A stretch of 64,000 nucleotides of DNA from Zopfochytrium polystomum (Eukaryota; Chytridiomycota; Chytridiomycetes; Chytridiales; Chytridiaceae). The stretch lies in contig JAIVFJ010000090.1 in assembly GCA_025765615.1 (NCBI GenBank), forward strand, positions 186,001 through 250,000. Reading direction: 5' to 3'. The position numbers and the translations under genes were made by a program. The notes below the pieces were generated by a model. The model searched no databases. It saw nothing but the letters and a program-made list of their open reading frames with translations, and was not told where the DNA came from. Below, in pieces: positions 1 through 64,000 of this stretch (position 1 is its first letter; each line of letters begins with the position of its first letter).

Positions 1-1
1 A

Positions 2-1674
2 CAGCCGGACACCGATGACAGAGGAAATAATCCTGGCATCTTGCCGGGAGAAATTTACCTGGACACCCATCGCTACAGCTACGCGCACTTTGGCATCCAC
101 ACAAATGTCACTTGGCTCGAAATTGCGCGCGACTTGGCGCGGAACACTTACCTGGTGGGCAAAAAAAAAACATTCCCTAAGTTTGAGATTCTTGAGTTTG
201 CGACTGATTCATTTCTTTCGCCGTGAATTGAAGAACTGGATGGGGAAATCGCATCTTAATCAGCCAAACGCTCCTGCAATGGAAGGTTACAATTACGAGA
301 CTCAAGCTCGTTTGGTTCTGTGGAATGAAATAGGCGCCACGTTCAAACGAGGGTTCTTCTCCAAAGTTCGCACTGGTACCCAGTCTCCTGGTATCGTTAT
401 CGTGGAGAGGGGACAAGTTCTTTACAAAGTGAGTGGGCTTTTTTCGCGAGTCTTTCTTGTGCTGAAGGTTCTTCTAGCACGTGGTGAAGGATCAGTATCG
501 GCCGGTGCCGCAGAACACGGCAGAACTGTCAGAAGCACTCCTCTGTAGTTACGACAGTGTCCAGGGCATCGACTCTGTCGTTGAAGAGGGGCTGCGTCGT
601 TTTATGGAATCGCTCCAGCACCGCGACACGGCAGGAAATGTTCCAAAAAGCGAGCTCGTTGTTCGATCTGTCCTCGGGAAAGGTCTCGAATCTGAAGTAT
701 ACAAGTGCGACTGGAGAGGCATGGCAGTTGCCGTAAAGAGCTACACCGTTGCGGCAGAGGACTCGGAGGCCGCTTTCAATATTACTATGACTTCCTTCTC
801 GACCGAGGCAGCCCTTCTAATGTCACTGCGACACCCTAATGTTCTTCAACTGATGGGTTTCGGTTGCGAGCCTCCTTTTCGCCCGTTCCTCGTCAGCGAA
901 TTCATGCCGCGCGGCTCACTTTTCGACGTGCTGGCGAACCGGAGCATAGAATTGACCCCAGAACTGAAGAAGTCCATGCTGATGGATGCGGCCAAGGGCA
1001 TGCAATTCCTCCACAAGTCGGGCGTTATTCACCAGGACCTGAAATCCCTCAACCTGCTAGTGGACGAAGACTTCACTTGCAAGGTCGCAGATTTCGGCAT
1101 AGCAAAAGTCACCGGACGCGGGAAGAGGCGGCGTGTCGTGAAGGAAGTGCTTGAAGCTGCACGGCGTCGCCGCGGGTCAGGCAACAACCCAAATGATCCG
1201 GTCGGCAGCGTGACGGGACAACCAGCGGGCGGGCCCAGCAGCGGCCACGCAGCCGGCGCCGGCGCCGGCGGCAATTCGGGCGGGTTCCGCTCAACCAACA
1301 CGTCGGGCTCTGACCGGCTGCAAGACAGCGCGAACGACAGCGACGTCAAGGCGCACAGAGGAACAATCCACTGGATGCCGCCCGAGGTCATGGTGCCCGT
1401 GCCGCCCCCTCCCACCACCAAGGCCGACGTCTTTGCGTTCGGCGTCATTGGCTGGGAAGTCGCCACCCGCGGGCAGCCGTGGCCTGGCGTGGCGCCCGCC
1501 GACGTTTGCGAGGCGGTTGTCGCCGGTTACAGGATGCCATACCCGGATCCGCGCAACACGGCCGAGCAAAAGTACTGGCGGCTCGTTGTCGACTGCTGGG
1601 ACCAAGATCCGAAAAAGAGACCAGAGTTTTCGAAAATCGTCAGCAGGCTGTCCTGGTTAACGATTCCTGGATGA
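2..1674 (+). CDS. Thioredoxin/peroxiredoxin-like domain fused to TKL kinase (paralog 1, 5'-truncated)
   Basis: Proposed exons are 2-154, 234-428 and 478-1674, all joined in phase 0; the N-terminus lies outside the window. Exons 1-2 encode the end of a PF13911-type (AhpC/TSA antioxidant, PRXL2-like) fold: PGEIYLD followed by an F-G-[IL] stretch, then PGIVIVERGQVLYK. The last exon is a complete TKL kinase: glycine loop GKGLESEV, VAVK lysine near 736, catalytic loop VIHQDLKSLNLL (HQD in place of HRD), DFG, a low-complexity insert of about 80 residues in the activation segment, then WMPPE and DVFAFGV. Exon junctions match the paralogs at 22937-25605 and 36279-39690. By family knowledge the kinase should phosphorylate Ser/Thr; a redox-sensing role for the first domain is inference. 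The reading frame is intact across the visible part. Confidence 0.86.
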
Positions 1675-2149
1675 TGGTCTGTGTACTTTTGTTCTCTGTC
1701 GAATGTATGTTCTTGCTCTGTGGGCTTCTCGGTGATGCCCGTCTCTGAAGAGGAAAGCTTGGCCTTCCAGCGATTTTTTATTCCCCTCCTTCCCGCATCT
1801 CTTCCCAGTCTTTCCTCCCCCGTTCTGTTGCATCGCCTGTCTAGCCCGTCGCACCAGGCGCCCGATGATTAGAAACTCGTTTTCGTTTCTTGGTTTCCTT
1901 CCCCGTTTCTTTTGGTTTTTTTGCTCCTTCTTTTTTTGGTGTCCAAATGTTTCATTTCGTTTCAAAGGAAACCTTACATGCGCTTTTGGTTTTTTGTAAA
2001 GAAGAAGAACGTGCCCCCGCGCCCAGGGAGACTCTCCCGGGCTCTGTTACATTTGGTTTCACTCGGACCCCGCTCACACATCCACTTTTGTGGAGCAGTC
2101 TCTGTTTGTCACTGAAAAAGAAAGCGATGTGGAGAAAACCGTGGCGCAT
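1675..2149. other. 3' flank of kinase paralog 1
   Basis: This T-rich stretch after the kinase stop codon has no convincing coding potential. It probably holds the 3' UTR and polyadenylation region of the kinase gene. No recognisable repeat or RNA is seen here. Confidence 0.4.
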
Positions 2150-2240
2150 AAAGTAGTAGAAGTGGTCCCAAAAATAAAGACACGTTCGCTGCAAATACAC
2201 TTTGATAACACCTCTGAAACTACAGAACAGGGAATAATAT
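2150..2240 (+). repeat. Dispersed repeat R1, copy 1
   Basis: About 90 bases containing GCAAATACACTTTGATAA and a GGGAATAATA end recur in the same orientation at about 50715-50785, with moderate divergence. No coding function is recognised. Both copies lie beside LTR material, so R1 may be a fragment of a retroelement internal region. Confidence 0.6.
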
Positions 2241-2564
2241 TAGTGGTCCCAATCCTATGTACTCTTGTTTTTTGCAAATAGCCCTGTTGTAACTGAGACC
2301 TCAGTGTAGTCTCACATCAGCCTGCACCGTGCGGTGCACACCTGCACAGCCTAGGCCTTGAGCAAAAAGTCCAATTACAAACTAGAACATATGCACAACT
2401 TGCCGTTACAGTACGGACGCTAAGCCGCCTCCACCGACTTACCGATGGGCACTCGCACACACCCGGCTCAAAGCCAAGCAAAAGCACAACACCAGCAGGA
2501 ATTCGACAGTACTTTGTGCCTACTTCCTGTAATTGGATTTTGCCCTTTGCTGTAAAGCTGTTAC

Positions 2565-2697
2565 GAATTATTGATACACGATGATGATATGCATGCTATT
2601 ATAGTTGCTAGGCGAGTGCGACTGGCACAGGGTAAACCCTCTTCTATATTATCTGCTTGACCAGAGGAGGAGGAAAACTGTTGACACTGGGAAAACG
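2565..2697 (-). mobile_element. Copia LTR fragment (middle part, inverted)
   Basis: The stretch GAATTATTGATACAC ... GTTGCTAGGC ... CAGAGGAGGAGGAAAACTGTTGACAC is the reverse complement of the middle of the 417-base LTR at 48416-48832. It also matches 40827-41068 and the solo LTR at 58883-59295. The outer LTR part is missing on the left. The start part of the LTR reappears at 3896-3988, so this copy appears split by later insertion. Confidence 0.8.
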
Positions 2698-2779
2698 TCC
2701 AGATTTCTGACAAACAGTACATTTACTATGTCCACTTGAGTGACTACTTAATCAGATTTTGTCTTTGTTGTCTGTTTTT

Positions 2780-3190
2780 GACCCTGTCTGCCACAGTCAA
2801 CCCCAACATGCTCTGCCTGACGCTCCGACTCCACTCCGTAAGGTCGCTTCCACTTGGCAAAATCGTTTTGCCAAAGCAGACCGAGAAGATTCCAACAGGA
2901 GAGTGGCGCCTGTCTCCACACTAGACGGACTTCATCCCCTTCATCCCACATGGTCCGCACTGGGCGCCGAACAGGAGCCTCCCGCCTGTCGATCCCCTTT
3001 CGTAGACAAACAGCGTCACCTCCGAAATTTTGAGACAGATGTACATTGTCTGTTGCCTGCAGTCACAACTTTCGCTGTTGCCCACAGGGTATCCCCTTCA
3101 CAGGGCCAGTGGCACAGCAGATGGGCAAGAGACAGGTGCTCTGTCACAGTCATCTCTGGTGCGCCGAGGCCCCTTCACAGGACCACCTCT
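2780..3190 (+). repeat. Dispersed repeat R2, copy 1
   Basis: This interval matches, in inverted orientation, the repeat at 60010-60620. Shared blocks include TTTGCCAAAGCAGACCGAGA-like and CACAGGGTATCCCCTTCA-like segments. Short open frames in both copies show weak amino-acid resemblance (a HPLHP/TPLPL region), but no known family is recognised. A third partial match (CACAGGGTATCCCCTTCATGG) lies right after the LTR end at 3988. Confidence 0.6.
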
Positions 3191-3895
3191 GTCTACTAAC
3201 CCCAGTCACCGATGTGGAAGCATGGGTCGCTTCCTTGGATTCTGGGAGGCTTCCTGTCCGAGTTTTCCAATGGCTTCCTGTTTTTGGGTGGCCTGCTTTT
3301 GTCAGTTTTTCTCTTCATTTACCTGCTGTGTCTCGTGTCTGCTGCAGTGGGTGAGGCGCATTCCCTCCCACGCAACGCTTTTCTTTCCCTCCTCATGGCC
3401 GCTTTTTTTCTTCTCTCCTCTTCTTCTTTGGTGTTGCTATTTTTCTTCCTGCTTGTCGTTTGTTGGTTGTTTTTTCCCGGGGGGAAGCCAATACACGCTC
3501 TTGTAACCTGACTTCCTGCCATTCGGTCGGCCTGTGCCCTGCACCCCACGCCCCACGTCGTCCCATCCTGTTCCATCCCATCCTGGTGAGGCGCTACTTT
3601 TACCCTGGGTGTCACACACCCATCTTCCACCCGGAGTAGGGAGCTATGCACGAAGCTTCCACACTGACATCGCCCCTTCATGGCAACATAAGACAAATCC
3701 ACCAGATATAACCGTGTGCCGTGTGACAGAGACAGAGAGCCCACCGCAAATGCAAATACAAATTTCAACGGCCATGCTTGCCAATCCCTGATAGTTGGTT
3801 AGAAGATTCGCACTTCGCAACGCACTACATACCCCTGTGCACTCGATAAAAGACAATTTACCTGCTGTCATCCGCAACACTCCAAATCAAATTCA

Positions 3896-3988
3896 CAACA
3901 CGCTCTCCCCTTGGGAACAATAACTGACAATCACAATAGGTTCAGGTCTGTCTTGTGCCTCTTGCTGCTAACCAGTCAGCTCCCAACA
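3896..3988 (-). mobile_element. Copia LTR fragment (LTR start, inverted)
   Basis: The sequence GACAATCACAATAGG through CTGCTAACCAGTCAGC and TCCCAACA is the reverse complement of the first part of the LTR at 48416 (TGTTGGGCAG onward). The CAACA end at 3988 is the expected LTR terminus. It belongs with the fragment at 2565-2697, separated by about 1.2 kb that includes repeat R2. Confidence 0.75.
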
Positions 3989-4945
3989 CACAGGGTATCC
4001 CCTTCATGGTTTGAGCTCCCAATAGGCACCTCATGCCAGTCTCCTGCCTATGTAGACATACTGCTGCAGAAGGCCTCCATTTTGGATAGGATAAAAGGCC
4101 TTCTAACGTATACCTATCCTGAACAAAAATCTCAACCCAAACCTGAAAGAAATTCACAAAATCTTGCTAACTGTAACCGGGTTGGATAGGTAAAACCTTA
4201 CCTAACTGACTAACTGGGATTCTTCCATTGGGTTCGGATTTAAATTCAGGTTGAGCCTAACCCTGGGGTTAGAGATTGATTTTGAACAGGACGAAGTTCT
4301 CACTGCTCAGCGTGTCTTCGCGCCCTCACTTGTTACCATTTTCTGGCATACTTCCAACGATGTGTCAACCAAACGAAACAAGATGTTAGCCATGCTTCAG
4401 CTGCGAAAAGAGCGTAGGCTCAAGGAACCTCCACACAGGGACCCACTAAAATTCGCACAGAAGATTTTTTCAGGAATGCCGCGCCTTTCCTATAAGCAGG
4501 CTGCAGCGCAACAGAGGACGCGGAAAAATGGGAAACCTAAGGCACAAACAGCAGGATCGAGCAGCTTAAGAGCAGAGAGGGAAAGAAAAGGGAAAAGGGA
4601 AAAAGGAAAAAGCCAGTGGAGGGATTGAGGAATCGCAAACAAGAGACGAAACGAGACGGGCGTGGCCCCAAAAAACGCTCGCCACGGGAAAAGGTATCGA
4701 AGCAAAACATTTCGATGGGGCCTTCTGCATCAGTGGTCACAAGATAAAAAAGAAGAAGGCAGTGCACCCGCCAATCGAATTCCGCAAGCGATTTTCTGTG
4801 TAGACTGAGTATAAAGATATAAAAAAGAGCTCTGCCGGCTTCATAAGTCAGAGATAAACGCACAAGTTTGAAACAAATTCGCCTCTAGAAAAAAGACCAG
4901 ACCAAACCAACCAACCCACCGGACCGAGGTATCCCTTTACCGACC
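3989..4945. other. Non-coding stretch before the monooxygenase 3' end
   Basis: It begins with a partial R2 match directly after the LTR end. The rest has weak internal inverted similarity around 4131-4275. An open frame of 125 codons (4251-4628) ends in a simple Lys/Arg/Glu-rich purine tract, has no recognisable domain and is not called. The last few hundred bases probably hold the 3' UTR of the minus-strand monooxygenase gene. Confidence 0.35.
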
Positions 4946-7386
4946 TCAGGTCGACCGAACGGGCATCAAACTGGGCAACCCACTTTTTACTGCGCCACGC
5001 GTTAGCATCTGTGCATAAGTTGATCGCGTCCACTTCGCCGGAGTGTACATTCGACCCCACCGCATCAGCCCACGTAGCAGAGAGCTCTCAGTTCGATTCC
5101 AACCACCCTCGGCTCTGGCCTCTCGCATAACGCTGGCGACCATGGTGCACCGCTCTCGATCCAGCTCTACAGCCATTTTCCTTAGCGCGTCCGCGTCCGA
5201 AAGTGCCGCAGCCACAACCTCCTCAGGCGATCGCGCTGGAGAAGCTGGAGAGGACAGCACGGGTGATGGTGTCGCTGCCAGGTGCTTTGCCAGCAGCTTG
5301 GCCAGAAGCGCGGCGTCGGTTAGGGCCAGACCTGCCCCGATGCCGCCCGTCGCGGTGGCGGCGATTGGGTGCCCCGCGTCGCCGATTAGAACAACACGGC
5401 CAGCATGAAGACCTTCCACATCGTTTGGGTGTGCTGCTGTGCGCGGAGAAAAGTCGCTGGGGGTCCCATTGAGGGGTGAGGCCAACACGGGGGATTTCGC
5501 AGTCGCGGAAGGGGCACCTGGTGTTCTTGCGGCTGCAGCTACACTGCCGGGGATGGTTAGTGTGTCGAGTGGATCGTCAGCGAGGTCTTGGGCGTCAAGA
5601 ACGGAAGTCAACATTGGATCCGTCCGGGCGATCAAGGCGTGGCAGGGGTGAGGGAGGCTCGCATTTTGAGACAGCCGTAAGGCAAGAGTCCTGGCCTCGG
5701 TGCCGGTCAACGGTTCCAGAGGGCCAAACAAGTTGGGAACCGCAGAAGGTGGGGGAAGTGGGTTGAAAGGAAGTGGTTGTAAAGGCATGCTGACTCGTTT
5801 CGGGTTTCTAGACGTCGGTGAGTCATCGTCACGAATATGGCTCAACTTCTCCAACAGGACTGGATCCGACAAGTTCAGCCCTGGTCCGCCTCGATTCCTC
5901 CTACCCATTGTTCGAGTGTCGCCTGAAAACCCGTCGTCCGGAGGCTCCATGAGCGCCTGACTGGTCGCGGCACGTGCGTGCGAGCGTAACCCTCCGCCCA
6001 TACGCCGTCCAAGCGTCACAGAAGCCGCATTGATTGGTGGCGAAGAGGGCGACAAGCTCTTCGAAATAGAGGCTTGATTGTCCTCGTCAGGGAGATCATG
6101 GCTCTCAGGGGATCTTCTATGAGGTATCTGACCACCCCACTTGTCTTCTGCAGAACGAAGGTCGGTCTGGATTCCAGAGAGTGTCGACAAAGAGGATTTG
6201 TTCTGCTGGGCAAGCATGAGAATACTCTGCCGAGGATTTTTCGCAATAGACTCTGAAAGTAGTTTCCTCGTCTTTTGCATCATAAAATCACCAGCGTGTT
6301 TGTTCGGTTCTGATTGAGCAACCAGTAAGGACCAGCCGAGCATTCCATTTCCCAGGTGAGCCACAGAAAAGGACAGGCCTTTTCCAACGATTGCAATGGC
6401 CCTACCATCGGGGCAAAACTCGTGGACGTCGTCCCTAAGAAGATCGGGTATAGGTTTGCCGTTTTCCAGTGAGTCGGGAGTGTCGACCGGTGGAACGTGT
6501 AATCGAGTGATGCCGTGTATGATGCAAGATCCAGCATGAGAGAGTGTGTGGCGCACCGGTCCTGGTCGTGGAAACAGCCCATACGATGTGACATCCTGGT
6601 AAAGAAGCCTCCGAGTAACAGAGTTTGCACCGTCTGCACCAACCAGCATAAATCCCCGCTCTACACGACCGCTTTCGAATTCTGCAATGAGGTCACCCGT
6701 AGTTCCGTCGAAGCGAAAGGATTCCAGCTTCTCGTTCAAAAACAGCTCTGGAAGGATATCAGAGAAGCCCTCATTTTCAAACCATCTGCCTTGGGCAAGA
6801 TCGGCATCAAGATCGTCGATAGGATCCGAGACAAGTTCGCTGTTGTTCGCTGAGGTTGGGAGGTAGTCATCTCCGTAAACGAGGTCATCGCGGACGCCTG
6901 AGATGGCCAGCATCAGCAGGCGGAGCAGGTCGCATTTGCGCGTTGCAACCATTGGCGGAAGGGCATTATCAACTCCAATTTCAGCATCTATATCATCCTT
7001 GGATCGATCGGCAGGGGGCCACTGAACTATCAGTTCGTCGGTCTCCGACTCTCGAGACTGCGGGTAAGCCTGCTTAGCAATGGGAGACTGCAGTCCCTAA
7101 AAATAGACTGCACACCAAGTACACTTACCGTGAAGTACATCAGTGGAGACGCTATCCTACTTAATCGGCCCCCAACACCCATTTCAAGGAGAATTTCCAC
7201 TGCCCACCGCCACAATACGTAATGCGGACCCGCCTCGCTGTAGCCCTCCGGTCCGTTCGCCTCGAATATTACAGGCTGCAAATTAAGGCCGGTCGATCGG
7301 CCAGCTCTCTTTAAAGCCAGCGCAAGAGTGAGACCTGCCACACCACCGCCAACGATCAAGATCCTTCTCGCCGGCTGGTCCTCCAT
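4946..7386 (-). CDS. FAD-dependent monooxygenase (PF01494/UbiH-like) with a long central insert
   Basis: Two exons, 7386-7129 and 7069-4946 (the acceptor could also be 7072, a NAGNAG site), give about 793 residues. The N-terminus ILIVGGGVAGL (residues 9-19) is the Rossmann FAD motif. VGADGANSV (about residue 228) is the DG motif. VVLIGDAGHP followed by a Gly/Ala stretch (about 643-660) is the GD motif that binds the FAD ribityl chain. The family uses NAD(P)H and O2 to hydroxylate an aromatic or similar substrate; the substrate cannot be told here. About 285 residues between roughly 345 and 630, rich in Ser, Pro and charged residues, have no counterpart in typical members of 400-500 residues and look disordered. 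No membrane anchor is obvious. Confidence 0.85.
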
Positions 7387-8198
7387 GTTGAGGGCGGTCG
7401 AAAAAGTGCCTGGGAGCCGATTTCGTCCAGGCAGTCGGGAAGGGATCAGAGCTGGTCCAAAACAGTCTGTGGAGAAAGTGCGTCGAGGTAAGCGGAGAGG
7501 GTCTACAGCTCACAATTTCATAATCTCAACATCACGGCCATCACGGTCGGCGGATCCTGACTATACGTGAAGGCTGGAGAATGGGAGCTCGCTCAAGCGG
7601 GCACATTGATGCACATTGACGCATGCTCACCTTCAATGTGCGAGTGACGAAAATTTTGGCAACCAGACGGCTCGATCTTGTCTTTCTGAAGGAGCTGCAT
7701 TCCAGATTCAGGAAGCGGTTTATTAGGACAGCCCCACTGACTCTGTTTTGTAGGTGGAGATGGGACTTCCCGTTACGCCGTTCGAAAGGCAACACGTGGG
7801 TGACAAACGCGCTTCCCTCCTAGTTGAACTCGAACAGGAAAAATGAAAGAAAGGGCGGATGGGACGGGGGAGCCAACGGTCGCTCAGCGATCATTGCCGA
7901 AGGGTTACACGGGAAGCGATTGAGGAAATGAGAGCCCAGGGAGAGAAGGCGAGAGAGAAAAAAAAGATCAGGTTTACGACGAGCACCGGTGTCCAAGGTG
8001 ACCACACAGACCGGAGGACGCAAAGATGGCAAAGAAACCGAAAAGTCGCAGAAAAAGGAAGGTTGGGTTTCACAGAGAAAATAAGGCAGAGAGAAAGGCA
8101 AGGGCTGATAGGTAGCCGAAAGTTCAATTTCTTCGGAACAACCGGGTCAAAGAACGTCGAGAATGATATAGAAAATCTCTGATATAATTCCCGTTCGC
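7387..8198. other. Intergenic region between monooxygenase start and zinc-transporter 3' end
   Basis: The right end abuts the stop codon of the minus-strand zinc transporter and the left end holds the upstream region of the monooxygenase. Purine-rich open frames at 7859-8182 have low complexity and no homology that can be recognised, so no gene is called. Confidence 0.4.
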
Positions 8199-10067
8199 TT
8201 AAATTTCCTCGATATGGGGAAGCTTCTTGACCAACTTATCATAGTCATCCTCATTAAGAGAGTCGTGCATCCACTGCTTGATCTTGTCCCACTCTTTGGG
8301 GTGCGACTTCGCAACCATAGTGTGGAAGGCCTTCACGTTTTCCCTTCGCTCCACTGGCTGGAGAACGCTAAACAGGAATGGCAACACGACATTCTGCACA
8401 TCCGTTGGTTTCATTTTCGCGACACGCTTCATGGCATCGCCCGGTGATTCCATCGTGACCTGCACGGTGGCCTCATCAATGTCGAAGTCGTCATGTAAAG
8501 TCGTGCGGACAGCGGTAGTGTAGTGTTGGACATCCAGGACGGAAAGAATAGCTTTGCCGTCGGCGTAGGTCACGTTTGAGTGCAAAGAGCGGCGTGACTG
8601 CGTCGACATGCGTGAAGAGATTGACCCGGCGCGGTTCAAACTGTTGTATCGGAAGCTGTTGCTTCGGTCCAAAGTACCGCCACCAAGCCTTCCAAGAGTG
8701 GTGTTTGACCGCGAGGCTCCGTCGGGGTCGGCGAAAGGATCACGGTTTTCGTACTTGATGTCGTTCGAGGTGTTGCGGACGATGATGTGAACACCAGCCA
8801 CGTTTGTTTCCTCAGAGAGACCCCACACATGAAGACGCTTGATTTCCACAACACCGGGAATCTTCATGATCTTTCGTCGGACTTTGTCAACATCGATTCC
8901 ATCAGGAACACCTTGCATCAGCAGAGAGGCGGACGACTTAACGAGGGGAAGTGCCGAGTTGATAACTACAAGGGAGATGAGAACAGACGCTGCCGGGTCC
9001 ATGTAAACACGCCAATCTCCAGTGGCCAAAAGAACGATCAAGGAGGAAGCAATGACACCGAAGTTCCCAATGGCATCGGACATGGCGTGCAAGAAAATAC
9101 CACTGAACGCAGAGTGTCAGTAAAGGGAGAAGGGGAACGGAACAACGAAGTCTCACCGGAAGTTCATGCTACCTCCGCCGCCTCCGTGGCTGTGTCCGTG
9201 GCCTCCACCGTGACCTCCATGTCCTCCGCTTTTCTTTTTACCACCGTGAGTGGAGTGGCTGTCGTGGCTATCGTCGCTGTCGTCAGAGTGGCTGTCATGG
9301 CTGTCGTCCGAGTGGCTATCGTCAGAGTGGCTATCGTGGGAGTCGTCACTGTCGTCACTGCTGTGGTGGCCGTTCAACTTCTCTTCGTCTGAATGGTGGC
9401 CTTTTTTCTTCCCACCGTGGCCACCGTGGCCACCACCACCGTGGCTGTGACCGTGACCACCTCCACCTTCCTCGTCCCCACCGCCCATGAACAGGAACAT
9501 CCCGAAAAGGTTCATGCAGAAACCGAGGCAACCCACAATTAGGACAATAAGGGGATTCTTGATGACTGGTATACATGTTAGTGATTATTTGCTGGTGACA
9601 GAAGCTGAGAAACTCACATTCAGGGTCAAAGAACCGTTCGACGGCGTTCAAGATAATGGTGAAACTGAGCGAGAGGAGGATAATACCGTTGGTAAAAGCT
9701 CCCAGAATCTCTGCACGCTTGTAGCTGAAATTTGGATTGGATTTAGCCTTCGAAGCTGAGCAAGAAGGACCCGCTTCACTTACCCGTAAGTATATCCTTC
9801 GATTTCTCCCCGTTTCCTTCCAAGTTGAATCGCAGCGTACGCCACAATCAAGGCCGCCAAATCAGAGAGCTGTTGACAATGATCGGAGGAGGTGTTAGTC
9901 ATGGAGACCAGGGTTCAAACGTCAGCGTGGGGGGAACGAGACTGCACCATGTGGAAAGAGTCTGCGACAAGGGCCATTGATCCAGTCAAAAGTCCCGTCA
10001 CGATTTCGATGAAGAAGAAGATGATGGTGAGAACACCAAGAACGATCATCTTCGTTTCGCTCTTCAT
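8199..10067 (-). CDS. CDF (SLC30/ZRC1-like) zinc transporter with Asp/Ser/His-rich loop
   Basis: Five exons, 10067-9948, 9869-9784, 9724-9618, 9565-9157 and 9102-8199, give 541 residues. The first exon is a transmembrane helix ending ADSFHM. With the next exon this makes the HxxxD zinc site of TM2 (HMLSD), and HAMSDAIGN supplies the HxxxD of TM5. Between TM4 and TM5 is a long loop with HGHSHGG clusters and a tandem Asp-Ser-His repeat. The cytoplasmic C-terminal domain (HVWGLSEE) carries a Ser/Arg-rich insert. Members move Zn2+ into vacuole or secretory compartments in exchange for protons. It is divergently paired with the paralog starting at 11256; two of its introns are absent or placed differently there. 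Confidence 0.93.
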
Positions 10068-11255
10068 GGTGGGCAGGGTCCACAACGGCTAGCGATTGAA
10101 GATGGGCGGATACTGCTGGTGATGATGAAGTTGAGACGCCTGCGTCGGTGACGGCGACGACCGGGGCGTTTGAGGTTGGATGGAGGCGCTGTTCTCTTCT
10201 TTTTTTTTTTTTTGTTCGTTTGTTTCTCGCCTTTTCCTTGCCGCTTCCTCTCAACGAGCAAGGAGGGACGGAAGACGCAAACAGGACGTGAGACAGAAGA
10301 AACGTTTTTTCTTACTATTTCAGTACAATCTGGGAAAAATTTTGGAATGTTCCTTTCCAGCTCTGAATTCAGATTTTTTTTTTCTTTTCGTTTTGGTTCA
10401 CGGTTGCCGCTGGCCGCAACCTTTCAGCCCGTTTGTCTCCTGCGGCACCCAGCTTAGAAATTGGGTGGCGGCGCCTTCCGTTTGCTCGGCAGAATCGGTA
10501 GATTGTCGGGCCTCCTTGGCCGATGGAGAACGGACCTCCTGCAAACTCCACCAATGTGCATAATGGAAAAAGACTCAACTCAAGTAATAAATAGAAGTTA
10601 AACAGGATCTTCTATTGAATGCGTTAGGTGAAACTAGTTAATGCGAAGGACGCAACTCCAGGGGATATACTAGTCGCAAGGGCAATTCATTCATTCACTC
10701 ATCATGAAATCAAAGCACCAAGCGCGCACGAGTGCGCCGAAACAAGAGGAAGTTGTGTTTCGTGTGCAAGCGGGGAAACAGCGATGCTTGGCCTGGGAGA
10801 CGTGGGTTGGGGAACATTTTGCTTTGGTTTGGCTCTCGTCGTCGACATGTCACGCCCCATGAACTTTGGAAGTTCTTCCAAAGAAAACGGCGGAGACATC
10901 TCCCCCCCCCCACACGGCGCCACATTCCGGACCCACACATCCGTTTGCCGCATCCACCAAGCGAAAGTGAGAAAACAGAGACAAGAAGGAGACAGACCGA
11001 CCGCACGCAACCATTTAGGAGAGACAGATATGCCAGAAGACTGACCGCCAGACAGACTTGAAGAAAAAGGCAATCCAGTTTTCTTTCTTTCTTTGCCTCC
11101 CCAAGAAAAGAAAAGAAAAGAAAATCGCTGGAAAACGTCAGGCGGTGGCCGCAACAACAACAGCTAGCTCTCCGTCGTCGCAAGGCACCGTCGTCGCATC
11201 GTACCGTTCGCCTCTTCTTCCCCCCTCACCGGCACCCTCAGTCTCGTTTGCCAAG
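10068..11255. promoter_or_regulatory. Divergent promoter region between the two zinc transporters
   Basis: The two CDF start codons lie head to head with 1188 bases between them, so this interval must hold both promoters and 5' UTRs. Visible features are T tracts near 10199 and 10374, a C run near 10903, and a pyrimidine-then-purine stretch (TTTCTTTCTTTC, then AAGAAAAGAAAAG) just upstream of 11256. No metal-response element can be assigned with confidence. Joint regulation is inference. Confidence 0.5.
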
Positions 11256-12546
11256 ATGGGTCTGGGAAAGGTCCAAAAGATGACCATCCTTGCGGTGTTG
11301 GTCACCATTTTCTTCTGGATCGAGCTTATCGTCGGATTCTTGACTGGATCCATGGCCCTTGTTGCTGATTCTTTCCATATGGTCTGTACCTTGGCATCCG
11401 AAGGGCTCGCCATGTGATTCTTGCTAACTGCGAAGGGTTTTCCCCACTTTCTAGCTTTCGGACCTTGTTGCCCTCGTTGTTGCTTTCATCGCCATTCGGC
11501 TTGCTGCGAAAAAAGGTGACATCAAGGGATTCACGTTCGGTTACCAGCGGGCGGAAGTGCTGGGCGCTTTCACCAACGGCATCATCCTTCTATCCTTGAG
11601 TTTCACGGTCATTCTTGACGCTATCCAGCGGTTCTTCGACCCAATGGGTAAGCACGAATCTGATGGTGGGCCTTTTGTTGCCATTCTAATGCCAATCGCT
11701 CATTTTTAGTTGTGGCGAACCCCATGATAGTTCTGATTGTTGGGTGCATGGGTTTCGCCATGAATCTCTTCGGAATGTTTTTGTTCATGGGTGGCGATGA
11801 CGGCGGGCACGGTCACAGCCACGGCGGAGGAGGTCACGGTCACAGCCATGGCGGAGGTGGCCACGGCGGCGCCAAACACGAGTCTGATGTTGAGGAGGGT
11901 GGCAAGAAGAAAAAGAAGAGAAGCTCCGACATGAACTTCCGAGGTATCTTCCTCCACGCGATGTCAGATGCTATCGGCAACTTTGGTGTCATTGCCTCCA
12001 GTTTGGTCATCATGCTCGCCACGGGAGACTGGCGATTCTACATGGATGGTGTGGCCAGTGTCATCATCTCCTTGGTTGTCATCAACTCGGCAATGCCCCT
12101 TGTCAAAGAGAGCACCAGCATCCTTCTCCAAGGCACACCTATGGGCGTTGATGTGAAACAGATCAAGCGAGACATCTTGGCCCTCGAGGACGTGAGTGAA
12201 CATCCTACTGAGCGAGTGTAGCTGTTGCATTGTCTTACTCGTTGCTTCTTTTTTCGGGCAGGTTCAACGCGTTGAGAATCTCCACGTTTGGCGCCTCTCT
12301 GAGTCGAAGACGGTTGGTGCTGTGCATGTCCACGTCCACCTTCCCCTGTCGGAGCAGCAAAACATGGACCAAGAGAGCATGGCCAAAATTGACACGAAGA
12401 GATTCACGTCTTGGATTGAGAAGATTCTCCACATGCACGGTATCAGTCAGTCGACTGTGCAGATTTCTGTGCACCGCGAGGAATCTATTGTTATCCCGAA
12501 ACTGTACGACCAGCTAATCATGATGAAGCCGGCTATCTTGAAGTGA
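11256..12546 (+). CDS. CDF (SLC30/ZRC1-like) zinc transporter, paralog of the divergent neighbour
   Basis: Exons 11256-11381, 11455-11647, 11710-12191 and 12262-12546 give 361 residues. The start at 11256 (MGLGKVQKM) is chosen because TM1 follows directly and aligns with the neighbour; an upstream in-frame extension is simple sequence. HMLSD in TM2 and HAMSDAIGN in TM5 form the HxxxD zinc site. The TM4-TM5 loop is shorter than in the neighbour and carries HGHSHGG repeats and a Lys-rich end. The C-terminal domain keeps HVWRLSES. It lacks the Asp-Ser-His repeat and the Ser-rich C-terminal insert of the paralog, so the two may differ in localisation or affinity. Confidence 0.93.
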
Positions 12547-13025
12547 TAGGGGCGGCCAGCGACGGGCTGATCCAACCCTTTGAGATGTGCAGATGGTCCT
12601 TCTATACTGTTCGTTTTCGACCCGCAAGGAGCTGGTTCTCGAACCTTGCCTGTCATCCGTCTCTCCACTCTGCGCTTCTGTTGCCTATCTCCTTTCCGTA
12701 CCCTTTTTTTTCGTTTTCGTGGGCCATGTTGCGTAAAACCTTTCAAACCCCCAGTTCCCTACTTTCTGCGTTGGATTTCCCTTTGGGCTCCCGGAAGCGC
12801 TCTGGTGGCCTACCGTTTGTGTTCTCTTTCCCCTCTGCGCGTGGAATTTCCAACCATCCCCGCAGTTGTCTTACCGCCACCAACTCTCACCTTATTCAAC
12901 TCTTGTAGCAGGCTGGTCTGTGAAAAGAAGCGATTTTCCCTTCCTCACCCCCTTGACATTCTATCCGAAAGCTTGGTAACCTCCCTTAAATACAAAGGTC
13001 ACTAGGTAGAATGGGATATCTTTGT
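12547..13025. other. Convergent 3' flanks
   Basis: This pyrimidine-rich stretch lies between the stop codons of two converging genes. It probably carries both 3' UTRs. Nothing else is recognised. Confidence 0.4.
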
Positions 13026-14276
13026 TCAAGTAGTGGGAGGGCCGTTCTCTCGCGCGGGCCACGCTCCACAGGTTTTGCAAAAAAACTGGTCGGGCCTCTC
13101 CAGCTGAAAGCCGCAACGAATGCAAGGATCTGTTGAGAACCTAAGCGCCTTGCACTTCCACGCAACTCGGCTAGTGCCTTGATGCGCTCGCCACAGAGCC
13201 GCGTCCTCCAAAACAGGCCGACCTTCGCCGCGACGGTCTTCATCGCCATCCATGCCGTCAGCGCGCGAGGTGAACTCTTCTTCGGCAAAGATCGCCCGAA
13301 AGATGTTGTAGTAGTGCAAATGCTCCGCGTCGCGTATCACGATGCCGTCCTCGTCAAACACGCGGCGACGGGCAGCCGCCAGGGCCGCGGGGCTCTTCGA
13401 CGCGTCGTCCCCTTTCCCCATCTCGCCTGACGTCTCGTTCCACGCGGCCGCGAACGCGTCGCCGACGGGCGTCACGCCGCTCCCCGTCTCCAGCGGTACC
13501 TTGCGGCGCCAACGCGACGGCCCGGCCTCGGGCACCGCGACGCGCAGCACGAGCTTGCCGTGGACGAGGCCCGCCTCCTCCGGGTCCGGGCCGAGCAGGT
13601 CTGCGACGTCGCAGGTCAGGGCGAATTCCACTACGGCGGGGTCCACGAAGGGTTGCACGACTCTGAGCTGCGCAGGCTTTGCGGCGGCAGGGTCGGGTGC
13701 CAAGGAGACGGCGGCGGCGAGGGGGACGGCGGAGAAGGACATGTTTGCGGCGGTGCGGCGGGTCCACTCGATTATCTGGGCGGGCGGCAGGCGGTGCAGG
13801 AACGAGTAGCCGGCAAAGAGCTCGTCGGCGGCGTCGCCGGTCACGACGGCCGTGAAGCCGTTGGCAACGAGGTGGGACAGGGCCTTGACGACGACGGAGC
13901 CGCCTCGCAGCTCCATAGGGTCGAAGCACTGGAGGGAGGCGATGCCCGTGCGGATTGGACCCGCGACGGGGTCGAAAAGCTCGGTGAGCGGATCGGTTAC
14001 GGTCAGCACCGTGTGGTTGGGAATTCCGGCATGGGCGACCACAGCCTTGGCGTATGGGAGGTCATGGTGAGGCTGTCCCTCGTCGGGCGTGCAGCTGACG
14101 GTGATGGCGTGCTTGAAGGGAAAGCCTACGAGGGGCGCCAGGCCGGCGATGATGGCCGTATCAAGGCCGCCGCTGAGTAAAAGAGCCGTACGGTCAGGGT
14201 CAAGGCCCGAAAGATTACGAGATAGAGAGTCCAGGAGCGCCGATCGCGCCGCGGCGACCTTTTCGGGAGCCGACAT
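13026..14276 (-). CDS. Stand-alone asparagine-synthetase-like ATP-pyrophosphatase domain with zinc ribbon
   Basis: A single-exon frame of 416 residues. LLLSGGLDTAI (residues 32-42) is the PP-loop of the Asn_synthase fold, which binds ATP and releases pyrophosphate. TGDAADELFAGY is the second conserved motif of the class. The N-terminal glutaminase domain (catalytic Cys2) of ordinary asparagine synthetase is absent, so it cannot use glutamine in the usual way by itself. The C-terminus has C-x2-C and C-x2-C pairs (CIRCGFQL and CKTCGAWP), a likely zinc ribbon. Related stand-alone proteins are of unclear function; an amidotransferase or nucleotide-transfer role on an unknown substrate is possible. 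The high-GC frame produces several long antisense shadows. Confidence 0.82.
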   Translation of the reverse strand: MSAPEKVAAARSALLDSLSRNLSGLDPDRTALLLSGGLDTAIIAGLAPLVGFPFKHAITVSCTPDEGQPHHDLPYAKAVVAHAGIPNHTVLTVTDPLTELFDPVAGPIRTGIASLQCFDPMELRGGSVVVKALSHLVANGFTAVVTGDAADELFAGYSFLHRLPPAQIIEWTRRTAANMSFSAVPLAAAVSLAPDPAAAKPAQLRVVQPFVDPAVVEFALTCDVADLLGPDPEEAGLVHGKLVLRVAVPEAGPSRWRRKVPLETGSGVTPVGDAFAAAWNETSGEMGKGDDASKSPAALAAARRRVFDEDGIVIRDAEHLHYYNIFRAIFAEEEFTSRADGMDGDEDRRGEGRPVLEDAALWRAHQGTSRVAWKCKALRFSTDPCIRCGFQLERPDQFFCKTCGAWPARENGPPTT

Positions 14277-14848
14277 GGCACACAGCGCTTCGCAAGGAAA
14301 ACACTTTCAAAAAATCTGGAAGGAACAACAGCATCACCAATGGCGGCGCACCGACAGCGACATTGGGGTGCAAGCGCGGGGCGGGACAGAGTGCAAAGAA
14401 CCCTTGGAGTTACGTTTTCAGTCGTATTTCTTATTCGTTTCAGTGTGCAGGATTCCAAAGAGTCCACCCTTCAATTGCGAGACTGCATGGCCGGGACCGC
14501 TAAATTCGCGTTTCTCACGACGGCATGCAAAACGCACAAAAAAAATTGTTGGGGGAAGAAGAAAAACGAGGACGACAAGAAGCTCTGGAGCTGGTTGCCG
14601 GCCAAAGGTACAAGAAACTAGATCCCACCATCAAAGGTAGTCACTTTTGGATAATAAGAACTGTAGAGGAGATATCAAAGAACCACGGGCCGAAACAGAT
14701 GAGGCTGTGGGAACAAGAGCTAAGAAGTAAAAGCGCGAAGTTGGACGTTGGGAATTAAGTGGCTAAGAAGGAAGGGAAAAAAAGACAACCAAAAATCACC
14801 CTTGATCGCCTCCTTTGACTTCTACAGAGTGCGCTCGGGTTTTTGTGA
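14277..14848. other. Intergenic region
   Basis: It holds the upstream region of the asparagine-synthetase-like gene and the 3' end of the subtilase gene. Open frames here are Lys-rich and of no recognisable family. No structural RNA or repeat is seen. Confidence 0.35.
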
Positions 14849-17799
14849 TCAGTAGGCGATGGTGATAACGGGAGACTCGATGATTTCGTAGTTGTCGTCA
14901 CCGAGGTAGCGTCCAGGCGTCATGTGGTGCATGGCCTTCAGACGAAGTTTGTAGTCGCCAGCGGGCAGCGTCAGGAAAGGTCCCTTGGTGTTGGGGTCGA
15001 CGAGGACTTTTCCGTTCCAGTTCTCGACCCACGGCTTTGGCACGCCTTGGCCTCCCGCGGGGGAGTTGCGCTGGCCGACGCCGTACGGGACAAGGTCGAT
15101 GGGACCGTTGGAGGTCGCCGAAAGCGCCGCGTAGCCCTGATTGCGGTTGTGTCCGACGCCCAGTTTGTTCAGTTGGTCCTTGACCGTCTGGTTGGTACCT
15201 GCGTACACGACCTCGACATAGCTCAGGCGGGTGGTTGCACCGTAGATGGGGGCGACGACGATGCTGGTCTTGCTCAGGTTGACGACGGAGCCGGCCGGGA
15301 TGGGCTTACCGACAGAGCCAAGGTAGAAGCCAGAGGCGTACCCGTACGAGCCGGTGCCCTTCACCGAGAGGATAGGGGCCTCCTTCCAGTTCCCGACCAA
15401 GCCTGCGTAGGGGACGTTGACAGCAGAGTCATCCACGTTGTTGGTCACTTTGATATATCCGGAGAAAATGGGGTACGGGAGGCCGTTGTCGGACGGCTGA
15501 GTGACTTTGACATTAATCTGGGTCGATCCGCCTGCTGGAACAACAGTGGTGAAGACGGCCTCCTGCTTATTGCCAAAGCCGAGCGAGGCGTAGTTTTTCG
15601 TAAAAGTGGTCGTTCCAACGGGCTGGATGAAATCTTCTTTTCCGTTGTACATGTTAACGGTAGCGGCACCAACGTTGGTGACCGTGTACGAAACAGCAGT
15701 GCGGTAATTGTTCTGCAGAGTGATCGTGTAGTGTGTCTTCGAAGTGAATTGTGTGTCATTAAGGGCCAGGAACGAAGGAGTGACGACCGTCTTGGAAAGA
15801 AGGGCGTTGTAGACGTTTACGAGACCAGCGCCCTGAAGAGCAACGGACGCAACTAGGTCGCTCTTGTACATGTTGGTCGGGGTTGCCGAGTTCTGGAAGT
15901 CCACGCGAGCCTTCTCAAAGCTGGTCTTGCCCCGAGACTGAAGGTACAGAGCAACAGTTCCGGCAAAGTACGGAGAAGCCATTGAAGTACCACTGTAGGA
16001 AGCATACGGAACAGGGAAGCCCTGGTTCGTCGCAGCGTGGGGCGAGATGGTAGAGTAAACTTGGCCGCCAATGCCGCCAATTTCGGGCTTGATGTGCAGT
16101 TCGGCGTCAAGACCACCCGAGGAGAAGCTCGAGACGGTTCCACCAGTAGCGATCGGGAACTGCTGGTACTGCTTGCCAATGACGACTTTCTTCGTCGCCG
16201 AAGCGAGGATAGCCGCTCCCGCAGCGTTGCTCGTGGAAGCCGAGGGAATGAAACCACCAGTGATGGACACAATGGAGTCAGTGTTGGAGTAAATCAGGCA
16301 GTTCTTGGCTCCTGCGTTTTGAGCAGTCCTGGAACGAGAAGTCAGTCTGAATGTGACTACAATATGGGACGTGGCTTACGTGCAGCGGGCGCGGGACCCG
16401 CAGCCAGAACCCCAGCGAAGAAGCACCGTCTTCCCCTTTGCGCCGGCCCCAACCGAACTGCAGCCATCGTCTTGGACGTCGTTCTTGACCGCGTTGGGGT
16501 TATTGACAAAAATGTCCAGCGATTCAGTGGGTTCCGCGAAGCTGCTGTTGGTAACACCGGCCGACCACGGGAAGTAGACGCTATCGACGGACAGAGCGAA
16601 TTGTGGAGTCGCCAAATTGTCGAAGCTGAAACGGAGAAGCAGATACGGGAAATCAATTCGCAAAAGCGGAGGCCACAAACAAGAATTACCTGGCAACGCC
16701 GAACCCTCCCAGACTTCCTGCGGGATTCCCGCTGACCATGTATCCTTGGGCACCGTCGTTCCCGTTGGATGCAACGACAATGACACCCGCGGCGCTGACG
16801 CGAGCCACCGCGGACGCGTCTGCTTGGTCGGGCAGCGAGGGCCCGCCGCCGATACTCATATTAATGACATCCGCGCCGTCAGCTGCGGCCTTGTACACCG
16901 CAGCAGAAATGATGTCGTCAAAGGTGTTGTCGGAGGGACATCCAAAGATACGGTATGCACCAAGCGTCACGTCGGGAGCGACACCCGTCCAGGGGACCTG
17001 GGGAACGAAACCCGGGGTGGTGATGTTGAGCGCGACGCCCCCAATGATTCCAGCCACGTGAGTTCCGTGACTGTTGCCGCTGCAGTCGTCGAGGGGGTCA
17101 TTGTCTGGGACGACAGTCTGGTTGGCGAGGCCGTAGGTGTCGCCAACCAAGTCGTACCCGAAGGCAACCTTGCAGCCTTGACCGAAACAACCGCCGAGAG
17201 CGGGATGCTTGTAGTAAACGCCGCTGTCGAGCACGGCAACCTTGATGCCCTTTCCAGTAAGGCCAAGCTTGTTGCGGGCGTCGTTCACTCCCGTGATGGT
17301 GTGAATAAGCTCGACGGGGGCGGCATCAGGGCGGATAGCGTCGTTGACAGTTTGAGGAGCAGTGCGACGGGTAACAGGGTAGCTGTTGATAATGTTGGTT
17401 TTGAGTCCGGCGACGATGGTTGTGGCTGGCACGCAGTGGAGGGTTAATCGAGGAGAACCAAGAAAAGTAAGGTAAAGGAATTATCAACACCAACAACGCC
17501 ATGGGGGAGTTGGTGGAAAGAAATGTGATTGTGGCTCCATTACCGGCAATGTCCTCGGCGCATCCGAACGACAAACCGCAGTAAAGAGAGGTGTCGACTC
17601 TGGTACGCAGGGAGCAGCCCGCGGCCTGCACGGCGGCCAGGGTGCTGTCGAGATCCTGGGCGCACGTCGGCCCAGCGGCCAGCTCGACGTTGCCGAAATT
17701 AGTGGCGATGTCGGGGGTCACGTCGGCCGCAGTGAGGGCGGCAACGGACGCCGCCGACGCCGAGACGGCGGCCACCGTCGGAAGGAATACCTTGACCAT
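14849..17799 (-). CDS. Secreted subtilase (S8) with PA domain and C-terminal Fn3-like region
   Basis: Exons 17799-17544, 17425-16690, 16625-16380 and 16328-14849 give 905 residues. The start MVKVFLPTVAAVSASA is a signal peptide. The catalytic triad is visible: Asp152 in AVLDSGVYY, His205 in NSHGTHVAGI, Ser528 in SGTSMASPYF, with an oxyanion Asn in VASNGNDG. Between His and Ser lies a protease-associated (PA) domain (NAGAKNCLIYSNTD). The last 350 residues are beta-rich and resemble the Fn3-like domain of C5a-peptidase/Vpr-type proteases. It should be exported and degrade protein substrates outside the cell. The second exon start at 17425 relies on a CAG acceptor preceded by TTAAC at a branch-point distance. 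Confidence 0.9.
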
Positions 17800-18262
17800 T
17801 AAAGAGGATGAAGGGCGCACTGCGCGGTATGAGGCGAGGCGGGGTCGATTGTATTGAGGTTGGGCGAGCTCTTTAGCAACGCCAGTACTATTATTAAGGG
17901 GGATTATTTATGCTGAGAGCGCTTTTTATTACGATGAAAGTTCTGTTTGTCTTTCTCCCAGAATCTCGTTGTCTTTTTTTCTCTTTTTATTTTCTTTTGT
18001 TTTCCCCTTATCGACAGGGTCGCCCGCATCATGTCTCGATTTCCAGCGAGCTTCGGTCGCTTTGGCACCAATCAGTGCACAGCGAAGGCGGTCGCCGAAT
18101 TTTCCAATGCAACAGGCGTATGGTCGCTTGCCTTTTTTGGGCATCCATGGCGCGACCCACCTGCCTTGCCTCTTTTGGCGCAACGCGTGATTCCCGATTC
18201 ATTTGCGGAAAGATTTCCATTGTTGAACCAAGGGAAACGACATTGATTGCCCCTAGTCGTCG
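17800..18262. other. Intergenic region between subtilase start and Sel1-gene stop
   Basis: It contains the promoter of the minus-strand subtilase and the 3' end of the minus-strand Sel1-repeat gene. T-rich runs occur near 17970-18005. No gene is recognised. Confidence 0.4.
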
Positions 18263-21200
18263 TCACATGACAGCGCACTTATTACCGCCGTCGAGCTCGT
18301 CCGGAATGTCCGGGCGTCGGCGCAGACCAGAGGCTGCCCGCACCGTGTCCACCACGAGGAGCCCGCTGTCCGCCATCCACCGCGACGTCCCACTGCTTCC
18401 GCCGCGGCCCCTGCGCGCTTTCTGAGCCTCCCGATCCTTCTTCTTCGCTTTCTTTCGCCGCGCCTTCTCGTCGCGGTACTCCTTCGTGTCGACCCCCTCC
18501 TTCTCCAGCCGCTTGATGGCTTTTTCGTCCCCTGCCTCAGCGGCGCGTTTGTACCAAAGCATGGCCACCTCCTGGTCTCGCTGATCTCCTTCCGTCCGGC
18601 CGATTCCTGACTCGAGGAAAAATCCAAGCGCAAACATCGCTCGCGGGTAGCCGCCTTCTGCCGCCAGCGCCGTCCACCTCCTTGCTTGAACCTCCGAAGC
18701 TGGGAGCTCAAAGTCATGCGCCTCGTCAACCGCACCCGTTAGATACCAGCCACCCAGTTCAAACATGGCCTAAAGATTGAGAGCGGGAAGGAACAATAAA
18801 AAAAAAAAAAAAAAAAAGGCAAACTCAGCATTCACAAGCATCGTCCACGATTTGGAGAACCGCTGCTCTGCTTGGACACTTTACCTCGGCGTTCCCGTTG
18901 GCCGCAGCCAGCGAATAGTAGTACACGCTTTTAGATGGTTCCACCGAACAGCCGAACTTTCCGTACTCGTACGCTTCACCGAGCTTGAGCTGACTCAGTG
19001 CGTGCCCTAAATCTGAACCGCGCTCCAGCAGCTCAATCATGTAAGGATAGTCTTGCCAAATGACATTTTTCACGCCAACGTCGTGCAATAGGGCCAACTC
19101 GTACAGGGCCTGCGGATAACGCTCGTCAGCGTACTTGCATGAGAGTCGAAGCCATTTCAAAGCGTCACGCGGCGCCACTTTCTGGCCAAGTTCGCCGTGA
19201 AGCTGTGCCATGCCTAGCCGCAGCATTGCGCCGGGGTGATTGCTGCAGATGGAAGAATGTTAACTGTTTATAGTGATGAAAAAAAGAAGGGTTCCAGAGA
19301 ACTTACAGAGCTGCTGCTTTTCGGTAGTACTGAACAGACCGCGGGGCACTGGGTGCAACCCCAGAACCCAGTTCATAGCACAATGCAACCTGGAAAATAG
19401 CGTCTGGGTGGTCTCGTCTTGCCGCGCTGACGTACAACGTGAAAGCCCTTCCGTAATCAGGTCGGTGGCCGACCCGGAACCCAGGAACCCCTCTAACATA
19501 GAGGCCTGCCATCAAATGCATCGCATCGGCAACACAAGAGATGCCCTTGCCTGACGCCGCATCGACAGCAACAATCGTTGACACCGCGGCCTCTGCAGCT
19601 GTCGAGCCAGAGAGCCCCGACGCACCAACGTCTGGCCCAACGGCGCTGGCAACGACAGCTGACCCCATTGCTGCAATCTGCTTCAGCGCTTTAAGGGCTA
19701 CCTCCACAAGCGTGTTTTGCTCGCGCGGCATAGAATGAAGGAATCGAATGGATTTGAGCAATGGTTTGGAAGCTGCGAGGGCGTCAACAGGGTCGATGTG
19801 CGTGCGAGAAGTCCGAATGCGAAGATCTTGGAGGTACCGATAAAGCTGGTCCTGCGTCATGTCGGCGGGGTCCTTGGGCACCTCGTCACCCGCCTTTGCG
19901 ACTTCAGGTGATGTTGCATCCTCCTCTTTGTCTGGCAGGTCTGGCGGGAAGCTAACTCTGGCGCGGCGAAGAATTTCCATTTTCTCTGCGACTGTTGGAA
20001 GAGCGTCTGCTTCGTCTTCGTCGTCTTCGTACTCGCCTTCGTCGCCCTCCTCCTCTTCGTCGTTTTCGTCCTCGTCGCCATCGCTCTCATCATCTTCGTC
20101 ATATTCATCGTCGTCGTCCCTATCACCCATGATCTCATTGAAAACATCACGCCGCGATCGCCCTGGCGCAAGCACGGGAACGGTGGCTGGACGGTTACCA
20201 CCCTTTCCAGTTTCGCTTTTGGCAATGTACGGTGCTGGCGTTCCCTTGATCGGGCGGCCTGGGCTTTGGGCCGATGAACCATTGATCTCGCTCAGTCGCT
20301 TCTCTTCCAGTTGCTTTAAAGCTCGCGCGCGGATCCAGCTCGACACGTTACCGCGATCGTCGTCACTGTCGTCGCTACCGACTTTGCCAGACGGAGCCTC
20401 TTCCGTTTCCGCATCAACGATGACCGCGTTCACGTTTTCCACTGGACTCATAGAGCCGGTGCCCTCCTCCTTGGACTCTACGTCATCGGTGCTCGCCTCC
20501 TTCGCCTTTGCGTCCTCCATTTCGGCCTCTTTCTTCAACATCTTCACCGTCTTTCGACTGACAGCGCCCGCCTTACGCTTTACCGCCGCAGCCGTCGCAA
20601 CGTCTCCAAGAAGCGACATCAGTCTCCGCGTTCGGTCGTCATCGCCAAATTCCTGCATAGCCTGACTCGGGACAATTGGGCGTTGGGGGTTGTAGTATAA
20701 GTTGTCGACCTCGTTTCCAACTGGCTTGACCCAGCCGCGGGGCACCAGTCCGGCAATATCCTCATCTGAATCAGCCCCGGCTGCTCCGAACGCCGCTGCT
20801 AGTGACTCGTCACTGCTGGGAACAGGATCAGCCGCCTCCGAGCTGCCGCTGTCCTCATGGTCGCCACTCCGATTCCTGTTTTTTCGCGATTTCCTCCCTT
20901 TCTTTCCCTTTCCACTCGCGTCCTTCTTCTTCTTGCTTCCAACATACACCACCTGGGGTCCAGCCGACCGGTGTGCTGATCTCCCCGGCGCCACTGGCGC
21001 TGGGTCTGCTCCAGTCCCTCCCCCATCCTCAACGTCGTCCCCATCGTCGTCATCATCGCCTCTGTGCCGTCGGTCCCTCCGTCGCCTCGTTTTCCCGGAA
21101 GCCGAGGCTGACCCGCGCGACGAAATTCGTGACATGCGTATACCGCCGCCGCCTCCCGTTTTCCCCAGCAAAATCGATCCGACTATGTCATCATCATCGT

Positions 21201-22081
21201 CCGCTCCGTCAGCGCCAGAATAGTAGGGGTTTCTTGAGTTGCCTTTGCGTCTGACAGTATCAAGGCTACGGTGGTCTTCGTCGTCTTCGTCGTCCAAATG
21301 ATTGAACGCCAACGCCGTCGGCAAAGGTGTCTCTTTCATCCACGCTTCGACTTTGGGGTTGTGATTGATACGCGCCGTAAGCGATGGCGCGTAACGGCCG
21401 GACGCGACCGAGGCGGGCGGCGCTGCAAAACCTGCTGGAAGAGCAGGAGGTGGGACGGGAGAATTTTAGGGACCGATAAGGAGGAAACGAAACGCGGAAT
21501 TGGCATTTGCAAACAGCGGTGAGTTAGTTGCTAAATATGCAGATGGTGGCGTCTGGGACCGCTTGGACTGTGAACGGGATCGGGTTGTGCAGCAAGAAAC
21601 GTCACATACGATGGAACGGGGCACCCGGAAAACCGACGATGGGTGGAGGGACCATTGGAACGCCGTATGGCTGTGGGAATGCCGGTGCGGCGGCGATCAT
21701 GGCTGGCGGCACGAATGGGGACACCATCGGCGGTCCTGGGGCGATGGCCGCCGGAATCGGGTGATGGGGGACAAGCGGAGAGCCGCCGATGATGACGGGA
21801 GGCTCTTGTTGGGGCGGTGGTGGTTGCGAGAAGTTGAGATTGGGCTCGACTCCTGCTGCTGCTGCTGCCTGGTGAAGAGGGAACGACGAAGCAGCATAGT
21901 GAGAGTGGTGGAAGTGGGGTTGTTGCGAGTTTTGTTGCACGTGCTGGTGCTGGAAAGGCTGCTGGATCGGGTGATGGGGCTGCTGGTGGTGGTGGTGGTG
22001 GTGGTGGTGGTGGTAGTTGTGCAGGTTGTGGTTCTGCAAGGGCGTGTGGGTCGAGCGGCGCCCACCACCGCCACCATCCAT
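18263..22081 (-). CDS. CHS4: Chs4/Skt5-like Sel1-repeat protein (chitin synthase regulator) with CAAX box
   Basis: Exons 22081-21610, 21434-19307, 19242-18885 and 18769-18263 give 1154 residues. The C-terminal part has at least six Sel1 repeats (for example ALYELALLHDVG and AMFALGFFLESGIG), followed by a Lys/Arg-rich tail and a final CAVM, a prenylation CAAX box. Sel1 repeats plus CAAX are the signature of fungal Chs4/Skt5, which binds and activates chitin synthase III at the membrane. The N-terminal part is long and disordered: a poly-His/Gln/Pro exon with nine His in a row, basic stretches, and Asp/Glu runs. Yeast Skt5 is shorter (about 700 residues). The first-exon junction (GTATGT donor at 21609) is a prediction. 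The symbol is by architecture, not by alignment. Confidence 0.78.
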
Positions 22082-22759
22082 TCTGTGAATTTTTGAGTTG
22101 ATTTTATTTCAATTTTTTTTTTTTTTTAAATTTTTTTTTTTAGCCTTTCGCTCAAGGGCGAAACGACGGCCCGAACAGGATAAGTCAAACACACAACAAC
22201 ATTCGTAACTGCAGTCCATTTCGTCGGCCGCTGACAAAGTCAGCGCGTCCAACGCCGAAGCAGATCCACCATCTCACCCAGCGACTTGATCCTACTCAGC
22301 TGCCAAGCGATTCCGCTCACCTTCCGAAGCTCCCAAGGAAGAAGACTGGCTGCTGTCGGAGAACGTGACATTTGAGTGAGATCAAATACTTCACCTTTTC
22401 CAAACGAGAGTGGAAGAAAGCGTGGCCACACGTGGACTCCACTCCTCAATCAAGCAAAAAGACTCAATTGTGTTGGTCCCTGACCGGCCGTCCAAACAAA
22501 ACTTCGTTCCCTTTCTCGGGTCCTGAGTGCGGCACGCGAGACGCGAGCGGAGTGCGAGCCAATCGTGCCTCTCAAGCATACAATTCGAATGGAGCAGGCA
22601 GAAGTACTTGTTTGCTTGCTTGCCGCTCCTTGACATCATCGCAAGCAAAGAAAGAAAAAAGAGGAAGGTGAGAGCAGGAGGTGGTGCGCATCCGTTGACT
22701 GCGCAGAGAGACAGAAATTGCCGGAACAAAAATGGAGACAGACAACAGAAAGAGAAAGT

Positions 22760-22792
<33 letters not shown>

Positions 22793-22936
22793 AGAGAGGG
22801 AGAGTGAGGAGTGAGAGAGAGAGCGAGAAAGGGAGCGAAATCAACACTATTCCCACACAACCACAACGCCCCCACCCACACTCCCTCGCGGCGGCCGTCC
22901 CTGCACTCCTGTGGCATCAGAATCTGCCATCGTGTA
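22082..22936. promoter_or_regulatory. Divergent promoter region between Chs4-like gene and kinase paralog 2
   Basis: The 855 bases between two divergent starts must hold both promoters. Visible features are A/T homopolymers at 22110-22141 and a (GA)n tract at 22757-22825. No tested factor site can be named. Confidence 0.45.
22757..22825 (+). repeat. (GA)n microsatellite
   Basis: A run of GA dinucleotides with small interruptions (GGGAGGGA) lies about 110 bases upstream of the proposed kinase start. Similar tracts recur through the window on either strand. Confidence 0.9.
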
Positions 22937-25605
22937 ATGAGAAGCGATCACAGCTTGGTCAATGACGGAGGACTCTCTACCGCAATCATGTCGCCCAAAG
23001 CATCCTCAACCGTCCCCACAGCTTCGGCGCTGACGGCTGCAACCAATCCTGAGGATCCTCATCGCGTGCACCGCGTGCCTGCTGGAAACGAAAGCATGGC
23101 CCCACCTGCCGCTGACGGGTCCCACGCGAAAGCTAGCTTTCGGGCAATGTCAAGCGCAACCTTGGCTTCCTCCTCATCATCGTCGTCCCCTCTTTACTAT
23201 TTTGGGTCCGTTACGAGCTCGGAGAGCTCTGAAAGTGGAGAGGGGGACCGCGTTGCTGCTCTTGCTCCTCAAAATGTTGTCATCGTTTCAAGCGACGTGT
23301 CCGCTAATCAAGTTCAAGTGGTGGACACTCCCATCGCCAGCTATCCCTGCCAATCTGCCCTTCCTACCGCCTCTGCAGCTTCCTCAAGCCAGCAGCCCCA
23401 GCCGCAGCAGCAGCTCCATCCACAGGCCCCGCTCCGCGATGAAGTCCGCTCCCTATCTACCGAGTACCTATCAGGCGGCACTAATGCGACGACAAACTCA
23501 TCCAACTCGACATCCTACGTATCCAACTCGTCGTCGCGGCCGCAGCAAGATAGTCAAGTGGACTGGCAGGGTGCCGAGAGTGTCTATGTCACCAGCCTTT
23601 CCGGCAGGAGGCGTTCCATCAGCTCGATTTGTGGAGACCAGCGGACAGCTTTGGTCTTCCTCCGTCGGTTCGAGTGCGGCACTTGGTAGCTGTCTTTCCC
23701 TTGTCTTCATTTCTTTAATTTTTTTCGATGGATCGATCGACACTCTGTTGACTCACCGTCGTGCTTTGCACAGCGTCTCGTACCTGATCCTCTTCTCATT
23801 GCTGCGGCCAGTGCTGATGGATGCCAACATTCGTACAGTCTTCATCACTTGCCATGCTGACCTCATTGAGGTCCAAACCTTCCTGATGAGCTTTGCGTTC
23901 TGGCTAAAAACCCTGCCAAGGCCCAGCGGAACTCCAACGTCCACAGTCCTGCCAGGTGAAATCTACCTCGACACGGAAAGAGTTAGCTATCGCTTTTTTG
24001 GTCTTAGAGACGGCATCGACTGGTTCGTGCAGGCTAAACGCTTCGTCCGTGCAACTTTTCTGGTAACTTCGCCTTTTGTCGCCGCTGCGATTGTCTCACC
24101 GTTGATACTGACTGATGATTTGATTTACAGAGAACCCTTGGCTTTTCTCATGTCGGCAAAAAGGGGCCACTTTGGCGTCACCGCGGCGAGCCGATGGTTG
24201 ATGTCCGATTCTTCGTCTGGAACGAAGCGCTCTCTGTTTTCAAAAAACATCCAATGAACGACGCTGCGAAGCTGCAAAGTCCTGGATTTGTTATAATAGA
24301 ACGCGGTGAAGTTCTTTACAAGGTATGCGCTTGGTGATTTCCTTTGTAAAGCAGTGTGTTCAACTCACCTCCACTACTCAGCACATTGTCACCGATATAA
24401 CACAACCACTTCCAACTGCTTCAACGAAACTGGCTCAGGCACTGTCCTGCCCTCTCGGCGAGCTTACAGACCTGGATGAGAAAATTGTCATGGGTTTGGA
24501 GAACTTTTTGGAGTCTTACGATCGGCGCGAATCGTTCGGTGCCATGTCTCCGTCTGAGCTTCAGATAGACGTGAGCCATCGGATCGGCGGGGGCGTCGAG
24601 TCGGATGTCTTCAAGTGTTATTACAAAGACTTGCCTGTGGCTGTGAAATGCTACAAGTGGAAGGGCTTCGACGCGGAGAATCTGCCATCATCTATGCCCT
24701 CTTTTGCAGCCGAAGCGGCAGTCCTTATGGCGCTTCGCCACCAGAATGTTCTGCACGTTGTCGGCTTTGGTTGCGACCCTCCCGAATATCCTTTCTTCCT
24801 CGTCACGGAACTTCTTGAACGTGGATCGCTTTTTAACGTGCTAAAGCTTGAACTCGCGAAGCGAAGGGGCTACAGTATTCCCACTGCAACTTCTTCAACT
24901 TCCTTGTCATCTTCAACGATCGTGCTCCCTAACGACGAGGATGCAGGAGTGCCCTTTGACGCAGAACGCCGTCGAAACATGCTTCTTGATATTGCCCGCG
25001 GCATGGCGTTTCTCCACACGTGCAGCCCTCCGGTCATCCACCAAGACCTGAAATCGCTGAATGTCCTTGTTGCGCGTGATTGGACTTGTAAAATTGCTGA
25101 CTTTGGCATCGCGACCTCCCTGAGCCTGGCTGCTCGCCGTCGCCGACTTGTGGAGGAGGCCATTGGACGCTGGGGTGCAAGTGGAGGCTTCACGAGCAGT
25201 GGAAGTGGCGCCGCGAGCCATGCGAGTTCAGCGTCTAATGGCACCAGCAGGCGACCCAGCGACGAGGTACCCGGCGAACACGGTGGCACAAAACAGTGGA
25301 TGGCGCCGGAGCTCATGGTCGAGGACCCGCCTGCAGCCACCACCAAGACCGACATTTTCGCATTCGGTGTCGTGATGTGGGAAATAGCCACTTGCAAGAA
25401 GCCGTGGCTCGGTCTCGGCCGAGCGGAGATAAAATTCAGGGTCAGTCGAGGGGAGAGATTGCCCGTTCCCGACAGTCCTGAGGACCCGTTTGCGTGGCCG
25501 GTTGAGTTCCACCGCCTCGTCGACGAGTGCTGGAACCAGGATCCTTCGATCCGTCCTGAATTCAGGAGAATTGTGAAGCGCCTGTTGAAGATTAGCATTC
25601 CATAA
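22937..25605 (+). CDS. Thioredoxin/peroxiredoxin-like domain fused to TKL kinase (paralog 2, complete)
   Basis: Exons 22937-23685, 23774-24062, 24131-24322 and 24382-25605 give 817 residues. Residues 1 to about 210 are Ser/Pro/Gln-rich and probably disordered. The PF13911-type thioredoxin fold follows: SLSGRRRSISSICG, then LVFLRRFECGTC (Cys247 and Cys250), VFITCHADL, PGEIYLDTERVSY, FFVWNE and PGFVIIERGEVLYK. Intron 1 splits the Cys250 codon TG|C. The TKL kinase follows, with GGGVESDV, VAVK (Lys499), VIHQDLKSLNVL (Asp632, HQD), DFG (Asp650) and WMAPEL. The activation segment has a Ser/Gly-rich insert. Intron phases 2-0-0 match the paralogs. By family, the N-domain would do thiol redox chemistry and the kinase would phosphorylate Ser/Thr. 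ATG 22988 is an alternative start. Confidence 0.9.
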
Positions 25606-26431
25606 AATTTTAGTGATATTCGCCAAGTGGGCAAACCATATGCTTACGCTTCTCTTCAATCAATCTGTATGACTTTTGCACCCACTCCTTTCTTGAACTC
25701 TCGTGTTTTCTTCAGCCTTTAGTTTTGATTGTGTATTATTACAGAGGTGGGGTTTCTATTGAACCATAAACCAGAGTGTTCGAATCTTTTTTTTGAAGTC
25801 GAAGGTGAGACTTGTCATGGTTGAGGGCTGAACCTACCCGGACGGACTTCTTGAAGCAGCTCACAAGGAATGGATCGATCGTGTCGACCGAGCGCGTGGA
25901 TTCACTGCTGCGATCACGGCCCAGGAGTCGGATTTGGACCAAAGTCTCAGTTGGAGAACGCTGCCTCGCGAAACTGAGTCGAGAGACATGTCACCGGGGG
26001 CTTGTCTGTCGACTACCCGAAGATAGACTTAGGATTTGCTGCGTCTCTGGCGAACTAGCTATGAGGGCGCACAACAGCAAAGCTACTGAAGAAGCAGCTC
26101 CATCGAGGATCAACGTCAACACTGAACTGTTCGGTGGCAGGAAGCTGAATGAGCAAACTGGACTACCACCGAGTTACAACCTCAATCTCGGCAACATGTC
26201 GAACACTACCAGAAAACGGTTTCTGCCGATATTGTGACAACGTCACACACGTTTCTTAAATCCTTACAGTGCTTCCATTTCCTCGTTGAAATTTGGGTCC
26301 AGGTCGTCTCGCTCATAAAGTCAGACTGACACCACGCTAGTTACACCCCCAGAAAATATGCGCTAAAGCAGTCGAGTGTTTGTTGCTGATGCTAACAGCT
26401 TCTTTTTTTTAATAAATAGGCACTGTCGAAA
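25606..26431 (+). promoter_or_regulatory. Upstream region of the PB1-TIR-NACHT-WD40 gene
   Basis: The last part looks like the end of a 5' UTR intron: a GCTAAC branch-point-like site near 26392, a T run at 26402-26410 and AATAAATAG ending at 26419. A perfect 6-base inverted repeat (TGTGAC-aac-GTCACA) lies at 26233-26247 and resembles a CRE-type site. An open frame of 141 codons at 25812-26237 shows no known domain and is not called. Confidence 0.45.
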
Positions 26432-29400
26432 ATGTCCAAGCTTGTGGCATTCAAGTATGCCGGTAAATGGAAGAAGATCAAGGTCAACCCTTCTGCTGGC
26501 TATGATCAATTGCTCTTGCACGTGGCGAAAAGCTTTGGCCTGGACTCTATTGAGTTAAATTATGAGGACCCTGCAGATGGGGAGGTGTATATCCTCAGCT
26601 CTGACGAAGAGTTGGAGGAGACATTTGAACAGAACTATAAGTGGAAGGTACTGTTTGATTATTGATGACCATTTGCTTCACACAATCTGTTAACAAGTGT
26701 TATCCATTATCCTTTTATCATGTTGAATTGTAGGTTGTTCCAAGTCAAACTTCGAAACCAGCTTGGAACCCTGGGGCGCATACAGCTGAGCTTGGGACTT
26801 CCTTTGCGAACACGACGATCACTGATCAAGCCGAGTCTTTGTTAACTCAAAGAGATGAATATGACCCGTCTCTTTTGGATAAGAAAGGCAGGAAATTTTG
26901 ACATGCTGGTAACCAACTTCATGCAACCTCTTTGATCCAGAGAAGTGGGCTGATATGATTCGTGCTGACTGGCTTTGTGCCTCAAATGCCCAGCAGCACC
27001 CTTTTTTCATCAGGTGTGTTTTTATTGCTCCATCCCATTTTCCTCATGTGCCCTATGTCAACAAGCTACTCCCATGCCTCTGAGAGAGATTTGGCAAAGG
27101 AGCTCTATCATCAGATGAAAGTGGCTCTGCTTCAAGAGTCGCAGAGGAATGACCTCTCAGATATGCCAGCGCATGCCTTCTTGGACTCCTTGTGCCTGTC
27201 ATTTGGAGGAAAGTTGGACATCAACTTTCTGTCAGGATTGCTACACTCATCAGTGATCATCCTTCTGTGCTCTGATAAATCCATGAAAGGAATGCTAAGA
27301 GCTGATGAAGTGCCGGACAACTTCCTACTGCAGGTACAAAGCTCCAAGCTGTCTTCTCTCTTCTGCATTATTGAGACTTCTTCCTTCCAGTGGGAACTTG
27401 CACTTCAAATGTGCGAGGAAAGAGGCCACACAATATTGCCCATTCTCTTATCCAGCCGTGTACTGGCCACATTGAGCGATGGGAAGCAGTGCTTGTTGAC
27501 AAGGAAGTTTAGCTCATTTGATTTTAGTCGGTTTCCTGATAAACTGCATATACACCCATTGAGTCAGAAGCGCTTGAGTGTTCGCCAGACGATAGACAAG
27601 ATTTTTGAGTTCAATGGCCCAAATGTGAACCCAGAAACAGATATGATGAAGTGAGTTGACCTGAATCATCTTTGCACGTATAAAACAAATTTGCAGAATT
27701 ATTGTAGAAGCAAGGGAAGTCCTCAATCGCCGCAAAGCAGAGCTGCAAATTTCTAGTTCAGATACTGCGCTGTCTCGAACGGATTTGTCAGAACTAGAAA
27801 TATGGCTTTCCCCACTTTGGGTTGAAATGGATGCTGAAAGAGATGCGCTTTTGAGGAACTTTCATCACGGCACTCGACAATGGCTTTTGAAGAAAGTTTT
27901 TCAATGTTTTGACCTGAAATCTTCCATCGGTACCAAATCAAGCAGGGTTGTTTGGCTGAAAGGAGTTGCTGGTGTTGGAAAATCAGTCATGGCTGCTTTG
28001 ATATCCAGAGAACTCCAAGCAGTAACAATCCTTGGCGGCCAATTCTTTTTCAAGCATGATGATGAAAAGCGGAGCAGTGCCCACAAACTTGTGACGACCT
28101 TGGCCTTTGGCCTTGCCAGATACAGTGTCCACTATGGCAGATATTTGCTACAATTTAAGCGGGAAAATCCAGATATTTTATCCATGTCTGCATTTGAGGT
28201 TATGCGGAGATTGATTGCTCAACCCTTGGTGCAGCTTGCTGATGCTGAAAAGCTGAAGAATGTAGTGGTATTTGTTATTGACGCACTGGATGAGTGTGGT
28301 TTGGTCAACAGCAGACAAGAGATACTTCTTGCATTCCAGGAGCTCAACAGACTTCTACCCGCTAATGTGAAGATCTTGGTCACTGGTCGCCCTGAGTTGG
28401 ACATTGTTGAGGCTTTTCAGACTATCCCCACGGAATCCCTTGAGCCTACTGCTGAGGAAAATGTCAGCGACCTTCTTCTATTTGCGGAGTCTGGCCTGTC
28501 ATCGTTAAGTGACGATTCTTCCATCATCGAGGAAGGATCAAGAGTCCTTGTTGAAAAGTCAGCTGGAGTGTTTGTCTGGCTTATTGCTGCTTTGAAGTTT
28601 TTGAGCAGCTCCCGCATTGACAAAATTACATTAGATGAAATATTTGCTCTGCCTGAAGGAGATAAGCTGGATGGGACAATGGATGTCATGTATGACAGAA
28701 TATTCTCTGGGATACTGGAAGCTTGTGTGCAGCAAAATCTTCAGGATCTTCTCTGCAAGGTGCTGGTTGTCATTTTCCTTGGATACGAACCTATGTCAGC
28801 TGCAGGAATAGCATTGATGCTGTCCAAAGAGGAGCCAGGCACTGTCAAGCGCTGCGTTAGAATGCTAGAGCCTGTGCTTGTCATTGAAAGCTCAGGAAAG
28901 AAAATCAGGGTGTACCACAAGTCTGTGAAAGACTACCTATTTAGCCCTACTCGCTGTTCAATTGCCGCTGTCCAGATTGATTCAAGGCTTGGACATTCAA
29001 ACTTGGCTCAACTTTGTATCAGTGCTCTGGACGAAAACCTTAGATTCAACATCTGTGATCTCCCATTCGCTGGCTTCCACAATGAGATTCCTGATTTTGC
29101 TGATAAGTTGGACAAGGGGATTCCTGAGCATTTGAAATATGCCATTAAGCACTTTTGGGAGCATTTTGTGGACTCCTCTTTGGAACCGAAGTTTCATATT
29201 GAGTCGAGTCTAAGCCGCCAATTGAATGGCTTTCTGAGGTTGCACGGACATCATTATCTGGAGGCCTGCAGCTTGATTGATGCTTTGAACGTAGTGATTC
29301 CAGCCATGACATCGATGCAGAAAGTGGCACTGGCAGATGAAGAGGAGCAAGTGGAGTGGCGCAACCTAAGTGTCCTGATGGAAGACATTAAGAGAGTTAC

Positions 29401-31468
29401 ACAAAAGTTCCTGATTCCACTGAAGTCATCAGCACTGCAAGTTTACTTTACAGCTATTCCATTCTCGCCATATGAGTCTGAATTTTACAAAATGTTTTGT
29501 GGAAAAGGTCCATCTCATATTTCCTGCCCTCGATTGCTTAAGGGCCAGCGTGCAACGTGGCCATCTTCCGTGAGTGTGTTTGAGGGTCACTCCAAAGGTG
29601 TCAATTCAGCTGCGTTCAGTCCTGATGGGCAATTTGTCGCATCGGGAAGTGATGACAAGTCAATTAAGATTTGGAATGCATCCACAGGCCAAGAGCTCCA
29701 ACAACTGGAAGGACACTCTGATTATATTGCCTCAGTTGGGTTTAGTCCAGATGGACAGCTTATTGTATCAGGGAGTTTCGATAATACTGTCAGAATTTGG
29801 AATGTGTACACAGGGCAGGAGCTGCGAAAGCTAGAGGGACACTCTGATTGGGTCTGCTCTGTTGCATTCAGTCCAGATGGACAGTTGATTGCAACAGGTA
29901 GTGCTGACCATACAGTCTGCATTTGGCCTGCATTTGAGGGTGAGGCACTTCACAGGCTGGAAGGACATTCTTATGCTGTGAACTTTACTGCATTCAGTCC
30001 TGATGGACAGTTTGTGACATCTGCAAGTTTTGATGCAACTGTCAGGATTTGGAATGCGTCCACCGGCCAACAGCTTCTCGAGCTGGTTGGTCACTCTTAC
30101 CCTGTCACCTCTGCAGAGTTTAGTCCTGATGGAGAGTTTGTGTTGTCTGCAAGTCAGGATAAAACAATCAGGATTTGGAGTGCATCCACCGGCTTGGAAC
30201 TTCTAAAGTTGATGGGACACACTGATGAGGTCAACTATGCCGCTTTTAGTCCTGACGGAAAGCTCATTGTTTCTGGAAGTAATGATAAGACTGTCAGAAT
30301 TTGGAATGCAACGACTGGCCACGAGCTGCACAAGCTTAGTGGGCACACAGATACTATTTCTGCTACCCTCTTTAGTCCCAGTGGACAACTGGTGGTCTCT
30401 GGAAGTGCTGACAAGACCATTCGAATTTGGAATCCGTTCGTGGGTAAAGAACCTACCCAGCCTGACAAACATGAGGGCTTGGTGAATTTTGCAGCCTTTA
30501 GTCCGGATGGGCAGCTCGTCGTGTCAGGAGGGTCGGACAACACAGTGCGGATTTGGAAAGCAGCTACTGGCCAACAGGTGCTAAAGCTGGAGGGACACTC
30601 TGGGATTGTCGATCCTGTGGCTTTCAGTCCAGATGGACAATTCGTTCTTTCTGGAAGTAGCGATATGACAGTCAGACTTTGGAGTGTATCCACTGGCCAG
30701 GAACTGAAGAAGCTGGAGGGGTACTTTGGAGGAGTTCTTTGTGCCGTTTTCAGTTCTGATGGACAATTTGTGGTATCAGGAGACAGCGATTATGTGGTCA
30801 GGATTCACAAGTCTTCTATTGGCGAGGAGCTGCACAAGCTGAAAGGTCACTCTCATTGGGTCTTGTCTGTTGCATTCAGTCCTGATGGGCAGTTTATTGT
30901 GTCTGCAAGTGCAGATAAGACCGTCAGGATTTGGAGCTCACACAGTGGTCAAGAAGTTTATAAGCTGAAGGGACATACAGGCAAGGTCTTATCAGCTGCA
31001 TTCAGTCCTGATGGGAAGTTTGTTGCATCTGGAAGTGATGATAAGACGGTGAGGATTTGGAACGCATATACAGGCCAGGAGCTCTACAAGCTGGAGGGGC
31101 ATATGTACTCTGTACAAAGTGTCATCTTCAGCTCCAACGGGCAATTTATTGCATCAATGGATACCTTTGGTAGAAGCAGGCTATGGAACACAGTGACAAT
31201 GTTGGAAGTGGATGATGCGTTGAGCACGCCTGTGTTGGAGAGCATAAAAGTCACGCATCACTTTCACATCAGAAATGTGTCAGGTGTGAAGCTGCAGTCA
31301 GGAAAGATTTTCCATTCACCGGTTGTTAAAACTGGTGTCTGGTTCTGTGACAATGTCAGTGGTGTTAGTTGCTGGATTCCACCTGATCATAGAGGCGACT
31401 GGCAACTGATGTCCAAAAATGTTGTTCTTACTCTTGGTGGAGGATGCACTAGTTTGATTCAGTTCTGA
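26432..31468 (+). CDS. PB1-TIR-NACHT-WD40 receptor-like protein (NLR/STAND ATPase)
   Basis: Exons 26432-26647, 26734-26887, 26941-27013, 27066-27333, 27391-27650 and 27697-31468 give 1580 residues. Residues 1-75 are a PB1 domain with the OPCA motif (NYEDPADGEVYILSSDEELE). Residues 143-290 are a TIR domain: HPFFISYSHASERDLAKELY, then FLDSLCLSFGGKLD, then WELALQM, whose Glu239 is the candidate catalytic residue. The NACHT ATPase has Walker A GVAGVGKS (413-420) and Walker B VIDALDE (517-523). Thirteen WD40 repeats cover about 950-1490. Such STAND proteins bind a trigger through the repeats, oligomerise through NACHT, and signal through the N-terminus; TIR domains often cleave NAD+. Intron 2 uses a GC donor in this model. 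The 57-base intron 4 is in frame without stops. A coding exon further upstream cannot be excluded. Confidence 0.87.
29575..31195 (+). repeat. Thirteen tandem WD40-repeat units (about 126 bases each)
   Basis: Units of 42 codons run from EGHSKGV to EGHMYSV. Each has a core AFSPDGQ[FL]-[VI]-SGS-D-TVRIW. Units 8 (DKHEGLV) and 10 (EGYFGGV) deviate at the GH dipeptide, and unit 13 has a degraded end. Nucleotide similarity between units is evident but they are not near-identical. Confidence 0.9.
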
Positions 31469-31754
31469 ATCTCTTCTTGAAAAGCTCTTTTAACAACTTA
31501 GTTCAGTTTTGCCATTGTGGTAACACTAAAAATCTCTTCTTTGCCCTGCTTGTCATTGCTCACTTGTAAAGGTGTTTCTCATCACCCCACCCTTTATCTC
31601 TGAACTCCTTATTTTCATTATCGGCTGCCTACTAAAATTGCCTGTTGACTTATAAGCAGTCCTTGCAAAAAAAAAAACAAAAAAAAAGAAAGAGGAAGAA
31701 AATTTATTAAGTAGCAAGGTCACATAGAGAGCTTGAGAAGCTGCATAGAATGAA
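31469..31754. other. 3' flank of the receptor gene
   Basis: Probable 3' UTR plus an A-rich stretch at 31668-31690, before the start of the Helitron-derived sequence. Confidence 0.4.
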
Positions 31755-34700
31755 CTAAAACCTAATATGATACACCAACTCCTTGTAAACCACATTTCTG
31801 ATAGTTGGTCCACCTTTTTCTTGATTGTGTTTTGCAGTTATTATAAGATCTACTGGGGATGACACTCTTGAAAAAGCAACAAAGGACTGTCCATGCACAA
31901 ACACATCCTCCCACATATCCAGTCCAACCTTTTTCAAAGTCTGGCCTTGGGACTTGTTGATGGACATTGCAAACACAGATCGAACAGGAAATTGCTTTCA
32001 GGTGAACTCAAAGGGAAAATCCTGAATCACTGGGTTGCAGAGAGATTCTGAGAAGGAGGACTTTCTCTCCTTTCCTGCTGCCCACAACAACTTCACAGAG
32101 CAGCACATTGGGGCAGACCTCACATAGGATGAGGCATGTCCCATTGCAGAGTCCATCTGTCAGGTTGTGAAGGAGGATGAGAGGCATTCCCACTTTGACA
32201 GTTAGCCTGTGGGGGAGGCAGGCTGGAAGGACTAAGGGTGTTGAGGAACTCAGGGCTAATGAGAAGTTGCCTTCGTTGTCTCCAAATGGGGAGTCAGCAG
32301 AAAGTAGCTCCTGGGTATCTCCTGGAAGCTGCTGCACAGCATACTCATTGAACAGATGAACCACATCATTCCTTGCAGCCAAAATACACCTGTCTGCCAG
32401 GTAGGATGCAAATGCTTCCCCTGGCTGCTGAACTGCTGCACCAAAATCATCATGGACTGCCTCAAACAGTTGCCTCACATGAGGACTGCCATCATTTGCA
32501 GGAAAGGTGAGGGTGCTGATGTAGTCTGGGACAATGACATGATTGGATGCTCCATTTGGAGTGTCAAACTGCTGCAGGCTGCCCCTGCCAAGGAGACCCA
32601 ACCATCCTGCAAAGTCAATGGCATTCTGATTTGCCGTTCCCTGTGCAAGTCTCATGTTGGTTCTCAGCTCAAGCATCCTGACATGCCTCCAAAGGTTTGA
32701 GAACTTGCAAGAAGCCTTCAGGATCATGGTCTTTGTGGCATTGGACACAACAGGCGTAGTCTGCTGAAAGTCGCCCCTAAGAAGCACTTCTTTTCCTCCA
32801 AACAGGGTTTCAGCCATCGGAGGATCCAAGTGCCTGACAACATCCTACAGGACTCCGTCAATGACATCCAGAGCCAAGGAGTCGAGCATGGATATCTCAT
32901 CCAGTGCAATGAGATCAGCCAAGCACAGCTCCAGTGCACGGTCGGTGGACATTTTGATGCCAGACTGAGAGTCAGCATCAAGCTCTATGGGGATGGCGAA
33001 TTGAGAGTGGGCAGTTGTCCTGCCAGCCAGCAGAAGCGCAGCTATTCCTGAAGAAGCTACAGCATGGGCAATCCTGCCCTGACCAAAGGGGCCTTGACTG
33101 CTGCAGACTTTTGCCAAGACAGCATTGTAGACAAAGGTCTTACCACTTCCTCCCACTCCCTGAAGATAAAAAATTCAACCTTCTGGGGGAGGCACCTCTC
33201 CAGGTTGTCCACATTGCTCAACAGCATCCACCACTGCCCTGTAAGCAAAGGCCTGCTCCTGGTTGAAGCTCCTTTCAGCATTTGCCACAACAGCCTCCAG
33301 CTGCTGCTGGTTGAAGTCCAAGTTTAGCCTTTGAAAAATCAGCTGGAGCCAGCCTTCCAGCGCCAGCACAGGCTCAGGCTGGAACTCTTCCAGCTGCGGC
33401 AGGGTGGGGAAGTTGCACAGTGAGGTTGACAAACTCTGCAGGGATGCACCCAGCTGCCTCAACACAGTGCAGTACATGTGGTCTGTAGGGGCAAGATCTA
33501 GCTTCCCATGCTCCAGCTGAGCTGTGTGAAGCTGGTCAGCGACCATCTCATTCCTGAAATCATTGTAGAGAGCCCTTGGATCTGCTGGAGCATTGAAAGC
33601 AAGGAGCAATGCAAACAGCTGGATAAACTCTCTTGAGCTTGTCATCACGAGCACGCCGTGCTGCAAGCACTGAACTGCCTCACGATCATAAGCAGTCAAC
33701 CCACGTCGCACGCAGGCTTCCTGAAACGTTCCAAAGGTGGTTCCTTCCACAGTCCAGAGGTGCTCAAAAGAGTAGGGCCTCGGACGTTGGCCAGAAGAAC
33801 ATGGAGGAAATATCTCTCAGAGTCCTGAGGGCTTGCCCACATACATCCTGCCAATTGTTGCCGCAGCCTGCTGCCTCTGACACTTTGCCCACCTCGCCTG
33901 CCTCTGGTTCCAAGTGTAGTGCTCAGGAACTTCAAAGTACAACAGCCTCCTTGCATCTTCATCACGCTTGTTCAGTCTGAAGAAAGCAAGAAGGTTGGAG
34001 TCCCTCTGAAGGGCAGCAACTTAGTCAAGGTCAGCATCCTTGTCAAAGTACACTGGCTGCTGGTCAGGGAGATGCACAGCCAATCTTGTGACTGATGGTA
34101 TCTGGCCTTGCATGTCGAACTGGAATGCAGTCCATTATAATCTGCAGCCCTCAACTTTTTCTGGTTGTGGTGGATGAAATTCCGTTGGTTTGACTCCACA
34201 CAAACATAGAGGTCCACAATCAGCTGCTGAAAGAGTTTCCTGTACAGGTGTAAGTGAGAGCCCTCCCTGTACATGAGCCGGTAGCGGTAGTACTAGGACA
34301 TTGTAACAGTGGTCTGCCTCCTAACCCTTCTCTCACCACCATTGCTGCCAGCATCGTCACCATCAGAGCCATTATCACCATCTGTCCCCAAATCAAAATC
34401 CTCCTCAGGATCCGCATCATCAGCTGCAGCACCATAAGCATCCTCTGGAACATCATCGTCAGAGTCAACATTGTTGTCACTGCCAGGAGCGTGACCACTC
34501 AGTCCATCCAGATCCTGTCCTGTCCTGTCCTGATCCTGTCCAGTCTGTGGTGCAATTTTCGCAATGCTAAGCATCCAGCCTTGGTCACTGCAGGGAAAGA
34601 TCAAAGGGAGGCCAGTGAGAGGTAGCCGGAGTGTTCTGGAGGAATGTGAACCAATTTGCCATCCCACCCCATACAACAATGCTTCGATAAGCGCCTTCCT

Positions 34701-34800
34701 CCACTTCAGGGTCTGAAGGCAGGATTGCAGCAATGACATTGCCAGTTGGAGCATTGTAGTTGTCCTGGTAATGACTCCAATGTGAGCAGAGGGTGAGCAA
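31755..34800 (-). pseudogene. Helitron Rep/helicase remnant (PIF1-like), frameshifted
   Basis: Read from high to low coordinates, the pieces follow the order of a Helitron protein. A Helitron_like_N part lies at 34290-33975 (RKLFQQLIVDLYVCVESNQ, NQKKLRAADYNGL). A mid part lies at 33960-33175 (EGTTFGTFQEACVRRGL). The helicase has Walker A MGGSGKTF (about 33156) and the PIF1 motif LLRGDFQQTTPVV (about 32780). The C-terminal MSINKSQGQTL lies near 31970. Frames shift several times and stops interrupt, so it is decayed. An Asp-rich segment at 34330-34500 precedes the N-domain. The 5' end (Rep zinc finger) is lost near the GA microsatellite. Helitron termini (5'-TC, 3'-CTRR hairpin) were not identified. 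Confidence 0.82.
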
Positions 34801-34911
34801 AACTGGATGCAAAAGCATTCTGATGGATTGCGACGCAGGCACTCTCCAGCTGTCTGAGTCCCTCATTGGTGATCCAAACCTCCACATGAAGGGCAACAGT
34901 GTGCTTGATCA

Positions 34912-34914
<3 letters not shown>

Positions 34915-34986
<72 letters not shown>

Positions 34987-35065
34987 GAGCGAGGGAGAGA
35001 GAGAGTAAGAGAGAGAGGGTTTCTGTGTGTGGGTGTGGTGTGTGTGTGTGGGGTGTGGGGTGTGT
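34915..35065 (+). repeat. (GA)n followed by (GT)n-rich microsatellite
   Basis: GA dinucleotides run from 34915 to about 35019 with short interruptions, then a TGTGTGTGGG-type stretch. A second GA tract lies at 35157-35195. The tract marks the upstream limit of recognisable Helitron sequence. Confidence 0.9.
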
Positions 35066-35162
35066 GATCATACTGCTGTCGCGTCGCCGTCGCGTGCGAC
35101 GTCTCCTTTGTTGTAGTTGTCGGATGGGTTGGTCTGCCTCGGATGAGATGGTCTGAGTGAGT

Positions 35163-35195
<33 letters not shown>

Positions 35196-35196
<1 letters not shown>

Positions 35197-36278
35197 AAAA
35201 GCCTTCCATTTCCAGCACCACATTGCGAGTTTTGATTGGGCACCGAAGACAAAAAATTTAATTGAATTAGTTTGCTCCCATAACTTTTTATATTTTGGCC
35301 TTATAACCAAGTTGCCACCAGTTGGGGGATTTAGATCAACTCACTTACTCAAAGCCAGCATTCACCCTTCGAGCCCCAATTGTTATCTAGTTCACACAAG
35401 CTACAAAGAAAGGATCTATCATTGTTGCAAAATCGAGACATGTGCAGGTGCAGGTAGAACACTGAGCCTGCTACGCCGCAGAGGTGAATGTGCGTGCTGG
35501 CTACACAGAGTGGACTGCAGCCGCAACAGTAGCCACTCCACCTGATCTCCGCCCTCTCGCAAGTCGGATCGCTCCGGCCGAGAGCGACTCGCCTAGCATC
35601 ATTTGCGTCTTCTTGTTCTCCTTCGTTTTCTTTTCTTTTTTTTTTTTTTTTTTTTTTTTTTCCTTTGGAACGTAGACTGATGAAATGAAGCTTGGGAGGA
35701 GCGCTAAGCTGTGCCGCTGTAAACTCAAAGATCAAGAACATAAACTGCAACCAAAACCTTACAATCGATAGTTGCGAATCTTTTAAAACATAAACTCTGT
35801 CGCCAAATTTTTGAAAGTATTATTTTATGACCATGTTTTCACAAACGTTCCGGCTTGCAAGAAAGGAACGTAAAGAAGGTTCGGATATTGCTGAAGTCCG
35901 GGCAACTTGGCGTCACTCCCGAACAGGACCTGATCTTTTCTCCCCATCATCTCAACGCAAAGGTTATTTGACTCGCTACAAGCGCCCCTAAAGCGAGCTG
36001 CTTCGTTATTGGAGCCTTTGAAATTTTCGCAGGCGAGCAAAGCGAACCATGGAATTGTCCCTGGTGTTTCATCAGCTGCTTTGCGTGTTTCTTTGTTTAT
36101 TTACTTATTTTCTTTTCATTTTCTGTTAGGCTTTCGAACAACCGCTTCTTTCTGCGAAATGTGCTATCGACATTGTTGATATGTTGAGAAATAATGAAAC
36201 AAGGATTACAACGTAAGAGTAAAGAGTAATCTCCATGGGGTCGGACCCGCCCGGTTAACGAATCTCATGCGGGTATGG
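35196..36278. other. Non-coding stretch with poly-T tract
   Basis: A homopolymer of about 26 T lies at 35636-35661. No open frame resembles a known protein. The right end abuts the stop codon of the minus-strand kinase paralog 3. Confidence 0.4.
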
Positions 36279-38338
36279 TTACTGTCCGCAATCGCTTGAG
36301 GCATTTTTGAAGTCCGGGCGTCGCTTCGGGTCTTGCGCCCAGCAGTCCTCTACCAGCCGCGTGAAATCGCGAGGCCAGTTCGCCCTCACAGGAAGCCGAC
36401 CGCCAGCACGGACGGTAGGCGCCACGTCCGCCAAGTCGATCTCTATCCAAGGCTTCTTCCTGGTAGCAACCTCCCACAAGATGACGCCAAACGCGAAAAC
36501 ATCTGCCTTTGTACTTGGTTCGGGAACAGGCCCATCGTACATGAGCTCAGGCGCCATCCATTGCAAGGTGCCACCATGCGCCGGCGAGTTTGTATCATCG
36601 CCGTCCGGGTCGACCCACTCGTCGCCGTCGCCGTCGCGGTCCTCGCTTTCCCGGTCGTCGATGTTTGACCTCCGGCCGCCGAGAAACGCGGCGACCCTCC
36701 GCCGGCGCTTCGCCACGGTCGCGGCGATGCCAAAGTCGGCCACCTTGCACGTCCAGTCCGCGGCGACGAGCAGATTCAGGCTTTTGAGGTCCTGGTGGAC
36801 CACCGCGGGCGTGCAGCCATGAAGGAAAGCCATGCCCGCCGCCGCGTCGCGGAGCAGCGCGCGCTTGCGCTCGGCCGTCAGCTCGTTCCGCGACACGTTC
36901 CGGTCCGCCAGCACGTGGAACAGGGACCCGCGCGCCATTAGCTCGTTAACGAGAAACGGCAGCGGGGCGGCGAGCTCGGCGCCGCGGCCGTGGCCAGGCG
37001 TTGACGGCTGGCCGTCGCCGCCGCCGCCCAAGCCGAACCCGAGCAGATGAATGACGTTCTTGTGTCGCAAGGACATTAGCATCGCCGCTTCGGTCGCGAA
37101 GCTCGCGAACGCGCCGCTCTGCCCGCCCGCGGCGTCGTCCATCTTGTAGCACTTGACCGCAACCGAGAGCCCCCCGCCACCGGCAGCGGTACACGTCCGA
37201 CTCTACCCCTCGCCCGAGACGCGCCTCTACGACCAGTTCGCGGCGCGGAACCGCGGCAGAGGTTTGGCGGGTCTGGACGAGACGCATAAAGTCCTGGAGG
37301 CCCTTCTCGACGACTTTCGAGAGCCCTGTGACGGAATCTTCAGGGCAGGAAAGCGCAGCGGAGAGTCCCTTTGAGGCTTGCGGGACCGTGTGTTCCTGCT
37401 GCCGGACAATGTGCTGCGAAATAGGGCCAGCGGTCAGAAGGCCGGCTTCATCTAGGGCGAGGAGGCAGCCAGCGCCGGAGTAAAAAGCTTACTTTGTATA
37501 GAATTGCGCCACGTTGGACGACAAAAATCCCAGGGGCTTGGAAGTTTGCGGACGACTTGGACGGGCTGATCTCTAAAATTGCATTCATTTCGTTGAACAG
37601 GAAGAAGCGAACGTCTTTGATGACACCGGGACGGGGCGCGCTGTCTCGGTCCGAAAGTGCGAGCTGCCCTTGTGGAGCGCGGGAATTTGAGCGGCCGATG
37701 TGGGAGCGACCGAGAAGCCTCTGCATAAGCGAGAACAAAAACAAACCCCAAAAACAGGGCGGCACGACGGTAAGTCGCAAACGCTTGAATAGACTATCGG
37801 GTGGAGCCTCGTTGCGCACGTACCAGAGCATAAACGCGCACCGCATGCCAAACGACCTGCACGGGGTTGATGATGAGGCGCAAGCCGAAAAAGGCGTAGC
37901 TCGTCCTGGAGACGTCCAGGTAAATTTCGCCGGGCATGATGCTGCTCTCGCCGTTGGCCAGCACGTTCGAGGAGGACAGCGTCGCGGGCGTGGGCGTCGT
38001 CGTGGTGGTCGTAGGCGGGGTGAGCGAGCGCAGCCAAAAGGCGAAGCTCTTGAGGAAGCCCTGGACCTCGGACAGGTTCTCGTGGCATGTGATGAAGACG
38101 GTGCGGATGTTTGAGCGCGTCAGGATGGGGCGCAGGTGCGCGAAGAGGATGATGTACGACGTGCTTTGTTTGCATGTATGTTTGTTTGTTTGTTTGTTGT
38201 TAGATTGTAGGGTTGTAGAAGTCGGGTGAATTAATCAGTCGGTCGGTCGGTCGGTTTTCACGGCCGCGGTCGATCGATCGATCGATTGGTCGATCGGTCA
38301 AGTGCAAATTGGTAAATTGGTATTTGTTGTTGTTGTAG

Positions 38339-38381
<43 letters not shown>

Positions 38382-38688
38382 ACGAGGACGGCGTTGCGTT
38401 TGTTCACGTTTGTTGGTTGGTTGACGTTTTGTTTGTTTTAGTTTTTTGGGGAGGAGGGAAAAATAGGGTGCGTGATGGCAGTGGATCGGACACGGTCAGT
38501 AAGTGTTCAAGCGACGTGACGTGGGAGTTTTTTGTTGTCTTTCTCCCAGGGAGCGGGTATTTGATGTTTTGTGCAGTCAGGGCACGTGAGCTATCGGAAA
38601 CGGGAAGCAGACGGGAGGGGTCCGAGGCGGAAAGTGAGGAGACACTCTTCGCCGCGTTTGTCTTTTTCTTTCTTGTCCGTTTTCCTCG

Positions 38689-38763
<75 letters not shown>

Positions 38764-39690
38764 GATCCTCTCTTTCCGTCTCTTCTCTCTTCCAGAGACC
38801 CCACCCCCAACGTCGCCCCCTTCTGCTTACCAGCTGGCGCATTCAAACCGTCTCATAAACACAAGCACCGTCCGCTGCTCGCCGCAAATGTCTCGTATCG
38901 AACGGCGCTCTCCAGACAGGCTGGTCACGTAAACCTTCCCTGCCGCCTCCCAGTCGACGCTGTCGACGGCAACGGGCAGACCAACATCGTTGCCCGCCAT
39001 ATCAACGGCCACGCTCCGCACGTTCGGCTGTGGTGCCATCGTCGTGGGTGGTGGCCGCGCTGCAGTGGGGCTGCCAAGATGGCCGTCGCCCCCCCAACCA
39101 CTGTCGGTGCGTCGACGGTCGCCGCCGCCCGTCGGCGCGGTCGGAGCGTCGAAGCGGGCCGCCGAGGGGGGCAGAGACGGGAAAGGAGGGCGCAGGGGGG
39201 GCGTGGCGGAAGTCGGCGTCGGCAAGAAGTAGCCTTGATTAGATGGTGCTCCTGGTGCTGCTGCCGCCGGTGGCGTCGGTGGAAACGTCGGTCTCGCCCG
39301 TCCTTGGCCAAGATAGTCGCTCGCGACGACTGCGGCGGCGGCACCGACTGTGCCCGGCGGGAGGTCCAAATGGTGTTGGCCCTGTTGGTGGCCTCCACGG
39401 ACGGCGGGTTGGGCGAAAGGTGGGTGGAGAACGGGAAGCGGGGTCGTCGGCGTCGGGGTGGGCGTTTGGGTCGGGGTGGTCGACGCGGCGTCGTGCCCGC
39501 CGTCGGGATGGAGTAAGAGCCGGGAGACGCTGCTGCCGGTATCGTCGATGCTGCCGCTTCCGCCGCCGCCGCCGCCGAGCGACGGCGCCCGCTTCGAGCG
39601 CAGGGTTGACACGAACAAGGGACGGTCGTTGCCGTCGCCGCCGCCGCCGCCGTGCCCGTGGCTACCGTTGTCGCCGTCTTGAGGCCTCAT
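36279..39690 (-). CDS. Thioredoxin/peroxiredoxin-like domain fused to TKL kinase (paralog 3, one-base frameshift)
   Basis: Exons 39690-38831, 38163-37824, 37720-37493 and 37413-36279 follow the exon plan of paralog 2, including the TG|C split of the second cysteine codon. The N-terminus is Gly/His/Pro-rich. The thioredoxin-fold part reads LVFMRRFECASC, VFITCHENL, PGEIYLDVSRTSY, FFLFNE and PGIFVVQRGAILYK. The kinase has GRGVESDV, VAVK, VVHQDLKSLNLL (HQD), DFG and WMAPEL, with an Asp-rich insert in the activation segment. Between RWRG and VAVK the frame is broken: a run of six C on the + strand (37170-37175) where five would restore alignment with both paralogs. This may be a sequencing error or a real mutation. 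The rest of both frames is open and conserved. Confidence 0.83.
38344..38379 (+). repeat. Poly-T tract in intron 1 of kinase paralog 3
   Basis: About 36 consecutive T on the + strand (A on the coding strand) lie inside the 667-base first intron. Confidence 0.9.
38694..38765 (+). repeat. (CT)n microsatellite in intron 1 of kinase paralog 3
   Basis: About 70 bases of CT repeats lie just downstream (in gene sense) of the first donor site. This intron is much longer than the other introns of the family (about 50-90 bases), apparently through growth of simple repeats. Confidence 0.9.
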
Positions 39691-40826
39691 TGCAGGAGAG
39701 TTGGGAGAGCCGAGACGTTCGCAGACTGTTTTTTTTGTTATTGTTTTTTCCCTGCAGAGAAAAATTATTTTTTTTTCGTTTGTCCTTTTTCTTCTTTTTT
39801 GAATTGGAACTGATTGCGACGGACCTGTCGCATGCGGAAAAATGAGAGAGAGAGGGTTGCCAAATCGGGGAATTCTGATTTTCCTTTTACAAATTTGTTT
39901 GTTTTCGCAATTGACGTCTTGAAGGAGATGGCAATAATTAATTAACTTGGGGATGCCCTTGACTTGTACGCAATCCATCCCGTCCCGGAAAAAAAGATAT
40001 TCAAAGGCAAACCTTTAACCTTTAAACCCCAGACACAAAAACCAAAATAAAGGGTTTTGCCCTCCCCCTTCCATACATCACGAGCACTGCAAATGATAAC
40101 CATTTGTCACATGGCGCATCCCGCCTGAAAGAGGAGGAGTGAGCGAATATTTTGCTGCCAAATTTGGTATGATGTGAAACAAAAATCTGTTTGAAAATGA
40201 CAATTAATTCCAGCACACCTACGTTTAGGTTTTTGGTTGAAATATTCCAGTCCATCAATGACTGACTAAAATCTTTGGGAAGCACACTGAGAAACTCTGT
40301 GAGATATCCTCTCTGACTTCCATTACAAATCCAGACTTTTTGTCAGGAACAGGGCAGGACAGGACAAGGCAGACAAGGAACTGAGAGGAGTGATGATTGT
40401 ATTGGAAACAATAATTCACTTGAGGGATGGGACAGGTCCCCCCATCCCCCTTTTATACCTTTTGAGAGTCTTCCTTGTCAAGACTCAAAGAAAGTTCCAG
40501 AAAGAGCAATTAGTAATACAATGATACCAATGATACCAATGACAACAAGACAAGTCAGGAAAACAAAGAAGGTTCCAGAAGGTTCCACAAGGTTCCATGA
40601 AGGAATGTTCTAGAAGGTTCCAGAGGTTTCCAGAGGGTGATTCATAACACTTTTGGGTCATAAAATAATATTTTTGGGAGGCACCGAAGTTCACTGACAT
40701 TTATTTGCAACTAAAACATACAGATGGAGGCACGTCATTGAAAAAGGAAATCAAAAGCAATAATGATGGAGTACATGAGATGAGATGAAAGAAACTGTTG
40801 TTTCATTGAGTTTTTCACACTTCAGC
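39691..40826. other. Non-coding stretch upstream of kinase paralog 3
   Basis: The left part is the presumed promoter of the minus-strand kinase. The remainder is AT-rich with a short direct-repeat block at 40566-40634, described separately. No gene is recognised. Confidence 0.4.
40566..40634 (+). repeat. Short tandem repeat resembling alternating heat-shock elements
   Basis: About six near-copies of GAAGGTTCCA are arranged so that GAA and TTC alternate, the pattern of heat-shock factor sites (nGAAnnTTCnnGAAn). The block lies about 200 bases from an inverted copia LTR and about 0.9 kb upstream of kinase paralog 3. Function is unproven; it may be a plain minisatellite. Confidence 0.45.
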
Positions 40827-41068
40827 TGTAAACAGTCTACTCTGAGTGAGTGAGTGGAAGGAGTGAATGAATGAAGTGGATATGAGTGTTTGTGGGTGGT
40901 CCTTCTCCCCAACTTGGAGAGAAAGAGAAAAACTCTGTTATGAATTATTGATACATGATGATGATATACACGCTGTAATAGTTGCTAGGCAAGTGTGACT
41001 GGCACAGGGTAAAAACCTCTCCTATATTATCTGCTTGAGCAGAGGAGGAGGAAATCAGTTAACACTGG
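40827..41068 (-). mobile_element. Copia LTR fragment, inverted
   Basis: TGTAAACAGTCTACTCTGAG through AGAGGAGGAGGAAATCAG is the reverse complement of the second half of the LTR at 48416-48832. The LTR start part is missing, and repeat R3 abuts at 41069. Confidence 0.85.
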
Positions 41069-41300
41069 GTGTGAGACTGTGCTCTCTAAATCCCCTCACC
41101 TGGGCTGGAGGTGGAAATAGAGCAATGGCCTAAATACCACTCCTATCTAATGAAAAGGGCAAAAGAAGGTGTCTAGGGGTCACCAGACAGGAAAATGTAT
41201 TTGGAGTCTACTAAAGCCCATCATCAAACACAAAAGAAACTCTTTAAACACAAAAAGAGCAGCTATCACACATCTAAAAGGGAAACATAAGAAAAGTGTG
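41069..41300 (+). repeat. Dispersed repeat R3, copy 1
   Basis: The sequence from GTGTGAGACTGTGCT to about 41300 matches 50470-50675 in inverted orientation (shared GTCTAGGGG, ATAGAGCAATG and AATGTATTTG). No coding function is seen. Confidence 0.65.
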
Positions 41301-42900
41301 ACAAAGGTGGCACAATCACAAAAGAAAGTGCAAAATGCCTCTGGTCCAAGACACAGAGAACAATGGCAAAGCCAAGGGACCAAATCACTTGGTAAGGAAT
41401 GAGACTTAGGGCAACAAAGGGGGCGCCTAAGGCAGCACCAACCAATCTGTACCAGCTCCTTCCCAAGGCAAAAGCCAAGGGGGAAGGCAAGAGAGTGGGG
41501 AGGAAAGTGGCCAGGTCCCAACCTGTTGGAGCCACCACCTTGGAGCACCAGCTCCCTCTCTGCCAAAGACAAGCCCTAAGTTGGAGGGGGTTGGACACAA
41601 AGGGCAAACACAAGGAACAGTTAGTGTGCAGAGATGCCTGTTGGATCAAACCAGAACTGTTTTCCACTTAACAGAACCAGACACATCTTGTCTCACTCCC
41701 GAGAGAAGTTCCAACTCAATCCAAGGAGGGGGCACACAGGGTGGGATACAGTGGGTCTCTTCTTGTTTCATCCTACTAGGACACAGACATCTGCCTCACC
41801 AGGCCAGAGGAATCCCCTATCTTAGAAGCAAGGAAGGTTAAAACCCACTCCCACACACAAGTGTGACACCGTGACATCACAGGCATTAATCTGAGAGAAA
41901 GAGGGTCTGAACCCAGTGAAGACCAGGCCCACCAGAGGCCACAGGAGCCAACAACCAGGGAGGAGGGGGCATACCTGAGAGACCATTCCTACAGCAGAAC
42001 CTGACCAGCCAGCTCATTCATATCACCTTGAGAGACCTGGATTTGACTAGATGTATTGACAGGAACCTAGAGGCACCACCACAGATTTACCCTCTATCCT
42101 TCCATCACCAAGTGGCTCCTACCCAGTCCAACCCAAACAGTATGCAGAAATGGTAAGGTGCGCTGGGGCTTGAACCCAGCACACTGCCATCATGGCCAAG
42201 AGGAATCAACCCTCCTGTCACACACCAGGGGACTGCCACCCCCATCTCTCCATACAAACAGGAAGAAAAGAGCAGGCAAGGCAACTTCAAGCACAGGTTC
42301 ACACACTCAACAAGATGGGCGACAGCTGCTTAAATAGGAAAGGGTTGGAATCACCAGAGGGGAGGGAAAAAGGAGGGAAAACACATACAAAACAGCAAAA
42401 CAATAAATAAAACAGTTAAGAAAAGAATGGGAGGAGTGAGTCACCAAGAAATGGGCTGAGCCAGCCAAACAAGGAAGACAGCCCAGAGAATCATGGGGCA
42501 TTTCTTGGCAAACAGAAGGGAGAGGGCTGGCAAGAAATGATTGGTGCAGATAAGAAGACAGTCACTCTCAGCCACACAAGAAAGAAAAGACACAGACAGA
42601 GACAGCAAGGAAGAAATAAAGGAGAAAACAGGAAAAACAGGAAAAACAGGATAAATTACTAATTGGAAAAATAAGTAAAAATCACCAATGGAAAGATAAA
42701 GAAAAACCCTGTGATCTCATACCCTTTTATGAGGTATTACATCATGGTAGCAGGTGGTAGGGCTTGTTAGCTCTGCCATCATCTTGTTAACTCTGTCCAT
42801 CTGGGCTTAGCACTTCTCCCACAGGAGTGTTTCAGTCCTAAGTCATTTCCAAAAGTGAGGGGCCATTGGCCAGGCATAGTAGGACTTTTCTTTTCTGCTC
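41301..42900. other. Unassigned stretch, probably old transposable-element DNA
   Basis: Open frames are short and lack recognisable domains. A tRNA T-arm-like segment (box B GGTTCAAGCCC on the minus strand) occurs at about 42150-42182. The composition (A-rich plus strand) resembles neighbouring retroelement debris. Confidence 0.35.
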
Positions 42901-42915
42901 AGTCTGTCAACTAGC

Positions 42916-42992
42916 ATGTCTCAAACTTGGCACCATCCCAATTGCAGGGAGCGCTCTAACCACTGAGCAAGGGAGCCTTGTATCAGCAATTA
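42916..42992 (-). other. tRNA-like sequence (possible SINE head or tRNA relic)
   Basis: On the minus strand GGCTCCCTTGCTCAGTGG then TTAGAGCGC gives a good D-arm with box A, followed about 30 bases later by AAGTTTGAGAC, close to box B. Acceptor-stem pairing is not convincing, so it is not called a functional tRNA. Confidence 0.4.
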
Positions 42993-43087
42993 GAATCAAG
43001 ACTGAGTCTTTCTGTCTGCAACATCGCCAATAAGAAATAATAGTAGAGCTCAGAGGCAGACAGACATATGAGATCTCCTCTTCATCT

Positions 43088-43310
43088 TCAGGGGCTCATC
43101 TATAGTCTAGTGGCAAATTGATAAGACAAGTCTTTAAGATGGGAAGCTCCTGGTGATAAGCAGAGCCAGTACCCTGGATTCAGCTCAAACTCAACAAAGA
43201 TGGATGATGTGGTTCAATTCTGTATTCAAGGACAGCTAGACCAAGTGGAGTTGCTCAATGAAGAGTACCCCACAGGCCCCAGGTTCAAGCCCTGACTATC
43301 CAACACCAAC
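43088..43310 (+). other. Two further tRNA-like segments
   Basis: TATAGTCTAGTGGCAAA (43099 onward) matches box A, with GGATTCAGCTC about 75 bases later. A second segment ends in CCAGGTTCAAGCCCTGAC (about 43281), a strong box B and T-arm. They may be heads of tRNA-derived SINEs or tRNA relics. Cloverleaf folding was not computed. Confidence 0.35.
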
Positions 43311-43439
43311 AGGCAGTAGTTCAACAAAGGAATGCCCTAAGGCAGTATGGCATCTGCGAGTATCACAGAGACAGAGCTCAATGTGAGAACCAACCACGTA
43401 GGGGAAGGAAGAGAAAGGAAAGCGAAGGAAACCTCACCC

Positions 43440-43545
43440 CAGCTTGGCATACAACACACTGGCCTGGGGAAATCATACCTCTACTAGCTTGGTCAGGTAG
43501 CACTGGCCTACGAGGACTCCATCCCCAGCTTGGTCTGGTAGCACT
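43440..43545 (+). repeat. Short imperfect tandem repeat next to gypsy LTR
   Basis: The motif AGCTTGG(C/T)..GG(T)AGCACTGGCCT occurs about three times at roughly 50-base spacing (AGCTTGGCATACAACACACTGGCCTG first, then two copies with GGTAGCACTGGCC). The last copy runs into the LTR boundary at 43545. The D-arm-like AGCTTGGTCAGGTAGCA is tRNA-like. Confidence 0.5.
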
Positions 43546-44147
43546 GGCCTAGGGAGAAACACCAAAGAGGAAAGAAAAGGATTGGTTGTTACCTAGGTAG
43601 GATTTATTGAGAGAGTAGATATATATATACAACAAAGGAGGAGAGAGAGGGAGTATTTATAGGAAAGGGGAGGAGAGAAAGAAGTAGGAGGAAAGAAAGA
43701 AAGAGAAAAAGGGAAACGACATAACAAAAGGAGAAAATGAAAGAAAAAAACAATTTGGAAGGATGAATCACTTTTTCAGCCACACCCCCCCTCCACCCAG
43801 TGTCTCTCCTGCCTCCAAATTTGGGGTGAACATAATTTGAGGCTTTGAGGCCACATCAGTGCAGGGACAGTGGATTGAAAGGTGGGAAAATGAGAGAAAA
43901 AGGAAAATGAGTAAAAATAAGAATGAATAGGATGAATAAGGGGTGTGCCCCTTGTGCTTAGGCCCATTCAGCACAAGGAACGCAGGATACTCTTTTATAG
44001 TGATAAACACTAGAGCCTGTGAGGGATGTGATGAATGGTAATAAAAATAAATATAGGGGGCCAATATAATGACATAGTCACAACTGGGGAAGAGCTTTTA
44101 GCGAGACCCCAGCTAAGACCATGATCAGTGAGATTAGGAATCTCACA
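43545..44147 (-). mobile_element. Gypsy-type LTR (3' LTR of the minus-strand element)
   Basis: A 603-base unit, TG..CA in minus-strand sense (TGTGAGATTCC to AGGCCA), repeats with moderate divergence at 50841-51453. On its internal side is a purine tract (GAAAAAGAGGCAC, minus strand), followed by the chromodomain-bearing pol end, as expected for a 3' LTR. Confidence 0.8.
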
Positions 44148-44248
44148 GTGCCTCTTTTTCAATATCCCAGCGCCCCGTTCGCAGGATCAGTACAGCAGTG
44201 GTAGGAAGTCGAGAGCGTTTGTCACCGGATGGACGCCCTATGGATCCA

Positions 44249-45200
44249 CTACGTATACTTAACTGGAGGGAGCTGCCGCAATCGCAAAGATCGGGCCATC
44301 GGAGGTGGGTCTGGAGGCGTAGTTGCAGGTGTTGAGGGAGTGCCAGTTGCTTTGGATTGTTTAAGCTTTCGTAGGGCTTCTTGTCTTTCTTTATAAGCAG
44401 TGGGATTGGTCCGGCGGACATTATCCCAATATTCTTTGACAAATTCAGGGTCCATATCAACTTCCTCATTCCGACTGTTAAAGCGATTGGAATAATTTTT
44501 CCATTTGAGGCGGTATGAATAAGTGTTGTCATCGTTATGGCGGAAGGCTAAGATCTTGTCGACCTCATACAAAGGATTGTAGATGTCGGCTTCAGTAAAG
44601 TGAGGATCAAAGCAACGCATAAGTTCAATACTCATTCTGAGTGCGGTATGTTGAGATGTGGCAGGCCTTCTTTTCAGAATTACTGCTTTTTCCCATTCTT
44701 TTATTGCAGTGGCGAGCTCTTCAGCGTTGCTTTTAAGTGCGTCCTCAGCAGAATCAATGGGGACTCAAGGAGTGAAGGGGTGTAGTTGGGAGATATGAAC
44801 AGTGTGTGCAGCAATCTCTTTGCCAGGAAAGGTTTCAATGACAGTGCATTTAGAATTGGAGTCTTTTCTGTCAATGCAGATTATGCGGACAGGCCCAGCC
44901 CATCAGTAAAGGAAACTTTTGTTCTCTGGCATGTTGGAGCGCGTCGGTCTGAGGATAACAGCCATCCAGGCTCTATCACCAGGAAAAAGTTTATGTGGGT
45001 TGGAGTCTGTTTCTTTTAATCTTTTCTTCAATTGTTTTTGTTGTGCTGTGGCATTTTGTCGTGCGACCAAGTGGGCATGCGTTAATTTATCAAGAGTACG
45101 CACGACATAAGTCCTCATAATCCTCAGGGGTGACTCGGAGGAAGAGGTCGGGGGGTAAACGGCAGTCACGTCCATGTAATAAGAAGAAGGGTGTATCACC
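44249..45200 (-). pseudogene. Ty3/gypsy pol remnant: end of integrase plus chromodomain
   Basis: Read on the minus strand, TPFFLLHGRDCRLPPDLF (about 45180) is the end of an integrase core. RTLDKLTHAHLVARQNA and LFPGDRAWMAV follow, typical of the integrase C-terminal region, then WAGPVRI and HISQLHPFTP. The last part is a chromodomain (YEVDKILAFRH, YRLKWKNYSN), the mark of chromovirus-type elements, which use it to choose insertion sites in chromatin. At least two frame changes break the pol frame. Reverse transcriptase and gag are missing; the element is cut at about 45200-45230 by copia sequence on the other strand. Confidence 0.82.
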
Positions 45201-48200
45201 GTCAAGTGGGCAACAACCACGACGATCGTGAAGATAGATGCCACCGAAGTGACCACATCGAAGGAGGCCGCAATGACCTTGAGCGAGCAGAACGAAACTA
45301 TTGCCAAGGAAAGAACTACAGGAACAGTGACAACGGGGGTCACAACATCCATGACAACCACAACCGCTCTCACTCCCCTCGTCGTGGGGATAGGCCACAC
45401 TACTGGTGTGGTTACCACAAGGCATACGTTCACCACATGGAAAGGGACTGTTGTGACCGCTGCAAACCAGGAGTCACCCATAGGCTGGAGCCAAAAGGCT
45501 TCATCAATCCATCGACGTCTTGGAAGAGTTGAAGGCACTTGGTGCGAGTTCTGTGTGGAGATTCCAAACTTGGCCACCAACGCACACACGCACAAGTCTG
45601 AGCACTGCCTGCACATGCGCCAAGCCAATGCCATCTCAGCCAGGCTCCAACCGCAGCACATCACACCAGCTCAACCAAACCATGCTTCAGCCTCAGCAAC
45701 TGTGGCTGTACCGCAAGCAACTCTTGTTCCTTTCTCTGGATTTCACCCTCAACCTGCTACAGGAGGGCGCTCTGTTTCTTCTTCTTCTCAAATAAACGGT
45801 CCCTCTCGCTTCTTCTTCTTTGTGAGCACTGCAACAGTGAGCGCATTACACACAGGCATAGCCTCCTTCCGTACATGATTGATTCTGGAGCTGTACCCAC
45901 AATGATCCCACAACAGGAACAATTCACTGAGTACCAAAGATTTGAAACCAAATACCATGCCCACCTGGCAGATGACCATGAATGCCGCATTGAAGGAATT
46001 GGATCTGTCACTCTCACTTTTCCTGGTTTTGATGTGGTCCTCTGGAATATGCTTCATGTCCCATCACTCAAGGAACTGCTCCTCTCTGTGTCACGTGTCC
46101 TCCAAGACCCAACTGCTGTGATGCTATTCACTCAAGATTCTGTCTTTCTTCTTGATCTTGCCACACTCGCATCACAACACAGCATCAAGATTGGCAAACG
46201 ACGTGACAGCCTTTACTATCTCATCCCACTCCAGCACCCAGCTGTGCAGAGGAAAATTTCAGTTGAGCCCATTGCCTACGCATCACCAGCAACTGCACAC
46301 AACCTATGGCACCGACGTTTTGGCCACATCCACCGAGAGCAAGTATGCAATACGCTCAAGTCTGGTGCTGTCGACGGTGCTCCTGCTCCACCACCAACAA
46401 CACGCGAGCCTTGCCTCATTTGCGATATGGCAAAGATGTGCCAGCAACACCTCATGGCCAAACCTCGCTTTGATTTTGCCCTGCTGCAGATGCTGTGTAC
46501 AGACCAAACTGGAAAGATCAGTACACATTCTCTTGACGGTTCTACTTTGAAGTTATTGTAGACTACGCCACAGGCTATACTTGGGTCAACACTGTCACTC
46601 GCACAGCAGGCGTCACTCAACGGATAATTGATTGCATTGCTTTGACGAGCAACTCTTCCCCACTCGTCGAACACTATTTGTACAGGCAGACAGCCTCAGT
46701 CTTAACACTCAGCAATTTGAGGCCTACTGTATCAACCATCAACCTCCCATTGTCTTTCAGCCTTCTGCCCAAGAATGGACTGCATCTGAGCTTGAGGAAC
46801 TTCACTCTCTCATGGACGAGCACAAGGTCTGGGAATGGGCAGTTCTTCCTCCTGGCAAATGCGCAATGTTCTGCAAATGGGTTTATGCCAACAAGCTTGA
46901 CCCCTTTGGCTGGCTGAAGCCATGGAAAGCCTGTCTTGTCGCATGTGGAAACACCCAATGCGAAGGCATCGATCGACTACACAGACACCTTTTCTCCTGT
47001 CGTCCAGATCCAGGCCATCTGACTGCTCATTGCAATCAGCCTTGCTTTTGACCTCGAGTACCACAGGATGGATGTCAACACAGCCTACCTGTACGCTTTC
47101 CTCAAAGAAGTCATCTACATGCATCCACCAAAAGGCCACAAGCGATTCACTCCAGATGGAAAGAAACTATTCTGCAAACTCCTCAAGAGCCTCTATGGAC
47201 TCCATCAATCTGGACAAAACTGGTTCCTGACCCTTCGCAGGTTCATTGTCAAGAAACTCAGCTTCAGTCAATCTCTTGCTGAGCCCTGCCTCTTCTTTCG
47301 AGTAGACCCTCAGCAGCAAACGTTTGAAATCATCTTTGTCTTTGTCGACAACATCAATGTCAAGGCCAACACCCCAGCTCTTGTTGCAAAAATTGAGGAT
47401 GCTTTTTGCACTGAGTACAGCATGTCCCTTGAGGAAACCACTGTCAGCCAAGTGATTCGCATCCACCTCAAGCACAACGCCGAAGGCATTTGGATGGGCC
47501 TAGACAAATACACCAGGACAATTCTCTCTGAAGAGAAAATGTGGAACGACCTCAACATTGCATCAACGCCAATGTCTATCACCTTTATGCATGACAAAAC
47601 GTCAATCAAACTCAGCGAGAGCGACTCAAGCTGGTATCAATCCACACTCATGAAAATTCAATACCTCACAACACAAACTCAACCAAACATTGCATTTGCA
47701 ACAAATGTACTCTCCCAGTTCCAACTGAAGCCACACCAGTGCCATCGCTATGCACTCCACCGCCTGCTTCGTTACCTCTGAGGCACCTGGGACAACGGAT
47801 TATTCTACAGGCAAAGCCACAAGCCGCTACGGCTCTTCACAAATGACACCCTTGAACCAGCTGCATACGCTGATGCATCCTATGGGGGAGACCTGGAGAC
47901 CGCACATTGCGCATTGGATATGTCTTCTTCCTCATGGGCGCTGCCATCTCTTGGGTCTCACACAAACAACATCGAGTATTACTATCCTCCACGGAAGCAG
48001 AATACTACTCACTTTCTGAAGTCTTCCAAGAAGCACAATGGCTCTTAGCCAAATTTATCAGAGTTGCAACTCCCCGCACAGCAGCCACTACCAATCCTTG
48101 AAGACAATCAATCTGCAATCGTACTAGTGCTCAACCGTCTCACACATGCTCGCACAAAACACATTGGCATACATGCTCATTTCCTCTGACAAGGCGTAGC

Positions 48201-48415
48201 CACTGGAGACATCACTATACGCTACGTTCCAACTATCGACCAGATCGCAGACATTCTCACAAAACAACTCTAGACGTCCCAGCACCAGCAACTGACCTCA
48301 CTACTTGGCCTCCAACCCCACTCCGACCTTTTGAACACCCTTTCAGTCAAAGCCTCAGACACTTACGCACGCTTTGCATAACGGGTGCTACACCCATGGC
48401 CATTGTGCAGGGGGG
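45191..48415 (+). pseudogene. Ty1/copia retrotransposon internal region, degraded
   Basis: Gag ends with a zinc knuckle-like C-x2-H-x5-H-x4-C (WCGYHKAYVHHMERDC, about 45400). The protease active site is MIDSGAVPTM (45875), followed by a GAG-pre-integrase segment (NLWHRRFGHI). Only the first part of the integrase core is left (VDYATGYTWVN), and sequence then jumps into the reverse-transcriptase lead-in. The polymerase has RMDVNTAYLYA and a catalytic box FVDN in place of YVDD. RNase H shows AYADASYGGD and STEAEYYSL (to about 48050). Several stops and frame changes are present, so the copy is inactive. A polypurine tract (GCAGGGGGG) precedes the 3' LTR. Confidence 0.88.
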
Positions 48416-48832
48416 TGTTGGGCAGAACTGAATGGTTAGCAGCAAGAGGCACAAGACGGACCCGAACCTATAGTGACTGTCAGTTCTTGTTCTCACAATG
48501 CCCATGGGAGAGCGAACCACTGCCAATGCAGACCTGGGTGCTGGCTTGCGCTGATGACAAATGCTCTGAGTATTAAGTGGAACAGAAACCCAGTGTCAAC
48601 AGTTTTCCTCCTCCTCTGCTCAAGCAGATAATATAGGAGAGGTTTTTTTTCTCCCTGTGCCAGTCACGCCTGCCTAGCAACTATTACAGTGTGCATATTG
48701 TCATTATGTATCAATTATTTGTAACAGAGTTTTTTCTCTTTCTCTCCAAGTTGGGGAGAAGGACCACCCACAAACACACATCTCCACTTCATTCACTCCT
48801 TCCACTCACTCATTCAGAGTAGACTGTTTACA
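48416..48832 (+). mobile_element. Copia 3' LTR (417 bases)
   Basis: It starts TGTTGGGCAG after a polypurine tract and ends GTTTACA. Related full, partial or deleted copies occur at 2565-3988, 40827-41068, 58883-59295 and 60160-60285. No intact 5' LTR is found next to the internal region. Confidence 0.88.
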
Positions 48833-48834
48833 AC

Positions 48835-49189
48835 AAGGAGCCCAAATAGCTCTTTCATTATCACAAAGATATTGATTCTAATTGCTCTAATAATTGACAA
48901 TTCTTTGTTACAAGACTAAAATTCAGTCTACATAGTGGAAAAAATTATAAAAATTAAAGAAACAACCGAAATTGACTCCTTTTTCTTATAGGGTCATACT
49001 TCTCATATGAAAATAAACAATGTGTTGTACTGAATCATAGTAAAGTATGAGCTGAAGAACCCAAACTATGACCAACACCGTATGTGAGATACTTGGGAAT
49101 CTCATAAACGCAAAAGAGAGGAGACTGAGAGAGAGAGGGAGAGAGGGATGGAAAAGAGAGAGAGAGAGAGAGAGAAAAGAGAGAGAGAG

Positions 49190-49250
<61 letters not shown>

Positions 49251-49703
49251 AGAAAGAGGCAGACTGCTTTGGAAGGAGAAAGACAGACAGGGCGTTCTGA
49301 TGACGGTCAGAGAGACAGACAAAGACAGGATTCACTCTCTGGCTGTCAATCTGTTCCCTATATTGCCTTTTAAAGCGTGGACAGCAAGACACAGTGAGAC
49401 ACAGCCTATTGACTGCCACTCCCAGAGACAGGGAGATATTATGAGATTCTCAAGTATCTCACATAAAGTGTTGGCCATAGTTTAGGTTCTCATTGAGCTC
49501 GTACTTCACTATGCGACATATTTAACACATCATACATTTCATGTGTAACACATGACCCTATCTGTTAGAGGGATCAATTTCAGTTGTTCCCATAATTCTA
49601 AATTTTTCTACTATGTAGACTAATTATTTTGACTAATTGTCAAGTTCCCAGCGCTAATTGAGCTGTATTTCACTATCTTTGATAGTGAGAAGGGCTCCTT
49701 TTG
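48835..49703. mobile_element. Fold-back/MITE-like element with long inverted repeats
   Basis: The left arm (48835-49107) and right arm (49438-49703) are reverse complements over about 265 bases with perhaps a quarter of positions changed. Paired markers are AAGGAGCC with GGCTCCTT at the ends, AGTCTACATAGT with ACTATGTAGACT, and CCAAACTATGACCAACAC with GTGTTGGCCATAGTTTAGG near the centre. The spacer holds a (GA)n tract. No transposase is encoded. It starts immediately after the copia LTR. Confidence 0.75.
49114..49246 (+). repeat. (GA)n microsatellite in fold-back spacer
   Basis: About 130 bases of GA repeats with short interruptions lie between the two inverted arms. Confidence 0.9.
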
Positions 49704-50469
49704 GCTCTTGAGTTACAATTTATCTAATAATGCTTCTTATCTCTCATCTTTTCTTCCTTGTCACCGTTGCCTTGTCATTAATTTTCATCCTTCCTTCCTT
49801 TCAAGAGTCTTCAAACATTTTTCTTGCTTTCTTCCTTCTATCTTTTCTTCTTTCCCAATGCCACTCTCCATATAAATAGCTGCCCTTGGAGAAGCAGCCT
49901 GTATGACGTACGTATGGTAGGCCTCCTTGTTGCAGAAAGGTCTCTCAAGAGGGAATAGGTCTGTCTGCGTTAGGTCCTGAATTCCCTTTTCACCAATAAC
50001 CTTGATCTGAAGGTTGCTAATAAAGTCATTGACTTCTGTCAGCATCTTGCCAGCGAACATGCTAACAAAAGTTGGACGACATTGCGTTGCATGTAGTGAT
50101 GATTCTGTTGCAGGAGAAAACCAGTTGCTGGAAAAATTTGGAGGAGTTGCTCGACAGTCTGGCAGTAACAAATAGTGACTCTAGGAGTTGTTTGATGCTC
50201 TACTTGATGGAGAAATGGTCCAGAATAGAAGATGTGTGTTGCACACAATGCTTGTTGCAAGCTGATTGATGGACCGAAAATTCTGAAATCGGAATAGCAG
50301 GTTGGCACTGTTGGATAGCGACTGTGCCAAATTTTAGGCTGAGGATCAAAGTTTTGGTGGAGTTTTCCTTTGGAGAGTGTAGGAGAGCAGAATAGAGAGA
50401 ACTTAGAGCAATTTGGTGTCCAGCTGGGGTGACTTGTCACACAAGAATGGACAAAATTGTGGTTGGAGG
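49704..50469. other. Unassigned AT-rich stretch
   Basis: Minus-strand open frames of 128-148 codons cover parts of 49785-50485 but overlap each other, lack known motifs and could be retroelement remains. Nothing firm is recognised. Confidence 0.3.
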
Positions 50470-50675
50470 TAGTAGTCCGTTCCACTTATTTCTTTGTGTT
50501 TCTTGGGCTTCTTAAGACTACAAATACATTGCCCTGTCTCGTGGCCCCTAGACATCTCCTTTTTGCCCTTTTTCACTTTTCAGGATTGGTACTTAGATCA
50601 TTGCTCTATTTGACACCCATAGCCCAGGAGTGAGGATTTAGACAGCACAGTCTCACACCAGGCAGTCAGGCACAA
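50470..50675 (-). repeat. Dispersed repeat R3, copy 2 (inverted)
   Basis: This is the inverted counterpart of 41069-41300, with the shared end GACAGCACAGTCTCACACC. Together with the copia LTR copies it forms a pattern of outward-pointing repeats around the retroelement cluster. Confidence 0.65.
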
Positions 50676-50714
50676 CAGAAACTGTTGAGACAAAAGTCGT
50701 AAAAGCAGGTCCAA

Positions 50715-50785
50715 TCATAAAGACGGGTTAGCTGCAAATACACTTTGATAATGCCTTGGAAGCTAAAGAACTGGGAATAATACGC
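50715..50785 (+). repeat. Dispersed repeat R1, copy 2
   Basis: GCTGCAAATACACTTTGATAA and a GGGAATAATA end match 2150-2240. It lies directly upstream of the gypsy LTR copy at 50841. Confidence 0.55.
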
Positions 50786-50840
50786 AGCTGTAGTCTGCGA
50801 GATCGGTTGAGGTGAGGCTTTGATTGCAACACACACTGAC

Positions 50841-51453
50841 TGGCCTGGGGAGAAACACCAAAGAGGAACGAATAGGATTGGTTGTTACCTTGATAGGATT
50901 TATTGGTTGAGAGAGTTATAGTTTGAATGAAGAACAAGAGAGGAAAGAGAGGGAGTATTTATGGGAAAGGGAGGAAAGAAAGAAGAAAAAAAGGAAGAAA
51001 GAAAGGAAAGAGAAAAAGGGAAACGACATAACAAAAGGAGAAAATGAAGGAAAGAACAATTTGGGATGGATCACTATTTCAGCCACACCCTCCTCCACCA
51101 GTGTCCCTCCTGCCTCCAAATTTGGGGTGAACATAATTTGAGGCTTTGAGGCCACCTCAGTGCATGGACAGTGGATTGAAAGGTGGGAAAATGAAATATA
51201 AAGGAAAATGAGAAAAATGAGAATGTATAAGATGGATAAGGGGGTGTGCCCCTTGTGCTTAGGCCCATTCAGCACAAGGAACACAGGATGCTCGTTTGTA
51301 GTGATAAACACTGGAGCCTCTGAGGGGATTTGATGAATGGTAACAAAGATAAAAATAAAATATAGGGGGCCAATATAACGACAAAGGCACACTGGTGGAG
51401 AGCTTTTAGGGAGACCCGAGTTAGTGCATGATCAGTGAGATGGGAATCTCACG
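50841..51453 (-). mobile_element. Second gypsy-type LTR (solo, or partner of 43545-44147)
   Basis: The same 600-base unit as 43545-44147, in the same orientation, from TGGCCTGGGG to GGGAATCTCAC. No flanking target-site duplication is evident. It could be the 5' LTR of one 7.9-kb element spanning 43545-51453 and split by copia and fold-back insertions, or a separate copy. The ATTGAAAAA-like stretch beyond 51453 (minus strand) resembles the polypurine side of the other LTR and favours a separate copy. Confidence 0.75.
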
Positions 51454-52798
51454 CCCCCACATTGTCATTTTTCAATTATAAACGCAAATTTCCCCCATCT
51501 CCCCTATCCTTTTCTTCTTTCAACGAAAAAAAGCGCAAGAGCAAAATGCTGGAAGGTCAGATATGCATGATTACAGCAGTACCCCAAAAACTTTGGTTCT
51601 CTGTTTTCACACCTGATTTTCCACTTGTTTTCACAACAAAATCAATTTTATCGATGTTTTGACAGTGAAAACAGGTGTGTGAACCGAAGTTCTTGGTATG
51701 TCAATCCATGCACTAAGATAGCGTGGTAAACTGCATTCTAATTGCAGGGGGAGGGAGGGAGGGGTCTAGCTTTTTGTCTTTGGTGCCCAATCAAAATTTG
51801 GTGGCGAAACTCAAAATGGAAGGAGAGAGCTACTGTCAAGGGGTTGCCTGTCTTGCTCTCTGTCTCTGCCTCTGTAATTTGGTTAGCCATCTGTCTTTCA
51901 GTCTTTGGAGGGCACTTCAGGTGCTCTAAAGAAAGCGCAGTGTCTGTTTCAAAGCAATAAACAGGGTGGACGTTTCAATTCATTCCTAATGGGGAATCCA
52001 CGGCGTCCTTCCCCAAATTTTTGATTTGAATCTGCTCGCTGCTTGGAACAGAGAGACAAGAATGGTGATTGGACGAGTTTTCCCCGACACAAAGCGCAGT
52101 CTGATCATCTTTCCCCAGTTTTGCTTTTCTAAAATGGTTAGGTACTTTTCGTCGCTCGTCTTTCGCTGCCAGGTTTAGTGCATTGCCTACTCCCTGGAAG
52201 ATGCGGTAATCACCTTTTTCGCAATCAGAGCAAACACATTTATTGCTTATAAAACCCAAAGCTGATCAGCCACCACAACTTTCACATCTTGTGCAGCGCT
52301 CAAAGTGACAACCATGGCACATTGTGAATTTACCCTATGACCCATGCTTGTTGTACTTTCTGGGTGACTGACCTCTAATGGATGTTCTCTTCACTGGTGA
52401 GGACTGGTTCAGGGAGCTCCACAGTGTTCTCCGGCTACGGCAATAATGCCGTTGAGGATGGTTGTGTGTTTGGTTGTCCAGTCGTTCTTCGTGAGAGACA
52501 TGAGCGACTCAGGGTGTCCGAGACGGGTTCCCTTTTTTGTTTTCTTGGGGTTTGTTGTTCTGATCTGTTTGCTCCCTGATCCAAAAGTTCTTTCAGTAGA
52601 TTGCCGCTGCGGGAAAATGGCTACCACACCTGCAAAAGAGGGAGACTGCATCTGACAGACACTCTTGAGCGGCATCGGTACTACCGCTGGTGCATGAGCA
52701 GGAGGCCCATCTCGACAGAGTGTGTGGAGGTGGCTGCGGTTGGGTGACTGTGGTTGCGGTAATGGCAAATAAAATCACGTTCTCACCGATCTTCATTC
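51454..52798. other. Unassigned stretch before the transposase remnant
   Basis: Short open frames on both strands have no recognisable domain. The right end may contain the 5' flank of the transposase element. No terminal inverted repeat was identified. Confidence 0.3.
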
Positions 52799-53738
52799 AG
52801 CCTGCAACAATGGTCAACAGAGCGAGCGACAGTGCAGACTGGACAACAGTTTTCAAACTGATCTGCGCCCCCATCGTCAACAATGCAATTCGTGGTTCCA
52901 ACTGCAACAACTTTGAGCGCAAATTCAAGTCACACTTTGAATGAAAGTTATTGCATGTTCAGACCTTTGGGTGCAAATGCTTCGTTCCCCTGACATTGAT
53001 AACCTTGAGCCAAAGCACCTTCTCTGGGGTCTGTTCTTGCTGAAGGTATACGCGACAGAATCTGTGGCTGCAGGCATTTTTGGCACGACAGAGAAGACTT
53101 ATAGACAGCGAGTTCGGCAAGCTCTTGCTGTGATTTCGTCCTTGGATGTGGTACGTGATGTTAAATTTAAACCTTGATTATGTTGTTGGTTCTAACCAAC
53201 CAAAAAGATCTGCTTCAAGGACCGTTGGATCAATTGGGATCAGTATTGGCTGTCCTGCTATGTCGATGGTGTTGAATGCTGAGTGTATCAATGTCGCCCC
53301 ATCGGACATTCGGACTACAGCCACAAGTTTAATAAGGCGGGACTGCGGTATGAATTCGCTTCAGCCCTTGGGTGCTCGCAGATTGTTCACGTTGAAGGAG
53401 GCGTCCCATGCGTTGACTGGCCAGATCTAAAACTTGCAAGATCTGGTATTATACCAAGACTGGACCCAGACGAAAAAGTTGCTGCAGACAAAGGGTACTG
53501 CGGAGACCCACACTTCATTTGTCCTATCGATAACAACCAAAGCCCAGAAGCGAAGGCACACAACAAAACTCTGAAAAGGATGGGAGCGCGTCACGAAACA
53601 GCAAATAAGCGACTCAAGGACTTTTCCGTTCTCAGAAGTGTGTATCGTCGAAGTGGAGAGCAGCACCAAATTGTTTTTGGTGCTTGTGTTGTTGTAACTC
53701 AGTTTCAATTGCGATACGAGCCTCTCTTCTCACTGTAG
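52799..53738 (+). pseudogene. DDE transposase remnant (IS5/Harbinger-like, DDE_Tnp_4 type)
   Basis: An N-terminal part has ERKFKSHF and then LEPKHLLWGLFLLKVYATES and TTEKTYRQRV. The catalytic part has YVDGVEC (first Asp), SHKFNKAGLRYEFA, CVDWPDL, EKVAADKGYCGD (second Asp) and ARHETANKRLKDF (Glu), and ends VVVTQFQLRYEPLF. The segments lie in different frames, and a TGA follows VDGVEC where an Arg codon is expected, so the gene is broken. The type is a cut-and-paste transposase common in fungi, oomycetes and algae. Confidence 0.8.
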
Positions 53739-54114
53739 TTTTTTGGCTTTGCTTGTTTGTCTTTGAGTTTGGGAGAGCCAAGTTTTCTTTTTGCGGAAGG
53801 TGAACTTTACTCAATAAAAAATTCATAACTGCATCTTCCTGGCCGGCGGGCAGAAAAAATATGCACAGGAATGTGAAGAGGAAAGGCGAGTGAAAGCCGC
53901 TCACTTACCTCGCTTACCAGACCTCGCGCTGATTTTTGTGCGTTCTCCTTCATCCCAATATTTCTGAGACTCTAAGGAAGGCGCGGATCGAGGCTAATTA
54001 TTGACGCGGTTGTACCGGCACTGCATCCAGCGCGTCTTGCTGGAGGACGATCGAAATAATCTGAGGCTCTAATAAGTGTGAGCGAGCAGCCAGAGGGCGG
54101 ATGCAACACACCAA

Positions 54115-54166
<52 letters not shown>

Positions 54167-54870
54167 AAGAAATCCGATCCGTGATATGTCACTCTTTGAT
54201 TCATTCGTGCCGTCCAGAACCATCAAGTCACCTCTCACATGAAAGTGGGGGAGCAAAGAGGAGGGCGCCAAATGGGTTGGGTGGTGAAGGGTATGGATGT
54301 TGATGCATCGCTAAATAAGTTGTCGAAAACTAAAGATTCCGGTGGAGGGATGGAACAGCCAATTTCCGATAAAAAGGGAAAACCGAGAAGCGGATGCATT
54401 GGACAGTTGGCTAGGCGGTCAGAGGATTCACGGGAAGAACTGAGTGGCAACAAGCCCACAAATAGGAACTGACTGAGCTTATAGAGGGGTGGGGGGAGGA
54501 GGGAAAGCGATTCAAGAAAATAAAAAAAGAGAAAACAGTGGAATGAGGAGGTTTCGGACAAAATGTATAACGGGAGATGGGGAAAAATCGGGAGCGCGGG
54601 TAAGAAAAAGCACCCAAACTGGACCAAGAACAAAGAATGAACTTGGTATCACGTGGAATATTCGTGCAAGGCGAAACACGGCCAAGAATGTGTGAAAGGC
54701 CTCCCACCCTCCCAACTCATCTTACTTGCACTCAGGCGGCATCCCAATCATCGGCAACGCGGAAAACGGAAGAAAGAAAGGCTTCAAAGGTTTTTGCTGG
54801 GGCCGCAGCTAAATGTAGTAATGAGGACCGCAACTGTGAACTGTTCCGTTATTTGAACGGCGCGGACAGA
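53739..54870. other. Non-coding stretch with long poly-A tract
   Basis: A homopolymer of about 50 A lies at 54115-54164. Open frames on either side have no recognisable family. The right end is the 3' flank of the minus-strand gene ending at 54871. Confidence 0.35.
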
Positions 54871-55439
54871 TCACCAGTCGTGCTCGTGAATCACGTTGTC
54901 GGGGTGTGCGAGGTACTAGTGCGGAAAGAGAGATAGTAAAAGAGCCGTTGGAAGAGGTTGGCAAAAAATAAAAATAAAATAAAATAAAAAAAAGCGGGGT
55001 TGCCATTTACCAAGCTCATTGTCCGGTGCCTGGTTCCAGGCATCTCCCCCGAAGGCGGCAGCGGGGCAGCCGAGTCGCCCCTCACCAACATTGACATGGT
55101 CCTGGACCGGCGCATGGGGATCGGCGGGACGACGGCGGTGGGCGATGTTGGGGGGGACGCGGGCGAGTGGACAGACGAGGAGCGGATGGCCATGCGCGGC
55201 AGCGAGGAGCGGGAGTATCCCATTGCGACGCCCGCGTTGTATCCAGAGTGGGGGCCGGCTGTGACTTTGACGGCGGTCGGGGATGTTGGCGAGACTGGGA
55301 TCGCCGCCGAGGACGACGCCGACGAGGTCTTGGTGGCTGAGGCGGCGGCCGCGGCGGCAGCGGTGGCTGCGGCGACTGCGACCTTGGTGGCTGCGGTTGC
55401 GGACGCCGAGGAGGAGTTGGCGGCGGCTGTGGTGGCCAT
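54871..55439 (-). CDS. Small Ala/Ser-rich protein with RRxS-type motifs (unknown family, paralog A)
   Basis: Exons 55439-55011 and 54915-54871 give 157 residues. The first 60 residues are Ala/Ser/Thr-rich low complexity. The second half has Ser-Pro clusters and basophilic kinase motifs (MRRSRTMSM and RHRTMSL). The last exon adds YLAHPDNVIHEHDW. The paralog at 56907-57562 has the same intron position after R-T-[ML]-S-L and a similar tail, which supports this otherwise weak-looking gene. No family is recognised and no enzyme motif is seen. Repeated R-x-[RT]-[ST] sites suggest phosphorylation by PKA-like kinases and 14-3-3 binding, which is inference. Confidence 0.68.
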
Positions 55440-55867
55440 GGTTGGCTGGCTGGCTGGCTGGCTGGGTGGGTGGCTGCTGCTGGGTTGCTTCTCGCTTTGT
55501 TCCTTGGAAGGAAAGAGGTAGGCGGCGTCCCAGCGGTGATGAGGGGGTTGCTAACGTAAATAACGGGGGGGAAATGGGCCAGCTGATAAAAGGTTTCCAC
55601 GTGACTGGAAATATCGAGCCCCGTGGGAAGAAGAAGAATGCGAAAGACTTCTTCTTGTGGAGGACAGACGGAGGCAGGCAGACAGACAGACAGACAGATC
55701 TTGGACCGTGGTGATCGTTGCGTCCTGATTGATTGCAGGATGAATGAACGCTCAACACGCATCACCACGTGTCACACGCGCGCGGATTGTGTTGAGAACT
55801 TGAGACTGGAGACCGACAGACGTCACAAGGACGCACTCTGGCTCAACGGGCCCACTCTCTCTGTCTC

Positions 55868-55939
<72 letters not shown>

Positions 55940-56906
55940 ATCTCTCTCTAACTTTCTGTCTCTCGTATTCATTCATCTTTCTTCCTCAACAACTTTCCCG
56001 GTTCCACCCGCTCTCCTCCACTCTCCCACACTCCCTTCGGAAAACACTCCAATGTGTGGGTGTGTAAATATTGTGCGTTTTGAAGGATCTTGAACAACCG
56101 TTGGTTCAATGTTTTTCTTGGGCGACACGCCAGATGTTTCAAGAAAAGGACAGGCTTGTCCGCGAAGGTGGCCACAGGACTGACCCTCGAAAAACGTGGG
56201 AAAACTTTGGAAAACTCAAAAAAAACCGTTGATGCCTCTCTCTACTCTTCCCGCCGGAACAATACAAAAAAAAAAAAAAAAAACAGTGACCGTTTGGATG
56301 ATAATGCCTTTCCCTATTCCACGCACGACACTCACACACACCCACACACACACCCAAGTGAGACGAGCAGACAAAAAAAAAAAAAAAAAAATGGAAATCG
56401 AAAGTGGGAATTATGGGAACAAGAGAGCAAAAAAAGAAAACGGAACGGAACGGAGGATAATGCTGCAGAATGCAAATGATGGGAGTGGAGAGGTGGATGG
56501 AGCCAATCCACTACAAAAATTCAAAAATACGATTGGGAGATTTTTCAGCAAGGGTACAATCCTGACAAAACACGGGAAATGAAATCAATGGATGCGGGAC
56601 ACAAGCAAGGGAGAGGAAGTGGGAGAGGTTGGGGGATAAACCAGATCGCGATGCTCTATTTACAAAACGGGTAAGAGGGGAGCTACGGGGGTCGGATACG
56701 GTAAAGGAAGGAGCGGGCGCATGGCTATGCGATTTTTACACCACACGATGCAAAGCGCGCATCGATACTTGTGATGCCTGATTGGATTCAGGTGGTTTGT
56801 GAAGGAGGACAAGGGGGGGCGAATGCCGCATTATGATGTGATAGTTACGTCTTCTCTTTTTCTGCCTTGGCTTGGGCTTGGGCTTGTTGGGATACACTGT
56901 TGCGCT
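55440..56906. other. Region between the two small paralogous genes
   Basis: The left part is the likely promoter of paralog A. A (CT)n tract lies at 55856-55950, and poly-A runs at 56266-56283 and 56374-56391. Open frames in between are simple-sequence products. Confidence 0.4.
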
Positions 56907-57562
56907 TTACCAGTGGATGGTCTCTTCGGGGGGGTGAGCCATGTACTAAAACGAAAAAAAATGAAGATTAGGATGTGGCGGACTGGAGACAGAACTGAAA
57001 AGACTTCTACGGCTCTCACCAGGCTCAAGGTGCGGTCGCGAGTTCGCACCTCGGGCGCCCACGACGCCCCAATCTGCACCGGCGACCCGAAAATGGTCGA
57101 CTCGTGCAGCGACATGGAGCGGCGCCTGCGTCCGGCCAGGTCGGCCATTCCGGCCGCCGCCGACGGAGGCGAAGACGCCAACACGGGGACGGACATGCCG
57201 GCCCGCAAGGGTCCGCCGCCAAAGCTGTCCACCGAGAGCGCGTGCTGGGGGGGGTGGGGGTAGTGCGTCGAGCGATGGCCGGCGCTGTTCAAGCTTGTTC
57301 CGTAGTGGTTGAGGTGGTGCAGGGTCGCGCCCGTGAAGCTGCTTGAAAGGGACGTGGGAGACTGGGGGGAAGAGGACAGCGAGTCCTCGAGGAGCACGAG
57401 CGTGTCGGACGACGCCGACGCAACTGACGTCGACATTGCCGCCTTCTTGTCGCGGGCCGCAGCGGCTGCAAAAGCGGCCGAGATGGAACCGATGCCGGCG
57501 CCGCCGTTCGCCGTCTTGTTGGTTGGGGGGATCGCAATGGGCTGGGAGGTCGCGAATGTCAT
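56907..57562 (-). CDS. Ser-rich protein with RRxS-type motifs (unknown family, paralog B)
   Basis: Exons 57562-57020 and 56945-56907 give 193 residues. The start MTFATSQPIAI is chosen as the first ATG before sustained protein-like composition; an upstream in-frame extension is Cys/Phe-rich and less likely. The body is Ser/Ala/Pro-rich, with RRRRSMSLHES and RTRDRTLSL near the end, and the last exon adds YMAHPPEETIHW. It shares with paralog A the R-[DH]-R-T-[ML]-S-L|Y-[ML]-A-H-P junction, the intron position and strand, so the two are a tandem duplication. The function is unknown. Confidence 0.7.
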
Positions 57563-57997
57563 TTTGTGATCGAAAGCGGCCTGTGGGGAGAGGTTTGTTT
57601 GTTTCTGCGGCGAGGTGACTCTTGTCTTGGGCGAGGGAGTGTGTTTGAAGCAGCACCGAAAGAATGGGCAACAGCAACAGAAGATCAAGGAGTCGGAGGA
57701 GGTGCGGGAGTGGGCACCAGTTGGGGTAGTTGTTGGAGAGGCGTTTGAAATAGGCAGCTGATAGATAGTTGCAACAAATGAGCGGATGGAAGGTCAGGGG
57801 GGTATCGGGTAGAGCGGTCAGTTGGTGGGTTCGTCAGACGGAGCGAGTGACTGTGAGGTGGCGCGGGCGCAGTGCGGGTGAGCGGCAGAGTGTGGGGGAA
57901 GGGTGCGTTTTATACGCCACGCCACTTGCGTGCGTGGTCTGTGTGTGGTCAGTCTCTCTCCGACTCTCTCTCCCTCCCTCACTCTCACACACACACA

Positions 57998-58031
<34 letters not shown>

Positions 58032-58882
58032 CTCTCTCTCTCTCCGCACCGCAATCAACCAATCGAGGGAGTCATCTGATTGGAGGATTCCTGACCGTTC
58101 GCGTCCGAGACCTGGAGACAGAGCGTGCAACGCGGACAAAAGGTGCGCCTGCACCATATGACCCCACCTCGCTCACCCTGCATGTGTGTGTGTGTGCGTT
58201 TTACAAATTTCTTTTTTTTGTTTTTTCTCTCTTTTGTTTCTTCTCTTTCATTTATCACCATCATCATTAGTGTCGACGTTTTAATTTTTTCTTTTTTCTT
58301 TTTCTCCCTCTCTGTCTCTTTGTGTTTGTTTCTTTCGCGACAATCCGCAATCGCAACCGCCTGCCCCCCCAAACCAGAGGCCAAACCACAAGGGAGGAAG
58401 GGGTACAGTGCCGGATGGGCCTGTCGGAAGCCTCTGTCAACATCCTTGAAGGGTGGGAACAGACAGTGTTGTCTCAGAGTTTGGTGCAGATTGAATGAGA
58501 AGAAAAGACAAAGCCAGTTTCTTCCTCTGTTTGTCTGTCTGTCCGTCCGTCTGTCGCGCGCGTGGCACCCTCTCGTCCGCCGCCGCCACAAGGTTGAACC
58601 AAACCACCCACCAACCCTTCCCTTCCTCATTTGCTGCACCCCGTCCGTTTCAACCCCCCAAGTAATTGTCCAACAATTGCAGGAAGGAAAGGGAAGGCGC
58701 TTGGATCGGGCGGGCGGGCACTTTGACGTCAACTCCGTTGTTGTGGTGGGAGATTCCGAGGCCCACAGTGGGCACGTACCAGTTCTTGAATCGAAAGATA
58801 CCATTCGCAGAAATGGTAACCAAAGAGGGAAAAAAAAAAAAAAAAAGAAAGAGCAGCAGCAATTCACGCTCAACAAGCCTGC
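57563..58882. other. Non-coding stretch upstream of paralog B
   Basis: It holds the presumed promoter of paralog B on its left. A (CT)n tract lies at 57995-58044, and T-rich and A-rich runs follow (58208-58300 and 58830-58846). Long open frames on both strands run through the simple sequence and are not credible. Confidence 0.4.
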
Positions 58883-59295
58883 TGTTCGGTGGAGCTGGCT
58901 GGTTAGCAGCAAGAGGCACAAGACGGACCTGAACCTATTGTGACTGTCAGTTATCATTCTCACTATGCCCATGAGAGAACGAGCCACGGCCAATGCAGAC
59001 CTGGGCACTGGCTTGCACTGATGACAAATACTCCGAGTATTAAGTGGAACAGGAACCTGGTGTTAACAGTTTTCCTCCTCCTCTGCTCAAGCAGATAATA
59101 TAGGAGAGGTTTTTACCCTGTGCTGGTCACGCTTGCCTAGCAACTATTACAGCGTGCATATCATCATTGTGTATCAATTATTCATAACAGAGGTTTTCTC
59201 TTTTCTCTCCAAGTTGGGGAGAAGGACCACCCACAAACACACATCTCCAATTCATTCACTCCTTCCACTCACTCATTCAGAGTAGACTGCTTACA
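58883..59295 (+). mobile_element. Solo copia LTR (413 bases)
   Basis: Same structure as 48416-48832: TGTTCGGTGG start, GCTTACA end. No internal sequence is attached. Flanking bases CCTGC and CCTGT could be a decayed 5-base target duplication. Confidence 0.87.
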
Positions 59296-60009
<714 letters not shown>

Positions 60010-60620
60010 GGCAGTGCTGTCACCAGGGTGGTCTCATGAAGAGGCCTTGGTGCAGGGGACAGGCACAAAGCGCCTGTTTCTTGCCATTTGCTGTGCTGCT
60101 GGCCCCATGAAGGGGATCTGGGCGACAGAAGATGTTGAGACTGCAGGCGACAAACAAAGTAGAAGGCAGAACTGACTGGTTGGCAGTTTTTCTCCTCTCC
60201 AAGATGGGGAGAAGGACCACCCACAAATACACATCTCCACTTCATTCACTCCTTCCACTCACTCACTCAGAGTAGACTGTTTACACAAAGTATGTTTGTT
60301 CTCGTCACCAATCGGAGGTGAAGCAGTCTGCTTGCAGAGGAGGCGGATAGCCTGGAAGCGTCTGACAGACAACCAGTGCAGTGAGCTTTGGCCCATGAAC
60401 CTAACAAAGGGAGTGGAGTCGGTCCATGGCGGACACTGGAGACAGGTGTGCGACGCCTGTCAGAACCCTCTTGGTCCGTTTGGGCAAAATGACTTTGCTG
60501 GTGCAAGCGACTTTGCAGAGGAGTGTCAGAGGTGCAGACAGAGCCCGTCTGGGATGACTGCAGCAGACAGGCCGACAGAGGCAGTTGCGGATGACCCATG
60601 GCAGACAGGGTCAAAGACAG
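60010..60620 (-). repeat. Dispersed repeat R2, copy 2, interrupted by a deleted LTR
   Basis: It matches 2780-3190 in reverse. Part B (60010-60159) and part A (60286-60620) are separated by a 126-base LTR derivative with a perfect 5-base target duplication. The LTR therefore inserted into an existing R2 copy. Confidence 0.6.
60160..60285 (+). mobile_element. Internally deleted copia LTR (126 bases) with CAAAG target duplication
   Basis: The first 27 bases match the LTR start (TAGAAGGCAGAACTGACTGG), and the rest match the last 100 or so bases (CTCTCCAAG ... GTTTACA). CAAAG flanks it at 60155-60159 and 60286-60290. The central 290 bases are missing. Confidence 0.8.
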
Positions 60621-60925
60621 CACAATTTGAGACAACAAAAGGACACAACCAACAGTATAGACACACACACAGACTACACTATGTGCTTTGTCTGAATATT
60701 CTGATAGTACTCTGGTGTAGCGTGTGCATGTTCGCACGCGAAAGTGTTGGGGGTTTGTTGCCAGTCCATTCTGGCAGGTTCCGTTGTTTGGAATCTTTTC
60801 GAAATTTTTTGCGTGATGCATTATTGATTGATGACTCGTCCCAGCGTTTCTCAAAATCGCTCACACTGACTGACACGTCCGTCGCAGATCGCCGCACCAC
60901 CACCACCACCACCACCACAATCATT

Positions 60926-62093
60926 ATGTTCGGCTGCATCGTTGCGGGACGCCTCGTCCAAACAAACCTACAGCAAGGTACTTACGAACGGCTGCTTCTC
61001 CATAAGGCGATCCGTGTGCGTGCATTCACCAAACTACATTCTCCAACTCCCCGCATGTGCTCCTTCCCCCCTCCCAACCGCGTCTGTTTGCAACAACAAA
61101 GTGGATGCAACAAAGTACGTGTTCGAGCTCCCGGATGCTCGCTCAATAAATCACATTGTCGTGTTCATGACGGGTGTCCAGCCGTTCCCCGACGGATATG
61201 CCGCAACCGTCCACTTTCTATGGTACGCCCTTTCTTTTCCTTCATTTTTTTTTTTTTTTCTTTTAGGCCATTTCCCCCTGCATCCTTTGAAGTTAAGGCT
61301 TCCGGGCACCACTCTTGTTTCTCTTTTGAAAGAGAATAGGCCCAACGCGAACGCGCCGCCCACGTGGCAGCTGCTCGGCCTCATTTCCAACGACAAGCCG
61401 TCGGCCGTCTTCAAGCTCAACAACAAACCCGTCTCGTCCTCGTCTGCCTCATCGTCGTCGTCGTCCATGTCCCTCGCAAACGGCGCCGACATGTCGATGG
61501 ACTTTGACGAAAGCAGTTTTGGCATGGGCCCGTCGGGAGCGGGCGCGGACGCTTCTTCGCTCGAGCCACCCATCACAGCCAGCCTCGGCATCTCCATTGA
61601 GCCCGTCGCCGTCTGCCTCGAGGCCGTCGAGGCACGCCGCGCCGCCGCCGAGGCGGCCCGAAGCAACGCGCTGGTGCTCGCGGGCGGCGCGAAACCCGGG
61701 GACTTGCCGAACCTGGCCGTGAAGCTTCTGGTAGGCATGGGTTTGCGTGTTGGGCTCGGAAATGATTTCCCGAGGCTCTAACGACGCTCCAAACTCTTTT
61801 GTCACCTTGCAGGAGAATCTTTACAAGTCAGTGGAAGTGTGAATTTGAATGCCTCCAATGACACATTTCTGATTTGACGACTGTTTCTCTCTCTACCGTC
61901 CGCTCCCGTTCCCTCTTTTCCGTCGCGCGGAAAAGCTATTGCTCCAGCTTCGCAGGTCCCTTACCAATGAATGGAACGGCTCTGTTTGGGATGAACTGGA
62001 ACACGACTTACGTGCCTTTGAAAGTGCGTGCGAATTCTTTTGCAGTCTCTGTTTCATTCGCTTGCTCACGCCTCAACAACACCCTTGCTTTCC

Positions 62094-62126
<33 letters not shown>

Positions 62127-62218
62127 CACGACAGGCGTTGCAAGAGTGGTTCAATACCCTGGAACGAAAGTTCAAGGCGGATCCGACGGGTAACTTTTTG
62201 AAGCGCGGCTCGGCTTGA
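60926..62218 (+). CDS. OPI10: Hikeshi/Opi10-family nuclear import carrier for Hsp70
   Basis: Exons 60926-60977, 61102-61222, 61340-61730, 61813-61826 (14 bases), 61936-62023 and 62135-62218 give 249 residues. The N-terminus MFGCIVAGRLVQTNLQQ and then KYVFELPDARSINHIVVFM are hallmarks of the family. WQLLGLISNDKPSAVFKL follows, and the C-terminus has ENLYNYCSSFA and LQEWFNTLERKFKADP. Hikeshi carries Hsp70 through nuclear pores during heat stress. A Ser/Ala-rich insert of about 60 residues lies in the middle (SSSASSSSSSMSLANGADM). The 14-base exon encodes only ENLY plus two bases and is required by alignment to the family. Confidence 0.92.
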
Positions 62219-62508
62219 TGTGATAAATATGAGGTGGTCCTGTTCGTGCACGGTATGAGAGGTTAATAAACCGGGTGCTTATCCGCGCCCGGCCCTGGCG
62301 CAGTCTTACTGCAATACGATGCTTCAGCTGGCTGGGAATTGTTACATTCAAGTTCGCTCCATACTGGAAGGCAGCCGATCCGATCGCCGCGACGAGTGTC
62401 TCTGCGCCATCGTGTTTTTCATTTTGCCACACAGATCGCACTCCATTTTATAAAAAAAAAAAAAAAAAAAAAAGAAAGAAAGAAAAAAAAATAGAAATTT
62501 ATTAGTAA
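62219..62508. other. Short intergenic region with poly-A tract
   Basis: Same-strand genes lie about 290 bases apart. An A-rich tract lies at 62450-62490, just upstream of the next start codon. Confidence 0.5.
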
Positions 62509-64000
62509 ATGATGGCGACACGCACGACGGCAACGGACACTCCGGCGGCGTCGTCGTCCTCATTGTCGAAGTCGACAGCAACGAACAATGAGGCTGCTGC
62601 CACGGCCGCCGAAGCCGACGCCAACGCCGACGCCGACGCCGCCAACACCCACCAGCAGTTGCAAAAGCAGCAGCAAGAGCAGCAGCAAGAGCAGCAGCAG
62701 CAGGCCCAGCTGCGCGCCCGCTTCTACAACGATCTCACAAACAGTTGAGTGTGGTGACGGACTTGTTATTATTCGACATAAATACCTTTTTTGGAAGGGG
62801 GAGACAGATCGACTAACGAGAAAAACACTCCCTCCCTCCTTGTGCTGCTGATTGGTTTGTGGTGGCAGTGCGCAAGTATTGGTACCCCGTCATACCCTCG
62901 AAAGACCTCGTAGCAGCCGCAGCGGAGCCAACGGGAATGTATCTGCTGGTGAGTCAGTGAGTGAAAGTCATTACTTTTTGGCGCCGAGCAACAACTGACC
63001 AGCCAACAACACAACAAACACCACGAAATAAATATCTCTCTTGCAAGGACGAACCGATTGTGCTGTACCGCGATCCCTCGACAAACGAAGCTGTCGTAAG
63101 AGCAGAGCATTGCGCGTTAATTTTTTTTTTTTTTTTTTGTCCTTCTCTCTCTTTCTTGTCCTTTTGCTCGAGTTCGCTGAGATCAACTCCTGTCCTTTTC
63201 TGCCTCTCGACGAACCATCTCGTGCAAAACCCAAAAGGTCCTTGCCGACAAGTGTCCCCACCGTTCGGCGGCCCTCAGCACCGGCCGAATTATGGACGGC
63301 CGCCTCGAATGCCGCTACCACGGCTGGCAGGTCGACGCAACCGGCTCCGTCGTGCGCGTCCCGTCCCTGCTACCCGGAAGAAAGATCCCAGCCAACGCAA
63401 AAGTCAAGCGATTCCCCACCCACGAAGCAGACGGTCTCGTCTGGGTGCGTGCCGTGTGTTCATGAGAGAGAGATGAGGAGAGCAAGAGGAAGGAAGAAGT
63501 ATTTAGTAAACCCAATCGAAAGCGCTCACACACACACGCCCACGCACAAATCGCATGCACAACAGATTTGGCCCGGCAACCCCGCGGACGCCGAAAAAGT
63601 TCCAAAGCCGTCCGTCTTTTTTCCTGCCGGGCCCATGGCCATGACGCCCAAGTTTGGCTACATCGACCTCGACATTGACCACTGCCTTCTCGTTGAAAAC
63701 TTCCTGGACCCCGCTCATGTAACCCAAACTTGATTCTTCCTTTTTTCTTTTATTCGCACCCGTAACTTCTGCCCCGCTTCCCTCACCACTCACGAAAACA
63801 AAAAAAAAAAAAAAAAAAAAAGCTCCCGTTCACGCACGAAAAGACAATCGGCAAACGCTCCAACGCGACCGCAATGGGAATGTCTCTCGAGTTTACGGAA
63901 AACGGTTGCAAGGGCACCCAGAGCACCCCCGAACGGCCCGACATGATCCGGTCGCACTTTGAGTTTCGCCCGCCCATCGGCGTACACCTTCACTTTGAAA
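62509..64000 (+). CDS. Rieske non-heme iron oxygenase (PaO-like), 3'-truncated by window
   Basis: Exons 62509-62743, 62869-62948, 63048-63095, 63238-63444, 63566-63718 and 63823 to the window end, all in frame. After a Gln/Ala-rich leader, MRKYWYPVIPSKDL opens the Rieske domain. CPH and CRYHGW give C-x-H-x16-C-x2-H, which binds the 2Fe-2S cluster. VENFLDPAHLPFTHE supplies the His pair of the catalytic mononuclear iron (E-N-x-x-D-x-x-H-x4-H). Motifs and order fit pheophorbide-a-oxygenase/TIC55-type enzymes, which add O2 to cyclic substrates using electrons from a reductase. The substrate is unknown. The Gln repeats may not be a transit peptide. Donor GTTGAG at 62744 is slightly unusual. Confidence 0.85.

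Follow-up and report, generated by a model that had tools for sequence, protein, structure and literature searches.

Gene structure and domain architecture

The window, meaning the whole stretch of DNA analysed, comprises 64,000 nucleotides of the Zopfochytrium polystomum genome (GCA_025765615.1, contig JAIVFJ010000090.1, positions 186,001 to 250,000). At 26432-31468 on its forward strand lies a genuine PB1-TIR-NACHT-13xWD40 gene, with six exons and a product of 1580 residues. The exon model of the original prediction was rebuilt exactly and its PB1, TIR, NACHT and 13 WD40 domains were matched by Pfam, the reading frame being kept across the six exons without internal stops or frameshifts. Exon 1 (26432-26647) encodes the PB1 domain (residues 1-72). 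It is followed by intron 1 (26648-26733), placed by splice-aware alignment, which is a GT-AG intron in phase 0 after residue 72 and contains a TGA at 26663-26665. Exon 2 (26734-26887) is a variable linker, and intron 2 (26888-26940), in phase 1 after residue 123, has GC-AG borders. Exon 3 (26941-27013) carries a pre-TIR motif and the first TIR strand. The TIR domain (27003-27528, residues about 145-283) spans exons 3-5, with exon 4 at 27066-27333 and its C-terminal part in exon 5 (27391-27650). Exon 6 (27697-31468) encodes the NACHT domain, a middle region, the WD40 repeats and a C-terminal tail. All these features are on the plus strand.

The NPHP3_N/NACHT domain (27869-28399) scores 93.8 bits for NPHP3_N (cut-off 24.8) and 28.3 bits for NACHT (cut-off 26.7), and both the Walker A (GVAGVGKS) and the Walker B (VVFVIDALDECG) motifs can be read off the sequence. 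With the 13 superstructure-forming WD40 stretches found by Pfam (29567-31190), the protein has the domain features of an NLR/STAND receptor. The repeats are spaced by 42 residues in 12 of 12 intervals and are 0.51 alike on average, with a maximum of 0.69 (12 of the 13 repeats compared). No HET domain was found in residues 1-420 (Pfam, E up to 1), where PB1, TIR_2 and NPHP3_N were listed instead, and a protein search with the same residues returned 6651 candidates, none reaching E 0.001.

A family of PB1-TIR-NACHT loci

From 61 loci fetched from Z. polystomum, 46 align to the window gene and have introns common in position and phase. Judged from these loci, the PB1-TIR-NACHT-WD40 order is a trait of a large family of immune-type receptors and not an isolated oddity. 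PB1 was found in 25 of 27 TIR-centred paralogues, with a score limit of 94 chosen after the scores were known (the next lower ones being 77, 67 and 55). Within the genome, Pfam locates PB1 at 46 places, 26 of which are followed on the same strand by a match to TIR or NACHT. Adding 5 further places from a separate listing, all five then followed by TIR, the count among the matches listed rises to 31 of 51. A TIR lies within 1500 bases of PB1 in 26 of the 51 places, against 0.04 expected by chance, again among the matches listed and with a TIR list that excluded places matching the NACHT side only. The pairing is thus beyond chance. In 22 cases with a listed NACHT, its distance from PB1 varies from 1223 to 1396 bases.

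The introns at residues 123, 147, 237 and 323 are phase-matched in 40, 44, 45 and 45 of the 46 aligned loci, respectively. The intron after PB1 (residue 72 or 73) is found in 30 of them, and in the rest it is absent, shifted, or there is too little upstream DNA. The GC-AG junction, which the original prediction had named as a weak point, coincides with the family-wide site of the second intron, which is GT-AG in 39 of the 40 loci having it and GC-AG in the window copy only. A separate PB1 transcript stopping at the TGA near 26665 is contradicted by the conserved introns and spacing, and also by deposited models that run from a window-type N-terminus into the TIR.

It could also be considered that the locus produces two proteins, a PB1-TIR protein stopping at the TGA of intron 5 and a NACHT-WD40 protein as a second gene or isoform. 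The deposited models P0002 and P0003 do stop at the exon 5/6 boundary, NACHT-WD40 models (P0020 and P0022, labelled partial) are found on contigs of matching size (202728 and 534328), and retention of intron 5 would lead immediately to a TGA (27652-27654). We regard this as very improbable, however, since the position and phase of intron 5 are conserved in 45 of 46 loci, P0001 and P0007 read through the exon 5/6 junction, and TIR, NACHT and WD40 are joined within one protein in each of the Nowakowskiella models P0032, P0034 and P0080.

The tree, the TIR conservation and the residue counts given below are based on the closest paralogue (C542) together with 35 of the 46 aligned loci. The eleven loci omitted have a PB1 that is weak, missing, irregular or beyond the fetched DNA. 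Near-identical loci (C66/C191, two on C83 and two on C18), which may be haplotype copies, were kept, so that family counts refer to loci and not to independent genes. One copy (C18:514191) deviates at 34 of 66 NACHT positions because the alignment is broken there.

The PB1 domain and its possible partners

The PB1 domain is above the PF00564 cut-off (23.6 bits) both in the exon frame (30.7 bits) and in the spliced N-terminus (26.6 bits). The closest solved PB1 by profile is that of plant NBR1 (6tgn; E 0.0018). The OPCA motif, claimed to be intact, does retain its acids (D46, D49, E51 and E60), as in type A domains. The beta-1 lysine of type AB domains is absent, A6 being aligned with K11 of AtNBR1. 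K8 was considered as a type B lysine and ruled out, since the NBR1 alignment places the beta-1 lysine at position 6. The basic pair K14-K15 aligns with R19-R20 of AtNBR1, the tandem pair in beta 2 of type AB domains that promotes polymer formation, with Lys replacing Arg. The predicted structure of a deposited sister (P0002), not of the window protein, matches the PB1 fold and the SARM1 TIR fold; for the PB1 exon of the window, modelled from one sequence alone, the pLDDT is 55.5. The domain resembles the PB1 of p62 and NBR1 in fold (from the P0002 model), in OPCA acids and, with Lys for Arg, in the beta 2 basic pair, but lacks the beta-1 lysine, and the NLR has no ZZ part.

Between the window copy and C542, 56 of 73 residues are identical in PB1 and 12 of 43 in the exon 2 linker, which has a pooled pN/pS of 0.84 (pooled ratios include loci with weak PB1). 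The dN/dS values for the same pair are 0.07 for PB1 and 0.15 for NACHT, with saturated dS. In single close pairs with few changes, the PB1 ratio exceeds 1.

Instead of binding sister receptors, PB1 could serve as bait or adaptor, connecting the protein with an autophagy receptor of the p62/NBR1 type or with a polarity scaffold. An autophagy adaptor may be among the partners, since p62/NBR1-like proteins with PB1 and ZZ are encoded in the same genome (L042 and L049); by eye, they keep the beta-1 lysine, a possible partner for the OPCA face. The proximity to plant NBR1 points in the same direction. However, integrated baits are usually sporadic, and a PB1 retained in nearly all TIR-centred members (25 of 27) argues against this reading, which we consider unlikely. 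As a precedent in its favor, oligomers of human NOD2 are described as stabilised by p62, via the NOD2 NBD (PMC3577775).

The TIR domain and the apparent loss of the catalytic glutamate

The spliced TIR of the window protein reaches 27.4 bits for TIR_2, slightly under the cut-off of 28, and the 4 paralogue TIRs tried all score above it (28.1-42.1 bits). A TIR profile including the window sequence matches SARM1 at 6e-10, and also Roq1. The assignment is made by profile, the evidence from fold coming from P0002 and not from the window protein. PDB searches gave no TIR match, whether started from the initial TIR profile (A1) or from the TIR of a single paralogue. SARM1/TIR-1 is not known to carry PB1, NACHT or WD40.

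The residue equivalent to E642 of SARM1 is Gln237 in the window protein (CAG codon, 27331-27333), and all 35 aligned paralogues have Glu there. The catalytic Glu seems to have been lost in this copy, which is probably no NADase for this reason, while the family as a whole probably consists of NADases. The NAD+-cleaving potential attributed to this gene is thus not supported for the window copy itself. Conservation within the family had pointed to E239 as the catalytic residue, a candidate that we rejected since the SARM1 alignment fixes position 237 and, among distant TIRs, Glu is more often kept at 237 than at 239.

That the window TIR still cleaves NAD+, through E239 or another acid, seems quite improbable. 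Glu is present at 239 in 36 of 36 paralogues and the family TIR is SARM1-like, but Gln at 237 is exclusive to the window copy, and of 11 relatives that all have Glu at 237, 4 carry A, Q, R or N at 239. In addition, W198 is changed to Leu in the window copy only, and D251, conserved in 34 of 36, is Thr.

Another reading is early gene decay, in which the Glu loss would reflect relaxed selection and not a new role. Of the 74 near-invariant TIR positions, 10 are changed in the window copy and 5 in C542, and the TIR branch of the window copy is longer (0.33 vs 0.14). On the other hand, the 1580 codons are free of stops and frameshifts, the dN/dS values mentioned above are low, and the PB1 branch is shorter than that of C542 (0.05 vs 0.27). 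We find decay rather improbable.

Other chytrids and known receptors

When the PB1-TIR pair was looked for in other genomes, the TIR-NACHT-WD40 part was recovered in other chytrids, and a clear PB1 was not: the N-terminus there is more weakly PB1-like. In Nowakowskiella (P0042) and Quaeritorhiza it is only PB1-like, given hhalign probabilities of 5.5 and 0.5 with our PB1 profile. The A1 profile gave no useful hhalign match with the Quaeritorhiza TIR, which itself has a single weak TIR match in PDB (E 0.095).

PB1 as the leading domain of such a receptor had been regarded as new. The leading position holds in the paralogues; the arrangement is not wholly new, since PB1 ahead of TIR-NB has been described in wild peanut for AsTIR19 (PB1_UP2-TIR-NB-ARC) and AsTIR57 (PMC9786959). 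As in the window protein, PB1 precedes TIR and a STAND ATPase; as described in that source, however, these are two truncated plant proteins with NB-ARC, whose PB1 is interpreted as an integrated domain. The HNWD proteins HET-E, HET-D and HET-R of Podospora anserina share a TIR-related N-terminal effector, NACHT and a WD40 sensor (PMC12881547, PMC12222747), but the window protein has TIR in place of HET and a leading PB1, and its WD40 repeats, 51% alike on average, fall below the >80% typical of HNWD.

Among open-licence papers searched, we found no description of a PB1-TIR-NACHT-WD40 protein. According to the surveys cited, NLRs were not found in chytrids in 2014 (PMC4986451), some Chytridiomycota have as few as one in 2025 (PMC12258605), and 12 fungal proteomes contain four PB1 families, none of them NLR (PMC7051960). 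TIR NLRs of Chytridiomycota, the phylum of our organism, are mentioned in PMC9815663, whose main text does not contain the term PB1 and, as far as it deals with these NLRs, describes neither family size nor catalytic state.

Proposed role

We suggest, with a probability of roughly 0.55, that the window gene belongs to a large chytrid PB1-TIR-NACHT-WD40 family in which PB1 aids receptor assembly, this member being a catalytically dead sensor or regulator. The sequence itself shows the domain order and that paralogues conserve it, a TIR resembling that of SARM1, a PB1 that combines an acidic OPCA face with a basic pair, and Gln237. In the proposed mechanism, the WD40 repeats would sense a ligand and NACHT would act as switch and oligomerisation module. 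PB1 would pair front to back with the PB1 of a sister receptor, and perhaps also with a p62/NBR1-like scaffold, gathering the TIR domains as SAM does in SARM1. NAD+ would then be cleaved by the sisters carrying Glu in such assemblies, and the window copy, which has Gln where SARM1 has Glu642, probably takes part in them as a sensor or brake that is itself enzymatically inactive. Dozens of PB1-fronted TIR NLR loci are present in this chytrid genome (haplotype copies counted in), and PB1 would add a way of gathering TIR domains besides SAM and resistosome assembly.

A more speculative extension, which we hold as doubtful, is a PB1-gated TIR network, where PB1 modules swapped between receptors by recombination would decide the NLR combinations that polymerise together front to back, catalytic TIRs would make an NAD+-derived signal, and dead members such as the window copy would serve as sensors or brakes in mixed assemblies. 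A family member with Gln at the catalytic Glu position offers a natural test of whether TIR receptors operate as enzyme/non-enzyme pairs.

Gene model and paralogous loci

The assembly that contains the window (80.2 Mb in 761 contigs) is from a eukaryote. It has matches to chitin synthases of fungal type as well as to a radial spoke protein of the flagellum, in keeping with a chytrid, Z. polystomum belonging to Chytridiales. The predicted exon model of the NLR (26432-31468, + strand) stands, with six exons in frame encoding 1580 residues in which Pfam recovers PB1, TIR_2, NPHP3_N/NACHT and 13 WD40 stretches. A protein search of the assembly with residues 1-420 gave 171 matches, part of them listed. 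Paralogues were modelled with a splice-aware protein-to-DNA aligner, written by us, at 61 merged loci chosen because they matched PB1, TIR or NACHT; 46 of these, window included, scored above 400. Introns at residues 123, 147, 237 and 323 keep their phase in 40, 44, 45 and 45 of these 46 loci, and an intron after PB1 (residue 72 or 73) is present in 30. The GC-AG junction, which the original prediction had held in doubt, lies at a family-wide intron site that is GT-AG in all 39 other loci having that intron. We consider the window model correct because its paralogues share this intron structure.

PB1 is held by 25 of 27 loci chosen on their TIR match (score of at least 94, the maximum of 46 reverse-complement controls being 64); in the other two, L011 (67) and L020 (55), it lacks clear support. 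TIR or NACHT lies downstream of 26 of the 46 PB1 places found by Pfam in the genome, or 31 of 51 when five places among the listed matches of the own-genome protein search are joined. Read-through of intron 5 (27651-27696) meets an immediate stop, and two deposited sister models terminate there, so a short PB1-TIR form produced by intron retention is conceivable. A second set of NACHT matches, in open frames some 405 aa long, occurs in many copies on contigs C18, C67, C436, C428, C418, C57, C98 and C19 of the same genome (G000).

Catalytic position of the TIR domain

A profile of 12 TIR sequences (the window, one paralogue, six deposited proteins and four chytrid segments) matches Roq1 (2.6e-10) and SARM1 (6e-10). 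The alignment sets pDNvlLEwelAL opposite SARM1 kDWVHKEIVTAL, and therefore residue 237 falls at SARM1 E642, which we take to be the catalytic glutamate; structure 7cm7, matched in the fold comparison, is entitled Sarm1 E642A. With Roq1, the same Glu is opposite the last Glu of WCLEE. Residue 237 is Gln in the window (CAG, 27331-27333), whereas it is Glu in all 35 other paralogues (GAG in 25, GAA in 10), as well as in 17/17 ungapped rows of TIR alignment A3 and 11/11 other rows of A5, two alignments that overlap. The window is also the only one of 36 paralogues with Leu at W198. Departures at near-invariant TIR positions amount to 10/74 in the window, 5/74 in the C542 paralogue, 7/73 in C146 and 11/72 in C32; for NACHT, they are 9/87 in the window and 8/84 in C542. 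Thus NADase activity was probably lost in the window copy and probably kept in the family, although E239 is Glu in 36/36 paralogues, a caveat to that loss. The NAD+-cleaving potential originally attributed to this TIR is thus not favored for the window copy.

PB1 surfaces and possible partners

p62 and AtNBR1 polymers are reported to form through a double-arginine finger and OPCA acids, helped by a beta-1 lysine (PMC6978347). Aligned with AtNBR1, K11 corresponds to window A6 and R19-R20 to K14-K15. Both basic residues are present in 27 of 36 paralogues; 26 combine D46 with an acidic residue at each of positions 51 and 60, and 23 have both faces. The deposited family members P0003 and P0006, unlike the window, have Arg at the beta-1 lysine site, which suggests unequal PB1 partners. 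The same genome encodes the p62/NBR1-like PB1 and ZZ proteins L042 and L049, where the lysine is kept, as judged by eye, and the predicted tie of the NLR with an autophagy adaptor of this kind is possible. The receptor PB1 may pair with itself, with PB1 of paralogues or with these PB1-ZZ proteins. L046 is also listed as a p62/NBR1-like PB1 protein, and L050 has PB1 alone in the scanned frame.

Divergence and signs of segment exchange

Between the window and C542 (L071), identity is 56/73 in PB1, 123/183 in TIR, 127/178 in NACHT, 12/43 in the linker and 256/549 in WD40, the alignment needing two frameshift steps near the C-terminal end. The dN/dS values, with dS saturated, are 0.07 (PB1), 0.10 (TIR), 0.15 (NACHT) and 0.28 (linker); pooled pN/pS over 293 non-independent pairs is 0.43, 0.31, 0.29 and 0.84, respectively. 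PB1 and TIR distances are largely concordant (Spearman 0.76; 630 pairs, 36 loci). C147 and C549, however, differ in 65/201 bases of PB1 against 15/546 of TIR; for C186 with C63:297190 the counts are 4/201 and 85/549. Such discordance points to segment exchange among paralogues. Since the latter pair is also close in NACHT (5/204), TIR is its odd segment.

Known architectures and other chytrids

TIR NLRs were already mentioned for Chytridiomycota (PMC9815663), a 2014 survey counted zero NLRs in chytrids (PMC4986451), a 2025 survey as few as one in some Chytridiomycota (PMC12258605), and a PB1 survey gave four fungal families with NLRs absent among them (PMC7051960). PB1 as leading domain is only partly new: two wild peanut proteins carry it ahead of TIR-NB (PMC9786959), while in Z. 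polystomum it precedes TIR-NACHT-WD40, an order for which we found no description in the open-licence papers searched.

The NACHT-side protein search (8000 candidates scored) found 1428 proteins; among the best 120, Z. polystomum stands first and NACHT-WD40 proteins of fungi make up the majority, and the matches listed include five Nowakowskiella rows (34-36% identity) and Quaeritorhiza P0058 (28%). Five chytrid proteins were read, three of them with Pfam scans of the N-terminus. P0058 has TIR_2 (72.9 bits) and PB1 below the cut-off (18.9 against 23.6); Nowakowskiella P0042 has PB1 at 15.8 bits (same cut-off) and no TIR call; P0032 has TIR_2 at 25.4 bits, under the cut-off of 28, and no PB1 call. 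TIR segments of P0032, P0034 and P0080 can be aligned with the Z. polystomum family. The domain order may be common to chytrids, but its PB1 is established in Z. polystomum only. By eye, several tandem repeats of ubiquitin-like appearance precede TIR in P0032, P0034 and P0080.

Proposed working

The domains and residues are read directly from the sequences, and we infer the steps connecting them: WD40 repeats would sense, NACHT would switch, PB1 would aid in gathering receptors, and sister receptors would supply TIR catalysis. Viruses are a conceivable ligand source, since a mycovirus survey (PMC7482067) made sequencing preparations of double-stranded RNA from Z. polystomum WB228.

Surroundings in the window

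Directly behind the NLR there are PIF1-type helicase matches (32008-32844) with neighboring frames (32008-33816, - strand), perhaps part of a Helitron-like element. Three protein kinases, all with PK_Tyr_Ser-Thr as best Pfam match, lie at 478-1671 (+), 24310-25602 (+, just upstream of the NLR) and 36279-37202 (-).
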